Source: Nocardioides panacis (GTDB lineage Bacteria > Actinomycetota > Actinomycetes > Propionibacteriales > Nocardioidaceae). From it: 64,000 bases of DNA. The stretch lies in the NCBI RefSeq assembly GCF_019039255.1, contig NZ_CP077062.1, forward strand, positions 3,534,001 to 3,598,000, read 5' to 3'. The notes beneath the pieces are model-generated. The model made no database searches. It was not told the DNA's origin and saw only the letters and a list, made by a program, of their open reading frames with translations. The position numbers and the translations under genes were made by a program. Positions 1-64,000 of the stretch are shown piece by piece. Numbering within the stretch: the first letter of the stretch is position 1; each line of letters opens with the position of its first letter.

Positions 1-689
1 ACCGGTTCGGCCCGGTCGACGAGGTGGGCTGCTTCGACCTCTCCGGCGAGGGCATCGTCGCGGTCACCGACCCGACCGGGCTGTTCGTCGCCCGGCACCA
101 CGAGCCGGTCGCCGGCACCTGCGTGAGCGTGGTCCTGGAGGGTCGCCGGCCGATCCTGGCCGAGGTGCAGGCGCTGGTCACTCCGGCGACCGCCGAGCGG
201 CCCCGTCGCACGACGTCCGGGCTCGACGGCTCCCGCATCGCGATGATCGTGGCGGTGCTCCAGCAGCGTGCCCGGATCCGGCTGCACACCCACGACGTCT
301 TCGCCTCCACCGTGGGCGGGGTGCGGATCGTCGAGCCGGCCGCCGACCTGGCCTCGGCCATCGCGGTGGCCTCCGCGTGGAAGCAGCGCGACATCCCCAC
401 CGACCTGGTCGCGATCGGCGAGATCGGCCTGGCCGGCGAGCTGCGCCGGGTCCGCGACATCCCGCAGCGGCTGGCCGAGGCTGCCCGGCTCGGCTTCCGG
501 GGCGCGATCGTGCCGGCCGAGTCGCACCGCGACGCCGGCGTGGTCCGCACCGTCGACGGGATGAAGGTGGTCGGCGTCCCGGACCTCGACGCGGCCCTGC
601 GGGTCCTCGACCTCGGGGTGCACGACAGCGCGCCGCTGTTCAAGGTGCACCGCACCGAGCCGGGACGCCCCGCGCTCGGTGTCGTCTGA
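1..689 (+). CDS. radA: DNA repair protein RadA, C-terminal part (cut by window edge)
   Basis: RadA is a RecA-family branch-migration helicase that processes recombination intermediates. Only the C-terminal Lon-protease-like domain is present. The reading frame is open from base 3 and starts inside the family's KNRFG motif (the visible residues are R-F-G, and the two preceding bases fit the end of an Asn codon), followed by PVDEVGCFDL, a typical RadA continuation. The Lon-like domain then reads through GSRIAMIVAVLQQ and DLVAIGEIGLAGELRRV to a TGA at 687-689. It lies upstream of disA on the same strand, the usual radA-disA pairing in actinobacteria and firmicutes, separated by a promoter. The ATPase and zinc-finger parts lie outside the window. 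Confidence 0.95.
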   Translation, partial: RFGPVDEVGCFDLSGEGIVAVTDPTGLFVARHHEPVAGTCVSVVLEGRRPILAEVQALVTPATAERPRRTTSGLDGSRIAMIVAVLQQRARIRLHTHDVFASTVGGVRIVEPAADLASAIAVASAWKQRDIPTDLVAIGEIGLAGELRRVRDIPQRLAEAARLGFRGAIVPAESHRDAGVVRTVDGMKVVGVPDLDAALRVLDLGVHDSAPLFKVHRTEPGRPALGVV

Positions 690-723
690 CCGTTCGTGGC
701 ACCGCGGCCGACCGGTTCCCCCC

Positions 724-729
724 TAGACT
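724..729 (+). promoter_or_regulatory. Putative -10 element for disA
   Basis: TAGACT matches the actinobacterial TAnnnT -10 pattern. It lies about 60 bases before the disA start, which has its own ribosome-binding site (GGGGAG at 782-787), so disA would have a short leader. No convincing -35 was seen. Confidence 0.5.
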
Positions 730-791
730 GAGCACCGCACGAGGGGCACCACCAGAGGGGCACCGAGCAGGGCAGCACACCGGGGAGACGA

Positions 792-1877
792 GTGGCAGCG
801 AACGACCGCACGGACGACGTCCTCCGGCTGCGTGCCACGCTGGCGAGCATCGCCCCCGGCACCACCCTGCGCGACGGTCTCGAGCGCATCCTGCGCGGCC
901 GCACCGGCGCCCTCCTCGTGCTCGGCAGCGACAGGGTCGTCGACTCGATCTCCACCGGCGGCTTCTTCCTCGACGTGCCGTTCACCGCCACCGGGCTGCG
1001 CGAGCTGGCGAAGATGGACGGCGCGATGGTCCTCGACCGCGACGCCGCCCGGATCCTGCACGCCGCCGTGCACCTGATGCCCGACCCGACGATCCACTCC
1101 GAGGAGACCGGCACCCGGCACCGCACCGCCGACCGGGTCGCCCGGCAGACCGGCTACCCGGTGATCTCGGTGTCCCAGTCGATGCAGATCATCGCGGTCT
1201 ACGTCGGTGAGATCCGCTACGTCCTGGAGGACTCCGGGCAGATCCTGTCCCGGGCGAACCAGGCGCTGGCCACCCTCGAGCGCTACAAGCTGCGCCTCGA
1301 CGAGGTCTCCAGCACGCTGTCCGCGCTGGAGATCGAGGACCTGGTCACCACCCGCGACGTCGCGGTGGTGGCCCAGCGCCTGGAGATGGTCACCCGGATC
1401 GCCCGCGAGATCGAGGACTACGTGCTCGAGCTCGGCAGCGACGGCCGGCTGCTGTCCCTGCAGCTCGACGAGCTGGTCACCGGGGTGGACCTCGAGCGCG
1501 AGCTGGTGATCCGCGACTACCTGCCCACCAGCCGCAAGAAGCGCAGCCCCGAGGACGTGCTGAGCGACCTCGAGACGCTCAGCCCCACCGACCTCGTCGA
1601 CGTGGCCGCCGTGGCCCGGGCGCTCGGCCTCGGTGCCAGCGAGCACCTCGACGGCGCGGTCACCCCACGCGGCTACCGGCTGCTGGCCAAGGTCCCGCGG
1701 CTGCCGGGCACCGTCGTCGACCGGCTCGTCGAGCACTTCGGCAGCCTGCAGAAGCTGCTGTCGGCCAGCATCGACGACCTGCAGGCCGTCGAGGGCGTCG
1801 GGGAGCTGCGGGCCCGCAGCGTCCGCGAGGGACTCTCCCGGCTGGCCGAGTCCAGCATCCTCGAGCGCTACGTCTGA
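792..1877 (+). CDS. disA: DNA integrity scanning protein DisA, c-di-AMP synthase
   Basis: DisA condenses two ATP into cyclic di-AMP and slows when bound to branched DNA, linking genome integrity to second-messenger level. The 361-residue length is normal. The N-terminal DAC domain carries both signature motifs: DGA at residues 76-78 and RHRTA at 109-113. A helical linker follows, and the C-terminal HhH DNA-binding segment is visible as LQAVEGVGELRARSV near residue 335. The GTG start is chosen because GGGGAG precedes it by a few bases and it gives the standard N-terminus. It follows radA on the same strand, and the gene after it is on the opposite strand. Confidence 0.97.
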   Translation: MAANDRTDDVLRLRATLASIAPGTTLRDGLERILRGRTGALLVLGSDRVVDSISTGGFFLDVPFTATGLRELAKMDGAMVLDRDAARILHAAVHLMPDPTIHSEETGTRHRTADRVARQTGYPVISVSQSMQIIAVYVGEIRYVLEDSGQILSRANQALATLERYKLRLDEVSSTLSALEIEDLVTTRDVAVVAQRLEMVTRIAREIEDYVLELGSDGRLLSLQLDELVTGVDLERELVIRDYLPTSRKKRSPEDVLSDLETLSPTDLVDVAAVARALGLGASEHLDGAVTPRGYRLLAKVPRLPGTVVDRLVEHFGSLQKLLSASIDDLQAVEGVGELRARSVREGLSRLAESSILERYV

Positions 1878-1913
1878 GCGAGCGGCCGAGCGGCCCCAGC
1901 GGGTCGGCCCGGG

Positions 1914-2702
1914 TCAGTGCCCGGACTTCGCCTTCGGCGTGGCCGAGGGCTTGCCCGACGGCTGGGCCGAGGGCTTGGCGGTCCCGGACGGCGAGGGGGT
2001 CGGCGTCGCGGTGATGGTCTGCGGCACCGGGGACTTCAGCTCGAACTGCACGTCGACCGGGTCGGCCCCGAAGGACGCCGCGACCACGTGGTAGAAACCC
2101 GGCTCGGCCCAGGCCGTGGACCGGGTGCAGTCGGTGTCCGAGCGCTGGCCGTTCCAGCCCACCGAGACCGTCACGGGGTGGTCGCGGCGGACCACGACGG
2201 ACTGCTTCGGGACAGCGCCGCTGCACTCCTGGCTGGACCAGATCCGGTCGTTGCCCGAGGTCACCTTGACCACCATCGAGCGCGCCGAGACGTCGAAGGT
2301 GCAGGCCGGTGAGACCAGCGTGCCCAGCGTCATCGTGAAGACCACGGGCGAGCCGGCGTAGGCCGTCCGCTTCAGCGACGGGGTCGCCACCACGTCGCTG
2401 CCCTCGCACGCGCCGGTCGGCTCCGCGAGCGGGACGGCCGTGGGCGAGGCGGTGCGGTTCCGGCGGCCGGTCCCGGTCGGGGAGGCCTGGGGGGTCTCGG
2501 CCGCGGTGTCCGGAGCGCCCGAGGTGGCCGTGGACGACGCGTCGGCGCCGACCGGACGGGCGGACGGGCTGCCCGACCCGCCGGAGCCGAGCAGGTGCGC
2601 GATCCCGAAGACCAGTGCGAACGCGACCACCACGAGGAGCAGTCGGCGCGTCCAGTACACGCGGGCCGGGAGCGGCCCCCGAGGGCGGGTCACGGTGGTC
2701 AT
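1914..2702 (-). CDS. Membrane-anchored exported protein of unknown function (Rv3587c-like position)
   Basis: I do not recognise a catalytic family. The 262-residue protein begins MTTVTRPRGP and has one hydrophobic segment near residues 18-38 (LLLVVVAFALVFGIAHLL). A Ser/Thr/Pro/Ala-rich linker follows, then an extracellular domain of about 130 residues with conserved-looking Cys residues (CEGSDV, ACTFDV, QECSG, DCTRS), and a low-complexity Pro/Ser/Lys tail. It sits between disA and mutY, the same place as the M. tuberculosis membrane protein Rv3587c, so it is probably the orthologue of that family (inference). The start is fixed by a TACGGT hexamer six bases upstream and by the lack of a ribosome-binding site. 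The longer upstream ATG would read through this promoter. Confidence 0.8.
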   Translation of the reverse strand: MTTVTRPRGPLPARVYWTRRLLLVVVAFALVFGIAHLLGSGGSGSPSARPVGADASSTATSGAPDTAAETPQASPTGTGRRNRTASPTAVPLAEPTGACEGSDVVATPSLKRTAYAGSPVVFTMTLGTLVSPACTFDVSARSMVVKVTSGNDRIWSSQECSGAVPKQSVVVRRDHPVTVSVGWNGQRSDTDCTRSTAWAEPGFYHVVAASFGADPVDVQFELKSPVPQTITATPTPSPSGTAKPSAQPSGKPSATPKAKSGH

Positions 2703-2708
2703 GGCGTC

Positions 2709-2714
2709 ACCGTA
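2709..2714 (-). promoter_or_regulatory. Leaderless -10 element (TACGGT) for the anchored exported protein
   Basis: On the minus strand TACGGT is followed by six bases and then ATG (2702-2700). This is the geometry of a leaderless actinobacterial transcript. It supports the short start. Confidence 0.6.
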
Positions 2715-2775
2715 ACTTCGCCGGACGCCGCGGTCCGGGTGCCACACCGTCGGCCGCGCGGTTCGGGTGCCTGGC

Positions 2776-2781
2776 TATCGT
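2776..2781 (+). promoter_or_regulatory. Putative -10 element (TATCGT) for mutY
   Basis: The hexamer lies nine bases before the GTG start of mutY, giving a leaderless or nearly leaderless message. It is back to back with the minus-strand promoter at 2709-2714. Confidence 0.45.
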
Positions 2782-2790
2782 GGGCGCACC

Positions 2791-3657
2791 GTGACCGACC
2801 TCCGTGAACCCCTGCTCGCGTGGTACGACCAGCACGCCCGCGACCTGCCCTGGCGGGAGCCGTCGGCGTCCCCGTGGGCGGTGCTGGTCAGCGAGTTCAT
2901 GCTCCAGCAGACCCCGGTGGCCCGGGTGCTCCCGGTCTACGAGCGCTGGCTGGACGAGTGGCCGCGGCCGGCCGACCTGGCCGCCGTACCCACGGGGGCG
3001 GCGGTGCGCGCCTGGGGCCGGCTGGGCTACCCGCGGCGGGCGCTGCGGCTGCACGCCGCGGCCACCGCGATCGTGGAGCGGCACGACGGCGTGGTGCCCG
3101 AGGAGTACGCCGACCTGGTCGCGCTCCCGGGGGTCGGCGACTACACGGCCGCCGCGGTGGCGTCCTTCGCCTACCGCCGGCGGCACGTGGTCCTGGACAC
3201 CAACGTCCGGCGGGTGCTGGCCCGCACCGTGAGCGGCGTGGAGTTCCCCGCGAACGCCGTCACCCGCGCCGAACGGGACCTGGCGAGCGGGCTGCTGCCC
3301 GACGACGGGCCGACCGCCGCCGCGTGGGCGGTGGCCACGATGGAGCTCGGGGCGACGGTCTGCGTGGCGGCGAGCCCGCGGTGCGCGGCCTGCCCGGTGA
3401 CCGAGCTCTGCGCGTGGCGGCGCGCCGGCTACCCGGCGTACGACGGGCCGCCGCGCCGTGGCCAGGCGTACGACGGCACCGACCGCCAGTGCCGCGGCCG
3501 GCTCCTCGGGGTGCTCCGGGACAGCCACGAGCCGGTGCCGCACCGCCGGCTGGTCGAGGCCTGGCCCGGCGAGGAGCAGCGCGAGCGGTGCCTGCAGTGG
3601 CTGGTCGCGGACGGGCTGGTCGCCCAGGTCGGCGCGGACGCCTACGCGCTGCCGTAG
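2791..3657 (+). CDS. mutY: A/G-specific adenine DNA glycosylase MutY
   Basis: MutY removes adenine mispaired with 8-oxoguanine. The protein is 288 residues from the GTG chosen here. It has the catalytic Glu in SEFMLQQT (residue 35), the helix-hairpin-helix LPGVGDYTA (112-120) and the catalytic Asp in VVLDTNV (136). A four-cysteine iron-sulfur cluster follows, with C-x6-C-x2-C-x5-C spacing at residues 191, 198, 201 and 207. A short C-terminal region remains, smaller than the full Nudix-like 8-oxoG-recognition domain of E. coli MutY, as is common in actinobacteria. An alternative GTG 24 bases upstream would add eight residues but overlaps the putative -10. It is divergent from the preceding gene. 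Confidence 0.95.
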   Translation: MTDLREPLLAWYDQHARDLPWREPSASPWAVLVSEFMLQQTPVARVLPVYERWLDEWPRPADLAAVPTGAAVRAWGRLGYPRRALRLHAAATAIVERHDGVVPEEYADLVALPGVGDYTAAAVASFAYRRRHVVLDTNVRRVLARTVSGVEFPANAVTRAERDLASGLLPDDGPTAAAWAVATMELGATVCVAASPRCAACPVTELCAWRRAGYPAYDGPPRRGQAYDGTDRQCRGRLLGVLRDSHEPVPHRRLVEAWPGEEQRERCLQWLVADGLVAQVGADAYALP

Positions 3658-3758
3658 CCCCGAGCGCGGTGTCCTCAGGTCCGCCGCCGTCCGGCCGATG
3701 TACCAGGGGACCCGGGCGCGTCGTCGCGCCCCGGCACTCTCGGACGGAGAACGGCACG

Positions 3759-5096
3759 GTGGACAGCGATCTCGGGATCGACGAGCTCGTCGGGGAGTTC
3801 GTGGTCGAGTGCCGCGAGGACCTCGACGGCTTCGACCAGGACGTGGTGGCCCTGGAGAAGGACCCCGGCTCGCGGGCCCTCCTGGACGCCGCGTTCCGGG
3901 CGCTGCACACCATCAAGGGCACCAGCTCCTACTTCGGCTTCGCCCGGCTCGAGGCGGTCACGCACCTCGGTGAGAGCGTGCTGGCCGGCCTGCGGGACGG
4001 GCAGGTCGGCTTCGCGCCGGAGGTCGCCGCCGCGCTGCTCGGGGTGACCGACGTGGTCCGCTCCCTGCTGGTCGGCATCGAGCGCGACGGCACCGAGCCC
4101 GACCTGGACACCGCGGCCCTGGAGGCCCGGCTCCGGCAGTGCCTGACCCGCACCGGGCCGGCCGCCGCACCCCGGCAGCGCTTCGGCGAGACCCTGGTGG
4201 CCGCCGGCGCGGTCACCCCCGGCGACATCGCCTGGGCGGTGGCCCAGCAGGCCGGCGGCGACTCGCGCCCGATCGGCGCGATCCTGCTCGAGGCCGGCCT
4301 GGTCGACGAGACCCAGATCGAGTCCGTGCTGACCCTGCAGGGCCGCAGCGGGCACGAGGCCTCGGTGCGGGTCGACGTCGAGGCGCTCGACCGGCTCGTG
4401 CAGCTCGTCGGCGCGCTGGCCCGCGCCCGGGACGAGGCCGTGCCGCTGCTCCCCGGCGGGACCGCGGACCGCCTCGACGAGGTCACCCGCTCGCTGCGCG
4501 AGGCCGTGCTGCGCACCCGGGTGGAGCCCGTCGAGCGCGCCTGGTCCTCCCTCCCCCGCCTGGTCCGCGACCTGTCCGAGGCCTCGGGCAAGCAGGTCCG
4601 GCTGCTCACCGAGGGCCGGGGCACCTCGATCGACCGCACGCTGCTGGCGGCGGTCAAGGACCCGATGACGCACCTGGTGCGCAACGCCGTCGACCACGGC
4701 ATCGAGACCCCGCGGGAGCGGCGCGCCGCCGGCAAGCCCGCCGAGGCGACGCTGACGGTCCGGGCCCGGACCGAGGAGCACGAGGTGGTCGTCGAGGTCG
4801 CCGACGACGGCCGTGGGATCGACGTGGCCCGGGTGGCGCGGACCGCCCTGGACCAGGGGCTGGTGACGCCCGAGGAGCTCAGCGCCCTGCGCGAGGAGGA
4901 GGTCGTGGCCCTGGTGCTGCGGTCCGGGCTGTCGACGGCCCGCGAGGTCACCAGCGTCTCCGGCCGCGGCTACGGCCTCGACGTGGTGCACACCGACGTC
5001 GAGCGGGCCGGTGGCAGCGTCGAGCTCGTCAGCACCCCCGGTCTGGGCTGCCTGGTGCGGCTCCGGCTGCCGCACGCCGACGGGGGGTCCCGATGA
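3759..5096 (+). CDS. CheA-like histidine kinase with HPt, MshEN-like repeats and ATPase, no CheW-like domain
   Basis: This is a 445-residue cytoplasmic kinase. The N-terminal HPt domain has the phospho-acceptor His50 in LHTIKGTSSYFGF. Two tandem 24-residue repeats follow (about 141-164 and 170-194). They read RFGETLVAAGAVTPGDIA... and PIGAILLEAGLVDETQIE..., each closing with a Gln, and resemble the MshEN/GSPII_E-type nucleotide-binding motif. A dimerisation-like helix pair (about 205-262) comes next, then a CheA ATPase with N box HLVRNAVDHGIE (305-316), G1 DDGRGID (349-355) and G2 GRGYGLDVV (402-410). The P2 and CheW-like P5 domains are absent, and no receptor or CheW gene is nearby, so this is not a classical chemotaxis kinase. 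The GTG start is preceded by GGAGA at 3746-3750. Its stop overlaps the start of the response regulator (ATGA). Confidence 0.85.
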   Translation: MDSDLGIDELVGEFVVECREDLDGFDQDVVALEKDPGSRALLDAAFRALHTIKGTSSYFGFARLEAVTHLGESVLAGLRDGQVGFAPEVAAALLGVTDVVRSLLVGIERDGTEPDLDTAALEARLRQCLTRTGPAAAPRQRFGETLVAAGAVTPGDIAWAVAQQAGGDSRPIGAILLEAGLVDETQIESVLTLQGRSGHEASVRVDVEALDRLVQLVGALARARDEAVPLLPGGTADRLDEVTRSLREAVLRTRVEPVERAWSSLPRLVRDLSEASGKQVRLLTEGRGTSIDRTLLAAVKDPMTHLVRNAVDHGIETPRERRAAGKPAEATLTVRARTEEHEVVVEVADDGRGIDVARVARTALDQGLVTPEELSALREEEVVALVLRSGLSTAREVTSVSGRGYGLDVVHTDVERAGGSVELVSTPGLGCLVRLRLPHADGGSR

Positions 5097-5953
5097 AGAT
5101 CGTGGTCGCCGACGACAGCCGGGTGATGCGGCAGATCGTGATCCGGGCGATGCGGCAGGCCGGCCACACCGGGCACACGTTCCTGGAGGCCGCCGACGGC
5201 GACGCCGCCTTCGAGCTGGTTCGCGCGGAGTCACCGGAGCTGGTGCTCTCGGACTGGAACATGCCCGGCACCAGCGGCCTCGACCTGCTGCAGCGGCTGC
5301 GCGCGTGCGGGGAGACCGTGACCTTCGGTTTCGTCACCTCCGAGAGCTCGCACGACATGCGCCGTCGCGCCTACGACGCCGGCGCCCAGTTCCTGATCGG
5401 CAAGCCGTTCGGCGCCGACGACTTCCGCGAGGTCCTCGGGCCGGCGCTCTCGCCGGAGGAGACCATCGCGACCGCCACGTCCCTGCCGAGCGCGAAGGCG
5501 GTCCGGAACCTGCTCGAGTCGCTGCTCGGCCGCGAGGTCGCGGTGACCCCCACCGCCCCGGTCGAGGTCGGCCCGCTCGACCCGGCGCACGTGGCGGTCT
5601 ACGTCGACGACCGGACCCGGATGGTGGCGACCGCGGTCGCCGACCTCCCGCTCGCCGTGCGCAGCGGTGCCGCCCTCGGGCTCACCCCGCGCCGCGTCGC
5701 CGACGAGGCCGTCCGGGCGCGGCAGCTGCCCGCCCTGCTGCGGGCAGACGTCGACGAGGTCCTCAACGTCGTCTCCACGCTGTTCAACCGCGCCGGTGCC
5801 CCGCACGTGCGGCTGCACTCGACCTTCGCCCCCGGGGAGCGGCTCCCGGCCGACGTGGACGCGGTGGTGCACACCCTGGGCCGTCGCCTGGACCTGCACG
5901 TGGACGTGGCGACGTACGGCGCCGGCCGCCTGGGCCTGGTGCTCGCGCCCTGA
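5093..5953 (+). CDS. Response regulator: REC domain plus CheX/CheC-like phosphatase domain
   Basis: This 286-residue protein is the likely partner of the CheA-like kinase, whose stop codon it overlaps by four bases. The N-terminal receiver domain (1-120) has the acidic pair in VVADDSR, phospho-acceptor Asp54 in VLSDWNMPG, Thr/Ser in FVTSES and Lys104 in LIGKPF. The C-terminal half (about 130-286) has no DNA-binding motif. It resembles CheX/CheC phosphatases in layout, with DEVLN (an ExxN motif) in a helix followed by a Pro about 22 residues later. If so, it would terminate the signal rather than drive transcription. The domain call for the C-terminus is inference from motif and context only. 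It is convergent with the TetR gene, five bases away. Confidence 0.75.
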   Translation: MKIVVADDSRVMRQIVIRAMRQAGHTGHTFLEAADGDAAFELVRAESPELVLSDWNMPGTSGLDLLQRLRACGETVTFGFVTSESSHDMRRRAYDAGAQFLIGKPFGADDFREVLGPALSPEETIATATSLPSAKAVRNLLESLLGREVAVTPTAPVEVGPLDPAHVAVYVDDRTRMVATAVADLPLAVRSGAALGLTPRRVADEAVRARQLPALLRADVDEVLNVVSTLFNRAGAPHVRLHSTFAPGERLPADVDAVVHTLGRRLDLHVDVATYGAGRLGLVLAP

Positions 5954-5958
5954 CCCGT

Positions 5959-6528
5959 CTAGACCTGGCAGGCGATCGCCGCGACGGCGTCCGCGAGGTC
6001 GAGCACCGCCTGCTCCAGCACCGGGTCGTCCGCGTCGAGCGGCAGGTCGAGCTGGAAGCCCATCAGCGTCGCGTCGAGCAGCGCGACCGCGCGCCGGGCC
6101 CGCGCGCGCGGCGCTCCGGAGGCGACCAGGTGGTCGACGACCGCGCCGGTCCAGACCTCGTTGGCCTCCCCCACCACGCTCACGTAGGGCTCGCGCCCGA
6201 ACAGCCCGAGCGCGGCCGCCTCGACGTACATCCGCTGGCAGCGGGCCAGCCGGGGTGAGGTCACCGCGGCCCAGAGGTCCAGCACGGCGGTGCGCACGTC
6301 CGGCGAGGGCGGCATCGCCCGGACCTCCGCGACGGAGCGGTCGTTGGAGACCCGCAGCACGGCGGCCACCAGGTCGTCCTTGCTGGCGAAGTGGTAGAGC
6401 AGCATCCGGTCGCTGGTGCCCAGCTCGGCGGCCATCGGGCGCAGGCTCAGCCCGACCAGGCCGTGCTCGAGCACGTAGTCGGTGGCGGCCTGCGCGACCT
6501 CGTCGCGACGGCGGGTGTCCCGCGCCAT
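5959..6528 (-). CDS. TetR-family repressor, probable regulator of the adjacent SMR efflux gene
   Basis: The protein is 189 residues with an N-terminal helix-turn-helix (about 27-47, SLRPMAAELGTSDRMLLYHF), typical of TetR, and a helical ligand-binding C-terminus. The ATG at 6528 is chosen because GAGAGGAG lies six bases upstream. An upstream in-frame start at 6552 has no such site. It is transcribed divergently from the SMR gene. The shared 70-base gap holds two almost identical 16-base palindromes, strongly suggesting that it represses both itself and the pump. The ligand cannot be told from sequence. Confidence 0.88.
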   Translation of the reverse strand: MARDTRRRDEVAQAATDYVLEHGLVGLSLRPMAAELGTSDRMLLYHFASKDDLVAAVLRVSNDRSVAEVRAMPPSPDVRTAVLDLWAAVTSPRLARCQRMYVEAAALGLFGREPYVSVVGEANEVWTGAVVDHLVASGAPRARARRAVALLDATLMGFQLDLPLDADDPVLEQAVLDLADAVAAIACQV

Positions 6529-6556
6529 CGGCGCTCCTCTCGGGTCGCTCACGGAG

Positions 6557-6572
6557 TGTAGCGAGTGCTACA
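6557..6572. promoter_or_regulatory. TetR operator copy 1
   Basis: TGTAGCGAGTGCTACA has perfect 6-base inverted arms (TGTAGC/GCTACA) with spacer GAGT. It lies in the divergent TetR/SMR promoter region. The TACAGT just after its centre (6569-6574) could be a -10 that the repressor would cover. Confidence 0.8.
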
Positions 6573-6580
6573 GTATGTCA

Positions 6581-6596
6581 TGTAGCGACTGCTACA
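6581..6596. promoter_or_regulatory. TetR operator copy 2
   Basis: TGTAGCGACTGCTACA has the same arms as copy 1, differing only in one spacer base. The two centres are 24 bases apart, close to two helical turns plus a few bases, which would allow paired dimers on nearby faces. Confidence 0.8.
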
Positions 6597-6614
6597 GGAA
6601 TGGAGGTCACGGAC

Positions 6615-6941
6615 ATGGTCGGCGCATGGCTGCTGCTGCTGGGGGCGATCGGGGTCGAGGTCGCGTCCACGGCGGCGCTGCCCCGCACGCACGGGTTCCG
6701 CGATCCCGTCTGGACCGCCCTGGTGCTGGGTGGCTACGCCCTGTCGATCTGGCTGATGGCCGTGGTGATCCGCAACATCCCCGTGTCGGTCACCTACGCC
6801 GTGTGGTCCGGTCTCGGCACCGCCGGCATCGCACTGGTGGGCGTGGTGCTGCTCGGCGAGCCCTGGGACCTGCTCAAGGGCCTCGCGCTGCTGATGATCA
6901 TCGGCGGCGTGCTGGTGCTCAACCTGCACGGTGCGCACTGA
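6615..6941 (+). CDS. Small multidrug resistance (SMR/EmrE-type) efflux protein
   Basis: This 108-residue inner-membrane protein has four transmembrane helices. It shows the essential membrane Glu (residue 15, GAIGVEVAST), the conserved Trp64 in TYAVWSGLGTAG and the closing LNLHG. SMR dimers exchange protons for cationic toxic compounds or guanidinium; which applies here is not visible. The ATG at 6615 is preferred over the one at 6600 because GGAGG (6602-6606) then sits eight bases upstream. The upstream ATG would bury that site. Expression is probably controlled by the divergent TetR protein. A strong hairpin follows. Confidence 0.9.
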   Translation: MVGAWLLLLGAIGVEVASTAALPRTHGFRDPVWTALVLGGYALSIWLMAVVIRNIPVSVTYAVWSGLGTAGIALVGVVLLGEPWDLLKGLALLMIIGGVLVLNLHGAH

Positions 6942-6964
6942 CCCGGTCCGCACCCCTGACGCAC

Positions 6965-6997
6965 CGAGGGCGCCACCCGTGACGGGTGGCGCCCTCG
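6965..6997. terminator. Bidirectional hairpin between the SMR gene and clpC
   Basis: A perfect 16-base inverted repeat (CGAGGGCGCCACCCGT and its complement around a single central base) ends shortly before the clpC stop codon and follows the SMR stop. The two genes converge on it, so it can end both transcripts. There is no long U-tract, as is usual in high-GC actinobacteria. Confidence 0.85.
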
Positions 6998-7010
6998 TGC
7001 TGTGCAGTGG

Positions 7011-9524
7011 CTACTTCTCGGCGTCGCCGGTCGCGGCCGGCTCCTCGATCGGCGGGAGGTCCGGCAGCTCGGCCTTCTGCTCCCCGCGGAAGGTGAAGGT
7101 CGCCGTCGCGCCCTCGCCCTCGACGTCGACCAGGATGATCTGGCCGGGTCGCACCTCGCCGTAGAGCATCTTCTCGGCCAGGCTGTCCTCGATCTCGCGC
7201 TGCACCGTGCGCCGCAGCGGACGGGCACCGAGCACCGGGTCGAACCCGCGCTCGGCGAGCAGGTCCTTGGCGGCCTGCGTGAGCTCGAGGCCCATGTCGC
7301 GGTCCTTGAGGCGCTTCTCCACGCCGGCGACCATGTTGTCGACCATGGAGATGATCTGCTCCTTGGTCAGCGGCGGGAACACCACGACCTCGTCGACACG
7401 GTTGAGGAACTCGGGCCGGAAGTGCTGCTTGAGCTCCTCGGAGACCTTCGCCTTCATCCGGTCGTAGTTGCCCTGGACGTCCGTGGCCTGCTGGAACCCG
7501 AGGCTGGCGCCCTTGGAGATGTCGCGGGTGCCGAGGTTCGTGGTCATGATGATCACGGTGTTCTTGAAGTCGACCACGCGGCCCTGCGAGTCGGTCAGGC
7601 GACCTTCCTCGAGGATCTGCAGCAGCGAGTTGAAGATGTCCGGGTGGGCCTTCTCGATCTCGTCGAAGAGGACCACGGAGAACGGCTTGCGGCGCACCTT
7701 CTCGGTGAGCTGGCCGCCCTCCTCGTACCCGACGTAGCCGGGAGGCGAGCCGAACAGCCGCGAGACGGTGTGCTTCTCGCTGAACTCGCTCATGTCGAGC
7801 TGGATCAGCGCGTCCTCGTCGCCGAACAGGAACTCCGCGAGCGTCTTGGAGAGCCAGGTCTTCCCGACGCCGGACGGGCCGGCGAAGATGAACGACCCGC
7901 CGGGGCGCTTGGGGTCCTTGAGGCCGGCGCGGGTGCGCCGGATCGCGCGGGACAGCGCCTTGACGGCCTGGTCCTGCCCGATGACGCGCTTGTGCAGCTC
8001 GTCCTCCATCTTGAGCAGCCGGGTCGACTCCTCCTCGGACAGCTTCACGATCGGGATGCCGGTGGCGACCGCGAGGACCTCGGCGATCAGCTCCTCGTCG
8101 ACCTCGGCGACGACGTCCATGTCGCCGGCCTTCCACTGCTTCTCGCGCTCGCCCTTGGCGAGGATCAGCTTCTTCTCCTCGTCGCGCAGCGACGCCGCCA
8201 GCTCGAAGTCCTGGCTGTCGATCGCGCCCTCCTTGCGGCGGCGGACGTCGGCGATCTTGTCGTCGAACTCGCGCAGGTCCGGCGGCGCGGTCATCCGGCG
8301 GATCCGGAGCCGGGAGCCGGCCTCGTCGATCAGGTCGATGGCCTTGTCGGGCAAGAACCGGTCGGAGACGTAGCGGTCGGCCAGCGTGGCCGCCGCGACG
8401 AGCGCCTCGTCGGTGATGGTGACCCGGTGGTGCGCCTCGTAGCGGTCGCGCAGCCCCTTGAGGATCTCGATGGTGTGCGCGATCGTCGGCTCCTGCACCT
8501 GGATCGGCTGGAAGCGCCGCTCGAGGGCGGCGTCCTTCTCGAGGTGCTTGCGGTACTCGTCGAGCGTCGTGGCGCCGATGGTCTGCAGCTCGCCGCGGGC
8601 CAGCATCGGCTTGAGGATCGAGGCCGCGTCGATCGCGCCCTCGGCCGCGCCGGCGCCGACGAGCGTGTGCAGCTCGTCGATGAACAGCACGATGTCACCG
8701 CGGGTCTTGATCTCCTTGAGCACCTTCTTCAGGCGCTCCTCGAAGTCACCGCGGTAGCGCGAGCCGGCGACCAGGGAGCCCAGGTCGAGGCTGTAGATCT
8801 GCTTGTCCTTGAGCGTCTCGGGCACGTCGCCGCGCACGATCGCCTGGGCCAGGCCCTCGACGCACGCGGTCTTGCCGACGCCGGGCTCTCCGATCAGCAC
8901 CGGGTTGTTCTTGGTGCGTCGCGAGAGCACCTGCATCACGCGCTCGATCTCCTTCTCGCGCCCGATGACCGGGTCGAGCTTGCCCTCGCGGGCGGCCTGC
9001 GTGTAGTTGCGGCCGAACTGGTCGAGGACCAGGGAGGAGGAGGGCGCACCCTCCTGCGGAGCGCCGGCGGCGGCGGTCTCCTTGCCCTGGAAGCCGGAGA
9101 GCAGCTGGATGACCTGCTGGCGGACCCGGTTGAGGTCGGCGCCGAGCTTGACCAGCACCTGGGCGGCGACGCCCTCGCCCTCGCGGATCAGGCCGAGCAG
9201 GATGTGCTCGGTGCCGATGTAGTTGTGGCCGAGCTGGAGGGCCTCGCGCAGCGACAGCTCGAGGACCTTCTTGGCGCGCGGCGTGAACGGGATGTGCCCG
9301 CTGGGGGCCTGCTGGCCCTGGCCGATGATCTCCTCGACCTGCGCGCGCACCGCCTCGAGCGAGATGCCCAGGCTCTCCAGAGCCTTGGCAGCGACACCCT
9401 CACCCTCGTGGATCAGTCCCAGGAGGATGTGCTCGGTGCCGATGTAGTTGTGGCTGAGCATCCGGGCTTCCTCCTGCGCCAGGACGACCACCCTGCGGGC
9501 TCGGTCTGTGAACCGCTCGAACAT
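7011..9524 (-). CDS. clpC: ClpC ATPase, unfoldase subunit of the Clp protease
   Basis: ClpC unfolds substrates for the ClpP1P2 chamber and is essential in several actinobacteria. The 837-residue length is standard. Two N-domain repeats each carry [14 protein letters not shown] (near residues 25 and 100). The first AAA+ domain has Walker A GEPGVGKT (about 212-219) and FIDELH. A UVR-type middle region follows, then the second AAA+ domain with GPSGVGKT and [11 protein letters not shown], and the C-terminal D2 small domain. AAGGAG six bases before ATG 9524 supports the start. A ClgR-type box and a -10 lie upstream. lsr2 is upstream on the same strand. Confidence 0.97.
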
Positions 9525-9603
9525 GTTTGCTCCTTGCCGTGCCTCACCGTTCCGTCCCCGGCCGTGGCCGGGAGCGGTGGGCTTTCGTTCACCAACACAG
9601 TAG

Positions 9604-9621
9604 TCCTGCGTCGTCGCAGGA
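9604..9621. repeat. Inverted repeat in the clpC upstream region
   Basis: TCCTGCG-TCGT-CGCAGGA has perfect seven-base arms. It abuts a possible second clpC -10 (TACTGT on the minus strand, 9597-9602), so it could be an operator for a proximal promoter or an mRNA hairpin. No known heat-shock operator (HAIR or CIRCE) matches it. Confidence 0.45.
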
Positions 9622-9680
9622 AGTCTGTGCCCCAGTTCGTGAGATGTGAACCGGGTACGTGTGTCCCAACCCCTGCGAGC

Positions 9681-9686
9681 AGCCTA
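9681..9686 (-). promoter_or_regulatory. Putative distal clpC -10 element (TAGGCT)
   Basis: Minus-strand TAGGCT lies about 30 bases downstream of the ClgR-like box, placing the box centre near -49 of the expected start, a normal activator position. The resulting leader would be about 150 bases. Confidence 0.45.
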
Positions 9687-9715
9687 CGTGTTCCCCCCGC
9701 AACGTCGTTAAAGCA

Positions 9716-9730
9716 TTCGCCGACAGCGAA
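9716..9730. promoter_or_regulatory. ClgR-type activator box upstream of clpC
   Basis: TTCGC-CGACA-GCGAA is a perfect five-base-arm palindrome, extended by a C on the right. It matches the CGC-N5-GCG core known for ClgR, the activator of clp genes in Streptomyces, Corynebacterium and Mycobacterium. ClgR itself is not in the window. Confidence 0.75.
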
Positions 9731-9784
9731 CAGGGCTTCCCTGCGCGCTGCCGGCGACCGGACCGGTCTGGTCCGTCCGTGCGT

Positions 9785-10120
9785 TCAGTTGGCGGCGGCG
9801 TACGCCTCGCGCACCTCGGCGCTCACCCGGCCCCGCTCGGGGACGTCCCAGCCGTTCTCGCGGGCCCAGGCCCGGATCTCCGCCGCCGAGGTGCCGCCGT
9901 CGTCCGCGGCCGGCGTCGAGGCGCGGCGCCCGCTCTTGCGGCGCCCACCGGTGCGGCGCGCGTGGCCGATGTAGAGGCTGAGCGCGTTGCGCAGCTCGCC
10001 GGCGTGCTGGTCGGAGAGGTCGATCTCGTAGTCCACCCCGTCCAGGGCGAAGCTGACCGTCTCCTCGGCGTCACTCCCGTCGATGTCGTCGACGAGAACC
10101 ACATTTACCCGCTGTGCCAT
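9785..10120 (-). CDS. lsr2: Lsr2 family nucleoid-associated DNA-bridging protein
   Basis: Lsr2 is the actinobacterial H-NS analogue, silencing AT-rich or foreign DNA. At 111 residues it has the normal size. The N-terminal dimerisation region begins AQRVNVVLVDDIDG, and a flexible basic linker with GGRRKSGRRAS is followed by the C-terminal DNA-binding domain (from about residue 76). That domain carries EIRAWARENG and the minor-groove RGR motif at 96-98. The start at 10120 gives the family N-terminus; a longer open frame upstream is non-coding. GAAAGG lies eight bases before it. The gene sits between lysS and clpC as in mycobacteria. Confidence 0.95.
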   Translation of the reverse strand: MAQRVNVVLVDDIDGSDAEETVSFALDGVDYEIDLSDQHAGELRNALSLYIGHARRTGGRRKSGRRASTPAADDGGTSAAEIRAWARENGWDVPERGRVSAEVREAYAAAN

Positions 10121-10173
10121 GGATATGCCTTTCGAATCCCAGGAATTTCCGCTTCGGGAAAAGAATAGGGAGA

Positions 10174-10194
10174 GGGTTTGCATTTGGCAAACCC
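10174..10194. promoter_or_regulatory. Inverted repeat in the AT-richer lsr2 upstream region
   Basis: GGGTTTGC-ATTTG-GCAAACCC has perfect eight-base arms. It lies 54 bases before the lsr2 start in the most AT-rich part of this neighbourhood, also flanked by two copies of CCCAGGAATT (10138-10147 and 10224-10233). It is a candidate operator. Autorepression by Lsr2 through the AT-rich stretch is plausible but not shown. Confidence 0.45.
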
Positions 10195-10358
10195 CGGCGG
10201 CGGGTCGGACTTTCCGGCATTTCCCCAGGAATTCCCCCCGCGCGGCCCGACGATTTCCTGCTCGCCACCGCGCACCGGGCGCAGCGGCCCGCCTGCGCCT
10301 GTCCTGAGCGTGCGGGCGGCCCGGAAAATAGGCCGAGCGGTTTATCGGCGCAGCGCGG

Positions 10359-11876
10359 TCATTCGGGACGGACGAGCGGGAAGAGGATCGTCTCCCGGAC
10401 GCTGGCACCGGTCAGCAGCATGATCAACCGGTCCACGCCGATCCCGATTCCACCGGCCGGCGGCATGCCGTACTCCATCGCCTTCAGGAATACCTCGTCG
10501 AGCTCCATCGCCTCCGGGTCCCCGCCGGCCGCGAGCCGCGACTGCGACTCGAGCCGGTCCCGCTGGATCACCGGGTCGTTGAGCTCGGAGTACGCCGCAC
10601 CGAGCTCGACCCCGTTGATGATCAGGTCCCACGCCTCGTTGAGCCCGGGCGTCGTGCGGTGCGGCTTGGCCAGCGGCTTGACCGCCTCGGGGTAGTCCAT
10701 GACGAACGTGGGCTGGATCAGGGTGTCCTCGACGAGCTGCTCGAACAGCTCCACGACGATCTCGGCGGGGCCCCAGCCGGGCTGCAGCTCGACCTCGTGC
10801 TTGTCCGCGTAGCCGCGCAGGGTCTCGGCGTCGGTGCCCACGTCGACCGTCGTCCCGAGCGCCTCGGAGACCAGCTCCAGGATCGGCGCCTCGCGCCACT
10901 CGCCGTGCAGGTCGATCTCGGTGCCGTCGCGACCCACGACGGTGGGGCTGCCGATCGCCCGGTGCGCGTCGCGGACCAGGTCCTTGGCCAGCTCGATCAT
11001 CGTGTGCTGGTCGCCGTAGGCCTCGTAGGCCTCCAGCATCGAGAACTCCGCCGCGTGCGTGGAGTCCAGGCCCTCGTTGCGGAACGTGCGGCCGATCTCG
11101 TAGACCCGGTCGACCCCGCCGATCATCGCCCGCTTGAGGTCGAGCTCGAGCGCGATGCGCAGCAGCATCTCCTGGTCGAGCGCGTTGAGGTGGGTGCGGA
11201 ACGGCCGGGCCGCCGCGCCGCCGTTGGTGAGCTGCAGGATCGGCGTCTCGACCTCGATGAAGCTGCGCGCGTCGAGGGTGGCGCGCAGGCTCTTGAGCAC
11301 CGCGGCCTTGGTGCGGACCATCGCGCGCGGCTCCGCGCGCACCATCATGTCGACGTAGCGCAGCCGGATCCGGGCCTCGTCGGACAGCGGCTTGTGCTCG
11401 TTGGGCAGCGGTCGCAGCGTCTTGGCGGCGACCGACCAGTCGGAGGCCTGCACCGACAGCTCGCCGCGGCGGCTGGTGACCACCTCGCCGCGCACGGCCA
11501 GCAGGTCCCCGAGGTCCACGGTGGCCTTGAACGCGGCCAGCCGCTCCTCCCCGACGTCCGCCAGGGAGACCATCACCTGCAGCTCGGAGCCATCCCCCTC
11601 ACGGAGCCGGACGAAGCAGAGCTTCCCGGTGTTCCGCAGGAACATCACCCGGCCCACGACCGCGACCCGTGCTCCGGTGTGCGTGTCCGGCTCGAGCTCC
11701 TGCCCGTCGTACGTCGCGCGGATCTCGGCCAGCGTGTGCGAGCGCTCGACGGTCACGGGGTAGGGCTGGACGCCCTCGTCGATCAACCGGTCGCGCTTGT
11801 CCCGACGCACGCGCATCTGCTCGGGGAGGTCGTCGACCTCGGCGTCAGGGGCGGTGTCCTGCGGCTGGTCGGTCAT
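10359..11876 (-). CDS. lysS: Lysyl-tRNA synthetase, class II
   Basis: LysS charges tRNA-Lys. This is a 505-residue enzyme with an N-terminal OB-fold anticodon-binding domain (about 60-170, including [17 protein letters not shown]). The class II catalytic core has motif 2 [21 protein letters not shown] and motif 3 [16 protein letters not shown] near the C-terminus. No MprF-like domain is fused, so it is the housekeeping enzyme rather than LysX. The ATG at 11876 is supported by a TAGGCT hexamer six bases upstream with no ribosome-binding site, i.e. a leaderless message. lsr2 follows on the same strand. Confidence 0.97.
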
Positions 11877-11882
11877 GGGGCC

Positions 11883-11888
11883 AGCCTA
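11883..11888 (-). promoter_or_regulatory. Leaderless -10 element (TAGGCT) for lysS
   Basis: Minus-strand TAGGCT, six bases, then ATG. There is no ribosome-binding site between them. Confidence 0.6.
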
Positions 11889-11905
11889 TCGGCCGGGGCC
11901 CGCTC

Positions 11906-13891
11906 TCACTGCGGCGTGGGCACGAGGCCGCCCCGGGTGTAGTCGACGTCGAAGTCGCTGTCCGGGCAGACCTTGCGCATCCGTGCCTCCATCGACGCAC
12001 GGCGCGTCTTGACCGTCACCCCACCACCCCAGGTGTTCACCACCACGCACAGCGAAGCGGGGTCGTTGGGGTTGAGCGTGTAGGCGAACGGCCGCACCTC
12101 CGGGTGGCCCGTCCCGACCGTCTGCTGGAGCAGCCAGAAGTTCATGAAGCCGTCCAGGGAGCCGTCGTGGTACCAGCCGCCGACCACCACCTTCTTCTCC
12201 GGGCTCGACCACCGGAACATCTGCCGGGCCGCCGGGTCGAAGTCGCTGGCCGCGTGGGGCTGCGCCATCGAGTACAGGAAGAACATCGACGTGGCCCGGT
12301 AGTCCGGCGCCGGACGGGGACCCGGGTTGCTCTCCGACGAGGGCGGCCGGTTGTCGGCCGGCGGGATCTGCGCCACGACGGCGGCCGCGACGAGCACCGC
12401 GCCGACGGCCACCCCGAGCCGCCGCAGCGGAGGCAGCCGCAGCTCGCCGAGCACGGCGACGAACGCGCGGACCACGGCGTAGGGGGCGAGCAGGCAGACG
12501 AGCCAGGCGAACTTCTGCGGGTAGTAGCCCCACGGACCGGTGGGGTTCGTGACCCGCTGCGCCATCAGGTAGTGCAGCCCGAACCAGCCGAGCACGGCCA
12601 CGATGAGCACCCCTACGAGCGCCCAGCGGTCCCGGCCGAACATCGCCGCCACCGCGACCGATCCGATCGTGATGAGCCCGATGACCCCCGGAGTCGAGTG
12701 CGCGACCGCGAAGAAGGCGCCGTCGAAGGCGAGGGCGGACATGGACGAGACCGCCCCCGCACCCCCCGCCGGAGCCACCGTGGGCTTGGTCAGGACGAAG
12801 GCGAAGTAGAAGAACACGAGCGCCGGGACGAGCCAGGCCACCAGGCGGAGCCCGCGCAGCCGGAGGTGGACCCGCCAGTAGCGGAGCACCGTCACCACGC
12901 CGAAGGCGGCAGGGACCATCGCCAGAGGCACCCAGACCGTCACGAACACCGCGGTGGCCGCGGCCTGCAGCGCGGAGGACAACCGAGGGGACCGTGGCGC
13001 CTCCAGCCACGCGAGCCAGGTGGCGGTCAGCGCCACGCCGGAGACGACGGCGTTCCAGAAGCCGTACCCGATGGCGTACCCGCCGACGAACCAGGTCCAG
13101 GGCAGCAGCCCGGCGCAGACGGCGAGGATCCCGCGGACCCAGGGGTACCGGGCAGGAACCACCTGGGCCACGATCACCGACCCCACGACGCTCATGACCG
13201 CCAGCATGAGCAGCAGCATCTCGATGACCCGCCGCACGTCGTGCTCCATCAGCAGCGCGGGAGCGAGGACCGAGCGCCCGGGCGCCATGAACAGGGCCGC
13301 GAGCTCGCTGGTCAGCGGCGCCACGTTCCCGTGCTTGGCCGGCTGGAGCCCACCGTCGCCGACGATGAAGCGCGCGATCATCACGTTGAAGGTGCTGTCG
13401 TTGGACATCACCCAGGCGACCTTGGAGCCGTGGTGACGCAGCTCGATCAGCAACGTCGTCGCCAGCGCGAGGAACGGGACGACCAGGCAGCTGGCGGCGA
13501 AGACGGCACCGGACCGGTGAGGGAGTCGGAGCGAGCTGCGCCTGGACAGGATCAGGGCGAGCGCCACGAGCGACACAAGGACGAGCAGGGCGGCGTCGGC
13601 ACCGGCCAGCGGCAGGCCCAGCAGCGGGAAGACCTGCATCCCCAGGGCCACCACCAGGAGCATGGTCAGCACGGCACCTGCCAGCGCCGCCGACCATCGG
13701 GCGAACTGCCCGAACGCCCCGAGGACCAGGGTCCCCGCCACCAGGGCGAGCGGTCCCGGGGTCCCTCCCCGCAGCGTGACCAGCGCGGTGGCGGCGACGC
13801 ACAGCACGGAGACCAGAGCCACCGACCTCGTCCTGGTCCTCGGCTGTCGCCAGGCCACACCCGCCTGCCGTCGGACCGCTGACACCTGCAT
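11906..13891 (-). CDS. Large polytopic membrane protein, possible GT-C-type glycosyltransferase
   Basis: This 661-residue integral membrane protein has about a dozen hydrophobic segments spread over residues 20-500, and an external C-terminal domain of roughly 150 residues rich in Trp, Asp and Gly (e.g. KVVVGGWYHDGSLDGF). The layout, many helices followed by an outside soluble domain, is that of GT-C lipid-linked sugar transferases, and the surrounding genes make surface polysaccharide. However, I see no decisive catalytic motif, so the function is inferred from architecture and context. Start 13891 is chosen for the GAGGGG six bases before it. It is divergent from an acyltransferase gene, with a 201-base promoter gap between them. 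Confidence 0.65.
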   Translation of the reverse strand: MQVSAVRRQAGVAWRQPRTRTRSVALVSVLCVAATALVTLRGGTPGPLALVAGTLVLGAFGQFARWSAALAGAVLTMLLVVALGMQVFPLLGLPLAGADAALLVLVSLVALALILSRRSSLRLPHRSGAVFAASCLVVPFLALATTLLIELRHHGSKVAWVMSNDSTFNVMIARFIVGDGGLQPAKHGNVAPLTSELAALFMAPGRSVLAPALLMEHDVRRVIEMLLLMLAVMSVVGSVIVAQVVPARYPWVRGILAVCAGLLPWTWFVGGYAIGYGFWNAVVSGVALTATWLAWLEAPRSPRLSSALQAAATAVFVTVWVPLAMVPAAFGVVTVLRYWRVHLRLRGLRLVAWLVPALVFFYFAFVLTKPTVAPAGGAGAVSSMSALAFDGAFFAVAHSTPGVIGLITIGSVAVAAMFGRDRWALVGVLIVAVLGWFGLHYLMAQRVTNPTGPWGYYPQKFAWLVCLLAPYAVVRAFVAVLGELRLPPLRRLGVAVGAVLVAAAVVAQIPPADNRPPSSESNPGPRPAPDYRATSMFFLYSMAQPHAASDFDPAARQMFRWSSPEKKVVVGGWYHDGSLDGFMNFWLLQQTVGTGHPEVRPFAYTLNPNDPASLCVVVNTWGGGVTVKTRRASMEARMRKVCPDSDFDVDYTRGGLVPTPQ

Positions 13892-14013
13892 TCGTCGCCC
13901 CTCGTCGATGCCGTCTGCTCGCACGCAGCACGGCGCGAACGGCGCATTCTTCCATCTGGCCGCGGCAGAGCGCAGTCGCCGGGCGGCGGGACCGGCCCCG
14001 GCGTGCCTGCCGC

Positions 14014-14019
14014 TATGCT
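14014..14019 (+). promoter_or_regulatory. Putative -10 element (TATGCT) for the first acyltransferase
   Basis: The hexamer lies in the 201-base divergent gap (13892-14092), about 74 bases before the acyltransferase ATG. Nothing else was recognised in this gap. Confidence 0.4.
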
Positions 14020-14092
14020 GACGCGCGGCGATCGGGGGCCAGACGACGGCGGTCTCCCGAGCCGGACCGCCGAATCGGGGAGTGGATCACTG

Positions 14093-15214
14093 ATGCCCAG
14101 GTCGAACAACCTCGACGCGCTGCGCCTCGTCGGCGCGGTGGCCGTCATCGTGGGCCACGCCTACTTCCTGCTGGGCCGTCCGGAGAACGATCCCATCGTC
14201 CTCGGGTACCCCATCGCGACGCTCGGCGTGGTCGTCTTCTTCTCGATCAGCGGCTACCTCATCACCGCCAGCTGGAACCGCAAGCGGGACCCGGTCTCCT
14301 ACCTCACCGCACGGGTGCTGCGGATCTTCCCCGGGCTGGTGGTCCTGGTCCTGGTCACGGTGCTCGTCCTGGGGCCGCTGACGACGACCTCCTCCGTGAG
14401 CGAGTACTTCGACCTGCCCCGGACGTGGTCCTACCTGACGAACATCTGGCTGCGGCCGCAGTACGACCTTCCGGGCGTCTTCCTGGACATCCCCTACCCG
14501 AACGCGGTGAACGGGTCGCTGTGGACGTTGCCCGCCGAGTTCTTCTGCTACCTCGCGGTGCCGCTGCTCATGCTGTGGCCCCGGCGCTTCCGGCCGGTCA
14601 CCGTGGCAGCGTTCCTGGTGGTGTCGCTGTGGCTCGGCTCGGTCCCGCCCGACCAGTCCCCGGTGGTCTACGGGTCACGCCTCTCGGACGCGGCCGGCAT
14701 GTGGGTGTTCTTCGCGAGCGGCTGCCTCCTGCGGCTCGCGACGGAGCGGTGGGGAGTCCGGTTCTTCCGCACCGACGTGGCCGTGGCCGTGGTGAGCGCC
14801 TACGCCGTCTTCATCGCCGTGGTGGCGGGGAAGACACCCTGGGTCTCCTGGCTCGCGCTGCCGTACGCCGTGCTCGCGATCGGGCTGGCCAGCACCCCGG
14901 TCGTACGACGGGCCGCCCGCTACGGGGACATGTCCTACGGCCTCTACCTCTGGGCGTTCCCCGTGCAGCAGGTGCTGGTCGGCGAGCTCGGTGTCCGCCG
15001 GATGCTGGTCGACATCCCGCTGGTCACCGCGGTCACCCTCGTGCTGGCGTTCCTGTCCTGGCACGCCGTCGAGCACCCGTCGCTCCGGCTGAAGGACAAG
15101 ATCACCGCACGGGTTGCCGCGCGGCGCGGCACCAGCACACCTCCGACCCGCGAAGCGGTCTCCGCCGAGGCCCCGGAGACGCAGCCCGTCGTGGTCGAGG
15201 GCGCGGGCCGCTAG
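14093..15214 (+). CDS. Acyltransferase-3 (OafA/YrhL-type) membrane O-acyltransferase
   Basis: This is a 373-residue membrane protein of the acyl_transf_3 family, which adds acetyl or other acyl groups to exported polysaccharides, peptidoglycan or lipids. It starts NNLDALRLVGAVAVIVGHAYFL, carrying the early conserved Arg and the catalytic-type His. It continues with FFSISGYLI and the R-x10-arm VLRIFPGLVVLV, WTLPAEFFCYL, and about ten hydrophobic segments. GGGGAG lies ten bases before the ATG. No SGNH domain is fused. Its end overlaps the end of the convergent methyltransferase-GT gene by four bases. It most likely decorates the glycopolymer made by the neighbouring genes. Confidence 0.88.
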   Translation: MPRSNNLDALRLVGAVAVIVGHAYFLLGRPENDPIVLGYPIATLGVVVFFSISGYLITASWNRKRDPVSYLTARVLRIFPGLVVLVLVTVLVLGPLTTTSSVSEYFDLPRTWSYLTNIWLRPQYDLPGVFLDIPYPNAVNGSLWTLPAEFFCYLAVPLLMLWPRRFRPVTVAAFLVVSLWLGSVPPDQSPVVYGSRLSDAAGMWVFFASGCLLRLATERWGVRFFRTDVAVAVVSAYAVFIAVVAGKTPWVSWLALPYAVLAIGLASTPVVRRAARYGDMSYGLYLWAFPVQQVLVGELGVRRMLVDIPLVTAVTLVLAFLSWHAVEHPSLRLKDKITARVAARRGTSTPPTREAVSAEAPETQPVVVEGAGR

Positions 15215-17052
15215 GACGCGCGGCCGAGCAGCGCCTTGGCACGGGTGCGCAGCCGCAGCCTGCGGCGCAACCCGCCCAGCACGGGGGTGCTGGTCGCGGG
15301 GGCGGGGCCGGCCCGTCGGGCCTGACGGGCCAACCTGGCCCGCCGGCGCCGCTCACGCTGGAGCTGACCTCGCACCTTGGCCTGCCGCTCCCGCAGGCCC
15401 TTGACCCTGTCCTCGAGCTGGGCGATCCGCCGGTCCCGCTGCGCGAGGGTCCGCTGCTGCTGGGCGGTCTGGGTCTCGAGGGCCCGCAGGCGCAGGAGCT
15501 CGCGGCGGAGCTTGCGCGTCTCCCCGGCCGGGAGCAGGAAGGGCTGGGAGTCGATGCGGCGCTCGATCTCCTGCTGGTTCTGCAGCCACTCGTCCTGGGG
15601 GTGCAACGTGCGGGAGGACTCGCGGTCCCTCCAGATGTGGTAGATCGCGAGGACCCGGGGGATGTCGGCGACGCCGGCGATCTCCGCCGCGCGCAGCAGG
15701 AACTCCCAGTCCTCGGTGGTGGTCATCGACTCCTCGAACTTGATCCCGAAGTCGAGGTAGAGCGAGCGGGGGAAGACCCAGCCGATGGGCGGGGACTGGT
15801 TGGCCGCCAGGTGCTCGGTCAGCGAGAAGTCCTGGGTGTAGATGCTGTCCGGCGAGCTGACCGCGCGCACGCCGGGGAGGGCCCGGACGTGGGCGACGGC
15901 GACGTCCTGACGCAGGGTGACTCCGCGCAGGATCCGACCGGGGGTCTGTCGCTCGGCGGCCGCGAACGACTCCACCCAGTGCCCCATCACGATGTCGTCG
16001 TCGTCGAAGATCCCCACGTAGCGCCCGCGGGCCTCGGCCAGCGCGAGGTTGAGCGGGGAGGACCGCCGGCCGTGGTCGAGCAGCAGGAGCCTGATGCGGG
16101 AGCGCAGGCCCGGCGGCTGGTCGGCGATGACCTGCTCGACCGTCTTCTGCTCCTCGAGACTGGTCTTGTGCGCGACCAGCACGACCTCGAAGTCCTCGTT
16201 GCTCTGCCCCGCCAGGCAGAGCAGCGCCTCGCGCAGCTCCTGCGGACGCCTCCCCTGGGTCCTCATGATCACGCTCAGGAAGGTGTCGGAGACCTGCCGC
16301 ACGTCCGTGCTGTCGGACCGTGGCGGGACCGAGGTGACCGCCCACACGAACTGGTTGGTGATCGCGTGCGGGTCGGCGCGGCGCCGGACGCTGCGCACCC
16401 ACTCGCCGATCGTGGTGGACTCGGAGAGCCCCACGTGGTCGGTCGGGAAGTGCTGGTCGGACCGGGCCAGCTCGACGTCGTACGTGTCGACCTTCTGCAG
16501 ACCGGCCCTGCGCAGTGCCGCCTCGAGCGAACCCGCGCTCCAGAGCTGGTAGTGCGTCGCGTCGAGGAGCCCCGCCTCGGTGTAGGTCCACTGCCCCAGC
16601 AGGTTCTTGATCGCGACGTCCACGTGGGTGACGTTGGGGACGCTGAAGACCGCGACGGCGCGCTCCTGCGAGACGAGCTGCCCCACGGCGGCGAGGGCGT
16701 GCGACCCGTCGGTCAGGTGCTCGAGACCGTCGAGGAACGTGACGGACACGAGCCGGCGCCCGTCCAGGATCTTGAGGAGCGCGTCGGTCGCGTCGTCGGT
16801 GCTCAGGTCGGCCGCGTGCCCTTCGAGGCCACGAGCGCGGAGGTCCGCGAGCCCCGCCTCGTCGACGTCGATGCCCACGTAGTGGACGCCGTGCGCGTCG
16901 ACGAGGGGCTCCGCGATGTGGCCGAACCCGCAGGCGATGTCCAGATGGACACCCCCCGCGGCATCCTCCGGCATGTGCCTGGCCAGCAGCTCCAGCGTGT
17001 GACCGAACTTGTTGTCGGCCTGGACCTCGTTGTCGTACTTGTGATCGCTCAT
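15211..17052 (-). CDS. Fusion protein: SAM methyltransferase, GT2 glycosyltransferase, C-terminal coiled coil
   Basis: This is a 613-residue cytoplasmic fusion. Residues 1-210 are a class I methyltransferase, with motif I LDIACGFGHIAEPL, acidic GIDVDE, and a DGLEHLTD segment. About 255-500 is a GT-A fold GT2 domain starting FLSVIMRTQGRR with metal-binding DDDD in GIFDDDDIVMGHWV, and TTTEDWEFLLRAAE as the acceptor-side acidic motif. The last 80 residues are Arg/Glu/Gln-rich coiled coil (LRALETQTAQQQRTLAQRD). It should methylate and extend a glycan, perhaps chain-end capping, but the substrates are unknown. Its ATG overlaps the stop of the upstream GT2 gene (ATGA), so the two are co-translated. 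Confidence 0.85.
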   Translation of the reverse strand: MSDHKYDNEVQADNKFGHTLELLARHMPEDAAGGVHLDIACGFGHIAEPLVDAHGVHYVGIDVDEAGLADLRARGLEGHAADLSTDDATDALLKILDGRRLVSVTFLDGLEHLTDGSHALAAVGQLVSQERAVAVFSVPNVTHVDVAIKNLLGQWTYTEAGLLDATHYQLWSAGSLEAALRRAGLQKVDTYDVELARSDQHFPTDHVGLSESTTIGEWVRSVRRRADPHAITNQFVWAVTSVPPRSDSTDVRQVSDTFLSVIMRTQGRRPQELREALLCLAGQSNEDFEVVLVAHKTSLEEQKTVEQVIADQPPGLRSRIRLLLLDHGRRSSPLNLALAEARGRYVGIFDDDDIVMGHWVESFAAAERQTPGRILRGVTLRQDVAVAHVRALPGVRAVSSPDSIYTQDFSLTEHLAANQSPPIGWVFPRSLYLDFGIKFEESMTTTEDWEFLLRAAEIAGVADIPRVLAIYHIWRDRESSRTLHPQDEWLQNQQEIERRIDSQPFLLPAGETRKLRRELLRLRALETQTAQQQRTLAQRDRRIAQLEDRVKGLRERQAKVRGQLQRERRRRARLARQARRAGPAPATSTPVLGGLRRRLRLRTRAKALLGRAS

Positions 17053-17969
17053 AGCTCGAACCGGTGCTCCGTGTAGCGGTACCCGACAAAGGTGCCGATC
17101 GTGTTCTCGGGGTCGTGAGGGCGGACCAGGCCGCCCTCGTCGCGTCGACGTACGAACTCCTCGACTGCTGATGCCTGCTGCGGTATGCCGGACTTCTGGT
17201 ACTGCTTCATGACCCTCTCCACCACGTCGTCACGGGACCACTTGTGGGCCAGCAGCAGCGCGGCCTGGGCCGAGAAGAAGTGCTCGGCGGAGGTCGGCAT
17301 CCACGAACCGTCGACATGGAGCCTCTTGTCGTGGAACACGACGGCCGCAGGGTGGAACACGACCCCGAGGCCGGCCTCCCGCACGCGCCACGAGTAGTCG
17401 ACGTCGTCGCAGTACATGAAGAACGTCTGGGCGTCGAAGCCCTCGAGACGGTCGAAGACCTCGCGCCGGGTCATCGCGAAAGCCGTGGTCGCCCAGGAGG
17501 TCAACCCGGTGCTCGGGTCGTACTCCTTGGGGTGCTCGACGGGCAGCTGCTTGGCCTCCACCATGCCGACGGTCGGGTCGTTGAGCACCGAGGCCATCCG
17601 CCAGGGCGCCCGTGCGTCGCACACGACGTCCGGGTTCGAGAAGACGACGAGGTCCGTGTCCGACAGGGCGGCGAGCAGGTTGTGCCCGCGCGACGTGCCG
17701 ACGTTCTCACCGAAGTAGGTGTAGACGATCTCGTCGAGGTGGGTGAACCGGGACCGCATCTCCTCGAGCTCCTGCTCGGCGACGAGACGGGTGGGCGAGG
17801 CGTCGCCCAGCACCACGACGATGCGCTCGCACATCAGCTCGGTCTTGCCGACCGAGGCGGAGTTGTCGAGCGCCTCGAGCATGCGCAGGAGCGACGGGAC
17901 GGGAGTCAGGTACAGCACCGACTGGACGGCGACGGACACCGGCGAGTCGGGAAACGGCTCGTGGGGCAC
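17049..17969 (-). CDS. GT2 glycosyltransferase, rhamnosyltransferase (WbbL/RfbF)-like
   Basis: This 306-residue GT2 enzyme probably adds a deoxyhexose from a dTDP sugar. It shows VFSNPDVVCD (donor/metal-binding acidic motif) and FFMYCDDVDYSWRVREAG (catalytic-base region), typical of the rhamnosyltransferase subgroup, and FHPAAVVFHDKR. The GTG at 17969 follows GAGGAAG by five bases. The open frame extends another 67 codons upstream, but without coding character and into the divergent promoter. It heads a two-gene operon with the methyltransferase-GT2 fusion and is divergent from the epimerase gene. Confidence 0.88.
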   Translation of the reverse strand: MPHEPFPDSPVSVAVQSVLYLTPVPSLLRMLEALDNSASVGKTELMCERIVVVLGDASPTRLVAEQELEEMRSRFTHLDEIVYTYFGENVGTSRGHNLLAALSDTDLVVFSNPDVVCDARAPWRMASVLNDPTVGMVEAKQLPVEHPKEYDPSTGLTSWATTAFAMTRREVFDRLEGFDAQTFFMYCDDVDYSWRVREAGLGVVFHPAAVVFHDKRLHVDGSWMPTSAEHFFSAQAALLLAHKWSRDDVVERVMKQYQKSGIPQQASAVEEFVRRRDEGGLVRPHDPENTIGTFVGYRYTEHRFEL

Positions 17970-18138
17970 TGGACTTCCTCGGCTGTCGGGCTGACGGCTT
18001 GATGGACGGAAGGGGCCTTCGTGCCCCCCGGTGGCGTCGAGTAGTGTACGGACCGCTCTCGTCGTTCCCACCGGCGCACCTCGGAGCACTACCCGCGCAG
18101 TCCGGGCGGAACACCCCAACGATCGGAGCGATGATCCC

Positions 18139-19204
18139 ATGTCTGGCGGATTCGGCAGTGTCCTGGTCACCGGGGGGCGCCGGCTTCATCGGCTGCGCCC
18201 TCTCCCCCGTCCTGGCCGGGCAGTTCGACCGGTACGTCGTCCTGGACAACCTGCACCCGCAGGTGCACCCGACGTCGGCCCGGCCGGACGGGCTGCACCC
18301 CGCGGCCGAGCTCCACGTCGGGGACGTGACGAGTCCCGAGGACTGGGACGCGGTCCTGGGCGACCTCCGTCCCAGCACGGTCGTGCACCTCGCGGCGGAG
18401 ACCGGCACCGCCCAGTCGCTCGCCGAGAGCAGCCGGCACGGACGGGTCAACGTCGTCGGCACGACCGAGATGCTCGACGCCTTCACGAGGATCGGGCACG
18501 CACCCGACCACCTCCTGCTGACCAGCAGCCGGGCGGTCTACGGGGAGGGCACGTGGGTCGGCGCCGACGGCGAGGTCCTGCGGCCGTCCCTGCGCACCCA
18601 CGCCCAGCTGGAGGCGGGCCGGTGGGACCACGGCGTGCGGCACCTGCCGAACACCGTCGCCGAGACGATTCCGTCCCCGACCAGCGTCTACGGCGCCACC
18701 AAGCTGGCCCAGGAGCACCTCCTCGCCTCCTGGGCGGGCTCCCACGACGTCAACCTGTCGATCCTGCGCCTGCAGAACGTCTTCGGCGCCGGCCAGTCGC
18801 TCACGAACCCCTACACCGGCATCGTCTCGCTGTTCTCCCAGCTGGCCCGTGAGGGCAAGGCGATCCCGCTCTACGAGGACGGCGAGATCACCCGCGACTT
18901 CGTCTACATCACCGACGTCGTCTCCGCGCTCACCGCGGCTCTCGAGAAGCCGCCCGTCGGCGGCGTGCGCCGGGTGGACGTGGGCACGGGGGTGCGCACC
19001 ACGATCCGGGACCTGGCCACGACCGTCGCGGAGTACCACGGCGCGCCGGCCCCCGTCGTCACCGGACAGTTCCGGGACGGCGACGTGCGCCACGCCTCGT
19101 GCCTGGTGGACGCCACGCGCGAGGAGCTCGGCTGGACCCCGCAGGTCACGATGGCCGAGGGCGTCGCGCTGCTCCAAGAGTGGATCGCCGCTCAGCAGGG
19201 CTAG
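18139..19204 (+). CDS. NAD-dependent sugar-nucleotide epimerase/dehydratase (frameshifted as given)
   Basis: This is an extended short-chain dehydrogenase acting on nucleotide sugars. The sequence as given breaks at a run of six G (18172-18177). Reading one G fewer joins MSGGFGSVLVTGG to AGFIGCALSPVL, restoring the NAD-binding GGxGFIG motif and a 354-residue protein. The catalytic Tyr-x3-Lys is YGATK with upstream TSSRAVYG, and LTNPYTGI and RDFVYITDVV resemble dTDP-L-rhamnose 4-epimerases and UDP-glucose 4-epimerases. The ATG at 18139 is the only start matching the motif spacing. It is divergent from the GT2 operon, whose products probably use its sugar. The break is most likely an assembly error. 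Confidence 0.82.
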
Positions 19205-19236
19205 GCGCCAGCGGTCGTCAGCGGGCTCGCTCACCT

Positions 19237-21795
19237 TCACCACCGGTCGGCTTCTCCCGGGCTCGCGGGTCGCGAGCGCAGGTAGGACCCCCTGACCCGG
19301 TTCACGAGCCGTCGAGCGCTGTGCACGTCGAGGTGCTCGACGAACAACCGCCGCCGGAACTCGCGCGGTTCGTCGCTGGCCGGGTCGAACATCCGCTCCA
19401 GCGCCGCCGCGAAGGTCTCGAAGTCGTGCGCCACCGCGGCCGGGAGCACCTCGTGCACGTCGTGCAGCAGGTCGCCGGGGCGGTTGATCCGCTCGTCGAA
19501 GACCACCATCGGCTTGCCCGTGGCCGCGAACTCGACCGCCCGGGCCGAGAGGTCCGTGACCAGGCCGGCGGCGACCCGGTCGACGACCTCCAGGCTCGGG
19601 AACCGGGTGCGGGCGAGGTTCAGCGCCCCCCAGGGCCGACAGCGCCTGGGTCAGCTGCCGGGCCCGGTCGGAGGGATGGTCGCGGAAGCCGAGGACCACC
19701 CCGTGCCGGGCGCACCAGCCCGACAACCAGTCCAGCTCGCGCAGGTCGAAGCGGGGGTAGCCGGGCTCCCCCCGCGGTAGGTGGGCTCGACGAGCACCAG
19801 CCGCCGGTCGCCGACCACCACCCTCAGCCGCTCCTCCTGCTCGCGCAGGTCCGCCGGCAACCGGTGGGACGGACCGAGGACGTGGTCGTTGCGCGGGTCG
19901 CCGGTCACCCAGACGTCCTCGCGGTCGAGGAGCTGGAAGGCGGTCAGCGCGATCAGCGCCGCGAGCCGGGAGGAGGTGACCACGGCGTGGTAGCGGGCCC
20001 GCGGGGCGTCCTCCGCCGCGGCGGCGACGTACTCGAGCGGGACCTGGGCGAGGTTGATGATCCGGTGCAGCCGGGCCGGCACCAGCGGTGGCGCCTCCTC
20101 GCCGGGCGCCTCGTGCACGAAGACGTGCGCGGACCGCACGAGCAGGTGCTGGCCGAGCTGGCTGTGCAGCGGCGCGACGGTCACGTTCTCCCCGGCCAGG
20201 TCCACCCGCCGGCTGCGGGTCAGCACGATCTTCTTGACCGACGGGTCGTCGCGGACCGCCTCGAGGACGGCGCGGGAGGCGCCGGGCAGCAGGTGGTCGC
20301 GGTCGTCGACCGGGAACGCCCACCAGTGGTCGAACTTCGGCGCGTGGCGGTCCTCCCTGACGAGCTCCCACCACGGCCAGGGCCGCGGCACCACCGTGCG
20401 GGCGCCGGCGTCCCGGAGGAGCGCGAAGCTGCGCTGCAGCCGGTCGTCGGGCGACACGCGCAGCAGGTTGTGCTCCATCCTGTCCACGGGCGCGTCGGGG
20501 ACGGCGGCGAGGACCCGTTCCTTCCAGTGCACGAGGTCCGGGACGTTGCGACTGTTCTCGGAGAGGAAGTTGCGCTTCAGCAGCGGGAAGCCCAGCTCCA
20601 GCAGGTCGAAGTACTGCTCGGTGTAGAGCGGGTGGAAGGGGTAGAGACCAGGGACGAACGTGTCGTAGTCGAAGCCGCGGCACATCAGGTAGCGGCTCAG
20701 GCCGATCTCGTACTTGGTGATCACCAGCTGCTTGTCGACCTGCGGCACCACCGACTCCACGCGGCGGCGGAAGCCCGGGTCGCGCACCACCGGCGCCCGG
20801 AACACCATGAAGTAGGAGCTCACGTGCAGGTGGTCGTTGTCGTTCATCACGCGCTCGCCGATCATCCGGCTCTTGACCTCGTCGGCGTCGAGCGGCAGGC
20901 CGTGGTTCGAGTGCTTCTCGAAGCCGTGCTTGCTGGCCTGCAGCCCCCACCAGTCGCTCGCCCGGCCGTCCATCGCGGCGAACACGTCGTCGAGCGGGCG
21001 CAGCAGGAACGTGCTGTCGTTGGCGAAGACCATCTCGTCGTAGGTGTCGATGACGTCCCACCCGACCAGGTCCCGCGCCAGGATCGACAGCGACCCGAAG
21101 TCGTAGGCACCGTGCGCGACCGCCCAGGCGCCCTTCGTGTACGGCGCCAGCTTGGCCAGCTCGTCCGGCTCCACGTAGCCGTCCGCGAGGTAGTAGACGT
21201 CCGCGTGGCGGTTCAGCTCGCGGAGGAAGTCCAGCACGTAGTCGTCGACCACGCCGTCGTTGTCGTAGCCGGCGAACAGGCACACGCGCCGGGGTCGCCG
21301 GCCGGCGACGTACGTCGCGGGGGGCCGCGGCGGCAGGCGCGGCTGGACCGGTGCGTGGCCGAGGTGCCGGCCGACGAGGAGGTAGTGCAGCAGCGGGTCG
21401 ACGTCGGCCGCCGTCGGGTCGAGGTACTCCGCCCAGTACCACCACACGTCGAACTCGCGGCTCGGGTTGCACAGGGTCTGCCAGCCGGTGCCGCAGAAGT
21501 GCTCGGCGGCCCCGATCTTGCCGTTGCGGACCGGCGGGTTCACCCGCGTGTAGAGCGGCACGTCGAGCAGCCCGCTGCGGGACACCACGGCCGTCTCGCA
21601 GCGCAGCAGGTCCTGCTCCGACGGCACCGAGGGCGCCGGCCGGCCGGACCCGGGACGGTGGAGGTCCGCCACGACGGCGTCGAGGCCGCGGTCGAGCAGG
21701 TCGCGCACGTCGGCTGCACCCGGCCCGGTGCGGCGCTCGGACACCCAGTGCCCGACCAGGCACCGCCACTGGGCCAGGAAGTCGGCGGACGTCAC
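19237..21795 (-). CDS. RgpF-like plus CDP-glycerol glycerophosphotransferase fusion (two frameshifts as given)
   Basis: This is an 852-residue glycosyltransferase once two indels are allowed. The N-terminal 130 residues carry WY/HY modules (WWYWAEYLDP, HYLLVGRHLG). About 150-460 matches rhamnan-synthesis protein F (CLFAGYDNDGVVDDYVLDFL, ANDSTFLL, WWGLQASKHG, YFMVFR). The C-terminal part is a CDP-glycerol:polyglycerophosphate transferase-like domain (VFVHEAPGEE, DVWVTGDPRND, VLGFRDHPSD, TDLSARAVEFAATGKPMVVFDE). A run of six C at 19768-19773 needs one more base, and the run of six at 19626-19631 one fewer. With both corrections the frame is open to 19237. It overlaps the coiled-coil gene before it (ATGA). 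Confidence 0.8.
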
Positions 21796-22352
21796 GCCGG
21801 CGCCGCCGGACCGGACCGCGGTTCAGGCGCGTCGCCGACCTCGAGGGCGTGCAGGAGGGCGTTCTCCCCGGACTCTCGCAGCTCCGGGTGGGTGTCGAGG
21901 TAGCCGAGCAGGTCGAAGTCGGGACCGGGGTCGCGGCCCTGGCTGTGGCCGTCGCGCAGGAAGTGCAGGGCCGGGTCGACCGCCAGCTTGGCGACGGTGA
22001 GGTTCCGTCGCAGGTACCACACGGGTCTGAACAGCCCGGACTGGCGGAGCACCTGGATCTGGCGCCACTCCTCGGGGGTCACGTCCCCCCGACCGCGCTG
22101 CCACCACGCAGCCCGGGCGCGGCGACGCGTCTCCCGGTAGAGGACGTCGACCAGGGCCTTGGCGAGGATCGTGGACTCGCGCTGCGCCCGGGCGCGGGCC
22201 CGGCGGAGCCGCGCCTGCTTCTCCCGGACGGCCTCGTTCTCCTCGCGGACCTGGGCGAGCTCGAGCCGGCACAGACGAAGCTCTTCCCGCAGCATCTGCA
22301 CTTCCCCGCGGGACTCGGTCACGATGCCGCGCGGGTCTGGTTCGGCTCCCAT
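21792..22352 (-). CDS. Coiled-coil protein with glycosyltransferase-associated WY/HY module
   Basis: This is a 186-residue protein with no enzyme domain. Residues 15-65 form an Arg/Glu-rich coiled coil. From about residue 105 it has the module LFRPVWYLRRN...DPALHFLRDGHSQGRDPGPDFDLLGYLDTHP. The same spacing of Trp-Tyr, His-hydrophobic-Leu, Gly-Arg-x-Pro and Phe-Asp is seen in two glycosyltransferases of this window. It overlaps the following RgpF fusion by four bases and was probably once its N-terminal part or acts as its partner (inference). ATG 22352 is preferred to the GTG at 22379, which has a ribosome-binding site too close. A TTAACG-type -10 may lie near 22411-22416. Confidence 0.65.
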   Translation of the reverse strand: MGAEPDPRGIVTESRGEVQMLREELRLCRLELAQVREENEAVREKQARLRRARARAQRESTILAKALVDVLYRETRRRARAAWWQRGRGDVTPEEWRQIQVLRQSGLFRPVWYLRRNLTVAKLAVDPALHFLRDGHSQGRDPGPDFDLLGYLDTHPELRESGENALLHALEVGDAPEPRSGPAAPA

Positions 22353-22497
22353 GAGGTGGTAGACCTCTCCCTGTCGCACTGGTCCCCAGCAGAACGGTCG
22401 ACGGCTGACGTTAACATGGGCCCGACGCTTGGCGAAGCATCCGCGCCCGCAGCAGCCCTCAGGGCGACCTCGGTGCTGAGCGGGCCGCGCCGGAGAC

Positions 22498-23286
22498 CTA
22501 GGCGTCCGGCCGGTTGCGGCCGAAGACGATCTCCAGCCCCTGCAGCGTCAGCCAGGGCTGGTGCTCGGTGAACACCGCGCACTCCTCGACGACGAGCGGG
22601 GCGAGGCCGCCGGTGGCGATCACGGTCAGGTCGTCGTTGCGCAGGCCGAGCTCCTCGGTCATCCGGTCGACGATGCCGTCGACCAGCGACGCGAATCCGT
22701 AGAGCACCCCCGACTGCAGGGCCTCGACGGTGTTCTTGGCGATCACCGACCGGGGCCGGAGCAGCTCGACCTTGCGCAGCTGGGCGCCGCGCCGACCGAG
22801 CGCCTCCAGGGAGATGTCGATGCCGGGGGCGATCGCCCCGCCGACGTACTCGCCGCGGACGCTGACCACGTCGAACGTGGTCGCGGTGCCGAAGTCGACG
22901 ATGATCGCCGGGCCGCCGAACAGCTGGGAGGCCGCCAGCGCGTTGATGATCCGGTCGGTGCCGACCTCGCGCGGGTTGTCCATCAGCACCGGGACACCGG
23001 TCCGCACCCCCGGCTCGACGATCACCTGGGGGACGTCGCCGTGGTACATCCGCAGCATGTCGCGCCACTCGTGGAGCACCGCGGGGACCGTCGCGCAGAC
23101 GGAGACGCCGCGGAGGTCGGCGTCGACCGGCGAGTCGTTGAGCAGGCCCTTGAGCAGCACGCCCCACTCGTCCGCCGTACGTCGCTCGTCGGACGCCACC
23201 CGCCAGTGGTCGACGAGGTCGCCGTCGTCGAGCAGGCCGATCGTCGTGTGGCTGTTGCCGATGTCGGCGCAGAGCAGCGGCCTCAC
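22498..23286 (-). CDS. coaX: Type III pantothenate kinase
   Basis: CoaX phosphorylates pantothenate, the first step to CoA, and needs a monovalent cation. At 262 residues it has the normal size. It shows the N-terminal phosphate loop LLCADIGNSHTTIG, NPREVGTDRIINALAA, the VDFGTATTFDVV loop, GGAIAPGIDIS and the ATGG adenine-binding segment. The GTG start overlaps the nadC stop (GTGA), so translation is coupled to nadC, and it is the last gene of the pan/nad operon. The 118 bases after its stop hold nothing recognisable beyond the divergent gene's promoter. Confidence 0.96.
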   Translation of the reverse strand: MRPLLCADIGNSHTTIGLLDDGDLVDHWRVASDERRTADEWGVLLKGLLNDSPVDADLRGVSVCATVPAVLHEWRDMLRMYHGDVPQVIVEPGVRTGVPVLMDNPREVGTDRIINALAASQLFGGPAIIVDFGTATTFDVVSVRGEYVGGAIAPGIDISLEALGRRGAQLRKVELLRPRSVIAKNTVEALQSGVLYGFASLVDGIVDRMTEELGLRNDDLTVIATGGLAPLVVEECAVFTEHQPWLTLQGLEIVFGRNRPDA

Positions 23287-24197
23287 GACGCCGGTTCCCG
23301 GCCGGTGCCTCCCGGGCGCAGGTCCATCGCGACGTCGAGCACCGGCGCGGAGTGCGTGATCGCGCCGACCGCGATCAGGTCGACGCCGGTCGAGGCGACC
23401 TCGCGGGCCCGTTCGAGGGTCAACCCTCCGGAGGCCTCGAGCCGGGCCCGGCCGGCGGTCACGCGGACCGCCTCGGCCATCTGCGCGGTGGACATGTTGT
23501 CGAGCAGGATCTCCGGGGCGCCGGCGTCGAGCAGCTCGCGGAGCTGGTCGAGGGTGGTGACCTCGACCTGCACGGGCAGGCCCGGGTAGCGTGCGCGGAC
23601 CGCACGGTAGGCCGGCACCACGCCGCCCGCGGCGAGCACGTGGTTGTCCTTGACCAGTGCCTGGTCCGACAGGGTGGCGCGGTGGTTGAGACCGCCGCCG
23701 CACCGCACGGCGTACTTCTCCAGGGCCCGGAAGCCCGGCGTGGTCTTCCGGGTGTCGCGGACCCGCGCGCCGGTGCCGGCCAGCGCGTCGACCCAGCGGG
23801 ACGTGGCGGTGGCGACGCCGGACAGGTGGCACAGGAAGTTCAGCGCGGTCCGCTCGGCGGTGAGCAGGGCCGGCACCGCGCCGTGCACGGAGAGCAGCAC
23901 GTCGCCGCGGACGACCCGGTCACCGTCGGCGGCCGACCGGCGCACCTCGACGTCGGGGCCGACGACGGCCCGGAAGACCAGCTCGGCGACCGCCAGGCCG
24001 GCCACCACGCCGTCGGCGCGGGCGACGAGGTCGGCCCAGGCGGTCCGTGCCGGGTCGAGCGTGGCGGCGCTGGTCACGTCCTCGCCGGGCAGGTCCTCGG
24101 CGACGGCCGCCGCGACCGCGGCGGAGACGGCCCGCGGGTCGAGGCCGGCAGCGGCGAGCTCCAGGTCCAGTGCGGTCGTCGGGTCGGTGCTGGTCAC
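23283..24197 (-). CDS. nadC: Nicotinate-nucleotide diphosphorylase (carboxylating)
   Basis: NadC turns quinolinate and PRPP into nicotinate mononucleotide, the third step of NAD synthesis. The 304-residue protein has the quinolinate-binding RDTRKTTPGFRALEKYAV, GGGLNHRATLSDQALVKDNH, EVTTLDQLRELLDAG, LLDNMS and the late EASGG-IAVGAITHSA phosphate-binding segments. Its GTG start overlaps the nadB stop and its stop overlaps the coaX start, giving a tightly coupled nadB-nadC-coaX unit. Confidence 0.96.
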   Translation of the reverse strand: MTSTDPTTALDLELAAAGLDPRAVSAAVAAAVAEDLPGEDVTSAATLDPARTAWADLVARADGVVAGLAVAELVFRAVVGPDVEVRRSAADGDRVVRGDVLLSVHGAVPALLTAERTALNFLCHLSGVATATSRWVDALAGTGARVRDTRKTTPGFRALEKYAVRCGGGLNHRATLSDQALVKDNHVLAAGGVVPAYRAVRARYPGLPVQVEVTTLDQLRELLDAGAPEILLDNMSTAQMAEAVRVTAGRARLEASGGLTLERAREVASTGVDLIAVGAITHSAPVLDVAMDLRPGGTGREPAS

Positions 24198-25839
24198 GCG
24201 AGGGCTCCTGTGAGGACGGGTGAGAGGGCGAGCCGGGGCACCCCGGCGTCGAGCACGACGTCGACGTGCCGGGCCCAGTGCGCGTCGTCGCGCTCCGGGA
24301 AGTCCTCGCGCCAGTGCGACCCGCGGGTCTCCTCGCGCCTCGCGGCGGCGTCGACCAGGGCGGCGCTGACGGTGAGCAGGTTGGTCGACTCCCAGGCCGC
24401 GACGTCCGCCACGTCCGTCGTCCGCGCGGCGAGCCGGTCGAGGGCGGCCGCGCCGTCGGAGAGCCCGGCGGCGGACCGCAGCACCCCGGCGGTCTCGGTC
24501 ATCACGTGCTGGAGCCCGCCGCGCACGTCCCCGCCCACCAGCCCGGGCGGCCGCGGGTCCTCGGCGGGTTCCTGCCGGGGGGCAGGCCGGTGGCCAGGTG
24601 CGCGGCGATCCGGCGGGAGAACACCAGGCCCTCCAGCAGCGAGTTCGAGGCCAGCCGGTTGGCGCCGTGCACCCCGGAGCAGGCGACCTCGCCGCAGGCG
24701 AAGAGGCCGGCCACCGAGGACTGGCCGTGCAGGTCGGTGGCGACGCCGCCCGACGCGTAGTGGCAGGCCGGCCCGACCGGGATCAGCTCGGTGACCGGGT
24801 CCACCCCGTGCGAGCGGCAGGTGGCCAGGATCGTGGGGAAGCGGCGCTCCCACTTCTCGGCGCCGAAGCCGCGGGCGTCGAGCCACACGTGCTCGGCGCC
24901 GGTCTCCCGCATCCGGCGCATGATCGCCTTGGCCACCACGTCGCGGGGGGCCAGGTCGGCCAGCTCGTGCTGGCCGAGCATGAAGCGCTCGCCCGCGTCG
25001 TCGACGAGGAAGGCGCCCTCGCCGCGCACCGCCTCGGAGATCAGCGGCTGCTGGCCCGTGGAGCCCGCGCCCAGCCACATCACCGTCGGGTGGAACTGCA
25101 CGAACTCCAGGTCCCGCAGCACCGCGCCGGCCCGCAGCGCGAGCGCCATCCCGTCGCCGGTGGACACCGGCGGGTTGGTGGTCGCGGAGAACACCTGGCC
25201 CAGCCCCCCGCTGGCCAGCACCACCGCCCGGCAGAGCACCGCGCCGACGCCGTCGCGCTGGCCCTCGCCCATCACGTGCAGGGTCACTCCCGCGACCCCG
25301 CCGTCGGCCCCCGGGACGAGGTCGAGGACCAGGGCGTGCTCGGTGACGTCGATGTCGGGGGCGGCCCGGACGGCGGCGACCAGGGCGCGCTGGATCTCCG
25401 CGCCGGTCGCGTCCCCGCCCGCGTGCGCGATCCGGTCGCGGTGGTGCCCGCCCTCCCGGGTCAGGGACAGCTCGCCGGCCTCGGTGTGGTCGAACACGGT
25501 GCCCAGGGAGATCAGCTCGCGCACGGCGTCCGGGCCCTCGGTGACCAGCACCCGCACCGCCTCCTCGTCGCAGACCCCGGCGCCCGCGACCAGCGTGTCG
25601 TGCAGGTGCTGGTCGGGGGTGTCGCCGGGGCCGAGGGCGGCGGCGATCCCGCCCTGCGCCCACTGCGTGGAGCCGGCGCTGAGCAGGTCCTTGGTGACCA
25701 CCATGACCGAGCCCACCGACGGCGAGGCGCGCAGCTGGAGCGCGGCGGTCAGGCCGGCGATGCCGGAGCCGATGACGACGACGTCGGCATAGGTCGTCCA
25801 GCCGGGAGGGGGAGCAGCGAGGCGCTGCGGCAGGCTCAC
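24194..25839 (-). CDS. nadB: L-aspartate oxidase (frameshifted as given)
   Basis: NadB oxidises aspartate to iminoaspartate using FAD, the first step of NAD synthesis; nadA is not in the window. With one base restored the protein is 548 residues. It shows the FAD loop VVIGSGIAGLTAAL, the STQWAQGGIAA active-site segment, FVQFHPT, EAVRGEGA and the succinate-dehydrogenase-like GEVACSGVHGANRLASNSLLEGLVF. The run of six G (C on the coding strand) at 24577-24582 needs one more base to join ATGLPP to RQEPAEDPRPPG and the C-terminal helical domain (TETAGVLRSAAGL). The GTG start follows a TAGCCT hexamer by seven bases, so the gene may have its own leaderless promoter inside the operon. Confidence 0.88.
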
Positions 25840-25846
25840 ACGCCCG

Positions 25847-25852
25847 AGGCTA
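25847..25852 (-). promoter_or_regulatory. Possible internal leaderless -10 element (TAGCCT) for nadB
   Basis: Minus-strand TAGCCT is seven bases before the nadB GTG and partly overlaps the panD stop region. This would allow nadB-nadC-coaX to be made without pan genes. Confidence 0.5.
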
Positions 25853-26266
25853 ACGGGCGGGCGCGTCGCCACGGACGAGTCCCGTCCCGGGCAGCGCCTC
25901 GGCGGGGTCGTGGCCGGTGCCGATCACGCGGTTGCCGGCGTCGACGAACACCACCGACGGGCGCAGCTCGCGGGCCTCGGCGGTGTCCATCTGCGCGTAG
26001 CCGATCAGGATCACCACGTCGCCGGGGTGCACCAGCCGCGCGGCCGCGCCGTTGATGCCGAGCACCCCGGACCCGCGCTCGCCGGCGATCGTGTAGGTCT
26101 CCAGCCGGGCGCCGTTGGTGACGTCGACGACGTGCACCAGCTCGCCGGGCAGCAGGTCGGCCGCGTCCAGGAGGTCCTCGTCCACGGTCACCGAGCCGAC
26201 GTAGTGCAGGTCGGCCTGGGTCACCGTGGCGCGGTGGATCTTGCTCTTCATCATCGTGCGCAGCAT
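25850..26266 (-). CDS. panD: Aspartate 1-decarboxylase precursor
   Basis: PanD makes beta-alanine from aspartate using a pyruvoyl group formed by self-cleavage. This 138-residue proenzyme has the cleavage site Gly24-Ser25 ([10 protein letters not shown]), Lys9 and Arg12 near the start (KSKIHRATV), the [20 protein letters not shown] loop and [10 protein letters not shown]. Its ATG overlaps the panC stop (TGATG), so the two products that PanC joins are made together. Confidence 0.97.
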
Positions 26267-27123
26267 CAGTGGTGCCCTTCCTGGGTGCCGAGGTGCACGG
26301 CGAGGTTGTCGATCAGCCGGGTGCTGCCCACCCGCGCGGCGACCAGCAGCCGGGCCTCGCCCGCCTCGGGCGGGTCGCCGAGCCCCGGGGAGGTCAGCGC
26401 GAGGTAGTCCAGGTCGACCCCGTCCGCCGCCGCCAGTACGGCGCCCGCGTCGGCGAGCACCCGCGCGGCGCCCGCCGGCCCGGCGTCCGCCCCGGCCCGC
26501 AGCGCCCGGGACAGGGCTAGGGCGGACCGGCGCTGGCCGGGGTCGAGGTAGGCGTTGCGCGAGGACAGGGCCAGGCCGCCGTCCTCCCGGACCGTGGCGG
26601 CGCCGACGACGTCGACGCCCATGCAGAGGTCGTCGACCATCCGGCGGACCAGCACCAGCTGCTGGTAGTCCTTCTGACCGAAGACCGCGGCGTCGGGCCG
26701 GACCAGCCCGAACAGCTTGGCGACGACCGTCAGCACGCCCCGGTAGTGGCCGGGCCGGGTCGCGCCCTCCAGCACCCCGCCCAGGGGACCCGGCTCGACG
26801 GTCACCTGCGGGTCGCCGCCGGGGTAGACCTCGTCGACCGAGGGTGCGAACACCACGGCGGCGCCGTTCGCCCGGCAGACCTCGAGGTCGGCGTCGAAGG
26901 TGCGCGGGTAGCGGTCGAGGTCCTCCCCCGCCCCGAACTGCAGCGGGTTCACGAAGAGCGACACCACCACGGTCCCGGCTCGCTCCGCGGCCTCCCGGAC
27001 CAGCGCGGCGTGCCCGCCGTGCAGCGCACCCATCGTCGGCACCAGGCCGACGGTCCCGCCCCGCGCGCGGTGCGGCCGGAGCGCGTCGTCGAGCTCCGCA
27101 CGGGACCGGGCGACGAGCGTCAC
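26266..27123 (-). CDS. panC: Pantothenate synthetase
   Basis: PanC joins pantoate and beta-alanine with ATP. It is 285 residues, with the HxGH-type nucleotide motif [15 protein letters not shown] near residue 30, [19 protein letters not shown], the substrate-binding FGQKDYQQL and the KMSKS-like ALSSRNAYL. It lies between the DUF2520 gene (four-base overlap with its end) and panD. panB is not in the window. Confidence 0.97.
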
Positions 27124-28016
27124 GCGCCCCGCCGGGCGGCCGGGCTGGGCGCCGGGAGCGCGTCGTTGAGGATGCTCACCAGCTTGGCGGCGCGCAGCGG
27201 CAGCAGCCGTCCGTCGACCACTGCGCGGTTCGCGGTGGCCCGGGCCAGGGCGACGTACGACCCCAACGTGCCGGGCGCGGTGCGGGCGACCTCGGCGAGG
27301 TGTGCCCGGACCGTCTCCACGTCGCCGCGGACGATCGGGCCGGTCAGCGCGGCGTCGCCGTAGGTCAGCGCGTTGTCCAGTGCCGCGGTGAGCAGCGGCC
27401 GCAGGGTCGCGGCCGGGTCGGTGGCCCCCGACTCGCGGAGCAGGTCCATGGCCTGGGAGACCAGCGTGACCAGGTGGTTGGCGCCGTGCGCGAGACCCGC
27501 GTGGTAGAGCGTGCGGCGGTCCTCGTCGACCCAGACGACGCTGCCGCCGAGGTCGGCGACCAGGGTGCGGGCGAGCGCGCGGGTGCCGTCGGTCGCGGTC
27601 ACCCCGAACACGCAGCCGGGCAGCCGGGCGACGTCGACGTGGGTGCCGGTGAACGTCATCGCCGGGTGCATCGCGAGGACCTCGGCGCCCACCTCGGCGG
27701 CCGGCGCGAGCACCGCCAGGCCGTGCTTGCCCGAGGTGTGCACGACCTGCTGGCCCGGACGGATCGCGCCGGCGGCGGCCAGCATGGTGACCACGTTCGA
27801 GAGCATGTCGTCGGGCACGGTGAGCAGCAGCAGGTCGCAGGACCGCGACACGGCGGTCGGCTTGTCGACCCGGACGCCCGGCAGCAGCGTCTCGATGCGG
27901 GTGCGCGACGCGGCGGACTCGCCCGCGACGGCGACGATCTCGTGCCCTGCGGCGTGGAGCGCTGCCGCGAGGACCGCGCCGACGCGCCCGGCGCCGACTA
28001 CCCCGATACGGGTCAT
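27120..28016 (-). CDS. Rossmann-fold DUF2520 oxidoreductase (Rv3603c-like), candidate ketopantoate reductase
   Basis: This 298-residue protein has an N-terminal NAD(P)-binding Rossmann domain ([19 protein letters not shown]) and a C-terminal helical DUF2520 domain containing [19 protein letters not shown] and [12 protein letters not shown]. It resembles 6-phosphogluconate-dehydrogenase-like reductases. It is the first gene of the panC-panD operon and overlaps panC by four bases. No panE is present, and this position is conserved in mycobacteria. A role in reducing ketopantoate to pantoate is therefore a reasonable inference, not something the sequence proves. The start at 28016 gives the exact Rossmann N-terminus; the longer open frame upstream is non-coding. 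Confidence 0.8.
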
Positions 28017-28155
28017 GGACTCATCACCTTTCGTTCCAGTCCCCACGAGGAGGTACCGGACGGCCTGATGCGTGCACGGTCGAGCGTACGCGCGGCCCGC
28101 CCGGGCGGACACCCGGCCGGCCGGTGGCCTGCGTCACACGGCTCCCCCCGGCCCG

Positions 28156-28161
28156 TAGCCT
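28156..28161 (+). promoter_or_regulatory. Leaderless -10 element (TAGCCT) for the MidA-type gene
   Basis: TAGCCT, six bases, then ATG 28168. No ribosome-binding site. It is divergent from the pan operon. Confidence 0.6.
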
Positions 28162-28167
28162 GGCGCG

Positions 28168-29142
28168 ATGACCTCGCTCGGCATGCCGGCGGTACCCCCG
28201 CCGACCCCGCACCCGACCTGGAAGCAGGCCTGGGACGCCGCGCTGTACGGCGCCGACGGGTTCTTCCGTCGCGAGGCGCCCGCGGCGCACTTCCGGACCT
28301 CCGTGCACGCGTCCCCGCTGTTCGCGCGGGCGCTCGCCACGATGACCCGGGAGGCCGGCCTGGACACCGTGGTGGACATCGGCGCCGGGCGCGGCGAGCT
28401 GCTGACCGCGCTGCGAGCCCTGGACCCGGGCCTGGACCTGCTCGGCGTCGAGGTCGCCGCACGGCCACCCGGCCTGGACCCGGCCATCGCCTGGACCACG
28501 GCGCTGCCCGAGGCCGTCGAGGGGCTGGTGGTGGCCAACGAGTGGCTCGACAACATCCCCTGCCACGTCGTCGAGGTGGCCCCCGACGGCCGCCTGGTGG
28601 TGGTGCACGTCGACCCCGCGACCGGCCAGGAGACGCTCGGCCAGCCGCTCGGCCACTCCACGGTCGCGCCGTCGCTGGCCGCCTGGGTGGAGCGGTGGTG
28701 GCCGCTGGACGCCCGCGAGCCGGGCACCCGCGCCGAGGTGGGCAGCACCCGGGACGCCGCCTGGGCCGACGTGGTCGCGCGGGTGACCCGCGGGATCGCC
28801 GTCGCGGTGGACTACGGCCACACCGCGCAGCACCGGCCGCCCTTCGGCTCGCTGCGCTCCTACCGCCGCGGCCAGGAGGTCGACGTGCTCCCGGACGGGT
28901 CCCGCGACGTCACCGCGCACGTGGCCGTGGACGCCGTGGCGGACCGGGTCGGGGGCGTCGTACGTCGCCAGCGGGACGTGCTGCGCGAGCTCGGCGTCTC
29001 GGGTGAGCGGCCGGACCTGGGCCTCGCGACCCGCGACCCGGCGGCCTACGTCCGGGCGCTGGCCGGCGCGACGGAGGCGGCCGAGCTGACCGCCGAGGGG
29101 GGCCTCGGCGACTTCTTCTGGGTCGTGACGGTCAGGGACTGA
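28168..29142 (+). CDS. SAM-dependent methyltransferase, MidA/NDUFAF7 family (DUF185)
   Basis: This 324-residue soluble enzyme has SAM motif I VVDIGAGRGELLTAL, VVANEWLDNIPCHVV (the family's NE-x-D-x-x-P signature) and AVDYGHTAQHRP with the YGH segment. The mitochondrial member NDUFAF7 dimethylates an arginine on the complex I subunit NDUFS2, the counterpart of bacterial NuoD. A stand-alone nuoD gene lies 6.6 kb downstream on the same strand, making it a natural candidate substrate (inference). The ATG is set by the leaderless promoter geometry. Its end overlaps the convergent antiporter gene by 11 bases. Confidence 0.88.
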   Translation: MTSLGMPAVPPPTPHPTWKQAWDAALYGADGFFRREAPAAHFRTSVHASPLFARALATMTREAGLDTVVDIGAGRGELLTALRALDPGLDLLGVEVAARPPGLDPAIAWTTALPEAVEGLVVANEWLDNIPCHVVEVAPDGRLVVVHVDPATGQETLGQPLGHSTVAPSLAAWVERWWPLDAREPGTRAEVGSTRDAAWADVVARVTRGIAVAVDYGHTAQHRPPFGSLRSYRRGQEVDVLPDGSRDVTAHVAVDAVADRVGGVVRRQRDVLRELGVSGERPDLGLATRDPAAYVRALAGATEAAELTAEGGLGDFFWVVTVRD

Positions 29143-30238
29143 CCGACAGGAACAGGAACGCCGCGAACAGGATCAGGTGCACGGCGCCCTGCAGGCGGGT
29201 CGCACGTCCGGGGATCACGGTCAGGATGCTGACCACCACGGTCAGCGTGAGCAGCACGATCTGCACCGACCCGAGACCCAGAAGCAGGGGGCCGTCCAGC
29301 CAGATGGAGGCGACCGCGATGGCGGGGATGGTCAGGCCGATGCTGGCCATCGCGGAGCCGTAGGACAGGTTCAGACTGATCTGCACGCGGTCGCGGGTGG
29401 CCGCGCGGAACGCCGCCAGCGTCTCGGGGAGCAGCACGAGCAGCGCGATCACGACCCCGACGAACGACGGCGGGAACCCGACCGCCTTCACGCCGGCCTC
29501 GATCGAGGGCGACTCGACCTTGGCCAGGCCGACCACCGCGACCAGCGCGAGCAGCAGCAGGCCGAGGCTGGTCCAGGCGGCCGGGGCGGTCGGCGGGTCG
29601 GCGTGCACCTCGGGCGGGGCGACCTCGCCGGACGGCGTGACGGGCAGGAAGAAGTCCCGGTGCCGCACGGTCTGGTTGAGCACGAACAGCGCGTAGAGCA
29701 CCAGCGAGGCGATGGCGGCGAACGCGAGCTGGGCCGAGGAGAACCGCGGGCCCTGGGCGCTCGAGGTGAACGTCGGCAGCACCAGGCTCAGGGTGGCCAG
29801 CGAGACCACGGTGGCGAGCGCCGCGCCGGTGCCCTCGGGGTTGAAGTTCGAGACCCCGAACTTCCGGGCGCCGGCGAGCAGCGCGAGACCGACGATGCCG
29901 TTGCAGGTGATCATCACGGCGGCGAAGACGGTGTCGCGGGCGAGCGACTCGGCCTTCTCGCCGCCGGACGCCATCAGGGTCACGATCAGCGCCACCTCGA
30001 TGACGGTGACCGCCACCGCGAGCACCAGCGAGCCGTAGGGCTCACCGAGCCGGTGGGCGATCACCTCGGCGTGCTGGACGGCGGCCAGGACCGCACCGGC
30101 GAGCACCAGGGCCACCAGGCCGACGGCCACCGGCCCGAGGCCGCGGCCCCAGGTCAGGGCCAGCGCCACCACGGCCACCGCTGGGACGACCGTCGGCCAG
30201 GCGTGGGTCAGCCGGGACTGGATCGAGCGGGGGGGCAT
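29132..30238 (-). CDS. ChaA-type calcium:proton antiporter (CaCA superfamily)
   Basis: This is a 368-residue membrane protein with about eleven helices. The two internally related halves each carry an acidic intramembrane motif, GEPYGSLVLAVAVTVIEVAL in the first and VLLPETLAAFRAATRD in the second, as in ChaA of E. coli. It should export calcium, and possibly sodium, in exchange for protons. It lies between the MidA-type gene (convergent) and the PH-domain genes (same strand, upstream). The ATG at 30238 overlaps a purine-rich AGGGTGAGG that could bind the ribosome. Confidence 0.88.
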   Translation of the reverse strand: MPPRSIQSRLTHAWPTVVPAVAVVALALTWGRGLGPVAVGLVALVLAGAVLAAVQHAEVIAHRLGEPYGSLVLAVAVTVIEVALIVTLMASGGEKAESLARDTVFAAVMITCNGIVGLALLAGARKFGVSNFNPEGTGAALATVVSLATLSLVLPTFTSSAQGPRFSSAQLAFAAIASLVLYALFVLNQTVRHRDFFLPVTPSGEVAPPEVHADPPTAPAAWTSLGLLLLALVAVVGLAKVESPSIEAGVKAVGFPPSFVGVVIALLVLLPETLAAFRAATRDRVQISLNLSYGSAMASIGLTIPAIAVASIWLDGPLLLGLGSVQIVLLTLTVVVSILTVIPGRATRLQGAVHLILFAAFLFLSVSP

Positions 30239-30250
30239 GACCTCACCCTG

Positions 30251-31618
30251 TCAGACGGATCCAGGCAGCTGCCCGCTCCGGGCCCGGCGGGCGCTCTCGT
30301 TGGCGCGGTCGAGCAGCCGGCGCGCCTCGCCCGCGTCGCGGTGCCGCAGCCGGACCCGGACCGGTCCGGGCGGGCTGTCCACGCGCAGGTCGGCCAGGTC
30401 GAACCGGCGCTGCCACGGCCCCTGGTGGACCTGCAGGGACTGCACCCGGGCGTAGGGCACGACGTGGGTACGCCGCCCGAGCACGCCCTCGCGGCTGACC
30501 AGGAGGTGCTCGCCCAGGCCGGAGGGCTGGAACCGCCGGCGCACCGGCGCCACCCACCGGGCCCGCTGCGGCGGCCCGGTCAGCGGCACCGCGTCCGGGT
30601 CGGGCGAGCCGGCCTCCTCGAGCAGCCGGCGGGCGAGCCACAGCGCCGTCGCACGGGGGGCCACCGGCATCACCGTGGACGTCGACGGCTTCCCGTCGCG
30701 GTCGCCGCTGGTGTAGCCGGCCAGCGACACGTCGACCTTGGCCCAGCCGAGCCGGCGCCACAGCAGCGGCTCGGTGACCACCACGCCCTGGACGCGGGAC
30801 ACCGCGATCGTCTGCGCGTCGAGCTCGAACAGCCCGCGCCGGACCTGGAGACCGGCAGGCGTCTCGGAGACGGTGAGCCGGTAGTAGGCCGACAGCTTGC
30901 GGAACAGCGTCACCGCGAGACCGCCGAGCAGCGGCACCGCCGCGGCCAGGCCGCCGACGATCTGGCCGAAGAACACGAACAGCCCGGCGAAGACCAGCGT
31001 CGAGACCAGGAACGCCCCGAACTCCGCCGACAGCAACAGGCTGACAACGAGCATGGCGGGGTCCAGCGAGACCAGCACCCGGTCGGGCGGGGCGACCGCC
31101 CCGACGACCGGCCCCGACCCGACCGACTCGTCGGTGGCAGCGGCGGGCTCGGCCCGGTCGGTCTCCCCGGCCCGGACGGCGTCCCGCCTGGCCAGCAGCG
31201 CGGTCCGCAGGTCCTGGGCCTCCCGGAGCGGCAGGAAGGCCAGCGACCCCTCCCGGGCCCCGCCCCCGGCGACGTCCATCTTCAGCTCGGCGAGCCCGAA
31301 GATCCGAGCGACGAAGGGCTGGCTGATGTCGATGCCCTGGAGCCGGTCCACCCGGATCCGCCGCGACTGGCGGGACACCACGCCGGTGTCGACCCGCAGC
31401 TCGTCGGCCTCGATCCAGTACTTCGTGCGCAGCCACGAGGCGGCGCCGTACACCGCGCCGGCGACCAGCAGCCCCAGCAGCAGCCAGGCGATCGGCCCGG
31501 CGTCGCCGCGCAGCAGGTCGTCCCAGGTGGAGGCGGCCACCGCGACCACGAGCAGGAAGCTGCGGACCAGGGGGGTCAGGGGGGACAGCCGCTTGTAGGG
31601 CCGCTCCGGCTCGCTCAC
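30251..31618 (-). CDS. Membrane protein with bacterial PH (bPH_2) domains, YdbT-like
   Basis: This 455-residue protein contains repeated PF03703-type bPH_2 domains interleaved with transmembrane pairs. The pattern WIEADELRVDTGVVSRQSRRIRVDRLQGIDI recurs as RLTVSETPAGLQVRRGLFELDAQTIAVSRVQGVVV and again near the C-terminus as HLLVSREGVLGRRTHVVPYARVQSL. The GTG start overlaps the stop of the smaller PH protein (GTGA), exactly the layout of the ydbS-ydbT pair in Bacillus. Its role is unknown; in Bacillus the pair has been linked to resistance to amylocyclicin-type peptides. Confidence 0.85.
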   Translation of the reverse strand: MSEPERPYKRLSPLTPLVRSFLLVVAVAASTWDDLLRGDAGPIAWLLLGLLVAGAVYGAASWLRTKYWIEADELRVDTGVVSRQSRRIRVDRLQGIDISQPFVARIFGLAELKMDVAGGGAREGSLAFLPLREAQDLRTALLARRDAVRAGETDRAEPAAATDESVGSGPVVGAVAPPDRVLVSLDPAMLVVSLLLSAEFGAFLVSTLVFAGLFVFFGQIVGGLAAAVPLLGGLAVTLFRKLSAYYRLTVSETPAGLQVRRGLFELDAQTIAVSRVQGVVVTEPLLWRRLGWAKVDVSLAGYTSGDRDGKPSTSTVMPVAPRATALWLARRLLEEAGSPDPDAVPLTGPPQRARWVAPVRRRFQPSGLGEHLLVSREGVLGRRTHVVPYARVQSLQVHQGPWQRRFDLADLRVDSPPGPVRVRLRHRDAGEARRLLDRANESARRARSGQLPGSV

Positions 31619-32106
31619 AGCCCCGCTGCCTGCGCCTCGCCCTGCGACGTGAGGCGGTCCCGGAGCCGGGCCGCCTCGTCCGCGGGCAGCCCGGGGATCC
31701 GTGCGCTGGTGCCCGGGCTGGCGGTGTGCAGGTGCACGCTGGCGATCTTGAACAGCTGCTCGAGCGGCCCCGCCTGCACGTCGACGTACTGCATGCGTCC
31801 GTAGGGGACGACCACCATCGCCCGGAAGAGCACCCCGTGCTTCACGTAGAGGTCCTCGTCGCGCTCGGCGTAGGCCCACCACTGGGCGTTGCGCCCGATC
31901 AGCAGCCAGCCCCAGGCCAGCAGCGCGAGCAGCACCACGACGGCCGGCAGCCACACGAGCACCGGCAGGGACCACAGCAGGGTCGCGACGACGACCAGCA
32001 CCAGCCCGACGACGCCCGCCGCGCCGAGCACCGACCTGCGCAGCCGGGCCAGGGCCGGGGACACCGGCCGCCAGTCGTTCCCGGGGGGCGCGAAGAGGTC
32101 GTCCAC
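31615..32106 (-). CDS. Small PH-domain membrane protein, YdbS-like
   Basis: This 163-residue protein has two adjacent transmembrane segments (about 25-70), then one bPH_2 domain with YVKHGVLFRAMVVVPYGRMQYVDVQAGPLEQLF and SVHLHTASPGTSARIPGL. It precedes and overlaps its larger partner. Its N-terminus VDDLFAPPGNDW is set by a TAGTCT hexamer seven bases before GTG 32106; longer starts at 32112 and 32160 lack any signal. Confidence 0.85.
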   Translation of the reverse strand: MDDLFAPPGNDWRPVSPALARLRRSVLGAAGVVGLVLVVVATLLWSLPVLVWLPAVVVLLALLAWGWLLIGRNAQWWAYAERDEDLYVKHGVLFRAMVVVPYGRMQYVDVQAGPLEQLFKIASVHLHTASPGTSARIPGLPADEAARLRDRLTSQGEAQAAGL

Positions 32107-32113
32107 GCGCACG

Positions 32114-32119
32114 AGACTA
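32114..32119 (-). promoter_or_regulatory. Leaderless -10 element (TAGTCT) for the YdbS-like gene
   Basis: Minus-strand TAGTCT followed by seven bases and the GTG at 32106. Its divergent counterpart at 32165 is only 46 bases away, so the two promoters may interfere. Confidence 0.6.
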
Positions 32120-32164
32120 CGTGCGGACCGCGAGGGGGACCGGCCCGACGCGGCAGCCACGACC

Positions 32165-32170
32165 TAGACT
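32165..32170 (+). promoter_or_regulatory. Leaderless -10 element (TAGACT) before the mini-ORF and GT gene
   Basis: TAGACT, six bases, then ATG 32177. The first codon after the expected transcript start opens an 11-residue mini-ORF rather than the glycosyltransferase. Confidence 0.55.
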
Positions 32171-32176
32171 GCGGGC

Positions 32177-32212
32177 ATGGACAACGGGGTCGTCGGCTGG
32201 TGCCACCCGTGA
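32177..32212 (+). CDS. Eleven-residue leader-like mini-ORF MDNGVVGWCHP
   Basis: It starts at the position expected for a leaderless transcript, and its TGA overlaps the GTG of the following glycosyltransferase (GTGA). It may couple translation of that gene, which has no clear ribosome-binding site. Alternatively it is the true N-terminus of that protein, separated by an indel in the given sequence. Confidence 0.4.
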   Translation: MDNGVVGWCHP

Positions 32213-34122
32213 ACCCACGCTCGCCGTCCGGCCTCGACGCCTTCCTCGACCCGGCCGCGCACGTGCTCCTCGTGCGGGACCCGGCCCTCGGGCCGGGAGA
32301 GGTCGCCGCGCTCGGCCGGTTCACCGCCCGCGCCGACCAGCGGTCGCTGACCTCCCCGATGACCGACGAGCTCGGCGCCGTGCTGGAGCAGGTCGACGCG
32401 GTGGTCGTCGTGGTCCGGGACCGGGTCGCGCTGCGCCGGGCCGTGGCGGCCGCGCAGGGCCTGCCGCGGGCCGAGCGGGTCGCCTGCGTGCTGCTCGAGC
32501 TCGTCGGCCAGCCGCCCACCCTGGTGCCGTCCCGCACGTGGCCGCGGCTCACGTCGCTGGCCGTGGACACCGCCGACGGCGGCGCACGGGTGCATGCCTC
32601 CTTCGCCGCGCCGGTCCCGGCCGGCCAGGTGCTGGCCGAGCTCGCGCGCCGCACCTCCCCCGCGCACCTGATGGCCCCGGGCTGGCCGGTGCTGGGCGCC
32701 CGGCTCGACCAGCCGCACCACTGGCCGCCGGGGGACGCGCTCGCGATCGTCGGCAGCGAGGCGGCGCTGCGCGACCCGGCCCCCGACGACACCGCGGACG
32801 TACTGCTGCTCGACACGCCGCCCGACGGCACGGCCGAAGCGCCGCACCCGGTCACCGGCCGGGTCCAGGTCACCCGGGTGCCCACCGGCACGCTCTCCCT
32901 GGGACCGCTCGACGACGTGGTGCTGAACCCGGTCGGGTTCAGCCGCCGGCCCACGGTCCCCGCGGCCCACCTGCGACCCCTCGCCGGCGGCCGGCACCTG
33001 CTCCAGGTCCGCGCCCCGGGCGCCACCGACGTCGTCGTCGACTCGCGCGCCGGACTCGGCGACGGCCACGTCGAGCAGCTGCGGCCCTACACCGGCGTGC
33101 ACGTCGACTGGGACGGCGGCGACGGCCCGGTGTCCTACGCCCGGGTGGTCGCCGGCCTGGCGATGGCCGGCGTGCCGCTGACCGCCGACCCGGTGCCGGC
33201 CTGGGCGCGGGCCCTGCTCGTGCCGGCGCTGGTCGCCGAGCTGGACCGGGACGCCGACCTCACCGACGACCTGGCCCGCGAGGTGCGCAGCATCCGGCTG
33301 CGCCGGGCCGCGCTGGCCGGGCACGGCGCCGGCGCCTGGCGCCGCGGGACGGCCGACACGGTCGACGTACGCCCGGAGCCGGCGACCCGGGTCTCGGTGC
33401 TGCTCACCACCCGGCGACCCGACATGCTCGAGCACGCCCTGCGCCAGGTGGGGCGCCAGCGGGGCGCGGACCTGGAGCTGCAGCTGACCACCCACGGCTT
33501 CGACGCCGACCCGGCGCTCCTGGCGGCGTTCGCCGAGCGGTCCGGCGTGCCGGTGACCGCGGTCGGCGCGCCCACGGACCGGTCGTTCGGCAACGTCCTG
33601 GACGACGCCGCCCGGCGGGCCTCGGGCGACGTGCTGCTGAAGATGGACGACGACGACTGGTACGGCCCGGACTTCGTCACCGACCTGCTGCTGGCCCGCG
33701 GCTACTCCGGTGCCGACCTGGTCGGCTGCCCGCCGGAGTTCCTGTTCGTCGAGCCGCTGTGGGTGACGGTGCGCCGCCGGGACGTCACCGAGCGCTACAC
33801 CTCGGTGGTGGCCGGCGGGACCATGATGGTGTCCCGGGAGGCGTACGCCGCGGTGGGCGGCTTCCGCGACACGCGCAAGTACGTCGACGCCAACTTGTTC
33901 CGCGCGCTGCGGGCCGCAGGAGGGACGATCTACCGGACGCACGGGCTCAACTACCTACTCCGCCGACAGTCCGCCGGGCACACCTGGGAGCCTGGACTCG
34001 GATACTTCGTGAGCCGGGGCCGATCCCGGCAGCAGTGGAGGGGCTTTCGGCCGAGTCCTCTGCTGGAGCACGAACCGACCGACCGGCCTGCACGGACGCC
34101 TCACGAGGAGCCCCCTGGATGA
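32209..34122 (+). CDS. GT2-type glycosyltransferase with long unassigned N-terminal region
   Basis: This is a 637-residue protein. Residues 1-385 have no domain I recognise, but the alternating strands and helices look folded and include several Asp-rich turns. About 390-600 is a GT-A glycosyltransferase: TRVSVLLTTRRPDMLEHALRQV, SFGNVLDDAARRASGDVLLKMDDDDWYGPDFV (metal-binding Asp cluster), GTMMVSREAYAAVGGF and RTHGLNYLLRRQ. The C-terminus is unstructured. The GTG overlaps the mini-ORF, and the TGA overlaps the start of the next glycosyltransferase (ATGA). The acceptor is unknown. Confidence 0.72.
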   Translation: MNPRSPSGLDAFLDPAAHVLLVRDPALGPGEVAALGRFTARADQRSLTSPMTDELGAVLEQVDAVVVVVRDRVALRRAVAAAQGLPRAERVACVLLELVGQPPTLVPSRTWPRLTSLAVDTADGGARVHASFAAPVPAGQVLAELARRTSPAHLMAPGWPVLGARLDQPHHWPPGDALAIVGSEAALRDPAPDDTADVLLLDTPPDGTAEAPHPVTGRVQVTRVPTGTLSLGPLDDVVLNPVGFSRRPTVPAAHLRPLAGGRHLLQVRAPGATDVVVDSRAGLGDGHVEQLRPYTGVHVDWDGGDGPVSYARVVAGLAMAGVPLTADPVPAWARALLVPALVAELDRDADLTDDLAREVRSIRLRRAALAGHGAGAWRRGTADTVDVRPEPATRVSVLLTTRRPDMLEHALRQVGRQRGADLELQLTTHGFDADPALLAAFAERSGVPVTAVGAPTDRSFGNVLDDAARRASGDVLLKMDDDDWYGPDFVTDLLLARGYSGADLVGCPPEFLFVEPLWVTVRRRDVTERYTSVVAGGTMMVSREAYAAVGGFRDTRKYVDANLFRALRAAGGTIYRTHGLNYLLRRQSAGHTWEPGLGYFVSRGRSRQQWRGFRPSPLLEHEPTDRPARTPHEEPPG

Positions 34123-35699
34123 CCGAGCAACCCGCACAGTCCCGAGTCTGGGGGAACGCGTGGCGTGACCTCACGCCACCGGTGCTCGGCGCCTGGAAGC
34201 CGGAGCTCTCCGTCAGCGTGGTCATCCCGGCCCACCAGGCCGCGGAGACGCTGCCCTACTGCCTGGCCGGCCTGGCCGCCCAGACCTACCCCGCCGAGCT
34301 GCTCCAGGTCGTCGTGGTCGACGACGGCAGCACGCCCGCGCTCCAGCTCCCCGAGCTGCGCCCGGAGAACACCAGCGTGCTGCGCACCTCGGAGTCCTGG
34401 GGCCGGGCGCACGCCTGCCGCCAGGGCGCCGAGTTCGCGGACGGGGACGTGATCCACTGGCTCGACTCCGACATGCTGCTGCACCACGACGAGGTCGAGG
34501 CGCAGCTGCGCTGGCACCACCTCGTCGACTACGCCGTGGTCCTCGGCCACAAGCTGTTCATGGACCCGGCCGAGGGCATGCCGTCGGTGCAGGACGCCTT
34601 CGAGGAGGTCCGGGCCGGACGGGCCGGCAAGCTCTTCGACGGCCGCTGGACGGCCACCCACGACTGGGTCGAGGAGTTCGTCGCCAAGCACGACGACCTG
34701 AACGCCTGCACGTTCCACGCCTACCTCGTGCACGTCGGCGCCAGCGCGTCGGTGCGCCGGGACTTCTACCTCACCACCGGCGGCCTGGACTCCACGCTCA
34801 AGCTCGGCGAGGACGTCGAGCTCGGCTACCGGCTCGCCCAGCGGGGCGCGCTGTTCGTCCCGGACCGCGAGGCGCGCTCCTGGCACCTCGGCCGCTCGAC
34901 CGTGATGCGCCGGCAGAACGAGGTCAACCGCTACAACCGGCCGTTCGTCACCGACCGGATCACCGACCTGCGGCACTGGCGCAAGAAGGGCCGCAGCTAC
35001 TCCGTCCCGTGGCTGCAGGCCGTCGTGGACACCCGCGGCGCGTCCTTCGAGGACGTGACCTACACCGTCGACGGGCTGCTCACCGGCAACGTGGCCGACC
35101 TCGAGGTCGTGCTGCTCGGGGACTGGACCCAGCACGGCGACGAGCGCCGTCCGCCCCTCGAGGACGCCCAGCTCGACGCCCGCATGCTGCACGCGGAGTA
35201 CGTCGGCGAGCCGCGGGTGCAGTTCGGCGCCGAGCTGTCGGCGACGGCGTACCCCGCCGCCTGGCGGCTGGTCGCCCCGGCCGGCTGGTCGCCGAGCCGC
35301 GACACGCTGCGGCGGATGACCCGGGAGGCCAACGGCCAGAACCGCGGCCTGCTGTCGGTGATGATGCCGGACGGCACCTCGGCCCGCTTCGAGCGCACCT
35401 CGACGTTCGCCCGGGCCCTGCTGCTGCGTGCCGAGGGCGAGGACCTCGACGACGTGGCCGACGGCGTCACCGGCTCCTGGTGGTACGACGGGCCCGAGGA
35501 GGGCTTCACGCACGTCTCGTCGCGCGTGGAGACCCCGACCGGCGACCTGACCCGGGCCGTCGCCCGGCCGATGCGCCACCCCGCCGCCACCGCCCCGCGG
35601 CCGGACGACGGCCCGGCGGACGGGCGCACCGACGACCGGCCGGGCGTCCGGCAGACCGCCCGTCGCGCGCTCGGAGCCGTGCGCCGCCGGTTGCGGTAG
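34119..35699 (+). CDS. GT2 family glycosyltransferase with C-terminal extension
   Basis: This is a 526-residue enzyme. A GT-A domain occupies about 30-290: [53 protein letters not shown] (DxD-type), [23 protein letters not shown] (catalytic acidic motif) and a following WHLGR. The C-terminal 200 residues resemble a small beta-rich domain found after such GTs. GAGGAG lies nine bases before the ATG, which overlaps the preceding gene's stop. nuoD follows after seven bases on the same strand, so the orphan nuoD may be read through from here. Confidence 0.86.
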
Positions 35700-35706
35700 T
35701 GCGAGG

Positions 35707-36916
35707 ATGACGCGCGTGGCCGGACAGGAGCAGGTGACCGTCGGCATCGGTGCCGGTGCGGCCGGGCTGTCCGGGCACGAGCGCGGCGGCACCAGCGGGC
35801 TCGCCACCCAGGACATGGTCCTGAACATCGGGCCCCAGCACCCGGCCACGCACGGCGTGCTCCGGTTGCGGCTCACCCTCGACGGCGAGCGGATCGTCGA
35901 CTGCGAGCCGATCGTCGGCTACATGCACCGCGGCGTCGAGAAGCTCTTCGAGGTCCGCGACTACCGGCAGATCATCGTGCTGGCCAACCGGCACGACTGG
36001 CTCTCGGCGTTCTCCTCCGAGCTCGGCGTGGTGCTGGCGGTCGAGCGGATGCTCGGCATGGAGGTGCCCGAGCGGGCCACCTGGACGCGCACCCTGCTGG
36101 CCGAGCTGAACCGGGTGCTCAACCACCTGATGTTCCTCGGCTCGTACCCCATCGAGCTCGGCGCGATCACGCCGATCTTCTACGCCTTCCGCGAGCGCGA
36201 GACGATCCAGGCCGTGATGGAGGAGGTCTCCGGGGGGCCGGATGCACTACATGTTCAACCGGGTGGGCGGCCTCAAGGAGGACCTGCCGGCGGGCTGGCT
36301 GGACCGGGTCGCCGACGCGGTCACGGCGGTCGGCAACCGGCTCTCCCAGATCGAGGACCTGATCTTCGGCAACGAGATCTTCCAGGCCCGCACCCGCGGC
36401 GTCGGGGTGCTCTCGCCGGCCCTGGTCGACGCGTACGGCGTCAGCGGCCCGATCGCCCGGGCGTCCGGCGTGGACTTCGACCTGCGCCGCGACGAGCCCT
36501 ACCTCGCCTACGACGCGCTGCTGGCCGACGGGTCGCTGCAGGTCGCGGTCCGCGAGGACGGCGACTGCTACTCCCGGTTCGGGCTGCTGCTGGACCAGGT
36601 GAAGGTGTCCCTGGACGTGGCCGAGGCGTGCGTCGACCGGCTGCGCTCCCTGGAGCGGGGGCCGGTGAACGTCCGGCTGCCGAAGATCCTCAAGGTGCCC
36701 GAGGGGGCGACGTACTGCTGGACGGAGAACCCGCTCGGCATCAACGGCTACTACCTGGTCTCGCGCGGGGAGAAGACCCCCTGGCGGATGAAGCTGCGCA
36801 GCGCCTCGTTCAACAACATCGCGGTCCTGCCCGAGGTGCTGGAGGGCTGTCTCGTGGCGGACATGGTCGCGATCCTGGGCTCGATGTTCTTCGTGGTCGG
36901 GGACATCGACAAGTGA
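35707..36916 (+). CDS. nuoD: NADH-quinone oxidoreductase subunit D homologue, stand-alone (frameshifted as given)
   Basis: NuoD (49-kDa subunit) lines the quinone site of complex I. With one base removed from the six-G run at 36232-36237 the frame joins EEVSGG to [19 protein letters not shown], giving 402 residues. These carry the conserved [31 protein letters not shown], the His/Tyr quinone-pocket region, [22 protein letters not shown] and the canonical C-terminus FFVVGDIDK. No other nuo gene is present, so this is a second, orphan copy. Actinobacteria are known to carry such extra nuoD genes. GTG 35716 is an alternative start. Confidence 0.85.
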
Positions 36917-36966
36917 GTCCCGACCGGTCCGACCCCCGGCACCGGGCTCGACCACCCGGGGACCGA

Positions 36967-36972
36967 TAGGGT
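36967..36972 (+). promoter_or_regulatory. Leaderless -10 element (TAGGGT) for the GT4 gene
   Basis: TAGGGT, six bases, then GTG 36979. No ribosome-binding site. Confidence 0.6.
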
Positions 36973-36978
36973 CTGCCC

Positions 36979-38847
36979 GTGCCGTCGACTGAGCTGCCCA
37001 CGGGCCGCTACCTGAGCTGCCCCATCGACCTGAGCCCGGATGCCGGCGGTCAGACGCGCGCGATGCTGATGCGCAACCGGATCTTCGTCACCGAGGGCGG
37101 GGTCAAGCCCGTGGTGGCCACCTTCAACGCCCGCACCGACCTGCCCGAGCGGCGGGCGATGCTGCTCGAGCGCGGGCTGCTGCTGCCGGAGATCAGCACG
37201 CCGAACATCTACGAGCACTACCGGAACAACCCCTGGGAGGACGAGGAGCCGGGCGGCGAGCAGCTGCCCGACCTCTCCGCGCACACCGCGACCCAGGAGT
37301 TCTTCCCCGACGGCACGCCGTTCCGCACGGTCTACCGCTCCGACCCCTCGAAGGGCTCGGTCTTCGACTACCACCGCGCGGACGGGTCGACGTACCTCCG
37401 CCTGCCGAGCTTCGTGTTCAAGGAGCCGGAGACGTGGCCGAGCTCGATCCAGCGGGTCGGGCCGGACGGCGCGGTGCTCGGCGAGTTCAAGTCGGTCGGC
37501 CAGTGGTTCAAGCGGTTCGTCCGGCACCTCAGCGGCGACGAGCGGACCTTCGTGTTCGTCGACTCGCGGTTCAGCGTGCAGCACCTGGTGCCGATGCGGG
37601 CCAAGAACGTGCACGTGGTCTACGTCCTGCACAACATCCACGTCGCTCCCCCGCGGCTGTGGAGCTCGGAGCTGTCCGACATCTACGGACGGCTGGTCGG
37701 CAAGGTCGACGACGTCGACGCGTTCGTGACGCTGACCGCCCGCCAGCAGGACGACATCGCGCAGCGCCGCGGCCGGACCACCAACCTGTTCGTCGTGCCC
37801 AACCCGGTGGACATGCCCGACCGGGCGCCGGACCTGCCGCCCCGCGACCCGCACCGGGTCACCGTGGTGGCCCGGCTCGAGAAGCAGAAGCGCCTCGGGC
37901 ACGCGATCCGGGCCTTCGCCCTGGCCGCCCAGCGGGTGCCCGAGGCACGGCTGGACATCTACGGCGCCGGCAGCCAGCTGTCGGTGCTCGAGCAGGTCGC
38001 CGCCAAGCACGGCGTCTCCGACTCGGTCACCCTGCACGGGCACGACCCGCGGGCCCGGGACGCGCTCTGGAGCTCCAGCGCGTTCCTGATGACCAGCCTG
38101 TTCGAGGGCTACCCGCTGTCCACGCTGGAGAGCCTCAGCCACGGTTGCCCGGTGATCAGCTACGACATCAAGTACGGCCCCCGCGAGCAGATCAGCGAGG
38201 GCGTCGACGGCTTCCTCGTGCCGGCCGGCGGGGTCCGGCAGATGGCCGACCGGATCGTCACCATGCTCACCTCCCCGGAGCTCGTCGCGCGGATGAGCGA
38301 GGCGGCCCGGGAGAAGGCCCGCCACCACGGGCACGGCCGGTTCCTCGACGAGTGGCGCCAGGTGCTCGAGCAGGTCGTCGAGCTCGCGCCGCTGCGCACC
38401 CACCTCGAGGACGTCCGGCTCGACGTGACCCGCCTGGAGACCGCGGAGCCGGGCCTGCGCGGTCGGCTGTCCCGCCGGCCCCTGCCGGCGCACGCGACCC
38501 GCGACGCGGTGCTCCGCTTCGCCGGCGAGCTGCACGTCACCGGCCGCAGCAAGCAGTCCTCCCTGGACGACGCCGAGATCACGCTGACCGCGGTGCACGC
38601 AGCGAGCGGGTACAGCGTCGACCTGCCGGTGACGGCCACCCGGTCCGCCGACGGGTTCACGGTGTCCGCGGAGGTCCCGCTCAAGGACGCCTTCGGGGAC
38701 GAGCGGCTCGACGACGTGCGGCTGCGGCTGCGGCTCGTCTGGCAGAACAGCTCCTGGGAGACGCAGCTCTCCCGCCCGGCCGGGGACGACGACGGCGTCG
38801 AGGTGGGCTACACCGCCGACGGCGCCGTACGCCTCAGCCTCCGCTGA
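36979..38847 (+). CDS. GT4 glycosyltransferase, TagE-like (poly(glycerol-phosphate) glucosyltransferase family)
   Basis: This is a 622-residue GT-B enzyme. The N-terminal half has SPDAGGQTRAMLMRNRIF and VVYVLHNIHVAP. The C-terminal donor domain has VVARLEKQKRLGHAIRAFA, LFEGYPLSTLESLSHGCPVISYD (the E-x7-E motif) and GVDGFLVPAGG. It is followed by about 110 residues with beta-rich character. The N-terminal extension and QTRAMLMRNRIF resemble TagE, which attaches glucose to glycerol-phosphate teichoic acid. This fits the two polymerase-like genes nearby. It is the only gene here with this fold. Its last 14 bases overlap the convergent sulfotransferase gene. Confidence 0.86.
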   Translation: MPSTELPTGRYLSCPIDLSPDAGGQTRAMLMRNRIFVTEGGVKPVVATFNARTDLPERRAMLLERGLLLPEISTPNIYEHYRNNPWEDEEPGGEQLPDLSAHTATQEFFPDGTPFRTVYRSDPSKGSVFDYHRADGSTYLRLPSFVFKEPETWPSSIQRVGPDGAVLGEFKSVGQWFKRFVRHLSGDERTFVFVDSRFSVQHLVPMRAKNVHVVYVLHNIHVAPPRLWSSELSDIYGRLVGKVDDVDAFVTLTARQQDDIAQRRGRTTNLFVVPNPVDMPDRAPDLPPRDPHRVTVVARLEKQKRLGHAIRAFALAAQRVPEARLDIYGAGSQLSVLEQVAAKHGVSDSVTLHGHDPRARDALWSSSAFLMTSLFEGYPLSTLESLSHGCPVISYDIKYGPREQISEGVDGFLVPAGGVRQMADRIVTMLTSPELVARMSEAAREKARHHGHGRFLDEWRQVLEQVVELAPLRTHLEDVRLDVTRLETAEPGLRGRLSRRPLPAHATRDAVLRFAGELHVTGRSKQSSLDDAEITLTAVHAASGYSVDLPVTATRSADGFTVSAEVPLKDAFGDERLDDVRLRLRLVWQNSSWETQLSRPAGDDDGVEVGYTADGAVRLSLR

Positions 38848-39844
38848 CCCCGGGAAGCGCCCGGCGGACGATCCGGCCGGCCCGGCCGCGCACCCGCTGC
38901 AGCGTGCTGCGCTGGGCCGGGACCGCGGGCGGCCGGGCGCGGAGCCGGGTCCGCAGCTCCCGGATCGTCGCGCGCTGACGGGCGTGCGACTCGAGCAGCA
39001 GCCGGTAGAGGTCCCCGATCCGCTCGCCGCGCTCCGCGAGCCGGCCGATCTCGGCCAGCTCGGCGCCGGAGTACTCCGAGGAAGCCAGTCCCCTGGGTAC
39101 GACCTCGGGGTAGCCGAACTGCTCGAAGTCGGCCGCGTAGTGCCGCCCGACCACGTCGACCACCTCGGGGGTGAACAGCGCCTCGACCGGCGCCAGAGGC
39201 GTCTCGTTGCTGCGCCGCAGGACCGGCATCCGCTCCAGGCCCAGCGGCTTCAGGTGGGCCTCGAGGTCGCTCATCAGCTCGCCGAACTCGGCGGTCTGGT
39301 AGACCCGGCTGTAGGGCACCCGGTCGGGGCGGAGCAGCCGGGACTGGGAGCGGAAGTGCCGGTCGTGGAAGATCGGCGCCGTCGGGTCGGCCGCGAGGCT
39401 CCGCACGAACGTGTGGAAGTCCTCGACCACGTCGCTGGTGGAGGTCGGGATCCGCGGCCAGGTCGCCTCGGGGAAGTGCTTGGCGAAGTGCGGCTCGTGC
39501 AGCAGGAACTTCGACTGCCAGCCCGACCACAGCCGGGCGGCGGGGTGCCGGACGACGGCGAAGACGAACCAGCCGTTCTCCGCGGTGATCTGCGCCAGCT
39601 CCTCGTCGTCGAGCTCGTGCAGCATCGGGGTGCGCTGCCACCGGGACCGGTGGTGGATGGTCATCGAGCGCGAGGTCTCCGCGCTGGGCGTCTCGTAGAA
39701 GTGCTCGGGGTCCTCCTCCTGGAGGTCCGCGACCAGCCACTTGAGGCTCGTGCAGGCGGCCTTGGGGACCGACACGTAGACGGTCTTCCACCGCCGCATC
39801 ACGTACGTCGCGGTCTTGTTCGGGGGCAGTCCGGTGCGCTGCAT
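38834..39844 (-). CDS. Sulfotransferase, family 2 type
   Basis: This 336-residue cytoplasmic sulfotransferase uses PAPS as donor. It has the 5'-phosphosulfate loop VYVSVPKAACTSLKWL and the 3'-phosphate site VVRHPAARLWSGW. It belongs to the HNK-1/chondroitin-type family that sulfates glycans. The C-terminal 80 residues are Arg/Ala-rich and helical. It is the last of three genes read from 43801; four bases separate it from the methyltransferase. The ATG at 39844 is preceded by GAGAGG. A sulfated or sulfated-and-methylated glycopolymer is implied, but PAPS synthesis genes are not in view. Confidence 0.88.
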   Translation of the reverse strand: MQRTGLPPNKTATYVMRRWKTVYVSVPKAACTSLKWLVADLQEEDPEHFYETPSAETSRSMTIHHRSRWQRTPMLHELDDEELAQITAENGWFVFAVVRHPAARLWSGWQSKFLLHEPHFAKHFPEATWPRIPTSTSDVVEDFHTFVRSLAADPTAPIFHDRHFRSQSRLLRPDRVPYSRVYQTAEFGELMSDLEAHLKPLGLERMPVLRRSNETPLAPVEALFTPEVVDVVGRHYAADFEQFGYPEVVPRGLASSEYSGAELAEIGRLAERGERIGDLYRLLLESHARQRATIRELRTRLRARPPAVPAQRSTLQRVRGRAGRIVRRALPGVSGG

Positions 39845-39848
39845 CGGG

Positions 39849-40592
39849 TCAGCCTCTCGGTCGTCGGGCCCGGCCGGCGATCCGGCTGAGCAGCGTGGGG
39901 GCCGGCGCGGTCGCCGGCTCCGTGCGTCGGGCGAGCTGGTCTCCCAGGGTGCGGGCGCGGTAGCCGCCGGCGAGGTCCACGAAGGCGTGCTCGCCCCCGG
40001 TGACCTTCTGCATGAGGAACTGCCGGTGCGGCAGGGCGTAGATGCGGGCCCCGACCGCCTCGGCGAAGTACACCGCGAACGGGAAGACGAGGGTGGGCTC
40101 GAACGTCCGGTCGTGCTGGAAGATCGTCCGGCAGAAGTCGTCGCCGGCCAGGAACCCGCCCTCGCGGATCTTCGGGTAGAGGCTGACCAGGTCGACAGTG
40201 ACCCCGCGCAGCGTGTGGTCGCCGTCGACGTAGGCGAGGTCCAGGGAGGCGTCCGGGATCCGGTCCACGACCTCGAGCGTCTTGCCGCGCAGCACCACCC
40301 GGCGGTCCGCGTGCGCGGCGGTCCGCTCGAGGGTCTCGGCGTGGAACCGCTCGAAGGCGGCATCCTTGCGGTTGGCGGGCTTGTTCCAGTCGTCGAGGTG
40401 CCGCCACGGGTCGACCAGGTAGTAGCGCTCGATCCCCGGGCAGTCGTCGAGCATCCGCTGGGCGAAGGCACCCCGGTAGACGCCGACCTCCACGACGGTG
40501 CGGATCGACTGCTGCTGCACGAAGTCGACCCAGAGGTCCATGCGGGTGGGTGCCTGGGCCAGGGCCCGGACCGCGGTCTCGTCGAACGTCAT
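39849..40592 (-). CDS. Class I SAM-dependent methyltransferase (Methyltransf_24 type)
   Basis: This 247-residue enzyme has IRTVVEVGVYRGAFAQRML (motif I), DPWRHLDDW (after motif II), LAYVDGDHTLRGVTVDLVSLYP (metal/SAM-binding acidic motif) and GGFLAGDDF. Members methylate hydroxyls of sugars or polyketides. It overlaps the giant GT at its 5' end (ATGA) and is followed within four bases by the sulfotransferase. It probably methylates a sugar of the same polymer. Confidence 0.88.
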   Translation of the reverse strand: MTFDETAVRALAQAPTRMDLWVDFVQQQSIRTVVEVGVYRGAFAQRMLDDCPGIERYYLVDPWRHLDDWNKPANRKDAAFERFHAETLERTAAHADRRVVLRGKTLEVVDRIPDASLDLAYVDGDHTLRGVTVDLVSLYPKIREGGFLAGDDFCRTIFQHDRTFEPTLVFPFAVYFAEAVGARIYALPHRQFLMQKVTGGEHAFVDLAGGYRARTLGDQLARRTEPATAPAPTLLSRIAGRARRPRG

Positions 40593-43500
40593 GGCGCCTC
40601 GCTGCGGTAGGGGTGCACGCCGAGGATTGCGTCGACGACGCGCGCCGAGGCCTTGCCGTCGTCGTGCGGGGCGAACTCGGCCCGGAAGGTCTCGCGCCGC
40701 TCGGCGAACCCGTCGGGCCCGCGCAGCGCGGCGACCACCTCCTCGGTGGTCAGGCAGACCGGTCCCGGAACCGTGTCGTGGTAGTCGAGGTAGAAGCCCC
40801 GGTTGTCGTCGCGGTACTCCGCGAGGTCGGGCGCCAGGAAGATCATCGGCTTGTCGGTCAGCACGAAGTCGAAGAACACCGACGAGTAGTCCGTGACCAG
40901 GGCGTCGGCTGCGACGTACAGGTCGGCGATGTCGGGGTAGCGGGTGACGTCGATGACCCGGCGGTCCGGGTCGACGTCCTCGGCGGCGCGCACCGAGTTG
41001 TAGTGCCCCCGGACCAGCACGACGGCGTCGTCGAGCTGCTCCACGACCTGGTGCGGGTCGAGGTAGAGCACCTTGTCGAAGACCCGGCCCACCCGCAGGT
41101 TGTCCCGCCAGGTGGGGGCGTACAGCACGACCTGCTGGTGCTCCCCGATCCCCAGCGCCTCCCGGGTGCTGCGGCGCCGGTCGGCGGCGTCGTCGGCCAG
41201 CATCACGTCGTTGCGGGGGTAGCCGAGCTCCATCACCGGACCGTCGTACCGGAACGCGCTGGACAGCGAGCGGGTGCAGAACTCGCTCTGGCTGAGCAGG
41301 TAGTCCCAGCCGTCGCGCGCGATCAGCAGCTGGCGGCGGTGGTGCCAGTTGAAGAAGTCCAGGTGCGGCCGGTCGTGCGCGATCCGCTTGAGCGGGCTGC
41401 CGTGCCAGGTCTGGAAGTACAGCTGGCCCTCCCGCTTGCGGAAGAAGTACGGCAGCGAGGCGTTGACCAGCAGGTACCGCGCGCGGCCGAGCAGCTCGAA
41501 GTACTCCCGCGAGAACCGGATCACCGGGCGGGCACCCTCGGGCACCTCCACGGAGTAGTCCATCACGCTGAAGACCAGCTCGAGGTCCTCGTGGCGGCCG
41601 GCCAGCTCGCGGCACAGCGCACCCGGGTTGTCGCCCGCGGCCTTGCCGGCGAACGTCTCGAACAGCACCACGTCGAGCAGCGGCTGGGTGCGCGCCTCGG
41701 GGTAGGTCTCGTCGCGCAGCCGGCGGCGCATGTACGGCGGCCGGCTGGTCCGCCACTCGGCGGGCACCACCCGCAGGGCCAGCGCGCCCTCCAGCGACAC
41801 GTGCGGCACGACGTGCAGGTGCGAGTCCTCGACGTACAGCGGCAGCCGGCGCCACAGCGACCGCTCGGGCGCGACGTCGAGCGTCCGGCCGTCGGCGGTG
41901 CGGGCCAGCACGTCGTAGCGGTCGGCGGGGAGCGACGTACGGCCCACGCCCCACTCGTCGCCGAACAGGTCCAGCTCGACCTCGAAGGCCTCACCCGTGC
42001 GGGAGGCCGGGCGCCAGGCGGTGCGCGAGCGGGGCCCGACCAGCGCGATCTCCACGTCCCGGTCGGTGCTGCCCGACAGCCGGACCACGCCGCCGGACGC
42101 GGTCACCTCGGCGACCCGGACCGGCCCGGTCGGCGCGGGCGGACGGAGGTCGGCGCGCGAGGAGGGCCGCAGCTCGATGCTCAGCCCGTCGTGCTGGGCC
42201 CACCGCGGCTCGACGGTGGTCCCGCCGACGGTGGAGGTCTCCAGCAGGCCGGCGTTCACGTTGACCGCCCGGCTGTGGAACCCGGCGGTGCGCTGGTGCG
42301 CACCGATCCGCAGCTCGGCCTGCACCTCGAGCACGACCGGGACGCGGCCCTCGGGGGTGGGCAGCGTGCTGATGTCGACGTCGCAGCTGAACGCGCCGCC
42401 GCTGTGGTCCTCGTGGGCGCGCTGCGACCACTGGTTGACGTTCGGCTCGGGGGTCGGGGTGGTCGGCACCCGCCAGGTCCGCCCGGACGCCGGGTCGCGC
42501 AGCACGACCGTCACCTCGCTCGGGGCGTAGGCGTCGTCGAGGTACTCCAGGAACGCCGCGCCCTCGAGGTGCAGCACGTCGGGCCTCGGCCAGCGCACCA
42601 CCAGCAGCCGGGTCCGGTAGCGCAGCTCGCTGTCCGCGACCCCGGTGAGCTCGTCGGAGGCCTCGGCGAGCGCGTCGATGAAGGGCAGCGTGAGGTGCGG
42701 GCGGGCGCCCACCATCCGGTGCGGGTAGCCGTTCTGGTTGTCGAAGGCGTACTCCAGGAAGCTCTCCGCGGCGGCCCGCTCGTCGTGCGCGCACAGCCAC
42801 GCGATGATCCGGTCCTCGGCCGGGACGGCCGGGAACGTCTCCGCGGAGACCAGGTCCAGGAGCCGGCGCAGCTCGGCGCCGAGGGCCTCCCAGTAGCCGT
42901 CGTCGCGGGTGATCGCGGCGCGGACCAGGTCCGGGACGGTGGTGTGCAGCACCTCGGCGAAGTACGCCCGCTGCACCGGCTCGCTGGCCGTGGCCACCAC
43001 CAGCTCGCCCGCGGTGCAGATCTGCGCGACCCGGTCCGCGACCCGGCCGCGGTCCTGCAGGCCCTGCTGCCACAGCGAGCGGTTGTCCTCGCGCCAGCCC
43101 CAGCGGTAGACCACCGAGGGCAGGATGTCCACGCGGTCGGCCCGGAGCATCGCGTCGACGATCGTGACGATGTCGGAGTGGTCCCCCTCGGTGGCGAACG
43201 CCAGCCCCTGCTCGTCCCAGAAGGCGCGGCGGAAGACCCTCGTCCCGGGCATCAGGTTGGCCATGATCTCGGGGTGGTCGTCGACGCGCACCCCGATCCG
43301 GCGCTGGGCGTTCGACCGCTTGGCCCAGGTCGGCTCCTGGTGCTGGCCCTGCTGCTGGAGGGTGACCGAGCCGATGCTGAGGTCCGAGCCGCTCTCCCGC
43401 AGCGCACCGCCGAGGCGCTCGTAGGCCGTCATCAGCACGGTGTCGTCCGCGTCGCAGAACGCGAGGTGCCGTCCGGTGGCCCGGGCGACGCCGGCGTTGC

Positions 43501-43801
43501 GGGCCGCGCCCACCCCGAGGTGCGGCTGGGTGACCACCCGGACCCGCCGGTCCGCGTCGGCGTGCCGCCGGGCGATCTCCGCCGAGCCATCGGTCGAGCC
43601 GTCGTCGACGAGCACGATCTCGAGCTGCGGGTGGGTCTGCGCGAGGAGGCTGGCCAGGCAGGCGTCGAGGGTGCCGGCGGCGTCGTGGAAGGGCACGACC
43701 ACGCTGAGCCGCGGCAGCGTCGGCCCCCCGCGTCGCAGCACCACGCGTTTCACGAACTGGGCCGGGCGGGTGCGTTTGAGGCGCCTGACCGACAGCTCCA
43801 T
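40589..43801 (-). CDS. Bifunctional GT2 plus CDP-glycerol glycerophosphotransferase (teichoic acid polymerase-like), paralogue 1
   Basis: This is a 1070-residue fusion. The N-terminal GT-A domain (about 32-260) has RLSVVVPFHDAAGTLDACLASL, IVLVDDGSTDGS, HLAFCDADDTVLM. A middle region of about 400 residues has repeated beta-rich Ig-like segments. The C-terminal TagB/TagF-type domain (about 700-1060) has QLYFQTWHGSPLKRIAHD, MELGYPRND, VVLYAPTWRDNLRVG, VVLVRGHYN, ALVTDYSSVFFDFVLTDKPMIFLAPDL. It is expected to extend glycerol- or ribitol-phosphate chains bearing sugars at the cell membrane. It shares its whole design with the gene at 53536-57040. GAAGGAG precedes the ATG by ten bases. Confidence 0.88.
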   Translation of the reverse strand: MELSVRRLKRTRPAQFVKRVVLRRGGPTLPRLSVVVPFHDAAGTLDACLASLLAQTHPQLEIVLVDDGSTDGSAEIARRHADADRRVRVVTQPHLGVGAARNAGVARATGRHLAFCDADDTVLMTAYERLGGALRESGSDLSIGSVTLQQQGQHQEPTWAKRSNAQRRIGVRVDDHPEIMANLMPGTRVFRRAFWDEQGLAFATEGDHSDIVTIVDAMLRADRVDILPSVVYRWGWREDNRSLWQQGLQDRGRVADRVAQICTAGELVVATASEPVQRAYFAEVLHTTVPDLVRAAITRDDGYWEALGAELRRLLDLVSAETFPAVPAEDRIIAWLCAHDERAAAESFLEYAFDNQNGYPHRMVGARPHLTLPFIDALAEASDELTGVADSELRYRTRLLVVRWPRPDVLHLEGAAFLEYLDDAYAPSEVTVVLRDPASGRTWRVPTTPTPEPNVNQWSQRAHEDHSGGAFSCDVDISTLPTPEGRVPVVLEVQAELRIGAHQRTAGFHSRAVNVNAGLLETSTVGGTTVEPRWAQHDGLSIELRPSSRADLRPPAPTGPVRVAEVTASGGVVRLSGSTDRDVEIALVGPRSRTAWRPASRTGEAFEVELDLFGDEWGVGRTSLPADRYDVLARTADGRTLDVAPERSLWRRLPLYVEDSHLHVVPHVSLEGALALRVVPAEWRTSRPPYMRRRLRDETYPEARTQPLLDVVLFETFAGKAAGDNPGALCRELAGRHEDLELVFSVMDYSVEVPEGARPVIRFSREYFELLGRARYLLVNASLPYFFRKREGQLYFQTWHGSPLKRIAHDRPHLDFFNWHHRRQLLIARDGWDYLLSQSEFCTRSLSSAFRYDGPVMELGYPRNDVMLADDAADRRRSTREALGIGEHQQVVLYAPTWRDNLRVGRVFDKVLYLDPHQVVEQLDDAVVLVRGHYNSVRAAEDVDPDRRVIDVTRYPDIADLYVAADALVTDYSSVFFDFVLTDKPMIFLAPDLAEYRDDNRGFYLDYHDTVPGPVCLTTEEVVAALRGPDGFAERRETFRAEFAPHDDGKASARVVDAILGVHPYRSEAP

Positions 43802-43928
43802 CAGCGACAGTCTCCTTCGGGGGGCCGGTCCGGCGCGCCCGGGCGCCCGGTCGTCCCCGTGTCGGCCAAGGTGGTCGAGACACTCTAACCTTCACCAAAA
43901 CACTCGCGCGAAACGGCAGGTACGCACC

Positions 43929-45008
43929 ATCGACGTCGCACCCACGTCCGGCAGGCCGGGCGCACCCAGGCTCGCTGCGCTCGACGGGCTCCGGCTCCTG
44001 GCTGCGTTCAGCGTGCTGGCCTACCACTACACCGGCATCAACCGGGACTACTGGGGCGCCAGCCCGATGGTGGAGTTCCCGTCGCTGCACCAGCTGAGCC
44101 GCTACGGCTACCTCGGCGTCGAGCTGTTCTTCATCATCAGCGGCTTCGTGATCCTGATGACCGCCTACGACCGGACCGTGCAGTCCTTCGTGGCCTCCCG
44201 GGTGGCCCGGCTCTACCCCGCCTACTGGGTGGCGATCCTGCTGACCTTCGCGCTGCAGCAGTTCTGGCACGGCGGCCGGGAACCGACTTCGATGGAGGCG
44301 CTGGGCAACCTGACGATGGTGCAGTCGGCGTTCGGGCTGACCGACGTCCAGGGCGCGTTCTGGACGCTCTGGGTCGAGCTGCGCTTCTACGTGCTGATCG
44401 GCATCTTCATGCTGGTCGGCATGAACCGGCAGCGTCTCCTGGCGTTCGCGGTCATCTGGCCGGTGCTCGGGCAGGTGGCGGAGAACAACCACGCGTCGTT
44501 CGTCGCGACGGTGCTGATGTCGACGTACGCCCCGTACTTCGCGGTCGGCATCGTGCTGTTCCTGCTCTCCACCGACCTGCTGAACCTTTCGTGCTGGCTC
44601 GGTCTGGGGTTCACCTGGGTGCTGAGCGTGCAGCAGGCCACGGCGTACGCCGAGCGCGCCTCCGCGCTCACCGGCGCGCCGGTGCGGCCGCTGGTGACGG
44701 CGGTCGCCGTGACCGTGATGGTGCTGGCCGTGCTGGCGTGCTCGCACGGACCGCTGTCCCGGATCCGGTGGAAGTGGCTGACGCTCGCCGGCGCCCTGAC
44801 CTACCCGCTCTACCTGGTGCACGGCCAGGTCGGGTTCTTCCTGATCGAGACCCTGCAGACGCACCTGCAGAGCTACGTCGTGCTGGCGATCGCCACGCTC
44901 ACCAGCTTCGCCCTGGCGTTCGTCATCCACCGGTTCGTCGAGCGGCCCGCCGCCCGGCCGCTGCGCCGTGCGGTGGACCGCTCGCTGGAGAACCTGACGG
45001 TGCGCTGA
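43929..45008 (+). CDS. Acyltransferase-3 membrane O-acyltransferase; start codon unclear
   Basis: This is an integral membrane acyltransferase of the same family as the one at 14093, with about ten helices, AALDGLRLLAAFSVLAYHYTGI, YLGVELFFIISGFVILM, WTLWVELRFYVLIG and a YPLYLVHGQVGFFL end. The reading frame has no ATG, GTG or TTG between the 43803 region and the conserved domain. The earliest reasonable codon is ATC 43929 after GGCAGG; further upstream only antisense sequence of the GT gene is available. Either the start is ATC, or the given sequence has an indel near its 5' end. Length and edges from residue 10 on are solid. Confidence 0.75.
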   Translation: MDVAPTSGRPGAPRLAALDGLRLLAAFSVLAYHYTGINRDYWGASPMVEFPSLHQLSRYGYLGVELFFIISGFVILMTAYDRTVQSFVASRVARLYPAYWVAILLTFALQQFWHGGREPTSMEALGNLTMVQSAFGLTDVQGAFWTLWVELRFYVLIGIFMLVGMNRQRLLAFAVIWPVLGQVAENNHASFVATVLMSTYAPYFAVGIVLFLLSTDLLNLSCWLGLGFTWVLSVQQATAYAERASALTGAPVRPLVTAVAVTVMVLAVLACSHGPLSRIRWKWLTLAGALTYPLYLVHGQVGFFLIETLQTHLQSYVVLAIATLTSFALAFVIHRFVERPAARPLRRAVDRSLENLTVR

Positions 45009-45014
45009 GGCGCG

Positions 45015-47582
45015 CTACTTCCCGGCGTAGGCGCGCCAGCGCTCCTGCTCGGGGACGACCCGGCGACCCCAGGGCTTGGTGATGCCGGTCCAGTGCACGA
45101 GCACCGAGTCGGTCACCGCGTCCTCGCTGGGGACGTGCTGCCACCGGTCGGGGATCTCGGCGTGGTCCGGGCCGGCCAGGTAGTGCAGCACCTCGGTGGC
45201 GTTCATCCGGAAGTCCGCCATCAGCGCGACCGCCTCGGCGGGCGGCTGCTGGCGACGGGACTCGGCGAGGTCGACGACCAGCAGGTCGGTGCCGAACGCG
45301 TCGAAGTCGAAGGCGTGCCGGGCGTGCGCCGTGCGCCGCAGCTCGGAGGACAGCGCCGTCCGGTCACGCAGCCGCGCGGCCGCCCAGTGGAGCATCTGGA
45401 AGCCGCTCGACTGGTTGGACCGCGAGCGGGCGGACGCGAACGCGTGCCCGTCGAGGTCGAGCGCGGCCAGCTCCGCGACGTCACCGTCGACGACGGTCTC
45501 CGCGGGCAGCACCACGACCCGCTGCACGCCCGGCAGCAGGTCGGGAAGCACCAGCCGGGCCACCGAGTTGGCGGTGCGCACGGGCGGGTGCACCGCGGCG
45601 TCGAGCCCGCCGGTGCGCACCCAGCTGAACGTCACCTCGGGGAACGCCCGCGCGAGCGTGAGCCGGGTCCGCTCCGCCTTGGGCCGACCCAGCAGCCACA
45701 CGTGCAGCGGCCGCGAGGAGTTGGTGGCCAGCGAGCGCACCAGCGCCGAGAGGCGGCGCACGTCGGACTTGGTCACGAAGACCGCGCAGTTCACCTCGTC
45801 ACCGGCGTGGCGGGGGGTGGCCGGGGCCACGTGCACGGTCTCGGCGACCGCGGCCGCGACGGCCTGGTCGAGCCGCGGCGGGGCGGTGCGGGTGCCGGCC
45901 GGCGCGTGCAGCCGGGCCTCGGCCTCGGCCACCTTGCCGGCGGTCAGCTCGCGCCAGCGGCCGTAGACCTCGTCCTCGCTCGCGCCGGACAGGATCAGCG
46001 TGAACGTCTCCTGGAGCAGCGCGATGATGCCGTCCCGCATCGAGGAGAACGCCTCGTCGGTGATCCCGGCGAGCCCGTCGAACCGGATGTCGGACATGTT
46101 GGCGGGCTTGAAGTCCACCGGGACCCCGAGCGAGCGCAGCGGCAGGTAGGCGTGCAGCCGGCTGGTGACCACCTTGGACAGGTCGCGGCGGTAGGTCTCG
46201 AGCCGGTCCACCGCGTCGTCGCAGTTCTCCAGGAACGAGCGGCGGCGCACGGCGCGGTCGGAGTGGTGGAACGTCGGGGCGCCGGCGGGCACCGAGCCGT
46301 CGAGCACGTCGACGTACCCCACGGGGGCGGAGGCGTCGGGCCGCTCGTCGGTCTCGGGGAACACCGTGCTGACCGTGGTGGTCATGCAGCCGGAGAAGAA
46401 CGCCGGGACGCCGGCCGACAGCAGCAGGTAGACCGTGGTCCAGTCACGGCAGCCGACCGGGCCGTAGCGCTTGAGGTAGGCGATCGCGTCGTCGGTGAGC
46501 AGCTCGCGCTTGTTGCAGTGGAAGGACACGAACAGCGGGCGGAGCGCCGAGTGCAGCGGGAAGCCGTAGCGCATCTTGAACAGCGGGTGCATGAACCACC
46601 CGAAGCAGAGGGTCCAGGTGCCCTCCGGGATCTCCTGGTACATCGACGCGTCGCGGTGGATCGTCATCACGTCGACGTCGGCGTCCACGCCGTCCAGGCG
46701 CAGCGCCGGCCGGGTGCGCTCGCCGAGCCGGTCGAGCAGGGCGACGAGGTCGTCCTCCCCGTGCAGCCGCACCGACCGGTGCCGGACGAGGTGACCGAGG
46801 GAGGCGATGCTCTGCACGTGGTCGCCGATGTTGGCCGAGCCGCGGTTCATCCCGGGGTGCCCGTAGTCGACGACCGCGAAGGCCGGCCGCTCGCCGCGCG
46901 GGGCGGTCCGGTCGATCCCGGCGCGGACCCAGGGCTCGAGCCAGGCGCGGTTGCGCTCGACGCGGTCGGCGTCGGCCGGGAGCTGCGCGGCGGTCGCCTC
47001 GACCACGTCGAAGAGCTCGCCGGCCAGCGCGTGCTCGCCCGCGCCGAAGACCACGCCGACGATCGTCACCCAGTCCCGCAGGCTGATCACGGCAGGCTCG
47101 TGGGTCGCGACGTCGCGCAGCTCCTCGACGGTCTGCTGCCGGGCCGTCTCCAGCCCGCAGCGGGTGTACTCCTCCGGGGCGTACGTCGCCCAGGCGGCCC
47201 GCGGCAGCGCGGTGAACCGGGCCCAGGCCAGCTCCAGCAGGCCGCGGTGGAAGGCGAGCACGCCGCTGGCGAGGTCACCGACCTCGCGGCTCTGCCCGTG
47301 GCGGCGCAGCGACTCGGTGAGGCTGACCGCCGACTCGACGTCCCCGTCGGCGACCCACTCGCGCACCTGGGTGAGCACCGAGGTGGTCAGGTCGTCTCCG
47401 CGCAGCAGCCCCTCGAGGAGCGTGCCCTCGTGCGGCGGCTCGGCCGGCGTCTTGGGTGCGGCGGGCGCGGCGACCGGGGTGGCCGGCGCGGGGGCCGCGT
47501 TCGGGGCGGTCGGCCGCCTCAGCAGGCCGGCCGCGCGGTTCGAGACACGCTCGCGCAGGGCACGCGGGGAAGGGGGTTGCAT
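45015..47582 (-). CDS. Fusion: polysaccharide pyruvyltransferase-like domain plus degenerate GT8 domain
   Basis: This is an 855-residue protein. Residues 1-60 are low-complexity Pro/Ala, and 60-225 is helical. About 235-540 resembles polysaccharide pyruvyltransferases: YGHPGMNRGSANIGDHVQSIA, YGPVGCRDW, KVVTSRLHAYLPLRSLGVPV and DIRFDG. About 605-820 resembles GT8: NCAVFVTKSDVRRLSALVRSL, RLVLPDLLPGVQRVVVLPAETVVDGDVAEL and VLVHWTGITKPWG. In GT8 enzymes the metal site is normally DxD; here the place reads PAE. The ATG at 47582 follows GGAG; the upstream ATG at 47600 would lose this. It may place pyruvate ketals and a sugar on the polymer. Confidence 0.75.
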   Translation of the reverse strand: MQPPSPRALRERVSNRAAGLLRRPTAPNAAPAPATPVAAPAAPKTPAEPPHEGTLLEGLLRGDDLTTSVLTQVREWVADGDVESAVSLTESLRRHGQSREVGDLASGVLAFHRGLLELAWARFTALPRAAWATYAPEEYTRCGLETARQQTVEELRDVATHEPAVISLRDWVTIVGVVFGAGEHALAGELFDVVEATAAQLPADADRVERNRAWLEPWVRAGIDRTAPRGERPAFAVVDYGHPGMNRGSANIGDHVQSIASLGHLVRHRSVRLHGEDDLVALLDRLGERTRPALRLDGVDADVDVMTIHRDASMYQEIPEGTWTLCFGWFMHPLFKMRYGFPLHSALRPLFVSFHCNKRELLTDDAIAYLKRYGPVGCRDWTTVYLLLSAGVPAFFSGCMTTTVSTVFPETDERPDASAPVGYVDVLDGSVPAGAPTFHHSDRAVRRRSFLENCDDAVDRLETYRRDLSKVVTSRLHAYLPLRSLGVPVDFKPANMSDIRFDGLAGITDEAFSSMRDGIIALLQETFTLILSGASEDEVYGRWRELTAGKVAEAEARLHAPAGTRTAPPRLDQAVAAAVAETVHVAPATPRHAGDEVNCAVFVTKSDVRRLSALVRSLATNSSRPLHVWLLGRPKAERTRLTLARAFPEVTFSWVRTGGLDAAVHPPVRTANSVARLVLPDLLPGVQRVVVLPAETVVDGDVAELAALDLDGHAFASARSRSNQSSGFQMLHWAAARLRDRTALSSELRRTAHARHAFDFDAFGTDLLVVDLAESRRQQPPAEAVALMADFRMNATEVLHYLAGPDHAEIPDRWQHVPSEDAVTDSVLVHWTGITKPWGRRVVPEQERWRAYAGK

Positions 47583-47625
47583 CGATCTCCTCGAGAACAT
47601 CCGCAGGGGTGGACGGCGGCTAAGA

Positions 47626-48705
47626 CTACCGTCCTGGTACAGGTTGGACCGGAACGTCCCGGTGCCACGACTCGGTGACGTACTTCGTGGTCCAGCCCAT
47701 CGAGACGTAGAGCCCGTCCGCCCCGGTCGGTGAGTCCGCGTCGACCTCCAGGCCCACCCGGTCCCGGCCGCGGGAGGCGGCGTCGGCGACGACGGTGTTC
47801 AGCAGGGACTTGGCCACCCCGCGGCCGCGGGCGTTCTGCAGGACGCCGATGTACTCCACGTAGCTGCCGGCCGGTGCGTCCCCCGCGCCCGGCGAGACGG
47901 CGCCCACCAGGGCCCCGGCGGGCTCCGGCGGGCCGTCGTCGTCGACCAGCTCGGCGATCCACCAGTGGTCCCACCGGTGGCCGGGGTCCTCGCGCAGCCG
48001 TGAGACGAACTCGTCGAAGGTCTCCGCGTGGGAGTTGAAGTGGTCGGCGAAGGCGCTCTCGAGGATCTCGTGGACCGTGCGCAGGTCGTCCTCGTCCGGC
48101 ATCCCGGTGCCCTGCCGCTCGACGGGCCGGATCCGGACACCCGGCTTGGCCTCCGCGTCCAGGTCGGCCTCGCCCGGCTCGACCGGACGGGTCATCTGCC
48201 ACCAGGTGCGGACCTGGGTGAACCCGGCCCGCTCCAGCCAGCGGTGCTGCCGGTCGTCCTCGGCGAAGGCGCCGCTGTCGATCTGCTGCACGTCCAGCCC
48301 GCGCCGCCGCCCGACGACCTCGGCGACCCGCTCGGCCCAGGAGAACAGCCACGCAGCGACCCGGTCGGCCGTCTCGTCGTCGAGCCGGCGGTCCACGACG
48401 GTGACCAGGAGCATCCGGCCCGCGGCCCGGTCGTGGGCGCTGGACCAGCCGATGATCGTGCCCTCCGGACCCCGCAGGACCACGTTCTCCCGGGTCAGGT
48501 CGTCCTGCGGGGAGATGTCGATCAGCAGGTCCTCCTCCGAGGCGCCGGCCCAGCCGCGGCCGAAGGCCTCGTGGCGGCGCAGCAGCGCGGTCAGCTCGGC
48601 GGCGTCGTCGGGGCCCGGTGTGGACGCGGTCCAGCCGTCGGGGAGCTCGGCGCTCAGGTCGCGGGTCGGCTGGTCCTCGTCACGGGGGGGAGTCACGCCG
48701 GTCAT
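47626..48705 (-). CDS. Tandem GNAT-family acetyltransferase, MshD-like
   Basis: This is a 359-residue protein with two GNAT folds. The C-terminal one (about 195-345) is complete, with VEYIGVLQNARGRGVAKSLL (acetyl-CoA loop) and DADSPTGADGLYVSMGWTTKY. The N-terminal one (about 30-180) retains the fold but a weak CoA loop. This is the architecture of mycothiol synthase MshD, though sequence resemblance by eye is moderate and mshD may exist elsewhere. There is no clear ribosome-binding site before ATG 48705; GTG 48696 is an alternative. It is flanked by glycosyltransferases on the same strand. Confidence 0.75.
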   Translation of the reverse strand: MTGVTPPRDEDQPTRDLSAELPDGWTASTPGPDDAAELTALLRRHEAFGRGWAGASEEDLLIDISPQDDLTRENVVLRGPEGTIIGWSSAHDRAAGRMLLVTVVDRRLDDETADRVAAWLFSWAERVAEVVGRRRGLDVQQIDSGAFAEDDRQHRWLERAGFTQVRTWWQMTRPVEPGEADLDAEAKPGVRIRPVERQGTGMPDEDDLRTVHEILESAFADHFNSHAETFDEFVSRLREDPGHRWDHWWIAELVDDDGPPEPAGALVGAVSPGAGDAPAGSYVEYIGVLQNARGRGVAKSLLNTVVADAASRGRDRVGLEVDADSPTGADGLYVSMGWTTKYVTESWHRDVPVQPVPGR

Positions 48706-48731
48706 TGTGTCGCAGTCGGCTGCCCGGCGGG

Positions 48732-51700
48732 TCAGCGCCTGCGCTCCTGCTCGGCCCGCACCGCGAGCGCGGCGTCGAGCAGCACCCGGGCGCGGGTGAG
48801 GAAGGAGTGCTCCCGGTGCACGAGGGCCGCCACCCGGCGGCGCTCGTCGAGGCTGCCGAAGATCTCGTCCCGGTCGGGGGCGTTCACCAGGGCGGCGAGC
48901 TCCGTGGCGTTCCGGGCCACCTGCACCGACGAGCCGAACAGGTGGTTCAGGCCGGTGACGTCGTCGGTGACCACCCGGGCGCCGCTGGCCGCGGCGTCGA
49001 ACAGCCGGTTGGACAGGAACCCGTCCGCCCGCATGTCGTCCCAGTGGTCGTTGAGCACCACCCCGGCCGAGGCGTACATCGCGCCGAGGTCGGTGTTCGG
49101 CACGAACTCGCCGCGCAGCACCCCGGGCGACAGGAACTCCTCCCAGCAGGTGCCGTAGACCGAGAGCGGGAGTCCGGCGGCCATCGCGTCCTCGACCATC
49201 GGTCGCCGCTTGCCGCGGGAGTTGCCGACGAACAGCACCTCCGGGCCCGAGTCCGCGACCGCACGGTCGGGGTGGAACAGCACCGGGTCGGTGGCCTGCA
49301 TCAACGGGTCGATGTGCATGCCCCAGCGCTCGGACATCTTCTTGGACCAGGACTCGCTGGCGGCCAGCACCCGGTCGTAGGAGGTGGCCTCCTGCCAGGA
49401 CAGCATCTCCGGGTGCGAGATCACCCAGGCGAGGTTGACCTGGCCGTACGACGGCTGGAACTCGGTCCGGCCGCGGATCGTGAGGACCACGTCGTCGAGG
49501 TAGCCGGTGCTCCGGTAGAACTCCGACCCGCGGTCCGTCACGACGTCCTGCCCGAGCTCGCGCAGCGCGGCGGCGAGGCAGCGGGCGAAGTGCGTGTCGC
49601 CCCACGCGTCGCCCCACGGGCCCTGCGTCGCGGGGTTCTTCAGCGCCCAGCGCAGCCGCGGCGGGTGCTGGGTGACCAGGGCCCGGGAGCGGACCAGCAC
49701 CGGCTCGGGGGTGCACAGCCGGCGGTCCTCGCTGATCACCGTGCGGACCACGTGGTCCACCACGTCGAAGCCGCGGCCCACCCAGATCGCGGAGTCGTCG
49801 CGCGGGGCGGCCTCGTCCCAGCGGTCCAGGAACAGCCGCCGGTTCATCACGACCTTGTCGAAGCGGCCGGCCGTGCGGGACTCCAGGTGGGTGACCCGGG
49901 AGCCCGGCTCGACCACGCAGCGCCCCGGGCGGAGCCGGGCCAGCCGCAGGCAGAGGTCGACGTCCTCCATGCCGTTGCGGAACAGCGGGTCGAAGCCGCG
50001 CAGGGCGACCACGTCCTGGAAGCGCATCGCCAGCGAGGCGCCGGTCAGCGCGGAGAAGGACTCGCGCTCGAGCCCGGCGGCGTCCTCGACGGGGAAGCCG
50101 GCCAGGAAGGCGTAGGGCACGCCGCCGCAGTCGGGGAAGACCACCCCGGCGGACTGGATCGTGCCCGAGGGGTAGAGCAGCAGGGACTGCACGGCCTGCA
50201 CGCCCGGGTCCGCGAGCTGGGCGACGAGCGGGCGCAGCCAGCCCGGGTCGACCTTGGTGTCGTTGTTGAGGAACACCACGGTGTCGCCGGTGACCTCGCC
50301 CACGGCCAGGTTGTTGCCGACCGCGTAGCCGAAGTTGGTCGGCGCGTGCACGACCCGCACGCCCTCGTGGCGGGCGGCGAGGGAGTCCAGCATCTGCGCG
50401 GTCGCCGCGTCCGAGCCGTTGTCGAGGACGACGCACTCCAGGGACATCCCCGCGGGCAGCTCGGAGGCCAGCACGGTGAGCACGCTGCCGCGGGTCATCC
50501 GCCAGTCGTCGTGGGTCGGGATCACCACGGAGACCACGTCCGGGGCGGACGGACGCTGCTCGAGGCGCTCCCAGTCGATGGCGTAGCGGTTGAAGGCGAC
50601 GTCGCTCCAGGTCGGGACCGTGGAGTGGTCGGGGACCGGCTGCTCCGGCGGGTCGAGCCGGCGCGCCTCGGCGACCACCTCGACGTCCCGCTCGACGCCC
50701 ACCCTGGTGACGTGGGTGGCCTCGTGGCGGCTCAGCAGCCGGATGGTGAAGTCCGCCTCCCAGCCCCCGCGCAGCGTCTCGTCGAAGCCGCCGACCTCGT
50801 CGAGGACCGCGCGGGCCAGCACCAGCCGGGTCAGCTCGACGGTGGCGATCGTGACGGGCGGGGTGCCCGAAGGGAGGGTCGCCGCGGCGTACACGGGGGG
50901 CTTCTCGGGGCGGTGCACGAGCATCGAGTCGTAGGCGACCCCCCGGCCGTCGCGGCAGGCGGCGGCCAGCCGGCGTAACCGGCCGGGCTCCCAGGACTCC
51001 CCGGCGGCGACGAACGCGACCAGGTCGCCGGTGAGCTGCTCGAGCGCGAGGTTCAGGCCGGTCGAGGCGCGCGAGCCCTCGTGGCGCACCACGACCAGCG
51101 AGACGTGGTCGGGCAGCGGCGCCAGCCGGGCGTCCAGGTCGGGGACCAGGCCGTCGGTGACCACCACGATCTCCAGGCGTACGTCGACCTGGTCGACGAC
51201 CGAGCGCAGCGTGCGGGCCAGCGTGTCCACGCCGCGGACGGACTCCACGACCACGCTGACGCGGGGCGGCGGTCCCCCGGTCTCGGGGGCGGGCAGGTCC
51301 GCGGCGTGCGAGGCGGGGAGCCGGCCGGTGCGCAGCCGGGGGACCAGCCTCTTGCGCGCGGCCCACTCGTGCCACCGGGCCGCCGACCAGTCGGTGAGCC
51401 CGCGGGGCTCCTCCGGGGTCGGGGTGTACCAGGGGTTGGGCGCCAGGCCCTGGGCCGCGCCGTGCTCGACGTAGTGCCCCAGCGGGCCGCTCGGGTGCCG
51501 CCGGGACTCGGGGTGCGCGCGCACGTAGCCCTTGAGGTCGAACAGCGGGTGCGGGGAGAGCTTGAAGAGCCGCTTCTCCAGGTAGGCGACCAGCGGGTCG
51601 GCGTCACCGACGGCCTCGGGGGCGCGCACCGCGACGTGGTGCGGCACGAACAGCGGGTGCGGCCAGAGCCCCCGGCGGGCACCGTGCCGCAGGTAGTGCC

Positions 51701-51911
51701 GGGCGGCCTCGGCGGGGACGGTGCTGCAGCCCGCGGCCCCGGCGTACCAGCCGGCGTCGAACAGCGGGGACGCGAGAATTCTTTGCTCGTCGTCGGCCTG
51801 TTGCGCGGAGGTGTCGGGGACCTGGTCGCTAGAGTCGTCCGCACGACGGGTCGCGTCGAGCACGCGGCGCGCGGCACCGCGGGAACTCGCGATCATCTGC
51901 TGGACGAACAT
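48732..51911 (-). CDS. Large multidomain glycosyltransferase (WY/HY modules, two GT2 domains, GT-B-like C-terminus)
   Basis: This is a 1059-residue enzyme. Residues 40-180 contain three WY/HY modules (FDAGWYAGAAG...HYLRHGARRGLWPHPLF). Two GT-A domains follow: the first has PRVSVVVESVRG and no full DxD (MLVHRPEK region), and the second is a good GT2 with DVVSVVIPTHDDWRMT, NFGYAVGNNLAVG, VVFLNNDTKVD and NGMEDVDLCLRLARL. The last 350 residues resemble a GT-B fold with WSKKMSERWG, VLFVGNSRGKR, PMVEDAMAAGLPLSVYG and LSNRLFDAAASGARVVTDDV. It is probably a chain-extending or multi-linkage polymerase. ATG 51911 follows GGGAG by eight bases; the longer open frame is non-coding. Confidence 0.85.
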   Translation of the reverse strand: MFVQQMIASSRGAARRVLDATRRADDSSDQVPDTSAQQADDEQRILASPLFDAGWYAGAAGCSTVPAEAARHYLRHGARRGLWPHPLFVPHHVAVRAPEAVGDADPLVAYLEKRLFKLSPHPLFDLKGYVRAHPESRRHPSGPLGHYVEHGAAQGLAPNPWYTPTPEEPRGLTDWSAARWHEWAARKRLVPRLRTGRLPASHAADLPAPETGGPPPRVSVVVESVRGVDTLARTLRSVVDQVDVRLEIVVVTDGLVPDLDARLAPLPDHVSLVVVRHEGSRASTGLNLALEQLTGDLVAFVAAGESWEPGRLRRLAAACRDGRGVAYDSMLVHRPEKPPVYAAATLPSGTPPVTIATVELTRLVLARAVLDEVGGFDETLRGGWEADFTIRLLSRHEATHVTRVGVERDVEVVAEARRLDPPEQPVPDHSTVPTWSDVAFNRYAIDWERLEQRPSAPDVVSVVIPTHDDWRMTRGSVLTVLASELPAGMSLECVVLDNGSDAATAQMLDSLAARHEGVRVVHAPTNFGYAVGNNLAVGEVTGDTVVFLNNDTKVDPGWLRPLVAQLADPGVQAVQSLLLYPSGTIQSAGVVFPDCGGVPYAFLAGFPVEDAAGLERESFSALTGASLAMRFQDVVALRGFDPLFRNGMEDVDLCLRLARLRPGRCVVEPGSRVTHLESRTAGRFDKVVMNRRLFLDRWDEAAPRDDSAIWVGRGFDVVDHVVRTVISEDRRLCTPEPVLVRSRALVTQHPPRLRWALKNPATQGPWGDAWGDTHFARCLAAALRELGQDVVTDRGSEFYRSTGYLDDVVLTIRGRTEFQPSYGQVNLAWVISHPEMLSWQEATSYDRVLAASESWSKKMSERWGMHIDPLMQATDPVLFHPDRAVADSGPEVLFVGNSRGKRRPMVEDAMAAGLPLSVYGTCWEEFLSPGVLRGEFVPNTDLGAMYASAGVVLNDHWDDMRADGFLSNRLFDAAASGARVVTDDVTGLNHLFGSSVQVARNATELAALVNAPDRDEIFGSLDERRRVAALVHREHSFLTRARVLLDAALAVRAEQERRR

Positions 51912-52069
51912 CAGAGAAACTCCCCCGATCATCGGTGCCCCCCGTGGCAGCCGCTCGAGCCCATGTCGCCTGGGCCGGGTAGATCCGGTCGAATCGGTCG
52001 GGCACGACGCCTCAGGGTATACGCCGGAGGCCTCCACCGCATCCGGAAGCGGTCACCTGGAGCCCCACC

Positions 52070-52112
52070 GGTACCACCCACCACAAAGAAATCTTTGCGT
52101 TTCAGGTACCAC
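52070..52112. repeat. Repeated GGTACCAC and CAAAGA-AA-TCTTTG dyad upstream of the GH16 gene
   Basis: GGTACCAC occurs at 52070-52077 and 52105-52112, 35 bases apart, flanking an inverted repeat CAAAGA/TCTTTG at 52084-52097. This stretch is unusually AT-rich for the window. It covers the expected -35 of the GH16 promoter and could be a regulator site. The gap 51912-52140 holds nothing else. Confidence 0.4.
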
Positions 52113-52128
52113 AGGGCAATTAACCTTT

Positions 52129-52134
52129 TACTCT
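52129..52134 (+). promoter_or_regulatory. Leaderless -10 element (TACTCT) for the GH16 gene
   Basis: TACTCT, six bases, then ATG 52141. No ribosome-binding site. Confidence 0.6.
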
Positions 52135-52140
52135 GGCCGC

Positions 52141-53529
52141 ATGAATCGAGCACGTTCCTTCCTGGCCTCCGCCGCCGCCGTCGCAGTCGCGGCCGCCGGA
52201 CTCAGCCTCGTCACGCCCGCCACGCCCGCCTTCGCAAGCACGTCCTTCGTGCTGAGCCCGACCGCCCCGGTGGCCGGCGAGTCGTTCGCCGCGACCGGCA
52301 AGGTGTCGACGCGCTTCAAGCGTCCGGTGGTCCTCAAGGTCTACAGCGGCGGCGCCTGGCGCACCGCGATGAAGGGCTACACCACCAGCAGCGGCACCTA
52401 CCGCTTCGCCGGCATGAAGGTCGCCGCGCCGACCACCTACGCGGTGGCGGCTCCGGCCTACCGCTACAAGGGCAAGACGTACGGCGCCTCCACCAGCACC
52501 AAGCGGGTCGCCCGCCCGGTCGGCCAGTCCGGCGCCATCTCGGTGCTTCCCCAGGTGTCCCAGCGGGGCACCGGCGCGTTCCGCGCGTCCGGCGCGTACA
52601 ACTCGGTGCTCGCCAAGTTCAGCCCGGCCCGTCCCGGCCGCGTCGTCACCTTCCAGCGCTTCGTCAACGGCTCGCTGATCGGCTCGGGCACCGCCAAGGA
52701 GGGCGCGGACGGCACCGCCGCCTACAAGGTCACCCTCGGCGCCGGTCAGACGATCAGGGCCACCGCCGCCGCCCGGTACGGCGCACCCGCGGTCGCCACT
52801 ACGACAGCCACCAACGACTGGCGGCTGATGTTCGACGAGGAGTTCAACGGCTCGTCGCTGAACACCCACGTCTGGAACTACCGCAACGAGGGCAAGTACC
52901 TGCCCTCCCGCCTCAAGTCGCGCGCCGACCGCCGGATGGTCTCGGTCAGCGGCGGCACGCTGAACCTGCGCGTCAAGCCCGACCCGGCCCGCCCCGGCCG
53001 CTTCCTGAACAGCCAGGTCTCCACCGAGGGCAGCTACCGGTTCACCTACGGCACGGCCGCCGCGCGGATCAAGTTCCCGACCCGTCGCGGTCAGCACGGC
53101 GGGTTCTGGCTGCAGTCCCCGACCTACGCCTCCTACCCGGGACGCCCGAGCGTGGCCGGCGCGGAGATCGACATCGCGGAGTTCTTCGGCAAGGGCTACA
53201 CCGGCGGCGGTCTGGGCAACTACCTCTACTACCGCAACTCCGCCAAGAAGGACGTCAAGTCCGGTGGCATCTCGCCCGGTGCGCAGAAGCTGCTCGCCCA
53301 CGGGGACACCTGGTGGAAGGCCTACCACGTGTTCTCGGTCAACTGGACCCCGCAGAGCTACACCTTCTTCGTCGACGGCCGCCAGCTGTACCACTCCACC
53401 CGGGCGCTGTCCCACACCAACGAGTTCCTCGTGCTCAGCCTGCTGAGCTCGGACTGGGAGCTCAAGGACTTCAACAAGAAGTACCCGCCGACCATGAAGG
53501 TCGACTGGGCGCGCGTCTGGCAGCGCTAG
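52141..53529 (+). CDS. Secreted glycoside hydrolase family 16 protein
   Basis: This 462-residue exported enzyme begins with a Sec signal peptide (about 1-32, NRARSFLASAAAVAVAAAGLSLV, cleavage near AFAS). Next are about 195 residues of beta-rich, Ig/bacterial-surface-like repeats. The GH16 domain (about 230-462) has DWRLMFDEEFNGSSLN, the catalytic EIDIAE (ExDxxE) and WTPQSYTFFVDG. GH16 members cleave beta-1,3 or beta-1,4 glucans and galactans, so it may trim an envelope polysaccharide or feed on one. It is divergent from the large GT and convergent with the second GT-polymerase. Confidence 0.92.
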   Translation: MNRARSFLASAAAVAVAAAGLSLVTPATPAFASTSFVLSPTAPVAGESFAATGKVSTRFKRPVVLKVYSGGAWRTAMKGYTTSSGTYRFAGMKVAAPTTYAVAAPAYRYKGKTYGASTSTKRVARPVGQSGAISVLPQVSQRGTGAFRASGAYNSVLAKFSPARPGRVVTFQRFVNGSLIGSGTAKEGADGTAAYKVTLGAGQTIRATAAARYGAPAVATTTATNDWRLMFDEEFNGSSLNTHVWNYRNEGKYLPSRLKSRADRRMVSVSGGTLNLRVKPDPARPGRFLNSQVSTEGSYRFTYGTAAARIKFPTRRGQHGGFWLQSPTYASYPGRPSVAGAEIDIAEFFGKGYTGGGLGNYLYYRNSAKKDVKSGGISPGAQKLLAHGDTWWKAYHVFSVNWTPQSYTFFVDGRQLYHSTRALSHTNEFLVLSLLSSDWELKDFNKKYPPTMKVDWARVWQR

Positions 53530-53535
53530 GACCGC

Positions 53536-56500
53536 TCAGTCACGGGCTGCGGGGAACAACAGCTCGAGGAGGCGGCGGGTCGCACCGCCGTCCTCGAGCT
53601 CCCCGTAGGTCTCTCGCATCCGGTGCCGGTCCTCGGCGTGGGCATCCCCCGCCTCGAGGGCCGGCACCAGCTGTTCCAGGGTGCTGACGACCGGGCCCGG
53701 CGGGTCGGCCAGCAGGTCGACGTACAGACCGCGGTCGCCGGACTGGTACTCCTCGAGGTCCGGGGCCAGCAGGACGACCGGCTTGTCGGTCAGCACGAAG
53801 TCGAACAGCACCGCCGAGTGGTCGCTGACCAGCACGTCGGCGGCCAGGAACAGCTCCGCGAGGTCCGGGTACGTCGTCACGTCGACCACCCCCGGGCCGG
53901 AGACGGACGCCGACGCGGCGGTGTTCGGGTGGCCGCGGACCAGCACCACGGTGTCCCCGAGCCGGGCGGCCAGGTCGGCCGGGTCGGCCACCAGCACCTT
54001 CTCGTGGTGCCCCCGGGCCCGGGCGTTCTCCCGCCAGGTCGGGGCGTAGAGCACCACCCGCCGGCCGTCGGGCACGCCCAGCCGCCGGCGGACCGCGGTC
54101 CGCAGCGCCCCGTCGGGGTCGGCGAGCAGCCGGTCGTTGCGCGGTGAGCCGATCTCGGCGACCGGCCCCGGGTAGCCGAGGGCCTTGGTGAGCACCGCCG
54201 AGGTGAACGCGTTGGGCGTGACCAGCAGGTCCCACTGCCGGGACTGCTCCTCCAGCAGCTCGTCGTCCTCGTCGAGCACGCGCGGGTCGTTGACGTCCGG
54301 ACCGAGCCGGCGCAGCGCGGTGCCCCGCCAGGTCTGCACCAGCACCTGGTCCTCGGCCTTGGCGAACCAGCGCGGGAAGGTGCCGTTGGTGACCAGGGTC
54401 CCGGCACGGCCCACCGCGTCGAACCAGGCCGCGGTGCCCTGCACGACCGCGCGGCAGCCCGCGGGCGCCGGGATCGCGGCGTCCGCGACGCTCCAGACCA
54501 CCTCGCGGTCCGGGTCGTGGGCCAGCAGCGCCCGGGCGAGGGCGCCGGGGTCGCCGTCGGTGCCGGCGCCACCGAAGCTCTCGAGGACCACGGCGTCGCT
54601 GCGCGGGGCGCGCAGCGCGTCGGCGTAGACCGTGGCGCGCAGCAGTTGGCGGCCGTACGAGCTCGACGGGTCGGGGTCGACGTCCTTGACCCGTCGGAGC
54701 GCCAGGCCGCCCTGCGCCGAGACCCGCACCCGCCAGCCGTGCCGCTGGCCCGGCGGGACCAGGGTGCGGGCGGCGCGGACCGGGACCTCCTGGTCGGCCG
54801 ACCGGGCCTCGAGGGCGTACAGGTCGCGCCAGAGAGGCGAGGTCGCCCGGTCCCAGAAGTCGAAGGTGGTCGGCACCTCGGCGCTGAACCGGCCCTCGGT
54901 GACCGCGACCTCGCAGACGCTGCCGTTCGCGCGGCTGCCGGCGAGCCGGAGCGTGGAAGGAGCCGACGTCGACGGCCCGGCCGGTGACCCGCAGCGCCGA
55001 CGGTCCCGGCTCGAGCTCGTCGAGGACCACGTGCGGCACGCGGGGGGTGAGCAGCAGGGCGCGGTCGGTGGCGGCGCCGAGGTCGGCGCCCTCGCCGAGG
55101 CGGAGCCCGTCCAGGTCGAACGCGGCGACCAGGGTCAGCGGCCGGTCCTCCCCGCAGTCCAGGCGCAGCGGGGCGGGCAGCGGCCCGGCCAGGTCGGCCA
55201 GCGCGACCTCCAGGTCGTGCGACCGCGGGCTGGCGGGGTCCCCGGTCACCCGGGTCGCGAGCGGCCGGTCCTCGCGCAGCACGGCGACCGGCGCGCCGGC
55301 GGCCCCGACGTGCACCCGCAGCCGCAGCCGCCCGTCGACGACGTCGGCGGCGAGCACCGCGGCGTGCCGCGCGTGCACGGTCACCTGCCAGCCCAGGCGG
55401 CGGTGCCAGGAGTCCACGACGAGCGCGTCGTCGACCACCTGCGCGTGCACGGCACGGGAGGTGCCCACGTCGTTGCGGTGCGCGAAGAAGCCACCGCCCT
55501 GCACTCCCGCGGCGTCGACGTCCACCGACACCCGCCAGGTCGTCGGCCGGCGCGGGTCCGAGGCGCGCACCAGGCGGCGTACGTCGAGGGTGGCGGCGAA
55601 GCCCGAGCCGCGGTGGTCCTCGAAGACCCGCCGGGCGAACCGGTTGGCCTCGACGCTGTCCTCCTGCACCGCGGGTACGTCGACCTGCCCGGCGTCCGAC
55701 CAGGGGGGAGGCAGCACGTGCAGGGTGGTGCTCACGTCGTAGCGCGCCGGCGGCAGGTGCCGCACGAAGGCGGTCCCGCGCAGCGTGACGCGGCCCTCGG
55801 ACCAGCTGACGTCGTCGAGCTGGGCCGAGGCGGGCAGGTCGACCGCGGCGAGCCGGAGCATCTCGTCGGTCTCCGGGCCGGGCGGCAGCCCCAGGTCGAC
55901 GTCCGCGACCAGGTGGCCGTCGCGCAGCACCGAGGGGAAGTTGGAGGTGTCGAGCTGCTGCACGGCGAACAGCCGGGTGAGCGCGTCGCGGTCGCGGCGG
56001 GCGGCCAGCCGGGCGGCGACCCGGAAGCGCAGCTCCAGGGAGTCCCAGGTGGCGGCCGGGGCGTGCTCGACCAGCCAGGCGGTCGCCGTGGTGAGCACCG
56101 TCCAGTAGGACTCGTCCGCGGTCAGCGCGGCCTTGAAGTAGGGCATCAGGTCCAGCCGGAACACCTTGGTGAACCACTCCCCGACGACCAGGTCGGAGGC
56201 GCCCTGGTCGAGGAGGGCGGCGACCTGCTGCTTGGCCGCGAGCCGGTCGCGCAGGTCGTCGGCCTGGTGCTTCTGCTGGGTGATCGAGGTGCCCTCGACC
56301 CGGGTGCGCCACAGGTAGACCGCGTCGGTGAGCACGTCGAAGCTGCGTGCCTCGAGGTAGGCCCGGGTGATCGGCACCTGGTCCTCGTAGCGCACGCCCA
56401 CCGGGAACTGCAGGCCGGTGCGCACCAGGAAGTCGCGGCGGAACACCTTGGTGACCGCCCAGATGTTGCCCAGCATGGCGGGGGCGTCGTCGATGGTGAT

Positions 56501-57040
56501 CGCCGGCCGGGGCTCGGCGTGCAGCGCGCGCAGCCAGTGCCGCTCGACGTACCGGCCACGCACCTGGCGGCGGATCGACCCGACCGCGAAGTCCGAGCCG
56601 GTCTGCCGCAGCGTCCGGACCATCTTGGTCCAGCCGCCCGGGGTGACGGTGTCGTCGGAGTCGACGAAGGTGACCAGGTCGCCGGTGGACTCCGCGATGC
56701 CGCGGTTGCGGGCGGCGCCGAGGCCGGCGTTGTCCTGGCGGACCACCCGGACCCGGGGGTCGCGCTCGGCGTAGGCCCGGGCGATCTCCGCGCTGCCGTC
56801 GGTGGAGCCGTCGTCGACGAGCAGCACCTCGAGGTGCGGGTAGCGCTGCCCGAGCACCGAGTCGAGGCACTCCGCGAGGTAGCTCTCGACCTGGTAGACC
56901 GGCACCACCACGCTCAGCAGCGGCTCGTCGGGCAGCGCACCGTCGGCCCCGTGCAGGGCGCGGTCGGCCGGACGGCCGGTGACCAGCCCCCGGAGGGCCC
57001 GTCCCAGCCGTCGTCCTCCCCTACCGATCGCGACGCTCAC
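53536..57040 (-). CDS. Bifunctional GT2 plus CDP-glycerol glycerophosphotransferase, paralogue 2 (frameshifted as given)
   Basis: This is an 1167-residue protein with one base removed. The N-terminal GT-A domain (about 40-270) has LLSVVVPVYQVESYLAECLDSV, VLLVDDGSTDGS, TFVDSDDTVTPGG. A long beta-rich middle region follows. The C-terminal TagF-type domain (last 330 residues) has QTWRGTALRRLG, EIGSPRNDRLL, VVLYAPTWREN, VVLVRGHPN, VLVSDHSAVLFDFVLTDKPVVLLAPDL. Around 54957-54958 the given sequence has one A too many; removing it joins RAVDVGS to STLRLAGSRANGSV. It is a close design-level paralogue of the gene at 40589-43801. The GTG start is eight bases after TATGTT. Confidence 0.83.
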
Positions 57041-57079
57041 GACGAGCCAACATACCGAGGCGCTCCGGGCTCCGGGGGA

Positions 57080-57733
57080 TCAGGCGTGCTTCTGCTCCTG
57101 CACCGGGGAGACCGAGCCGGCCGCGACCCGCTCCTCCCAGGCGATGAGGTCGACCACTGCGTCGACGTCGACCTCGGCGTGCCAGGTGGCCAGCTCGTCG
57201 GCCTGCTCGGCCTTGCGGATCTCCAGCTCCTGGACCCGCTCGGTCAGCGTGACCAGGCGCTCCTGGGCGTCGTTGGCGCGGCGGGCCTCGCGCTGCACGC
57301 GGGCCTCGGCCTCGATGGCGCGCTTCTCCGCGGCGACGACGTCGTCCTCGAGCGCGGCGACGTCGCGGTCGCGACGGACCAGCCGGTCGGTCATCACGGT
57401 GGTGAACTCGGCGTGCTCGGAGGCCCGCTCGGAGAACATGCTGCGGTAGGCCTGGGCCTGGGCGGCCCGGTCGCCGGCGGCCTCACGCCGGCTCTGGGCG
57501 AGCTCGTTGTAGACGATGCGCGCGGCGGCCCAGCCGCTGGCCAGGGCGACGACGGAGGCGATGCTGAGCCACAGCGGCGACTGGGTGGGCAGCGCGACCA
57601 GCACGAGGGCGGTCGCGGCGCCGAGCAGGGCCACCGCGACGGTCACCCGGACGCTGCGCTGCCGGCGACGGCCGGGGCGGGTGGCAGAGGAGGCAGGAGT
57701 GACGGGCGAGGCGGACGGGGAAGAACTGGCCAT
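57080..57733 (-). CDS. Membrane-anchored coiled-coil protein of unknown function
   Basis: This is a 217-residue protein. A short basic N-terminus is followed by two transmembrane segments (about 27-75), then a long Glu/Arg/Ala-rich coiled coil (about 80-180, for example AALEDDVVAAEKRAIEAEAR), and an acidic C-terminal stretch. I recognise no family. It is next to the DUF3180-folK operon on the same strand, but has its own leaderless promoter. It could be a cell-envelope organiser; this is only suggested by shape. Confidence 0.7.
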   Translation of the reverse strand: MASSSPSASPVTPASSATRPGRRRQRSVRVTVAVALLGAATALVLVALPTQSPLWLSIASVVALASGWAAARIVYNELAQSRREAAGDRAAQAQAYRSMFSERASEHAEFTTVMTDRLVRRDRDVAALEDDVVAAEKRAIEAEARVQREARRANDAQERLVTLTERVQELEIRKAEQADELATWHAEVDVDAVVDLIAWEERVAAGSVSPVQEQKHA

Positions 57734-57739
57734 GGGCTC

Positions 57740-57745
57740 AGCGTA
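57740..57745 (-). promoter_or_regulatory. Leaderless -10 element (TACGCT) for the coiled-coil protein
   Basis: Minus-strand TACGCT, six bases, then ATG 57733. No ribosome-binding site. Confidence 0.6.
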
Positions 57746-57751
57746 GGACGC

Positions 57752-58234
57752 TCACTCGTCCGGACCGACCCGACACGCACGCTCGAGGAGCAGCGACCCG
57801 GCCACCAGCGCCCCGCCGGCGAGCCCGCCGACCAGCGCGTGCACCATCCGCTGGTGGGCCAGCTCGGCGTCGGTGAGCCCCAGCCAGCTCAGGGCGTAGC
57901 CGAGGTAGCCGCCGGCCACCAGCGCCCCCGCCAGCGAGCAGGACTTCGCCAGCACCAGCCGGTTGACCGCGAGGTGCGGCTGCAGCCGCTCGTGGCGCCG
58001 GTGCAGGGAGCGGTGCGTCGACCAGGCCACCGAGACCATCACGAGCGCGACGAAGGCGAGCGCGAGGACCGGCAGCCAGCCCACCGTCGGCGCGGTGCCG
58101 CCGAGCCGGATGCTCACCGGCTTGAGCAGCCAGCCCAGCACCAGCCCGACCAGCGCGGTCCCGATCAGCGAGCCCGCCGTGGTGGAGCGGATCCGGCCGC
58201 CGCCCTCACCGGGGTCGTCGGGGTTCTCGCTCAC
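57752..58234 (-). CDS. DUF3180 membrane protein
   Basis: This 160-residue protein has four transmembrane helices (two pairs, about 22-60 and 95-155) and the loop HRRHERLQPHLAVNRLVLAKSCSLAGALVAGGYLG, whose Arg-x-x-Leu-Ala-Lys segment typifies DUF3180. It follows folK by seven bases, a link conserved across actinobacteria (Rv3605c position in M. tuberculosis). Its role is unknown. Confidence 0.9.
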   Translation of the reverse strand: MSENPDDPGEGGGRIRSTTAGSLIGTALVGLVLGWLLKPVSIRLGGTAPTVGWLPVLALAFVALVMVSVAWSTHRSLHRRHERLQPHLAVNRLVLAKSCSLAGALVAGGYLGYALSWLGLTDAELAHQRMVHALVGGLAGGALVAGSLLLERACRVGPDE

Positions 58235-58241
58235 CGGGGCG

Positions 58242-58811
58242 TCACTGGAAGGTGAGGCTCAGGTCGTCGCGCAGCGTGATCGTCTGGTCCGCCGTCTTGG
58301 CGAGCAGGTCGGCCACCGGCCCCTGGTCCAGCAGCTCGGCGTCCGGCTCGACGTCGTTCCAGGGGGCCAGCACGAAGGCCCGCTCGTGCGCCTTGGGGTG
58401 CGGCAGCACCAGGTCCTCGTCGTTGGCCCGGCGGTCGCCGACCACGATCAGGTCGACGTCGAGGGTGCGCGGCGCGCCGGCCTCGTCGGTGCGCTCGCGG
58501 CCGTAGGCGTCCTCGACGGCCAGGGCGCGCTCCAGGAGGGTGCGCGCCGACAGCGTGGTGTCGGCGAGCACGACGGCGTTCAGGAAGTCCTTGGACCCCT
58601 CGGGGGCGTCGAGCGGCGCGGTCTCGTAGACCGGCGAGACGGCGGTGACCCACACCTCGGGGGTGTCGGCCAGCGAGTTCACGGCGCCCTGGAGGTTGTT
58701 CAGCCGCTCGCCGAGGTTGGAGCCGATCGCGAGCACGCAGCGGCGGATGGGATGCATCTCGCCCGTGAGGGTGTCGGTGTCCACGATGTGCGGGTTCGGG
58801 GTTTCAGTCAC
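58242..58811 (-). CDS. folK: 2-amino-4-hydroxy-6-hydroxymethyldihydropteridine diphosphokinase
   Basis: FolK transfers pyrophosphate from ATP to the pterin alcohol in folate synthesis. It is 189 residues, with a 20-residue N-terminal extension before the family start CVLAIGSNLGERLNNLQGAV, FLNAVV, GRERTDEAGAPRTLDVDLI and the LPHPKAHERAFVL signature. The GTG start overlaps the folB stop (GTGA). The frame further upstream overlaps folB and is not used. Confidence 0.95.
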   Translation of the reverse strand: MTETPNPHIVDTDTLTGEMHPIRRCVLAIGSNLGERLNNLQGAVNSLADTPEVWVTAVSPVYETAPLDAPEGSKDFLNAVVLADTTLSARTLLERALAVEDAYGRERTDEAGAPRTLDVDLIVVGDRRANDEDLVLPHPKAHERAFVLAPWNDVEPDAELLDQGPVADLLAKTADQTITLRDDLSLTFQ

Positions 58812-59200
58812 GGGGGGGCTCCGGGTCTCGTTCGGGTGATCGTCAAGGTGACGTCCGAGAACGTCGCCTCGAGGGGGGCGTCCGGCTTGTGCACGGTCAC
58901 CTCGGTCCATCGCACCCGCTGGTCCGCGAGAGCGACGTCGGCGATGCGTTGGGCCAGCGTCTCGATCAGGTCGACAGGGTCGGTCTCGATCGCGTTCTTC
59001 ACCTTCGCCACGAGGTTTCCGTAGTCGACGGTGTGCTGCAAGTCGTCGGTGCGTGCCGCGTCGCGGGTGTCGATCCCGATCACCAGGTCGACGACGAAGA
59101 CCTGGCCGTCCCGGCGCTCGAAGTCGAAGACGCCGTGGTGGCCGATCGCCTCGATGCCCTGCACGGCCAGCTGGTCGGTCGATTCGTCACGCATCGTCAT
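58808..59200 (-). CDS. folB: Dihydroneopterin aldolase
   Basis: FolB cleaves dihydroneopterin to the hydroxymethyl pterin used by FolK. It is a 130-residue protein with GIEAIGHHGVFDFERRDGQVFVVDL (active-site Glu and conserved HGV), VDYGNLVAKVKNAIE, and LIETLAQRIAD containing the conserved Glu. It overlaps the NTF2-like gene by up to 14 bases at the start and folK at the end. ATG 59194 is an alternative start. Confidence 0.95.
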   Translation of the reverse strand: MTMRDESTDQLAVQGIEAIGHHGVFDFERRDGQVFVVDLVIGIDTRDAARTDDLQHTVDYGNLVAKVKNAIETDPVDLIETLAQRIADVALADQRVRWTEVTVHKPDAPLEATFSDVTLTITRTRPGAPP

Positions 59201-59618
59201 GGTTATCCCCGGACAGTACCGGGGAGGCGTGGTGGATCCACAACCGCCAGCCCTGCTCCGTGCGGACGAACACGTTGGTGGCCACGGCCCGCGCTCCCCC
59301 GAAGGCGTCCGGCCCGGTCCGGTCGTCGCCGGTCAGCACGTTCTCCGTGCAGGTCACCGACGCGACCCCCGGGAGCACGCTGACCTCGACGTCGGTCAGG
59401 AAGAACTGGATGTACGGCGTGTTCGCCATGATCAACGCCCAGGAGCGGTTGATCGCGCTGGTGCCCCGCACGGGCAGCGCCCCCGGGTGCACGCAGAGCG
59501 TCTCGGGGTCCTCGAGCCACAGGTCGAGCATCGTGTCGAGGTCGGCGCTCTCGAACGCCTGGTAGAACGCGGTGTTGACCGCCTCGACCTCGCGGTGGTC
59601 CTGGGAGCGGTCAGCCAC
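59187..59618 (-). CDS. NTF2/SnoaL-like protein embedded in the folate operon
   Basis: This is a 143-residue NTF2-fold protein: HREVEAVNTAFYQAFESADLDTMLDLW, CVHPGALPVRGTSAINRSW, and WRLWIHHASPV. The fold serves as enzyme, binding protein or dimer platform, so function cannot be read off. It overlaps folP by eight bases and folB by 14, so it is co-translated with two folate enzymes. Its cavity residues His/Asp/Trp suggest a small-molecule ligand. The dephosphorylation of dihydroneopterin triphosphate lacks an enzyme in this operon, making this a candidate to test. Confidence 0.85.
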   Translation of the reverse strand: MADRSQDHREVEAVNTAFYQAFESADLDTMLDLWLEDPETLCVHPGALPVRGTSAINRSWALIMANTPYIQFFLTDVEVSVLPGVASVTCTENVLTGDDRTGPDAFGGARAVATNVFVRTEQGWRLWIHHASPVLSGDNHDDA

Positions 59619-60507
59619 GCCCGGCTCCCGCCCCGGCGGCCCACCGGTGCGCCACCCGCACGGCGTCCAGGGTGGCGCGCACGTCGTGCGCCCGGATGCA
59701 CCAGGCCCCGGCGGAGGCGGCCAGCGCGGAGGTGGCCGTCGTCCCGTCCTGGCGCTGCTCGGGGGGCCGCAGCCCGCCGGACGGGTCGGCCAGCAGCGAG
59801 CCCAGGAACCGCTTGCGGCTGGTCGCGACCAGCACCGGGTGGCCGAGGTCGTGCAGCCGCTCCAGCCCGGCGAGCACGTCCCAGTTCTGGTCGGCGGTCT
59901 TGGAGAACCCGATGCCGGGGTCCACCGCGACCCGCGTGGGGTCGACCCCGGCGGCCTCGGCGGCGGCCAGCCGGGCCCGGAGCTCGTCGCTGACGTCGGC
60001 GACCACGTCGTCGTAGTCGGTGTGCCGCTGCATCTGCTCGGAGTGCGCCCGCCAGTGCATCAGCACGTAGGCGACGCCCAGACCCGCCACCGTCGGCAGC
60101 ATCTTCTCGTCGGCCAGGCCGCCGGAGACGTCGTTGACCAGGACCGCGCCGCTCTCCACGGCCGCGGCGGCCACCTCGGCGCGCATCGTGTCGACCGAGA
60201 CCAGCACCCCGTCGGCGACCAGGCCGGAGACCACCGGCAGCACCCGGTCGAGCTCCTCGGCCACCCCCGGGCGTACGGCGCCGGGGCGGGTCGACTCGCC
60301 GCCCACGTCGACGAGGTCCGCGCCCTGCGCGACGAGCCGGCGGCCGTGCTCGAGGGCCCGCGCCGGGTCGAGGTAGCGGCCGCCGTCGGAGAACGAGTCG
60401 GGCGTCACGTTGAGCACGCCCATGACGAGCGCGCGGCCCGGCCGGGGCAGCCCGTCGACGTACCGCGGCGGCTCGGCGAACTCGAGTCGGCGCTGGGGAC
60501 CTGGCAT
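59611..60507 (-). CDS. folP: Dihydropteroate synthase
   Basis: FolP joins pABA to the pterin pyrophosphate and is the sulfonamide target. It is 298 residues, with MGVLNVTPDSFSDGGRY, VDVGGESTRPGA, VSVDTMRAEVAAAA, LVNDVSGG, DPGIGFSKTADQNW, LVATSRKRFLG and the terminal IRAHDVRATLDAVRV. The ATG at 60507 is six bases after a TAGGGT hexamer and lacks a ribosome-binding site, implying a leaderless message that carries folP-NTF2-folB-folK-DUF3180. folE is separated from it by the TylF-like and nuclease genes. Confidence 0.96.
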   Translation of the reverse strand: MPGPQRRLEFAEPPRYVDGLPRPGRALVMGVLNVTPDSFSDGGRYLDPARALEHGRRLVAQGADLVDVGGESTRPGAVRPGVAEELDRVLPVVSGLVADGVLVSVDTMRAEVAAAAVESGAVLVNDVSGGLADEKMLPTVAGLGVAYVLMHWRAHSEQMQRHTDYDDVVADVSDELRARLAAAEAAGVDPTRVAVDPGIGFSKTADQNWDVLAGLERLHDLGHPVLVATSRKRFLGSLLADPSGGLRPPEQRQDGTTATSALAASAGAWCIRAHDVRATLDAVRVAHRWAAGAGAGRG

Positions 60508-60513
60508 GCGCCG

Positions 60514-60519
60514 ACCCTA
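60514..60519 (-). promoter_or_regulatory. Leaderless -10 element (TAGGGT) for the folP operon
   Basis: Minus-strand TAGGGT, six bases, then ATG 60507. No ribosome-binding site. Confidence 0.6.
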
Positions 60520-60538
60520 TCCCCGGGGATCCCCGGAG

Positions 60539-61414
60539 TCAGACCCGGACGACGTGCACCTTCGCCCGGCGCTCCACCACGTAGCCGGGGCGGTCGGCGA
60601 AGTACTCGTCGACCGCCCGGCGGCAGCCGGACCACGCCCAGTAGTCGTCCAGGACGATCCGTCCGCCGGGGACCAGCACCGGGGCGATCCGCTCCAGGCA
60701 GGTCAGCGTGGACTCGTACCAGTCGCCGTCGAGGTGGGCGAGCGCCACCGGGCCGTCGGGGTGCACGGTGTCCGCGAACAGCCCCTGGACCAGCTCGACG
60801 CCGTGCTCCGCGACCGGCACGCCGAGCCGGTCGAAGGAGTCGGTGACCTCGTCGTACAGGTTGTCCCGGTAGCCGTAGTAGGTCTCCTCGCCCACGCCGC
60901 GCGACTCACCGGCGAGGATCCTCCGGTAGCGCTCGTGCACGTCCGCGCCGTCCGCGTCGGTGGGCGGCGGGATCAGCCCGAACACGTCGTAGACCTGCAT
61001 CGGCCGGTCGGGCGACTTCGCGGCGGCCATCACGATCGCCGACCCGCCGCGGGCGGTGCCGGCCTCGACCACCGCTCCGGGCAGGCCGCGCCGCTCGACG
61101 TCCAGGACGAGCGTGGCCAGTGTGGCCAGGTTCTCCTGCGACAGGTAGGTCAGCTTCTCCGCGGCCACCTGCTCGATCACCGCGGCGACGCGGTCCGGCA
61201 GCACGAGGTCGTGCACCGGGCTGCGCAGCGAGGCCCGGGTCAGCTTCAGCTCCCGCTCGAGGCCGGCCGCCTTCTGGCGGGCCTGCCTGAGCTGGGTGCG
61301 GGTGCGCCGCAGCCGGGTGCGGGCCTGGGCGAGCTCCTGCTGCAGGACGTCGTCCGGCGCGGCCGCGGGTCGCAGCCGCGCCAGGACGCGTCGTGCCGTG
61401 TTGCTCGCGCTCAC
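60539..61414 (-). CDS. TylF/macrocin-type O-methyltransferase with N-terminal coiled coil
   Basis: This is a 291-residue protein. The first 60 residues are an Arg/Gln/Leu coiled coil (ELAQARTRLRRTRTQLRQAR). The remainder is a TylF-type methyltransferase with GAVVEAGTARGGSAIVMAAA (motif I), QVYDVFGLIPPP, LAHLDGDWYESTLTCLERI (metal- and SAM-binding acidic site) and GGRIVLDDYWAWSG. TylF relatives methylate sugar hydroxyls. The coiled coil also occurs in nearby GT proteins, suggesting joint assembly. It interrupts the folE-folP order; the leaderless GTG has TAGCAT six bases before it. Confidence 0.88.
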   Translation of the reverse strand: MSASNTARRVLARLRPAAAPDDVLQQELAQARTRLRRTRTQLRQARQKAAGLERELKLTRASLRSPVHDLVLPDRVAAVIEQVAAEKLTYLSQENLATLATLVLDVERRGLPGAVVEAGTARGGSAIVMAAAKSPDRPMQVYDVFGLIPPPTDADGADVHERYRRILAGESRGVGEETYYGYRDNLYDEVTDSFDRLGVPVAEHGVELVQGLFADTVHPDGPVALAHLDGDWYESTLTCLERIAPVLVPGGRIVLDDYWAWSGCRRAVDEYFADRPGYVVERRAKVHVVRV

Positions 61415-61420
61415 GCGAGG

Positions 61421-61426
61421 ATGCTA
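61421..61426 (-). promoter_or_regulatory. Leaderless -10 element (TAGCAT) for the TylF-like gene
   Basis: Minus-strand TAGCAT, six bases, then GTG 61414. No ribosome-binding site. Confidence 0.6.
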
Positions 61427-61430
61427 GCCG

Positions 61431-62477
61431 TCAGGGCAGCGTGAGGGTGGCCCTCATCATGTTGTGGTCCGACGGGATCGTGCCGGTGAGCTGCATCGAG
61501 CCCTCGTCCACCGCGGCGACGACCTCGAACTCCCGGACCGGCAGCGAGTTGCTCGCGAAGATCCAGTCGATGCCGTTGCCGGTGCGCGGCGTGGACGACG
61601 CACGGTCGTCGCCGTAGCCGCCGACGGACCGACGGAAGCCGTTGAACGAGTTCACCCAGGCGTGCCGGGTGCTCTGCGCCCGCAGGGACGTGGGGTTCGT
61701 GCGGTAGCGCTGGCCGAGGGTGTCGCCGTACCCCGCGCTCTCCATCGCCGGCAGCATCGTGGCGGCGTAGGGGGAGTACTTCGAGGTGTTGAAGTCACCG
61801 GTCGCGATGACCGGGCGCGAGCCCTTCATCGAGTTGATCTTGGCGATCATGTCGCCCCACTGCTGGATCCGCACGGGGATGCTGTACGGGTCGAGGTGCG
61901 TGGTGGTGAACAGGAACTCCTTGCCGGTGGCCCGGTCGCGCAGGACCGTCCAGGCCAGGTAGCGGGCGGTCTTGCCCGGGACCTGGTGCGGGTAGCGGTA
62001 GGCGCCCCTGTAGATCAGCGCGAGCTTGTCGTGGTTGTAGAGGATCCGGTTGTCGCCGGAGGCCGCACGGTTGCGGTAGTGGCACTTGTTGGAGCTCCAG
62101 GCCCGCACGCAGTTGTACGACGCGGTGCTGGTCAGCGCGTAGTGGCCGCCGGCGGCGTTGAGGCCGTTGCGCAGGTCGAGGAACTGGGTGCTGCCACCCA
62201 CCAGGCGGCTCTTGTAGACCGTGCTCTGGTTCGCCTCCTGGATGCCCACCACGTCGAGGCCCTGCCCGAGGATCTGGCTGATGATCGTCCCGCGGCGGTC
62301 CTTCCAGACGTGCCGGTCGCCGCTGGCGCCGGGGTCGGCGCTCACCGTGACGATGTTGAACGTGCCGACCCGCAGGTCGGTGCTGGTCCTGGCGGTGGCC
62401 GGCGCTCCCGTGCTCACCGTGGCCGCCACGATCGCGCCCAGTGCGCAGAGCGCAGCGGTAACAGTCCGCATTCTCAT
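61431..62477 (-). CDS. Secreted endonuclease/exonuclease/phosphatase (EEP) family protein
   Basis: This is a 348-residue exported protein with a signal peptide (1-29; RMRTVTAALCALGAIVAATVS). EEP metal- and substrate-site motifs are present: LRVGTFNIVT, VGIQEANQST, TTTHLDPYS, VIATGDFNTS and the closing TIPSDHNMMRATL (SDH). Two Cys (YNCVRAWSSNKC) may form a disulfide. Members hydrolyse phosphodiesters of DNA, RNA or sphingolipids. A palindrome in its upstream region suggests regulation. It stands between folE and the TylF-like gene on the same strand. Confidence 0.88.
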   Translation of the reverse strand: MRMRTVTAALCALGAIVAATVSTGAPATARTSTDLRVGTFNIVTVSADPGASGDRHVWKDRRGTIISQILGQGLDVVGIQEANQSTVYKSRLVGGSTQFLDLRNGLNAAGGHYALTSTASYNCVRAWSSNKCHYRNRAASGDNRILYNHDKLALIYRGAYRYPHQVPGKTARYLAWTVLRDRATGKEFLFTTTHLDPYSIPVRIQQWGDMIAKINSMKGSRPVIATGDFNTSKYSPYAATMLPAMESAGYGDTLGQRYRTNPTSLRAQSTRHAWVNSFNGFRRSVGGYGDDRASSTPRTGNGIDWIFASNSLPVREFEVVAAVDEGSMQLTGTIPSDHNMMRATLTLP

Positions 62478-62514
62478 TGGTTGCCCTTCGTCGCCCGAGA
62501 TGTACTAGAAAGGA

Positions 62515-62528
62515 GTATCGGGCGATAC
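62515..62528. promoter_or_regulatory. Palindromic operator candidate upstream of the secreted EEP gene
   Basis: GTATCG-GG-CGATAC has perfect six-base arms. It lies 38 bases before the EEP start. On the minus strand a TAGTAT sequence overlaps its flank and may be the -10. The regulator is unknown. Confidence 0.55.
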
Positions 62529-62618
62529 TAAGGGCCACTTGAGGGCTCTTTCGAACCCAAGAGTGTGACAAGGGGCATTCTTCCGGAAGCTCAGCCTCCG
62601 GGCGTCAGGTCCGGAAAG

Positions 62619-63230
62619 TCAGCGTCCGGACATGATGAGGCTCATGGCCTCGGCGCGGGTCGCCGCGCGGTGCATCGAGCCCCGGACGGCCGAGGTGACC
62701 GTCTTGGAGCCCGGCTTGCGCACGCCCCGCATGGTCATGCAGAGGTGCTCGGCCTCGATCACGACGATGGCGCCGCGGGCCTCGAGGATCTCCATCATCG
62801 CGTCGGCCACCTGGGTGGTCAGCCGCTCCTGGACCTGGGGGCGCTTGGCGTACACGTCGACCAGCCGGGCCAGCTTGGACAGCCCGGTGATCCGGCCGTT
62901 CTCGTTGGGGATGTACCCGACGTGGGCGACCCCGGTGAACGGCACCAGGTGGTGCTCGCACATCGACCACAGCTCGATGTCCTTGACCAGGATCATCTCC
63001 TCGTGGCCGGCGTCGAACGTGGTGGTGAGCACGTCCTCGGCGGCGAGCCGCATCCCGCCGAGCAGCTCCTGGTAGGCCCTGGCGACCCGGGCCGGGGTGT
63101 CGAGCAGACCCTCGCGGTCCGGGTCCTCCCCCACCGCGATCAGCAGCTCGCGGACCGCCGCCTCGGCCCGCGGCCGGTCGAAGTCCGGGATGTCCGGCCG
63201 CGGCTCCTGGCTGATGCGGTCGATCGCCAT
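62619..63230 (-). CDS. folE: GTP cyclohydrolase I
   Basis: FolE converts GTP to dihydroneopterin triphosphate, the first step of folate synthesis. It is a 203-residue enzyme. The zinc ligands are in [12 protein letters not shown] and [15 protein letters not shown], and the substrate loop is [33 protein letters not shown]. It follows ftsH by a single base (start 63230, ftsH stop at 63232), so the two form one transcript as in mycobacteria. The folP operon lies 2.1 kb further on. Confidence 0.97.
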
Positions 63231-63231
63231 C

Positions 63232-64000
63232 TCAGTCGGTGCCGCGCACGTTCGGGTCGCCGTGCACGTCGCCGCCGCTGCCGGGGGGCGTCAGGATGAC
63301 CGCACCCTTGGCCTCGTCGGCCGCCACCCCGTTGGCCGCGCTCTTGGGCACCACGACCGGCGGGATGTCCGAGGGCTCCCGGCTGGGCGACCCGGTCCAC
63401 GCGGGACGGGCCGGCCGGCGGCGCAGCGGGACGAAGACCTCGGCGATCTGCGCCTTGTCGAGGGTCTCCTTCTCCAGCAGCGCGGTGACCAGCGAGTCGA
63501 GCACGTCGCGGTTCTCGACCAGGATGTCGAAGGCCTCCTGGTGCGCGTTCGCGAGCAGCGTCTTGGTCTCCTGGTCGACGATCGCGGCAACGTCCTCGGA
63601 GTAGTTGCGCTGGTGCCCCATGTCGCGGCCCAGGAACGGCTCGGAGCTGTTGTCGCCGAGCTTGATTGCGCCCAGCCGCTCGGTCATGCCGTACTCCGTG
63701 ACCATCGCCCGGGCCACCGAGGTGGCCTTGTCGATGTCGTTGCCGGCGCCGGTGGTGGGGTCGTGGAAGACCATCTCCTCGGCGGCCCGGCCGCCGAGCA
63801 TGTAGGCCAGCTTGTCGAGCAGCTCCGAGCGGGTCTGGGAGTACTTGTCCTCGTCGGGCAGCACCATCGTGTAGCCCAGCGCCCGGCCGCGCGGCAGGAT
63901 CGTGACCTTGTGCACCGGGTCGGTGCCGGGCAGCGCCGCGGCCACCAGGGCGTGACCGCCCTCGTGGTAGGCGGTGATGAGCTTCTCCTTCTCGCTCATC
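63232..64000 (-). CDS. ftsH: ATP-dependent zinc metalloprotease FtsH, C-terminal part (cut by window edge)
   Basis: This is the peptidase half of FtsH, which degrades membrane and regulatory proteins. The visible 255 residues begin at [16 protein letters not shown] with the HExxH-type zinc site (HEGGH), and continue with [29 protein letters not shown], the third zinc ligand area [16 protein letters not shown] and [16 protein letters not shown]. The low-complexity C-terminal tail is rich in Pro and Gly. The AAA+ module and membrane segments are beyond the window edge. Confidence 0.95.

Follow-up and report, generated by a model that had tools for sequence, protein, structure and literature searches.

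A CheA-derived kinase carrying an MshEN-like region, with its CheX-like response regulator, as a candidate receptor-free flagellar-chemotaxis remnant in Nocardioides panacis

We describe a pair of overlapping genes in the window, by which we mean the whole stretch of DNA analysed, 64,000 nucleotides of Nocardioides panacis (NZ_CP077062.1, positions 3,534,001 to 3,598,000), part of one 4.9 Mb contig from a genome that is 99.96% complete. The features of the pair, all on the forward strand, are as follows.

3759..5096, +: CheA-type histidine kinase without P2 and P5, 445 aa, GTG start (Pfam, NCBIfam, structure matches)
3783..4037, +: HPt domain (P1), residues 9-93 (Pfam Hpt E 1.1e-12; CheA P1 structures by phmmer)
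3906-3908, +: His50 of the HPt domain, in HTIKG
4179..4250, +: MshEN motif I, residues 141-164, RFGETLVAAGAVTPGDIAWAVAQQ (NF053729, relaxed Wang motif, fold)
4269..4340, +: MshEN motif II, residues 171-194, PIGAILLEAGLVDETQIESVLTLQ (NF053729, relaxed Wang motif, fold)
4359..4544, +: P3 dimerisation region, residues about 201-262, the end taken from a CheA alignment (weak Pfam; CheA alignment)
4659..5075, +: P4 ATP-binding kinase domain, residues 301-439 (Pfam HATPase_c E 8.4e-15)
5093..5953, +: response regulator, CheY-like receiver fused to a CheX-like domain, 286 aa (Pfam, NCBIfam, alignment)
5099..5434, +: receiver domain, residues 3-114 (Pfam Response_reg E 1.7e-20; best NCBIfam match CheY, E 1.4e-14)
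5252-5254, +: Asp54 of the receiver
5483..5950, +: domain of the CheC/CheX/FliY/FliM fold, residues 131-286 (156 residues; predicted fold)
5756-5767, +: E222-x-x-N225 of the C-terminal domain

The kinase gene begins with a GTG at 3759, its stop codon ends at 5096, and a genome scan finds it to be the sole match of its type in the window genome. Like CheA it has an HPt domain with a phosphorylatable histidine (Pfam; His50), and its ATPase boxes read HLVRNAVDHG (N), DDGRGID (G1) and GRGYG (G2), so that a first, sequence-only reading was right in calling these elements conserved. The P3 region falls under the Pfam cut-off (H-kinase_dim, 20.6 bits against 23, residues 201-221), and P3-P4 are CheA-related, with CheA as the best solved structure (E 3.2e-59, residues 195-438). 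The same reading had P2 and the CheW-like P5 missing, as we also find: P5 is absent because the protein stops six residues past the P4 match, and Pfam detects no CheW (P5) domain in the kinase or anywhere in the window genome. Since it is without a CheW domain, we refer to it as a CheA-derived kinase rather than a canonical CheA.

Between the HPt domain and P3 lie two 24-residue repeats. NF053729, the NCBIfam MshE-related c-di-GMP model with a curated cut-off of 38 bits, scores the whole protein at 39.0 bits and the region at 40.3; in the genome-wide scan one half of the region, scored alone, reaches 23.5 bits, below that cut-off, and the kinase is the only match in the window genome at E <= 0.01. 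Both repeats satisfy the relaxed motif of Wang 2016 (PMC5013675), and among 200,000 shuffles of residues 118-205 two such motifs arose in none and at least one in 48. Fold comparison finds the four-helix MshE_N fold, and the likeness to the MshEN of the MshE, PilB and PilF ATPases takes in the two 24-residue motifs, the four-helix arrangement and matches to c-di-GMP-bound structures. MshEN-like repeats had been read from the sequence, and the HMM and structure comparisons proposed alongside bear them out, save that the second begins at residue 171 instead of 170. Measured against an MshEN definition that asks for a 5-residue spacer between two 24-residue motifs, each with the key residues R/L/G/L/L/Q, the kinase deviates at one Arg, at several Leu and in the spacer: its key residues are R F G I V Q in motif I and P I G I L Q in motif II, and six residues separate the motifs, compared with five in VcMshE. 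The copy also differs from MshE-type domains in lying inside a CheA, between HPt and P3. At E <= 1 Pfam gives no MshEN-type family for the kinase, and the rows that overlap the repeats, DUF4388 (18.9 bits) and FumaraseC_C (17.8), are weak and below cut-off. The earlier proposal of c-di-nucleotide sensing holds as far as a c-di-GMP-type domain is concerned and fails for c-di-AMP, which MshEN does not bind according to Wang 2016 (PMC5013675); the predicted ligand should be c-di-GMP.

The regulator gene overlaps the kinase gene by ATGA (5093-5096). In alignment its receiver has the acidic pocket, Asp, Thr/Ser and Lys of CheY-type receivers (D7, D8, D54, T82, K104), and its C-terminal domain matches no Pfam family and is predicted to adopt the FliM-middle/FliY/CheC/CheX fold, FliM scoring highest. 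This agrees with the receiver-CheC/CheX-like fusion and ATGA overlap described from sequence, and the C-terminal domain does not fall in an unrelated family. The fold is that of the CheX/CheC/FliY phosphatases and the FliM middle domain; unlike CheX and CheC, the regulator domain has no Pfam CheX or CheC match and is fused to its own receiver. None of 16 aligned members of this CheX-like family matches Pfam CheX or CheC, while three canonical CheX neighbours do match PF13690, and a family profile run against the PDB returns two weak cytochrome P450 rows and nothing else, so the CheX-like identity is settled by fold. The alignment comprises 16 of 105 strong matches; L100 and L102, which nearly duplicate L099 and L103, and the cut-short L107 were omitted. 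All 16, the window included, have E-x-x-N; the regulator domain has it once, in a helix of the second half, as in CheX. The pair had been called a phosphorelay; it would make one His-to-Asp transfer instead of a multi-step relay.

Domain searches of the window genome gave no CheB, CheW or MCP signalling match, and control genomes gave matches each time; in this sense 'self-contained' was an apt description of the pair. A chemosensory system as defined in PMC10746217 (receptor, CheA, CheW and CheY all encoded) is therefore not found in the window genome. Near the pair in the window no receptor, CheW or flagellar gene was seen either (nine genes by Pfam, the others by eye), which had been correctly stated for the neighbourhood and is misleading for the genome, which carries a flagellar cluster at about 187-216 kb. 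Its genes, named by eye except FlhA, run through csrA, fliW, flgL, flgK, flgN, a sigma factor, flagellin, fliD and fliS, followed by flgB-flgE, fliE-fliJ, motA, motB, fliL, fliM, fliO-fliR, flhB and flhA. In three of them, fliM, fliP and flhA, a single frame change interrupts the gene (L123, C1:204001-223000, about 4060-5140, 6420-7330 and 9560-11730). A search for GGDEF gives 33 matching places, and since four of these are the halves of two interrupted domains, the genome has about 31 domains; these two are split at a rate per kilobase that is, by a rough estimate, similar, and assembly errors are thus as likely as real breaks to account for the flagellar splits.

Other genes surround the pair. 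The pair is followed, at window 5959-6941, by genes for a TetR-family regulator and a transporter of the small multidrug-resistance family. The disA gene, encoding a diadenylate cyclase (window 792-1877), lies upstream of the kinase and near a mutY-like gene. We rejected a link between disA and the kinase through c-di-AMP as unsupported, since an opposite-strand gene intervenes and MshEN is reported to bind no c-di-AMP (PMC5013675), and the neighbour is probably unrelated. A promoter and terminator scan, in our judgement not built for such GC-rich genomes, found none.

A survey for orthologous kinase-regulator pairs, as had been suggested, recovers the pair in G011, of the same family and another genus (kinase 44% and regulator 50% identical), and the regulator with both kinase ends in G004, of the same genus. 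In G011 the pair adjoins, on the other strand, csrA (Pfam) and fliW, flgL, flgK and flgN (by eye). The G004 regulator is 64% identical, and the kinase there also terminates after P4. Chemotactic relatives show the orders csrA-cheA-cheW-receptor (L023) and cheB-cheR-cheY-cheX-receiver-CheX-like (L096, L102, L108), genes being named partly by Pfam and partly by eye. Compared at the level of sequence, the window regulator can be seen to correspond to a fusion of the adjacent receiver and CheX-like genes of these relatives.

Of 341 genomes of the family, 101 have a CheA match (E <= 1e-40) and 109 a match to the CheX-like domain, 105 of the latter strong; the two occur together in 101/101 CheA genomes (Fisher 1e-82, kinship not corrected). 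The four weak matches (G160, G217, G313, G328) were omitted, G217 looking by eye like an unrelated dehydrogenase. Strong CheX-like matches without CheA occur in four genomes: G001, G034, G002 (86% complete) and G277 (75%). Twelve genomes were checked for FlhA, CheW and MCP. The window genome (G000), G004 and G011 have FlhA and no CheW or MCP match, so that FlhA is present in every one of the three kinase-bearing genomes. FlhA, CheW and MCP all occur in G006, G010, G012, G025 and G033. Only FlhA is found in G001, G002 has MCP and FlhA with no CheW found, and G003 and G005 have none. The perfect 3 versus 5 split would arise by chance 1 time in 56 if genomes were independent, which these are not.

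MshEN regions are also found in CheAs beyond this lineage. Our linker comparison covered 65 CheA-like sequences, drawn from at most 30 loci per search and from six others, where the searches had given 101 and 110 positive genomes. Only the window and G011 kinases end at P4 among these 65, and the remaining 63 have at least 139 residues beyond it, a count of length only with no P5 scan of each. Other actinobacterial families have MshEN pairs within longer CheAs (L032, L157-L160, L162, L164, L165, L185; NF053729 scores from 44.7 down to 19 bits), and these keep 153-320 residues after P4, in the place of P5, compared with six in the window kinase. Ten regions preselected as MshEN-looking linkers all match NF053729 at E <= 0.1 (4/10 over cut-off), three of ten further regions match (L165, and L130 and L134 with one half motif each), and none of the six comparison linkers among these ten does. 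The tenth, L026, matches CheA and not NF053729 (limit 1e-6), and a contig end cuts it inside motif II. The distant-family CheA L185 (G530, 2200-2856) has a longer linker with its two motifs one residue apart, and L130 and L134 (G123, G127) are long Nocardioidaceae CheAs with a single 24-residue half motif, perhaps pairing across dimer subunits, or a leftover.

In a tree of 50 of the 65 CheA-like sequences (15, in which the P3 pattern was not found, were dropped), the window and G011 kinases sit near the base of the Nocardioidaceae CheAs, with support of 95/87 for a clade including G011 and 83/78 for a node including the window; their branches are long, and their exact placement is accordingly unsure. 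The simplest history we infer is that MshEN in the place of P2 is old in the lineage and was lost by most Nocardioidaceae, and that the window line kept it and lost P5 along with CheW and the receptors. Alternatively, MshEN may have been gained independently.

We give a probability of about one half to the reading that the pair is a receptor-free remnant of flagellar chemotaxis, probably of F5-class origin, in which the cell's c-di-GMP replaces chemoreceptors as the input to CheA. Receptors, CheW, CheB and P5 are not found, and a predicted c-di-GMP-type MshEN domain stands between HPt and kinase core. Because this domain sits on the HPt-P3 tether, its ligand might affect how well HPt reaches P4; c-di-GMP binding would alter HPt access to the kinase domain and so set the rate of His50 phosphorylation. 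Phosphate would then move from His50 to the regulator's Asp54, from which the CheX-like domain might strip it in cis or in trans via E222 and N225, and the regulator would act on the flagellar switch or on partners of the switch. That the flagellum is the likely target is suggested by the resemblance of the fold to FliM and FliY, by flagellar genes next to the G011 pair and the G034 relative, and by co-occurrence with CheA. Such a kinase, paired with a matching switch protein, hints at a receptor-independent means of flagellar control. We also examined the FliM N-terminus for signs of a motor target; no motif was recognised there, nor in relatives with full chemotaxis, and this region is therefore uninformative.

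The pair could instead be a decaying relic that lost its receptors and P5 first and whose kinase and regulator are now fading, with little function, which we think rather unlikely. Signs of decay do exist. G001, of the same genus and with FlhA, retains a regulator orthologue (L095 8747-9628) that keeps E-x-x-N and has lost the receiver Asp (CGWNVPG), with no CheA, CheW or MCP match; G034 shows, in the 19 kb examined, a CheX-like gene alone among flagellar genes (L194 9277-9771), without E-x-x-N; and the long kinase branches and split flagellar genes of the window genome point the same way. Yet the window and G011 pairs, 44% and 50% identical, both have unbroken frames and keep the active-site residues, the regulator of G004 is whole (its kinase appears as two open ends, each on a contig of its own), fusion and ATGA coupling are retained, and the pair's substitution ratio resembles that of flgK and flgL. 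As a test between relic and functional gene, dN/dS gave no separation, and in our judgement is probably inflated by GC-rich codons. In G034, a domain that outlives kinase and receiver hints at a structural flagellar role.

That a working c-di-GMP-sensing kinase now serves some other, non-flagellar process is improbable, even if the locus, flanked by mutY and a tetR gene, is separate from the flagellar cluster, in a strain whose flagellar genes are split and in which no motor target was identified: the G011 pair is beside flagellar genes, the C-terminal domain has the FliM/FliY/CheC fold, the G034 relative sits among flagellar genes, and FlhA is in all three kinase genomes. Least probable is that the MshEN-like region is a mere HPt-to-core spacer that binds no c-di-GMP, leaving the kinase constitutive or sensing something else, as might be argued from the replacement of Arg by Pro in motif II and, in G011, by Thr in motif I, the six-residue spacer, Phe/Ile/Val at Leu positions, the Pro/Ala/Glu-rich linker found here in most inspected Nocardioidaceae CheAs, and XpsE, an MshEN that lost binding (PMC5013675); against it, both motifs retain Gly3 and Gln24, contact positions remain hydrophobic, Arg9, Asp12 or Gln32 substitutions shift affinity at most about fivefold (PMC5013675), and PilF too has Pro at the aligned position in one repeat.

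A single sentence of Wang 2016 (PMC5013675) associates MshEN with CheA and with CheX, so the earlier remark that no described system with this layout was known is half right; MshEN joined to a CheA kinase is named there, and searches of the open-licence PMC literature turned up no article on an MshEN-CheA that lacks P5 or receptors. Berry 2023 (PMC10782961) reports a CheW domain in all 13,673 CheAs and describes CheA as being without a sensor domain; the words MshEN, T2SSE and c-di-GMP are absent from its main text, and its sampling may have excluded kinases of this type. Among known classes, the nearest is probably F5 of Actinobacteria, an assignment drawn from the description in PMC10746217: the family's CheAs are the kinase's nearest relatives by tree, and neighbouring genes correspond. 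The window system differs from F5 (CheA with an additional CheW domain, order AW...BR) in having no receptor, CheW, CheB or P5, and a fused regulator. Borrelia CheA1 is reported (PMC10703414) to be a similar case of a chemosensory-like kinase dispensable for chemotaxis.

Overall, the kinase breaks both rules for CheA, that it has no sensor domain and always has CheW, and does so in genomes that would be scored as non-chemotactic. A 2023 survey of Actinobacteria (PMC10746217) finds that 14 of 69 flagellated species lack a chemosensory system, and describes how these control direction as unclear; the pair offers a testable answer. We suggest tentatively that a chemosensory pathway has here been turned from outside to inside sensing, in flagellated actinobacteria apparently without chemotaxis, and c-di-GMP would thereby gain a possible direct entry into the CheA-CheY pathway.
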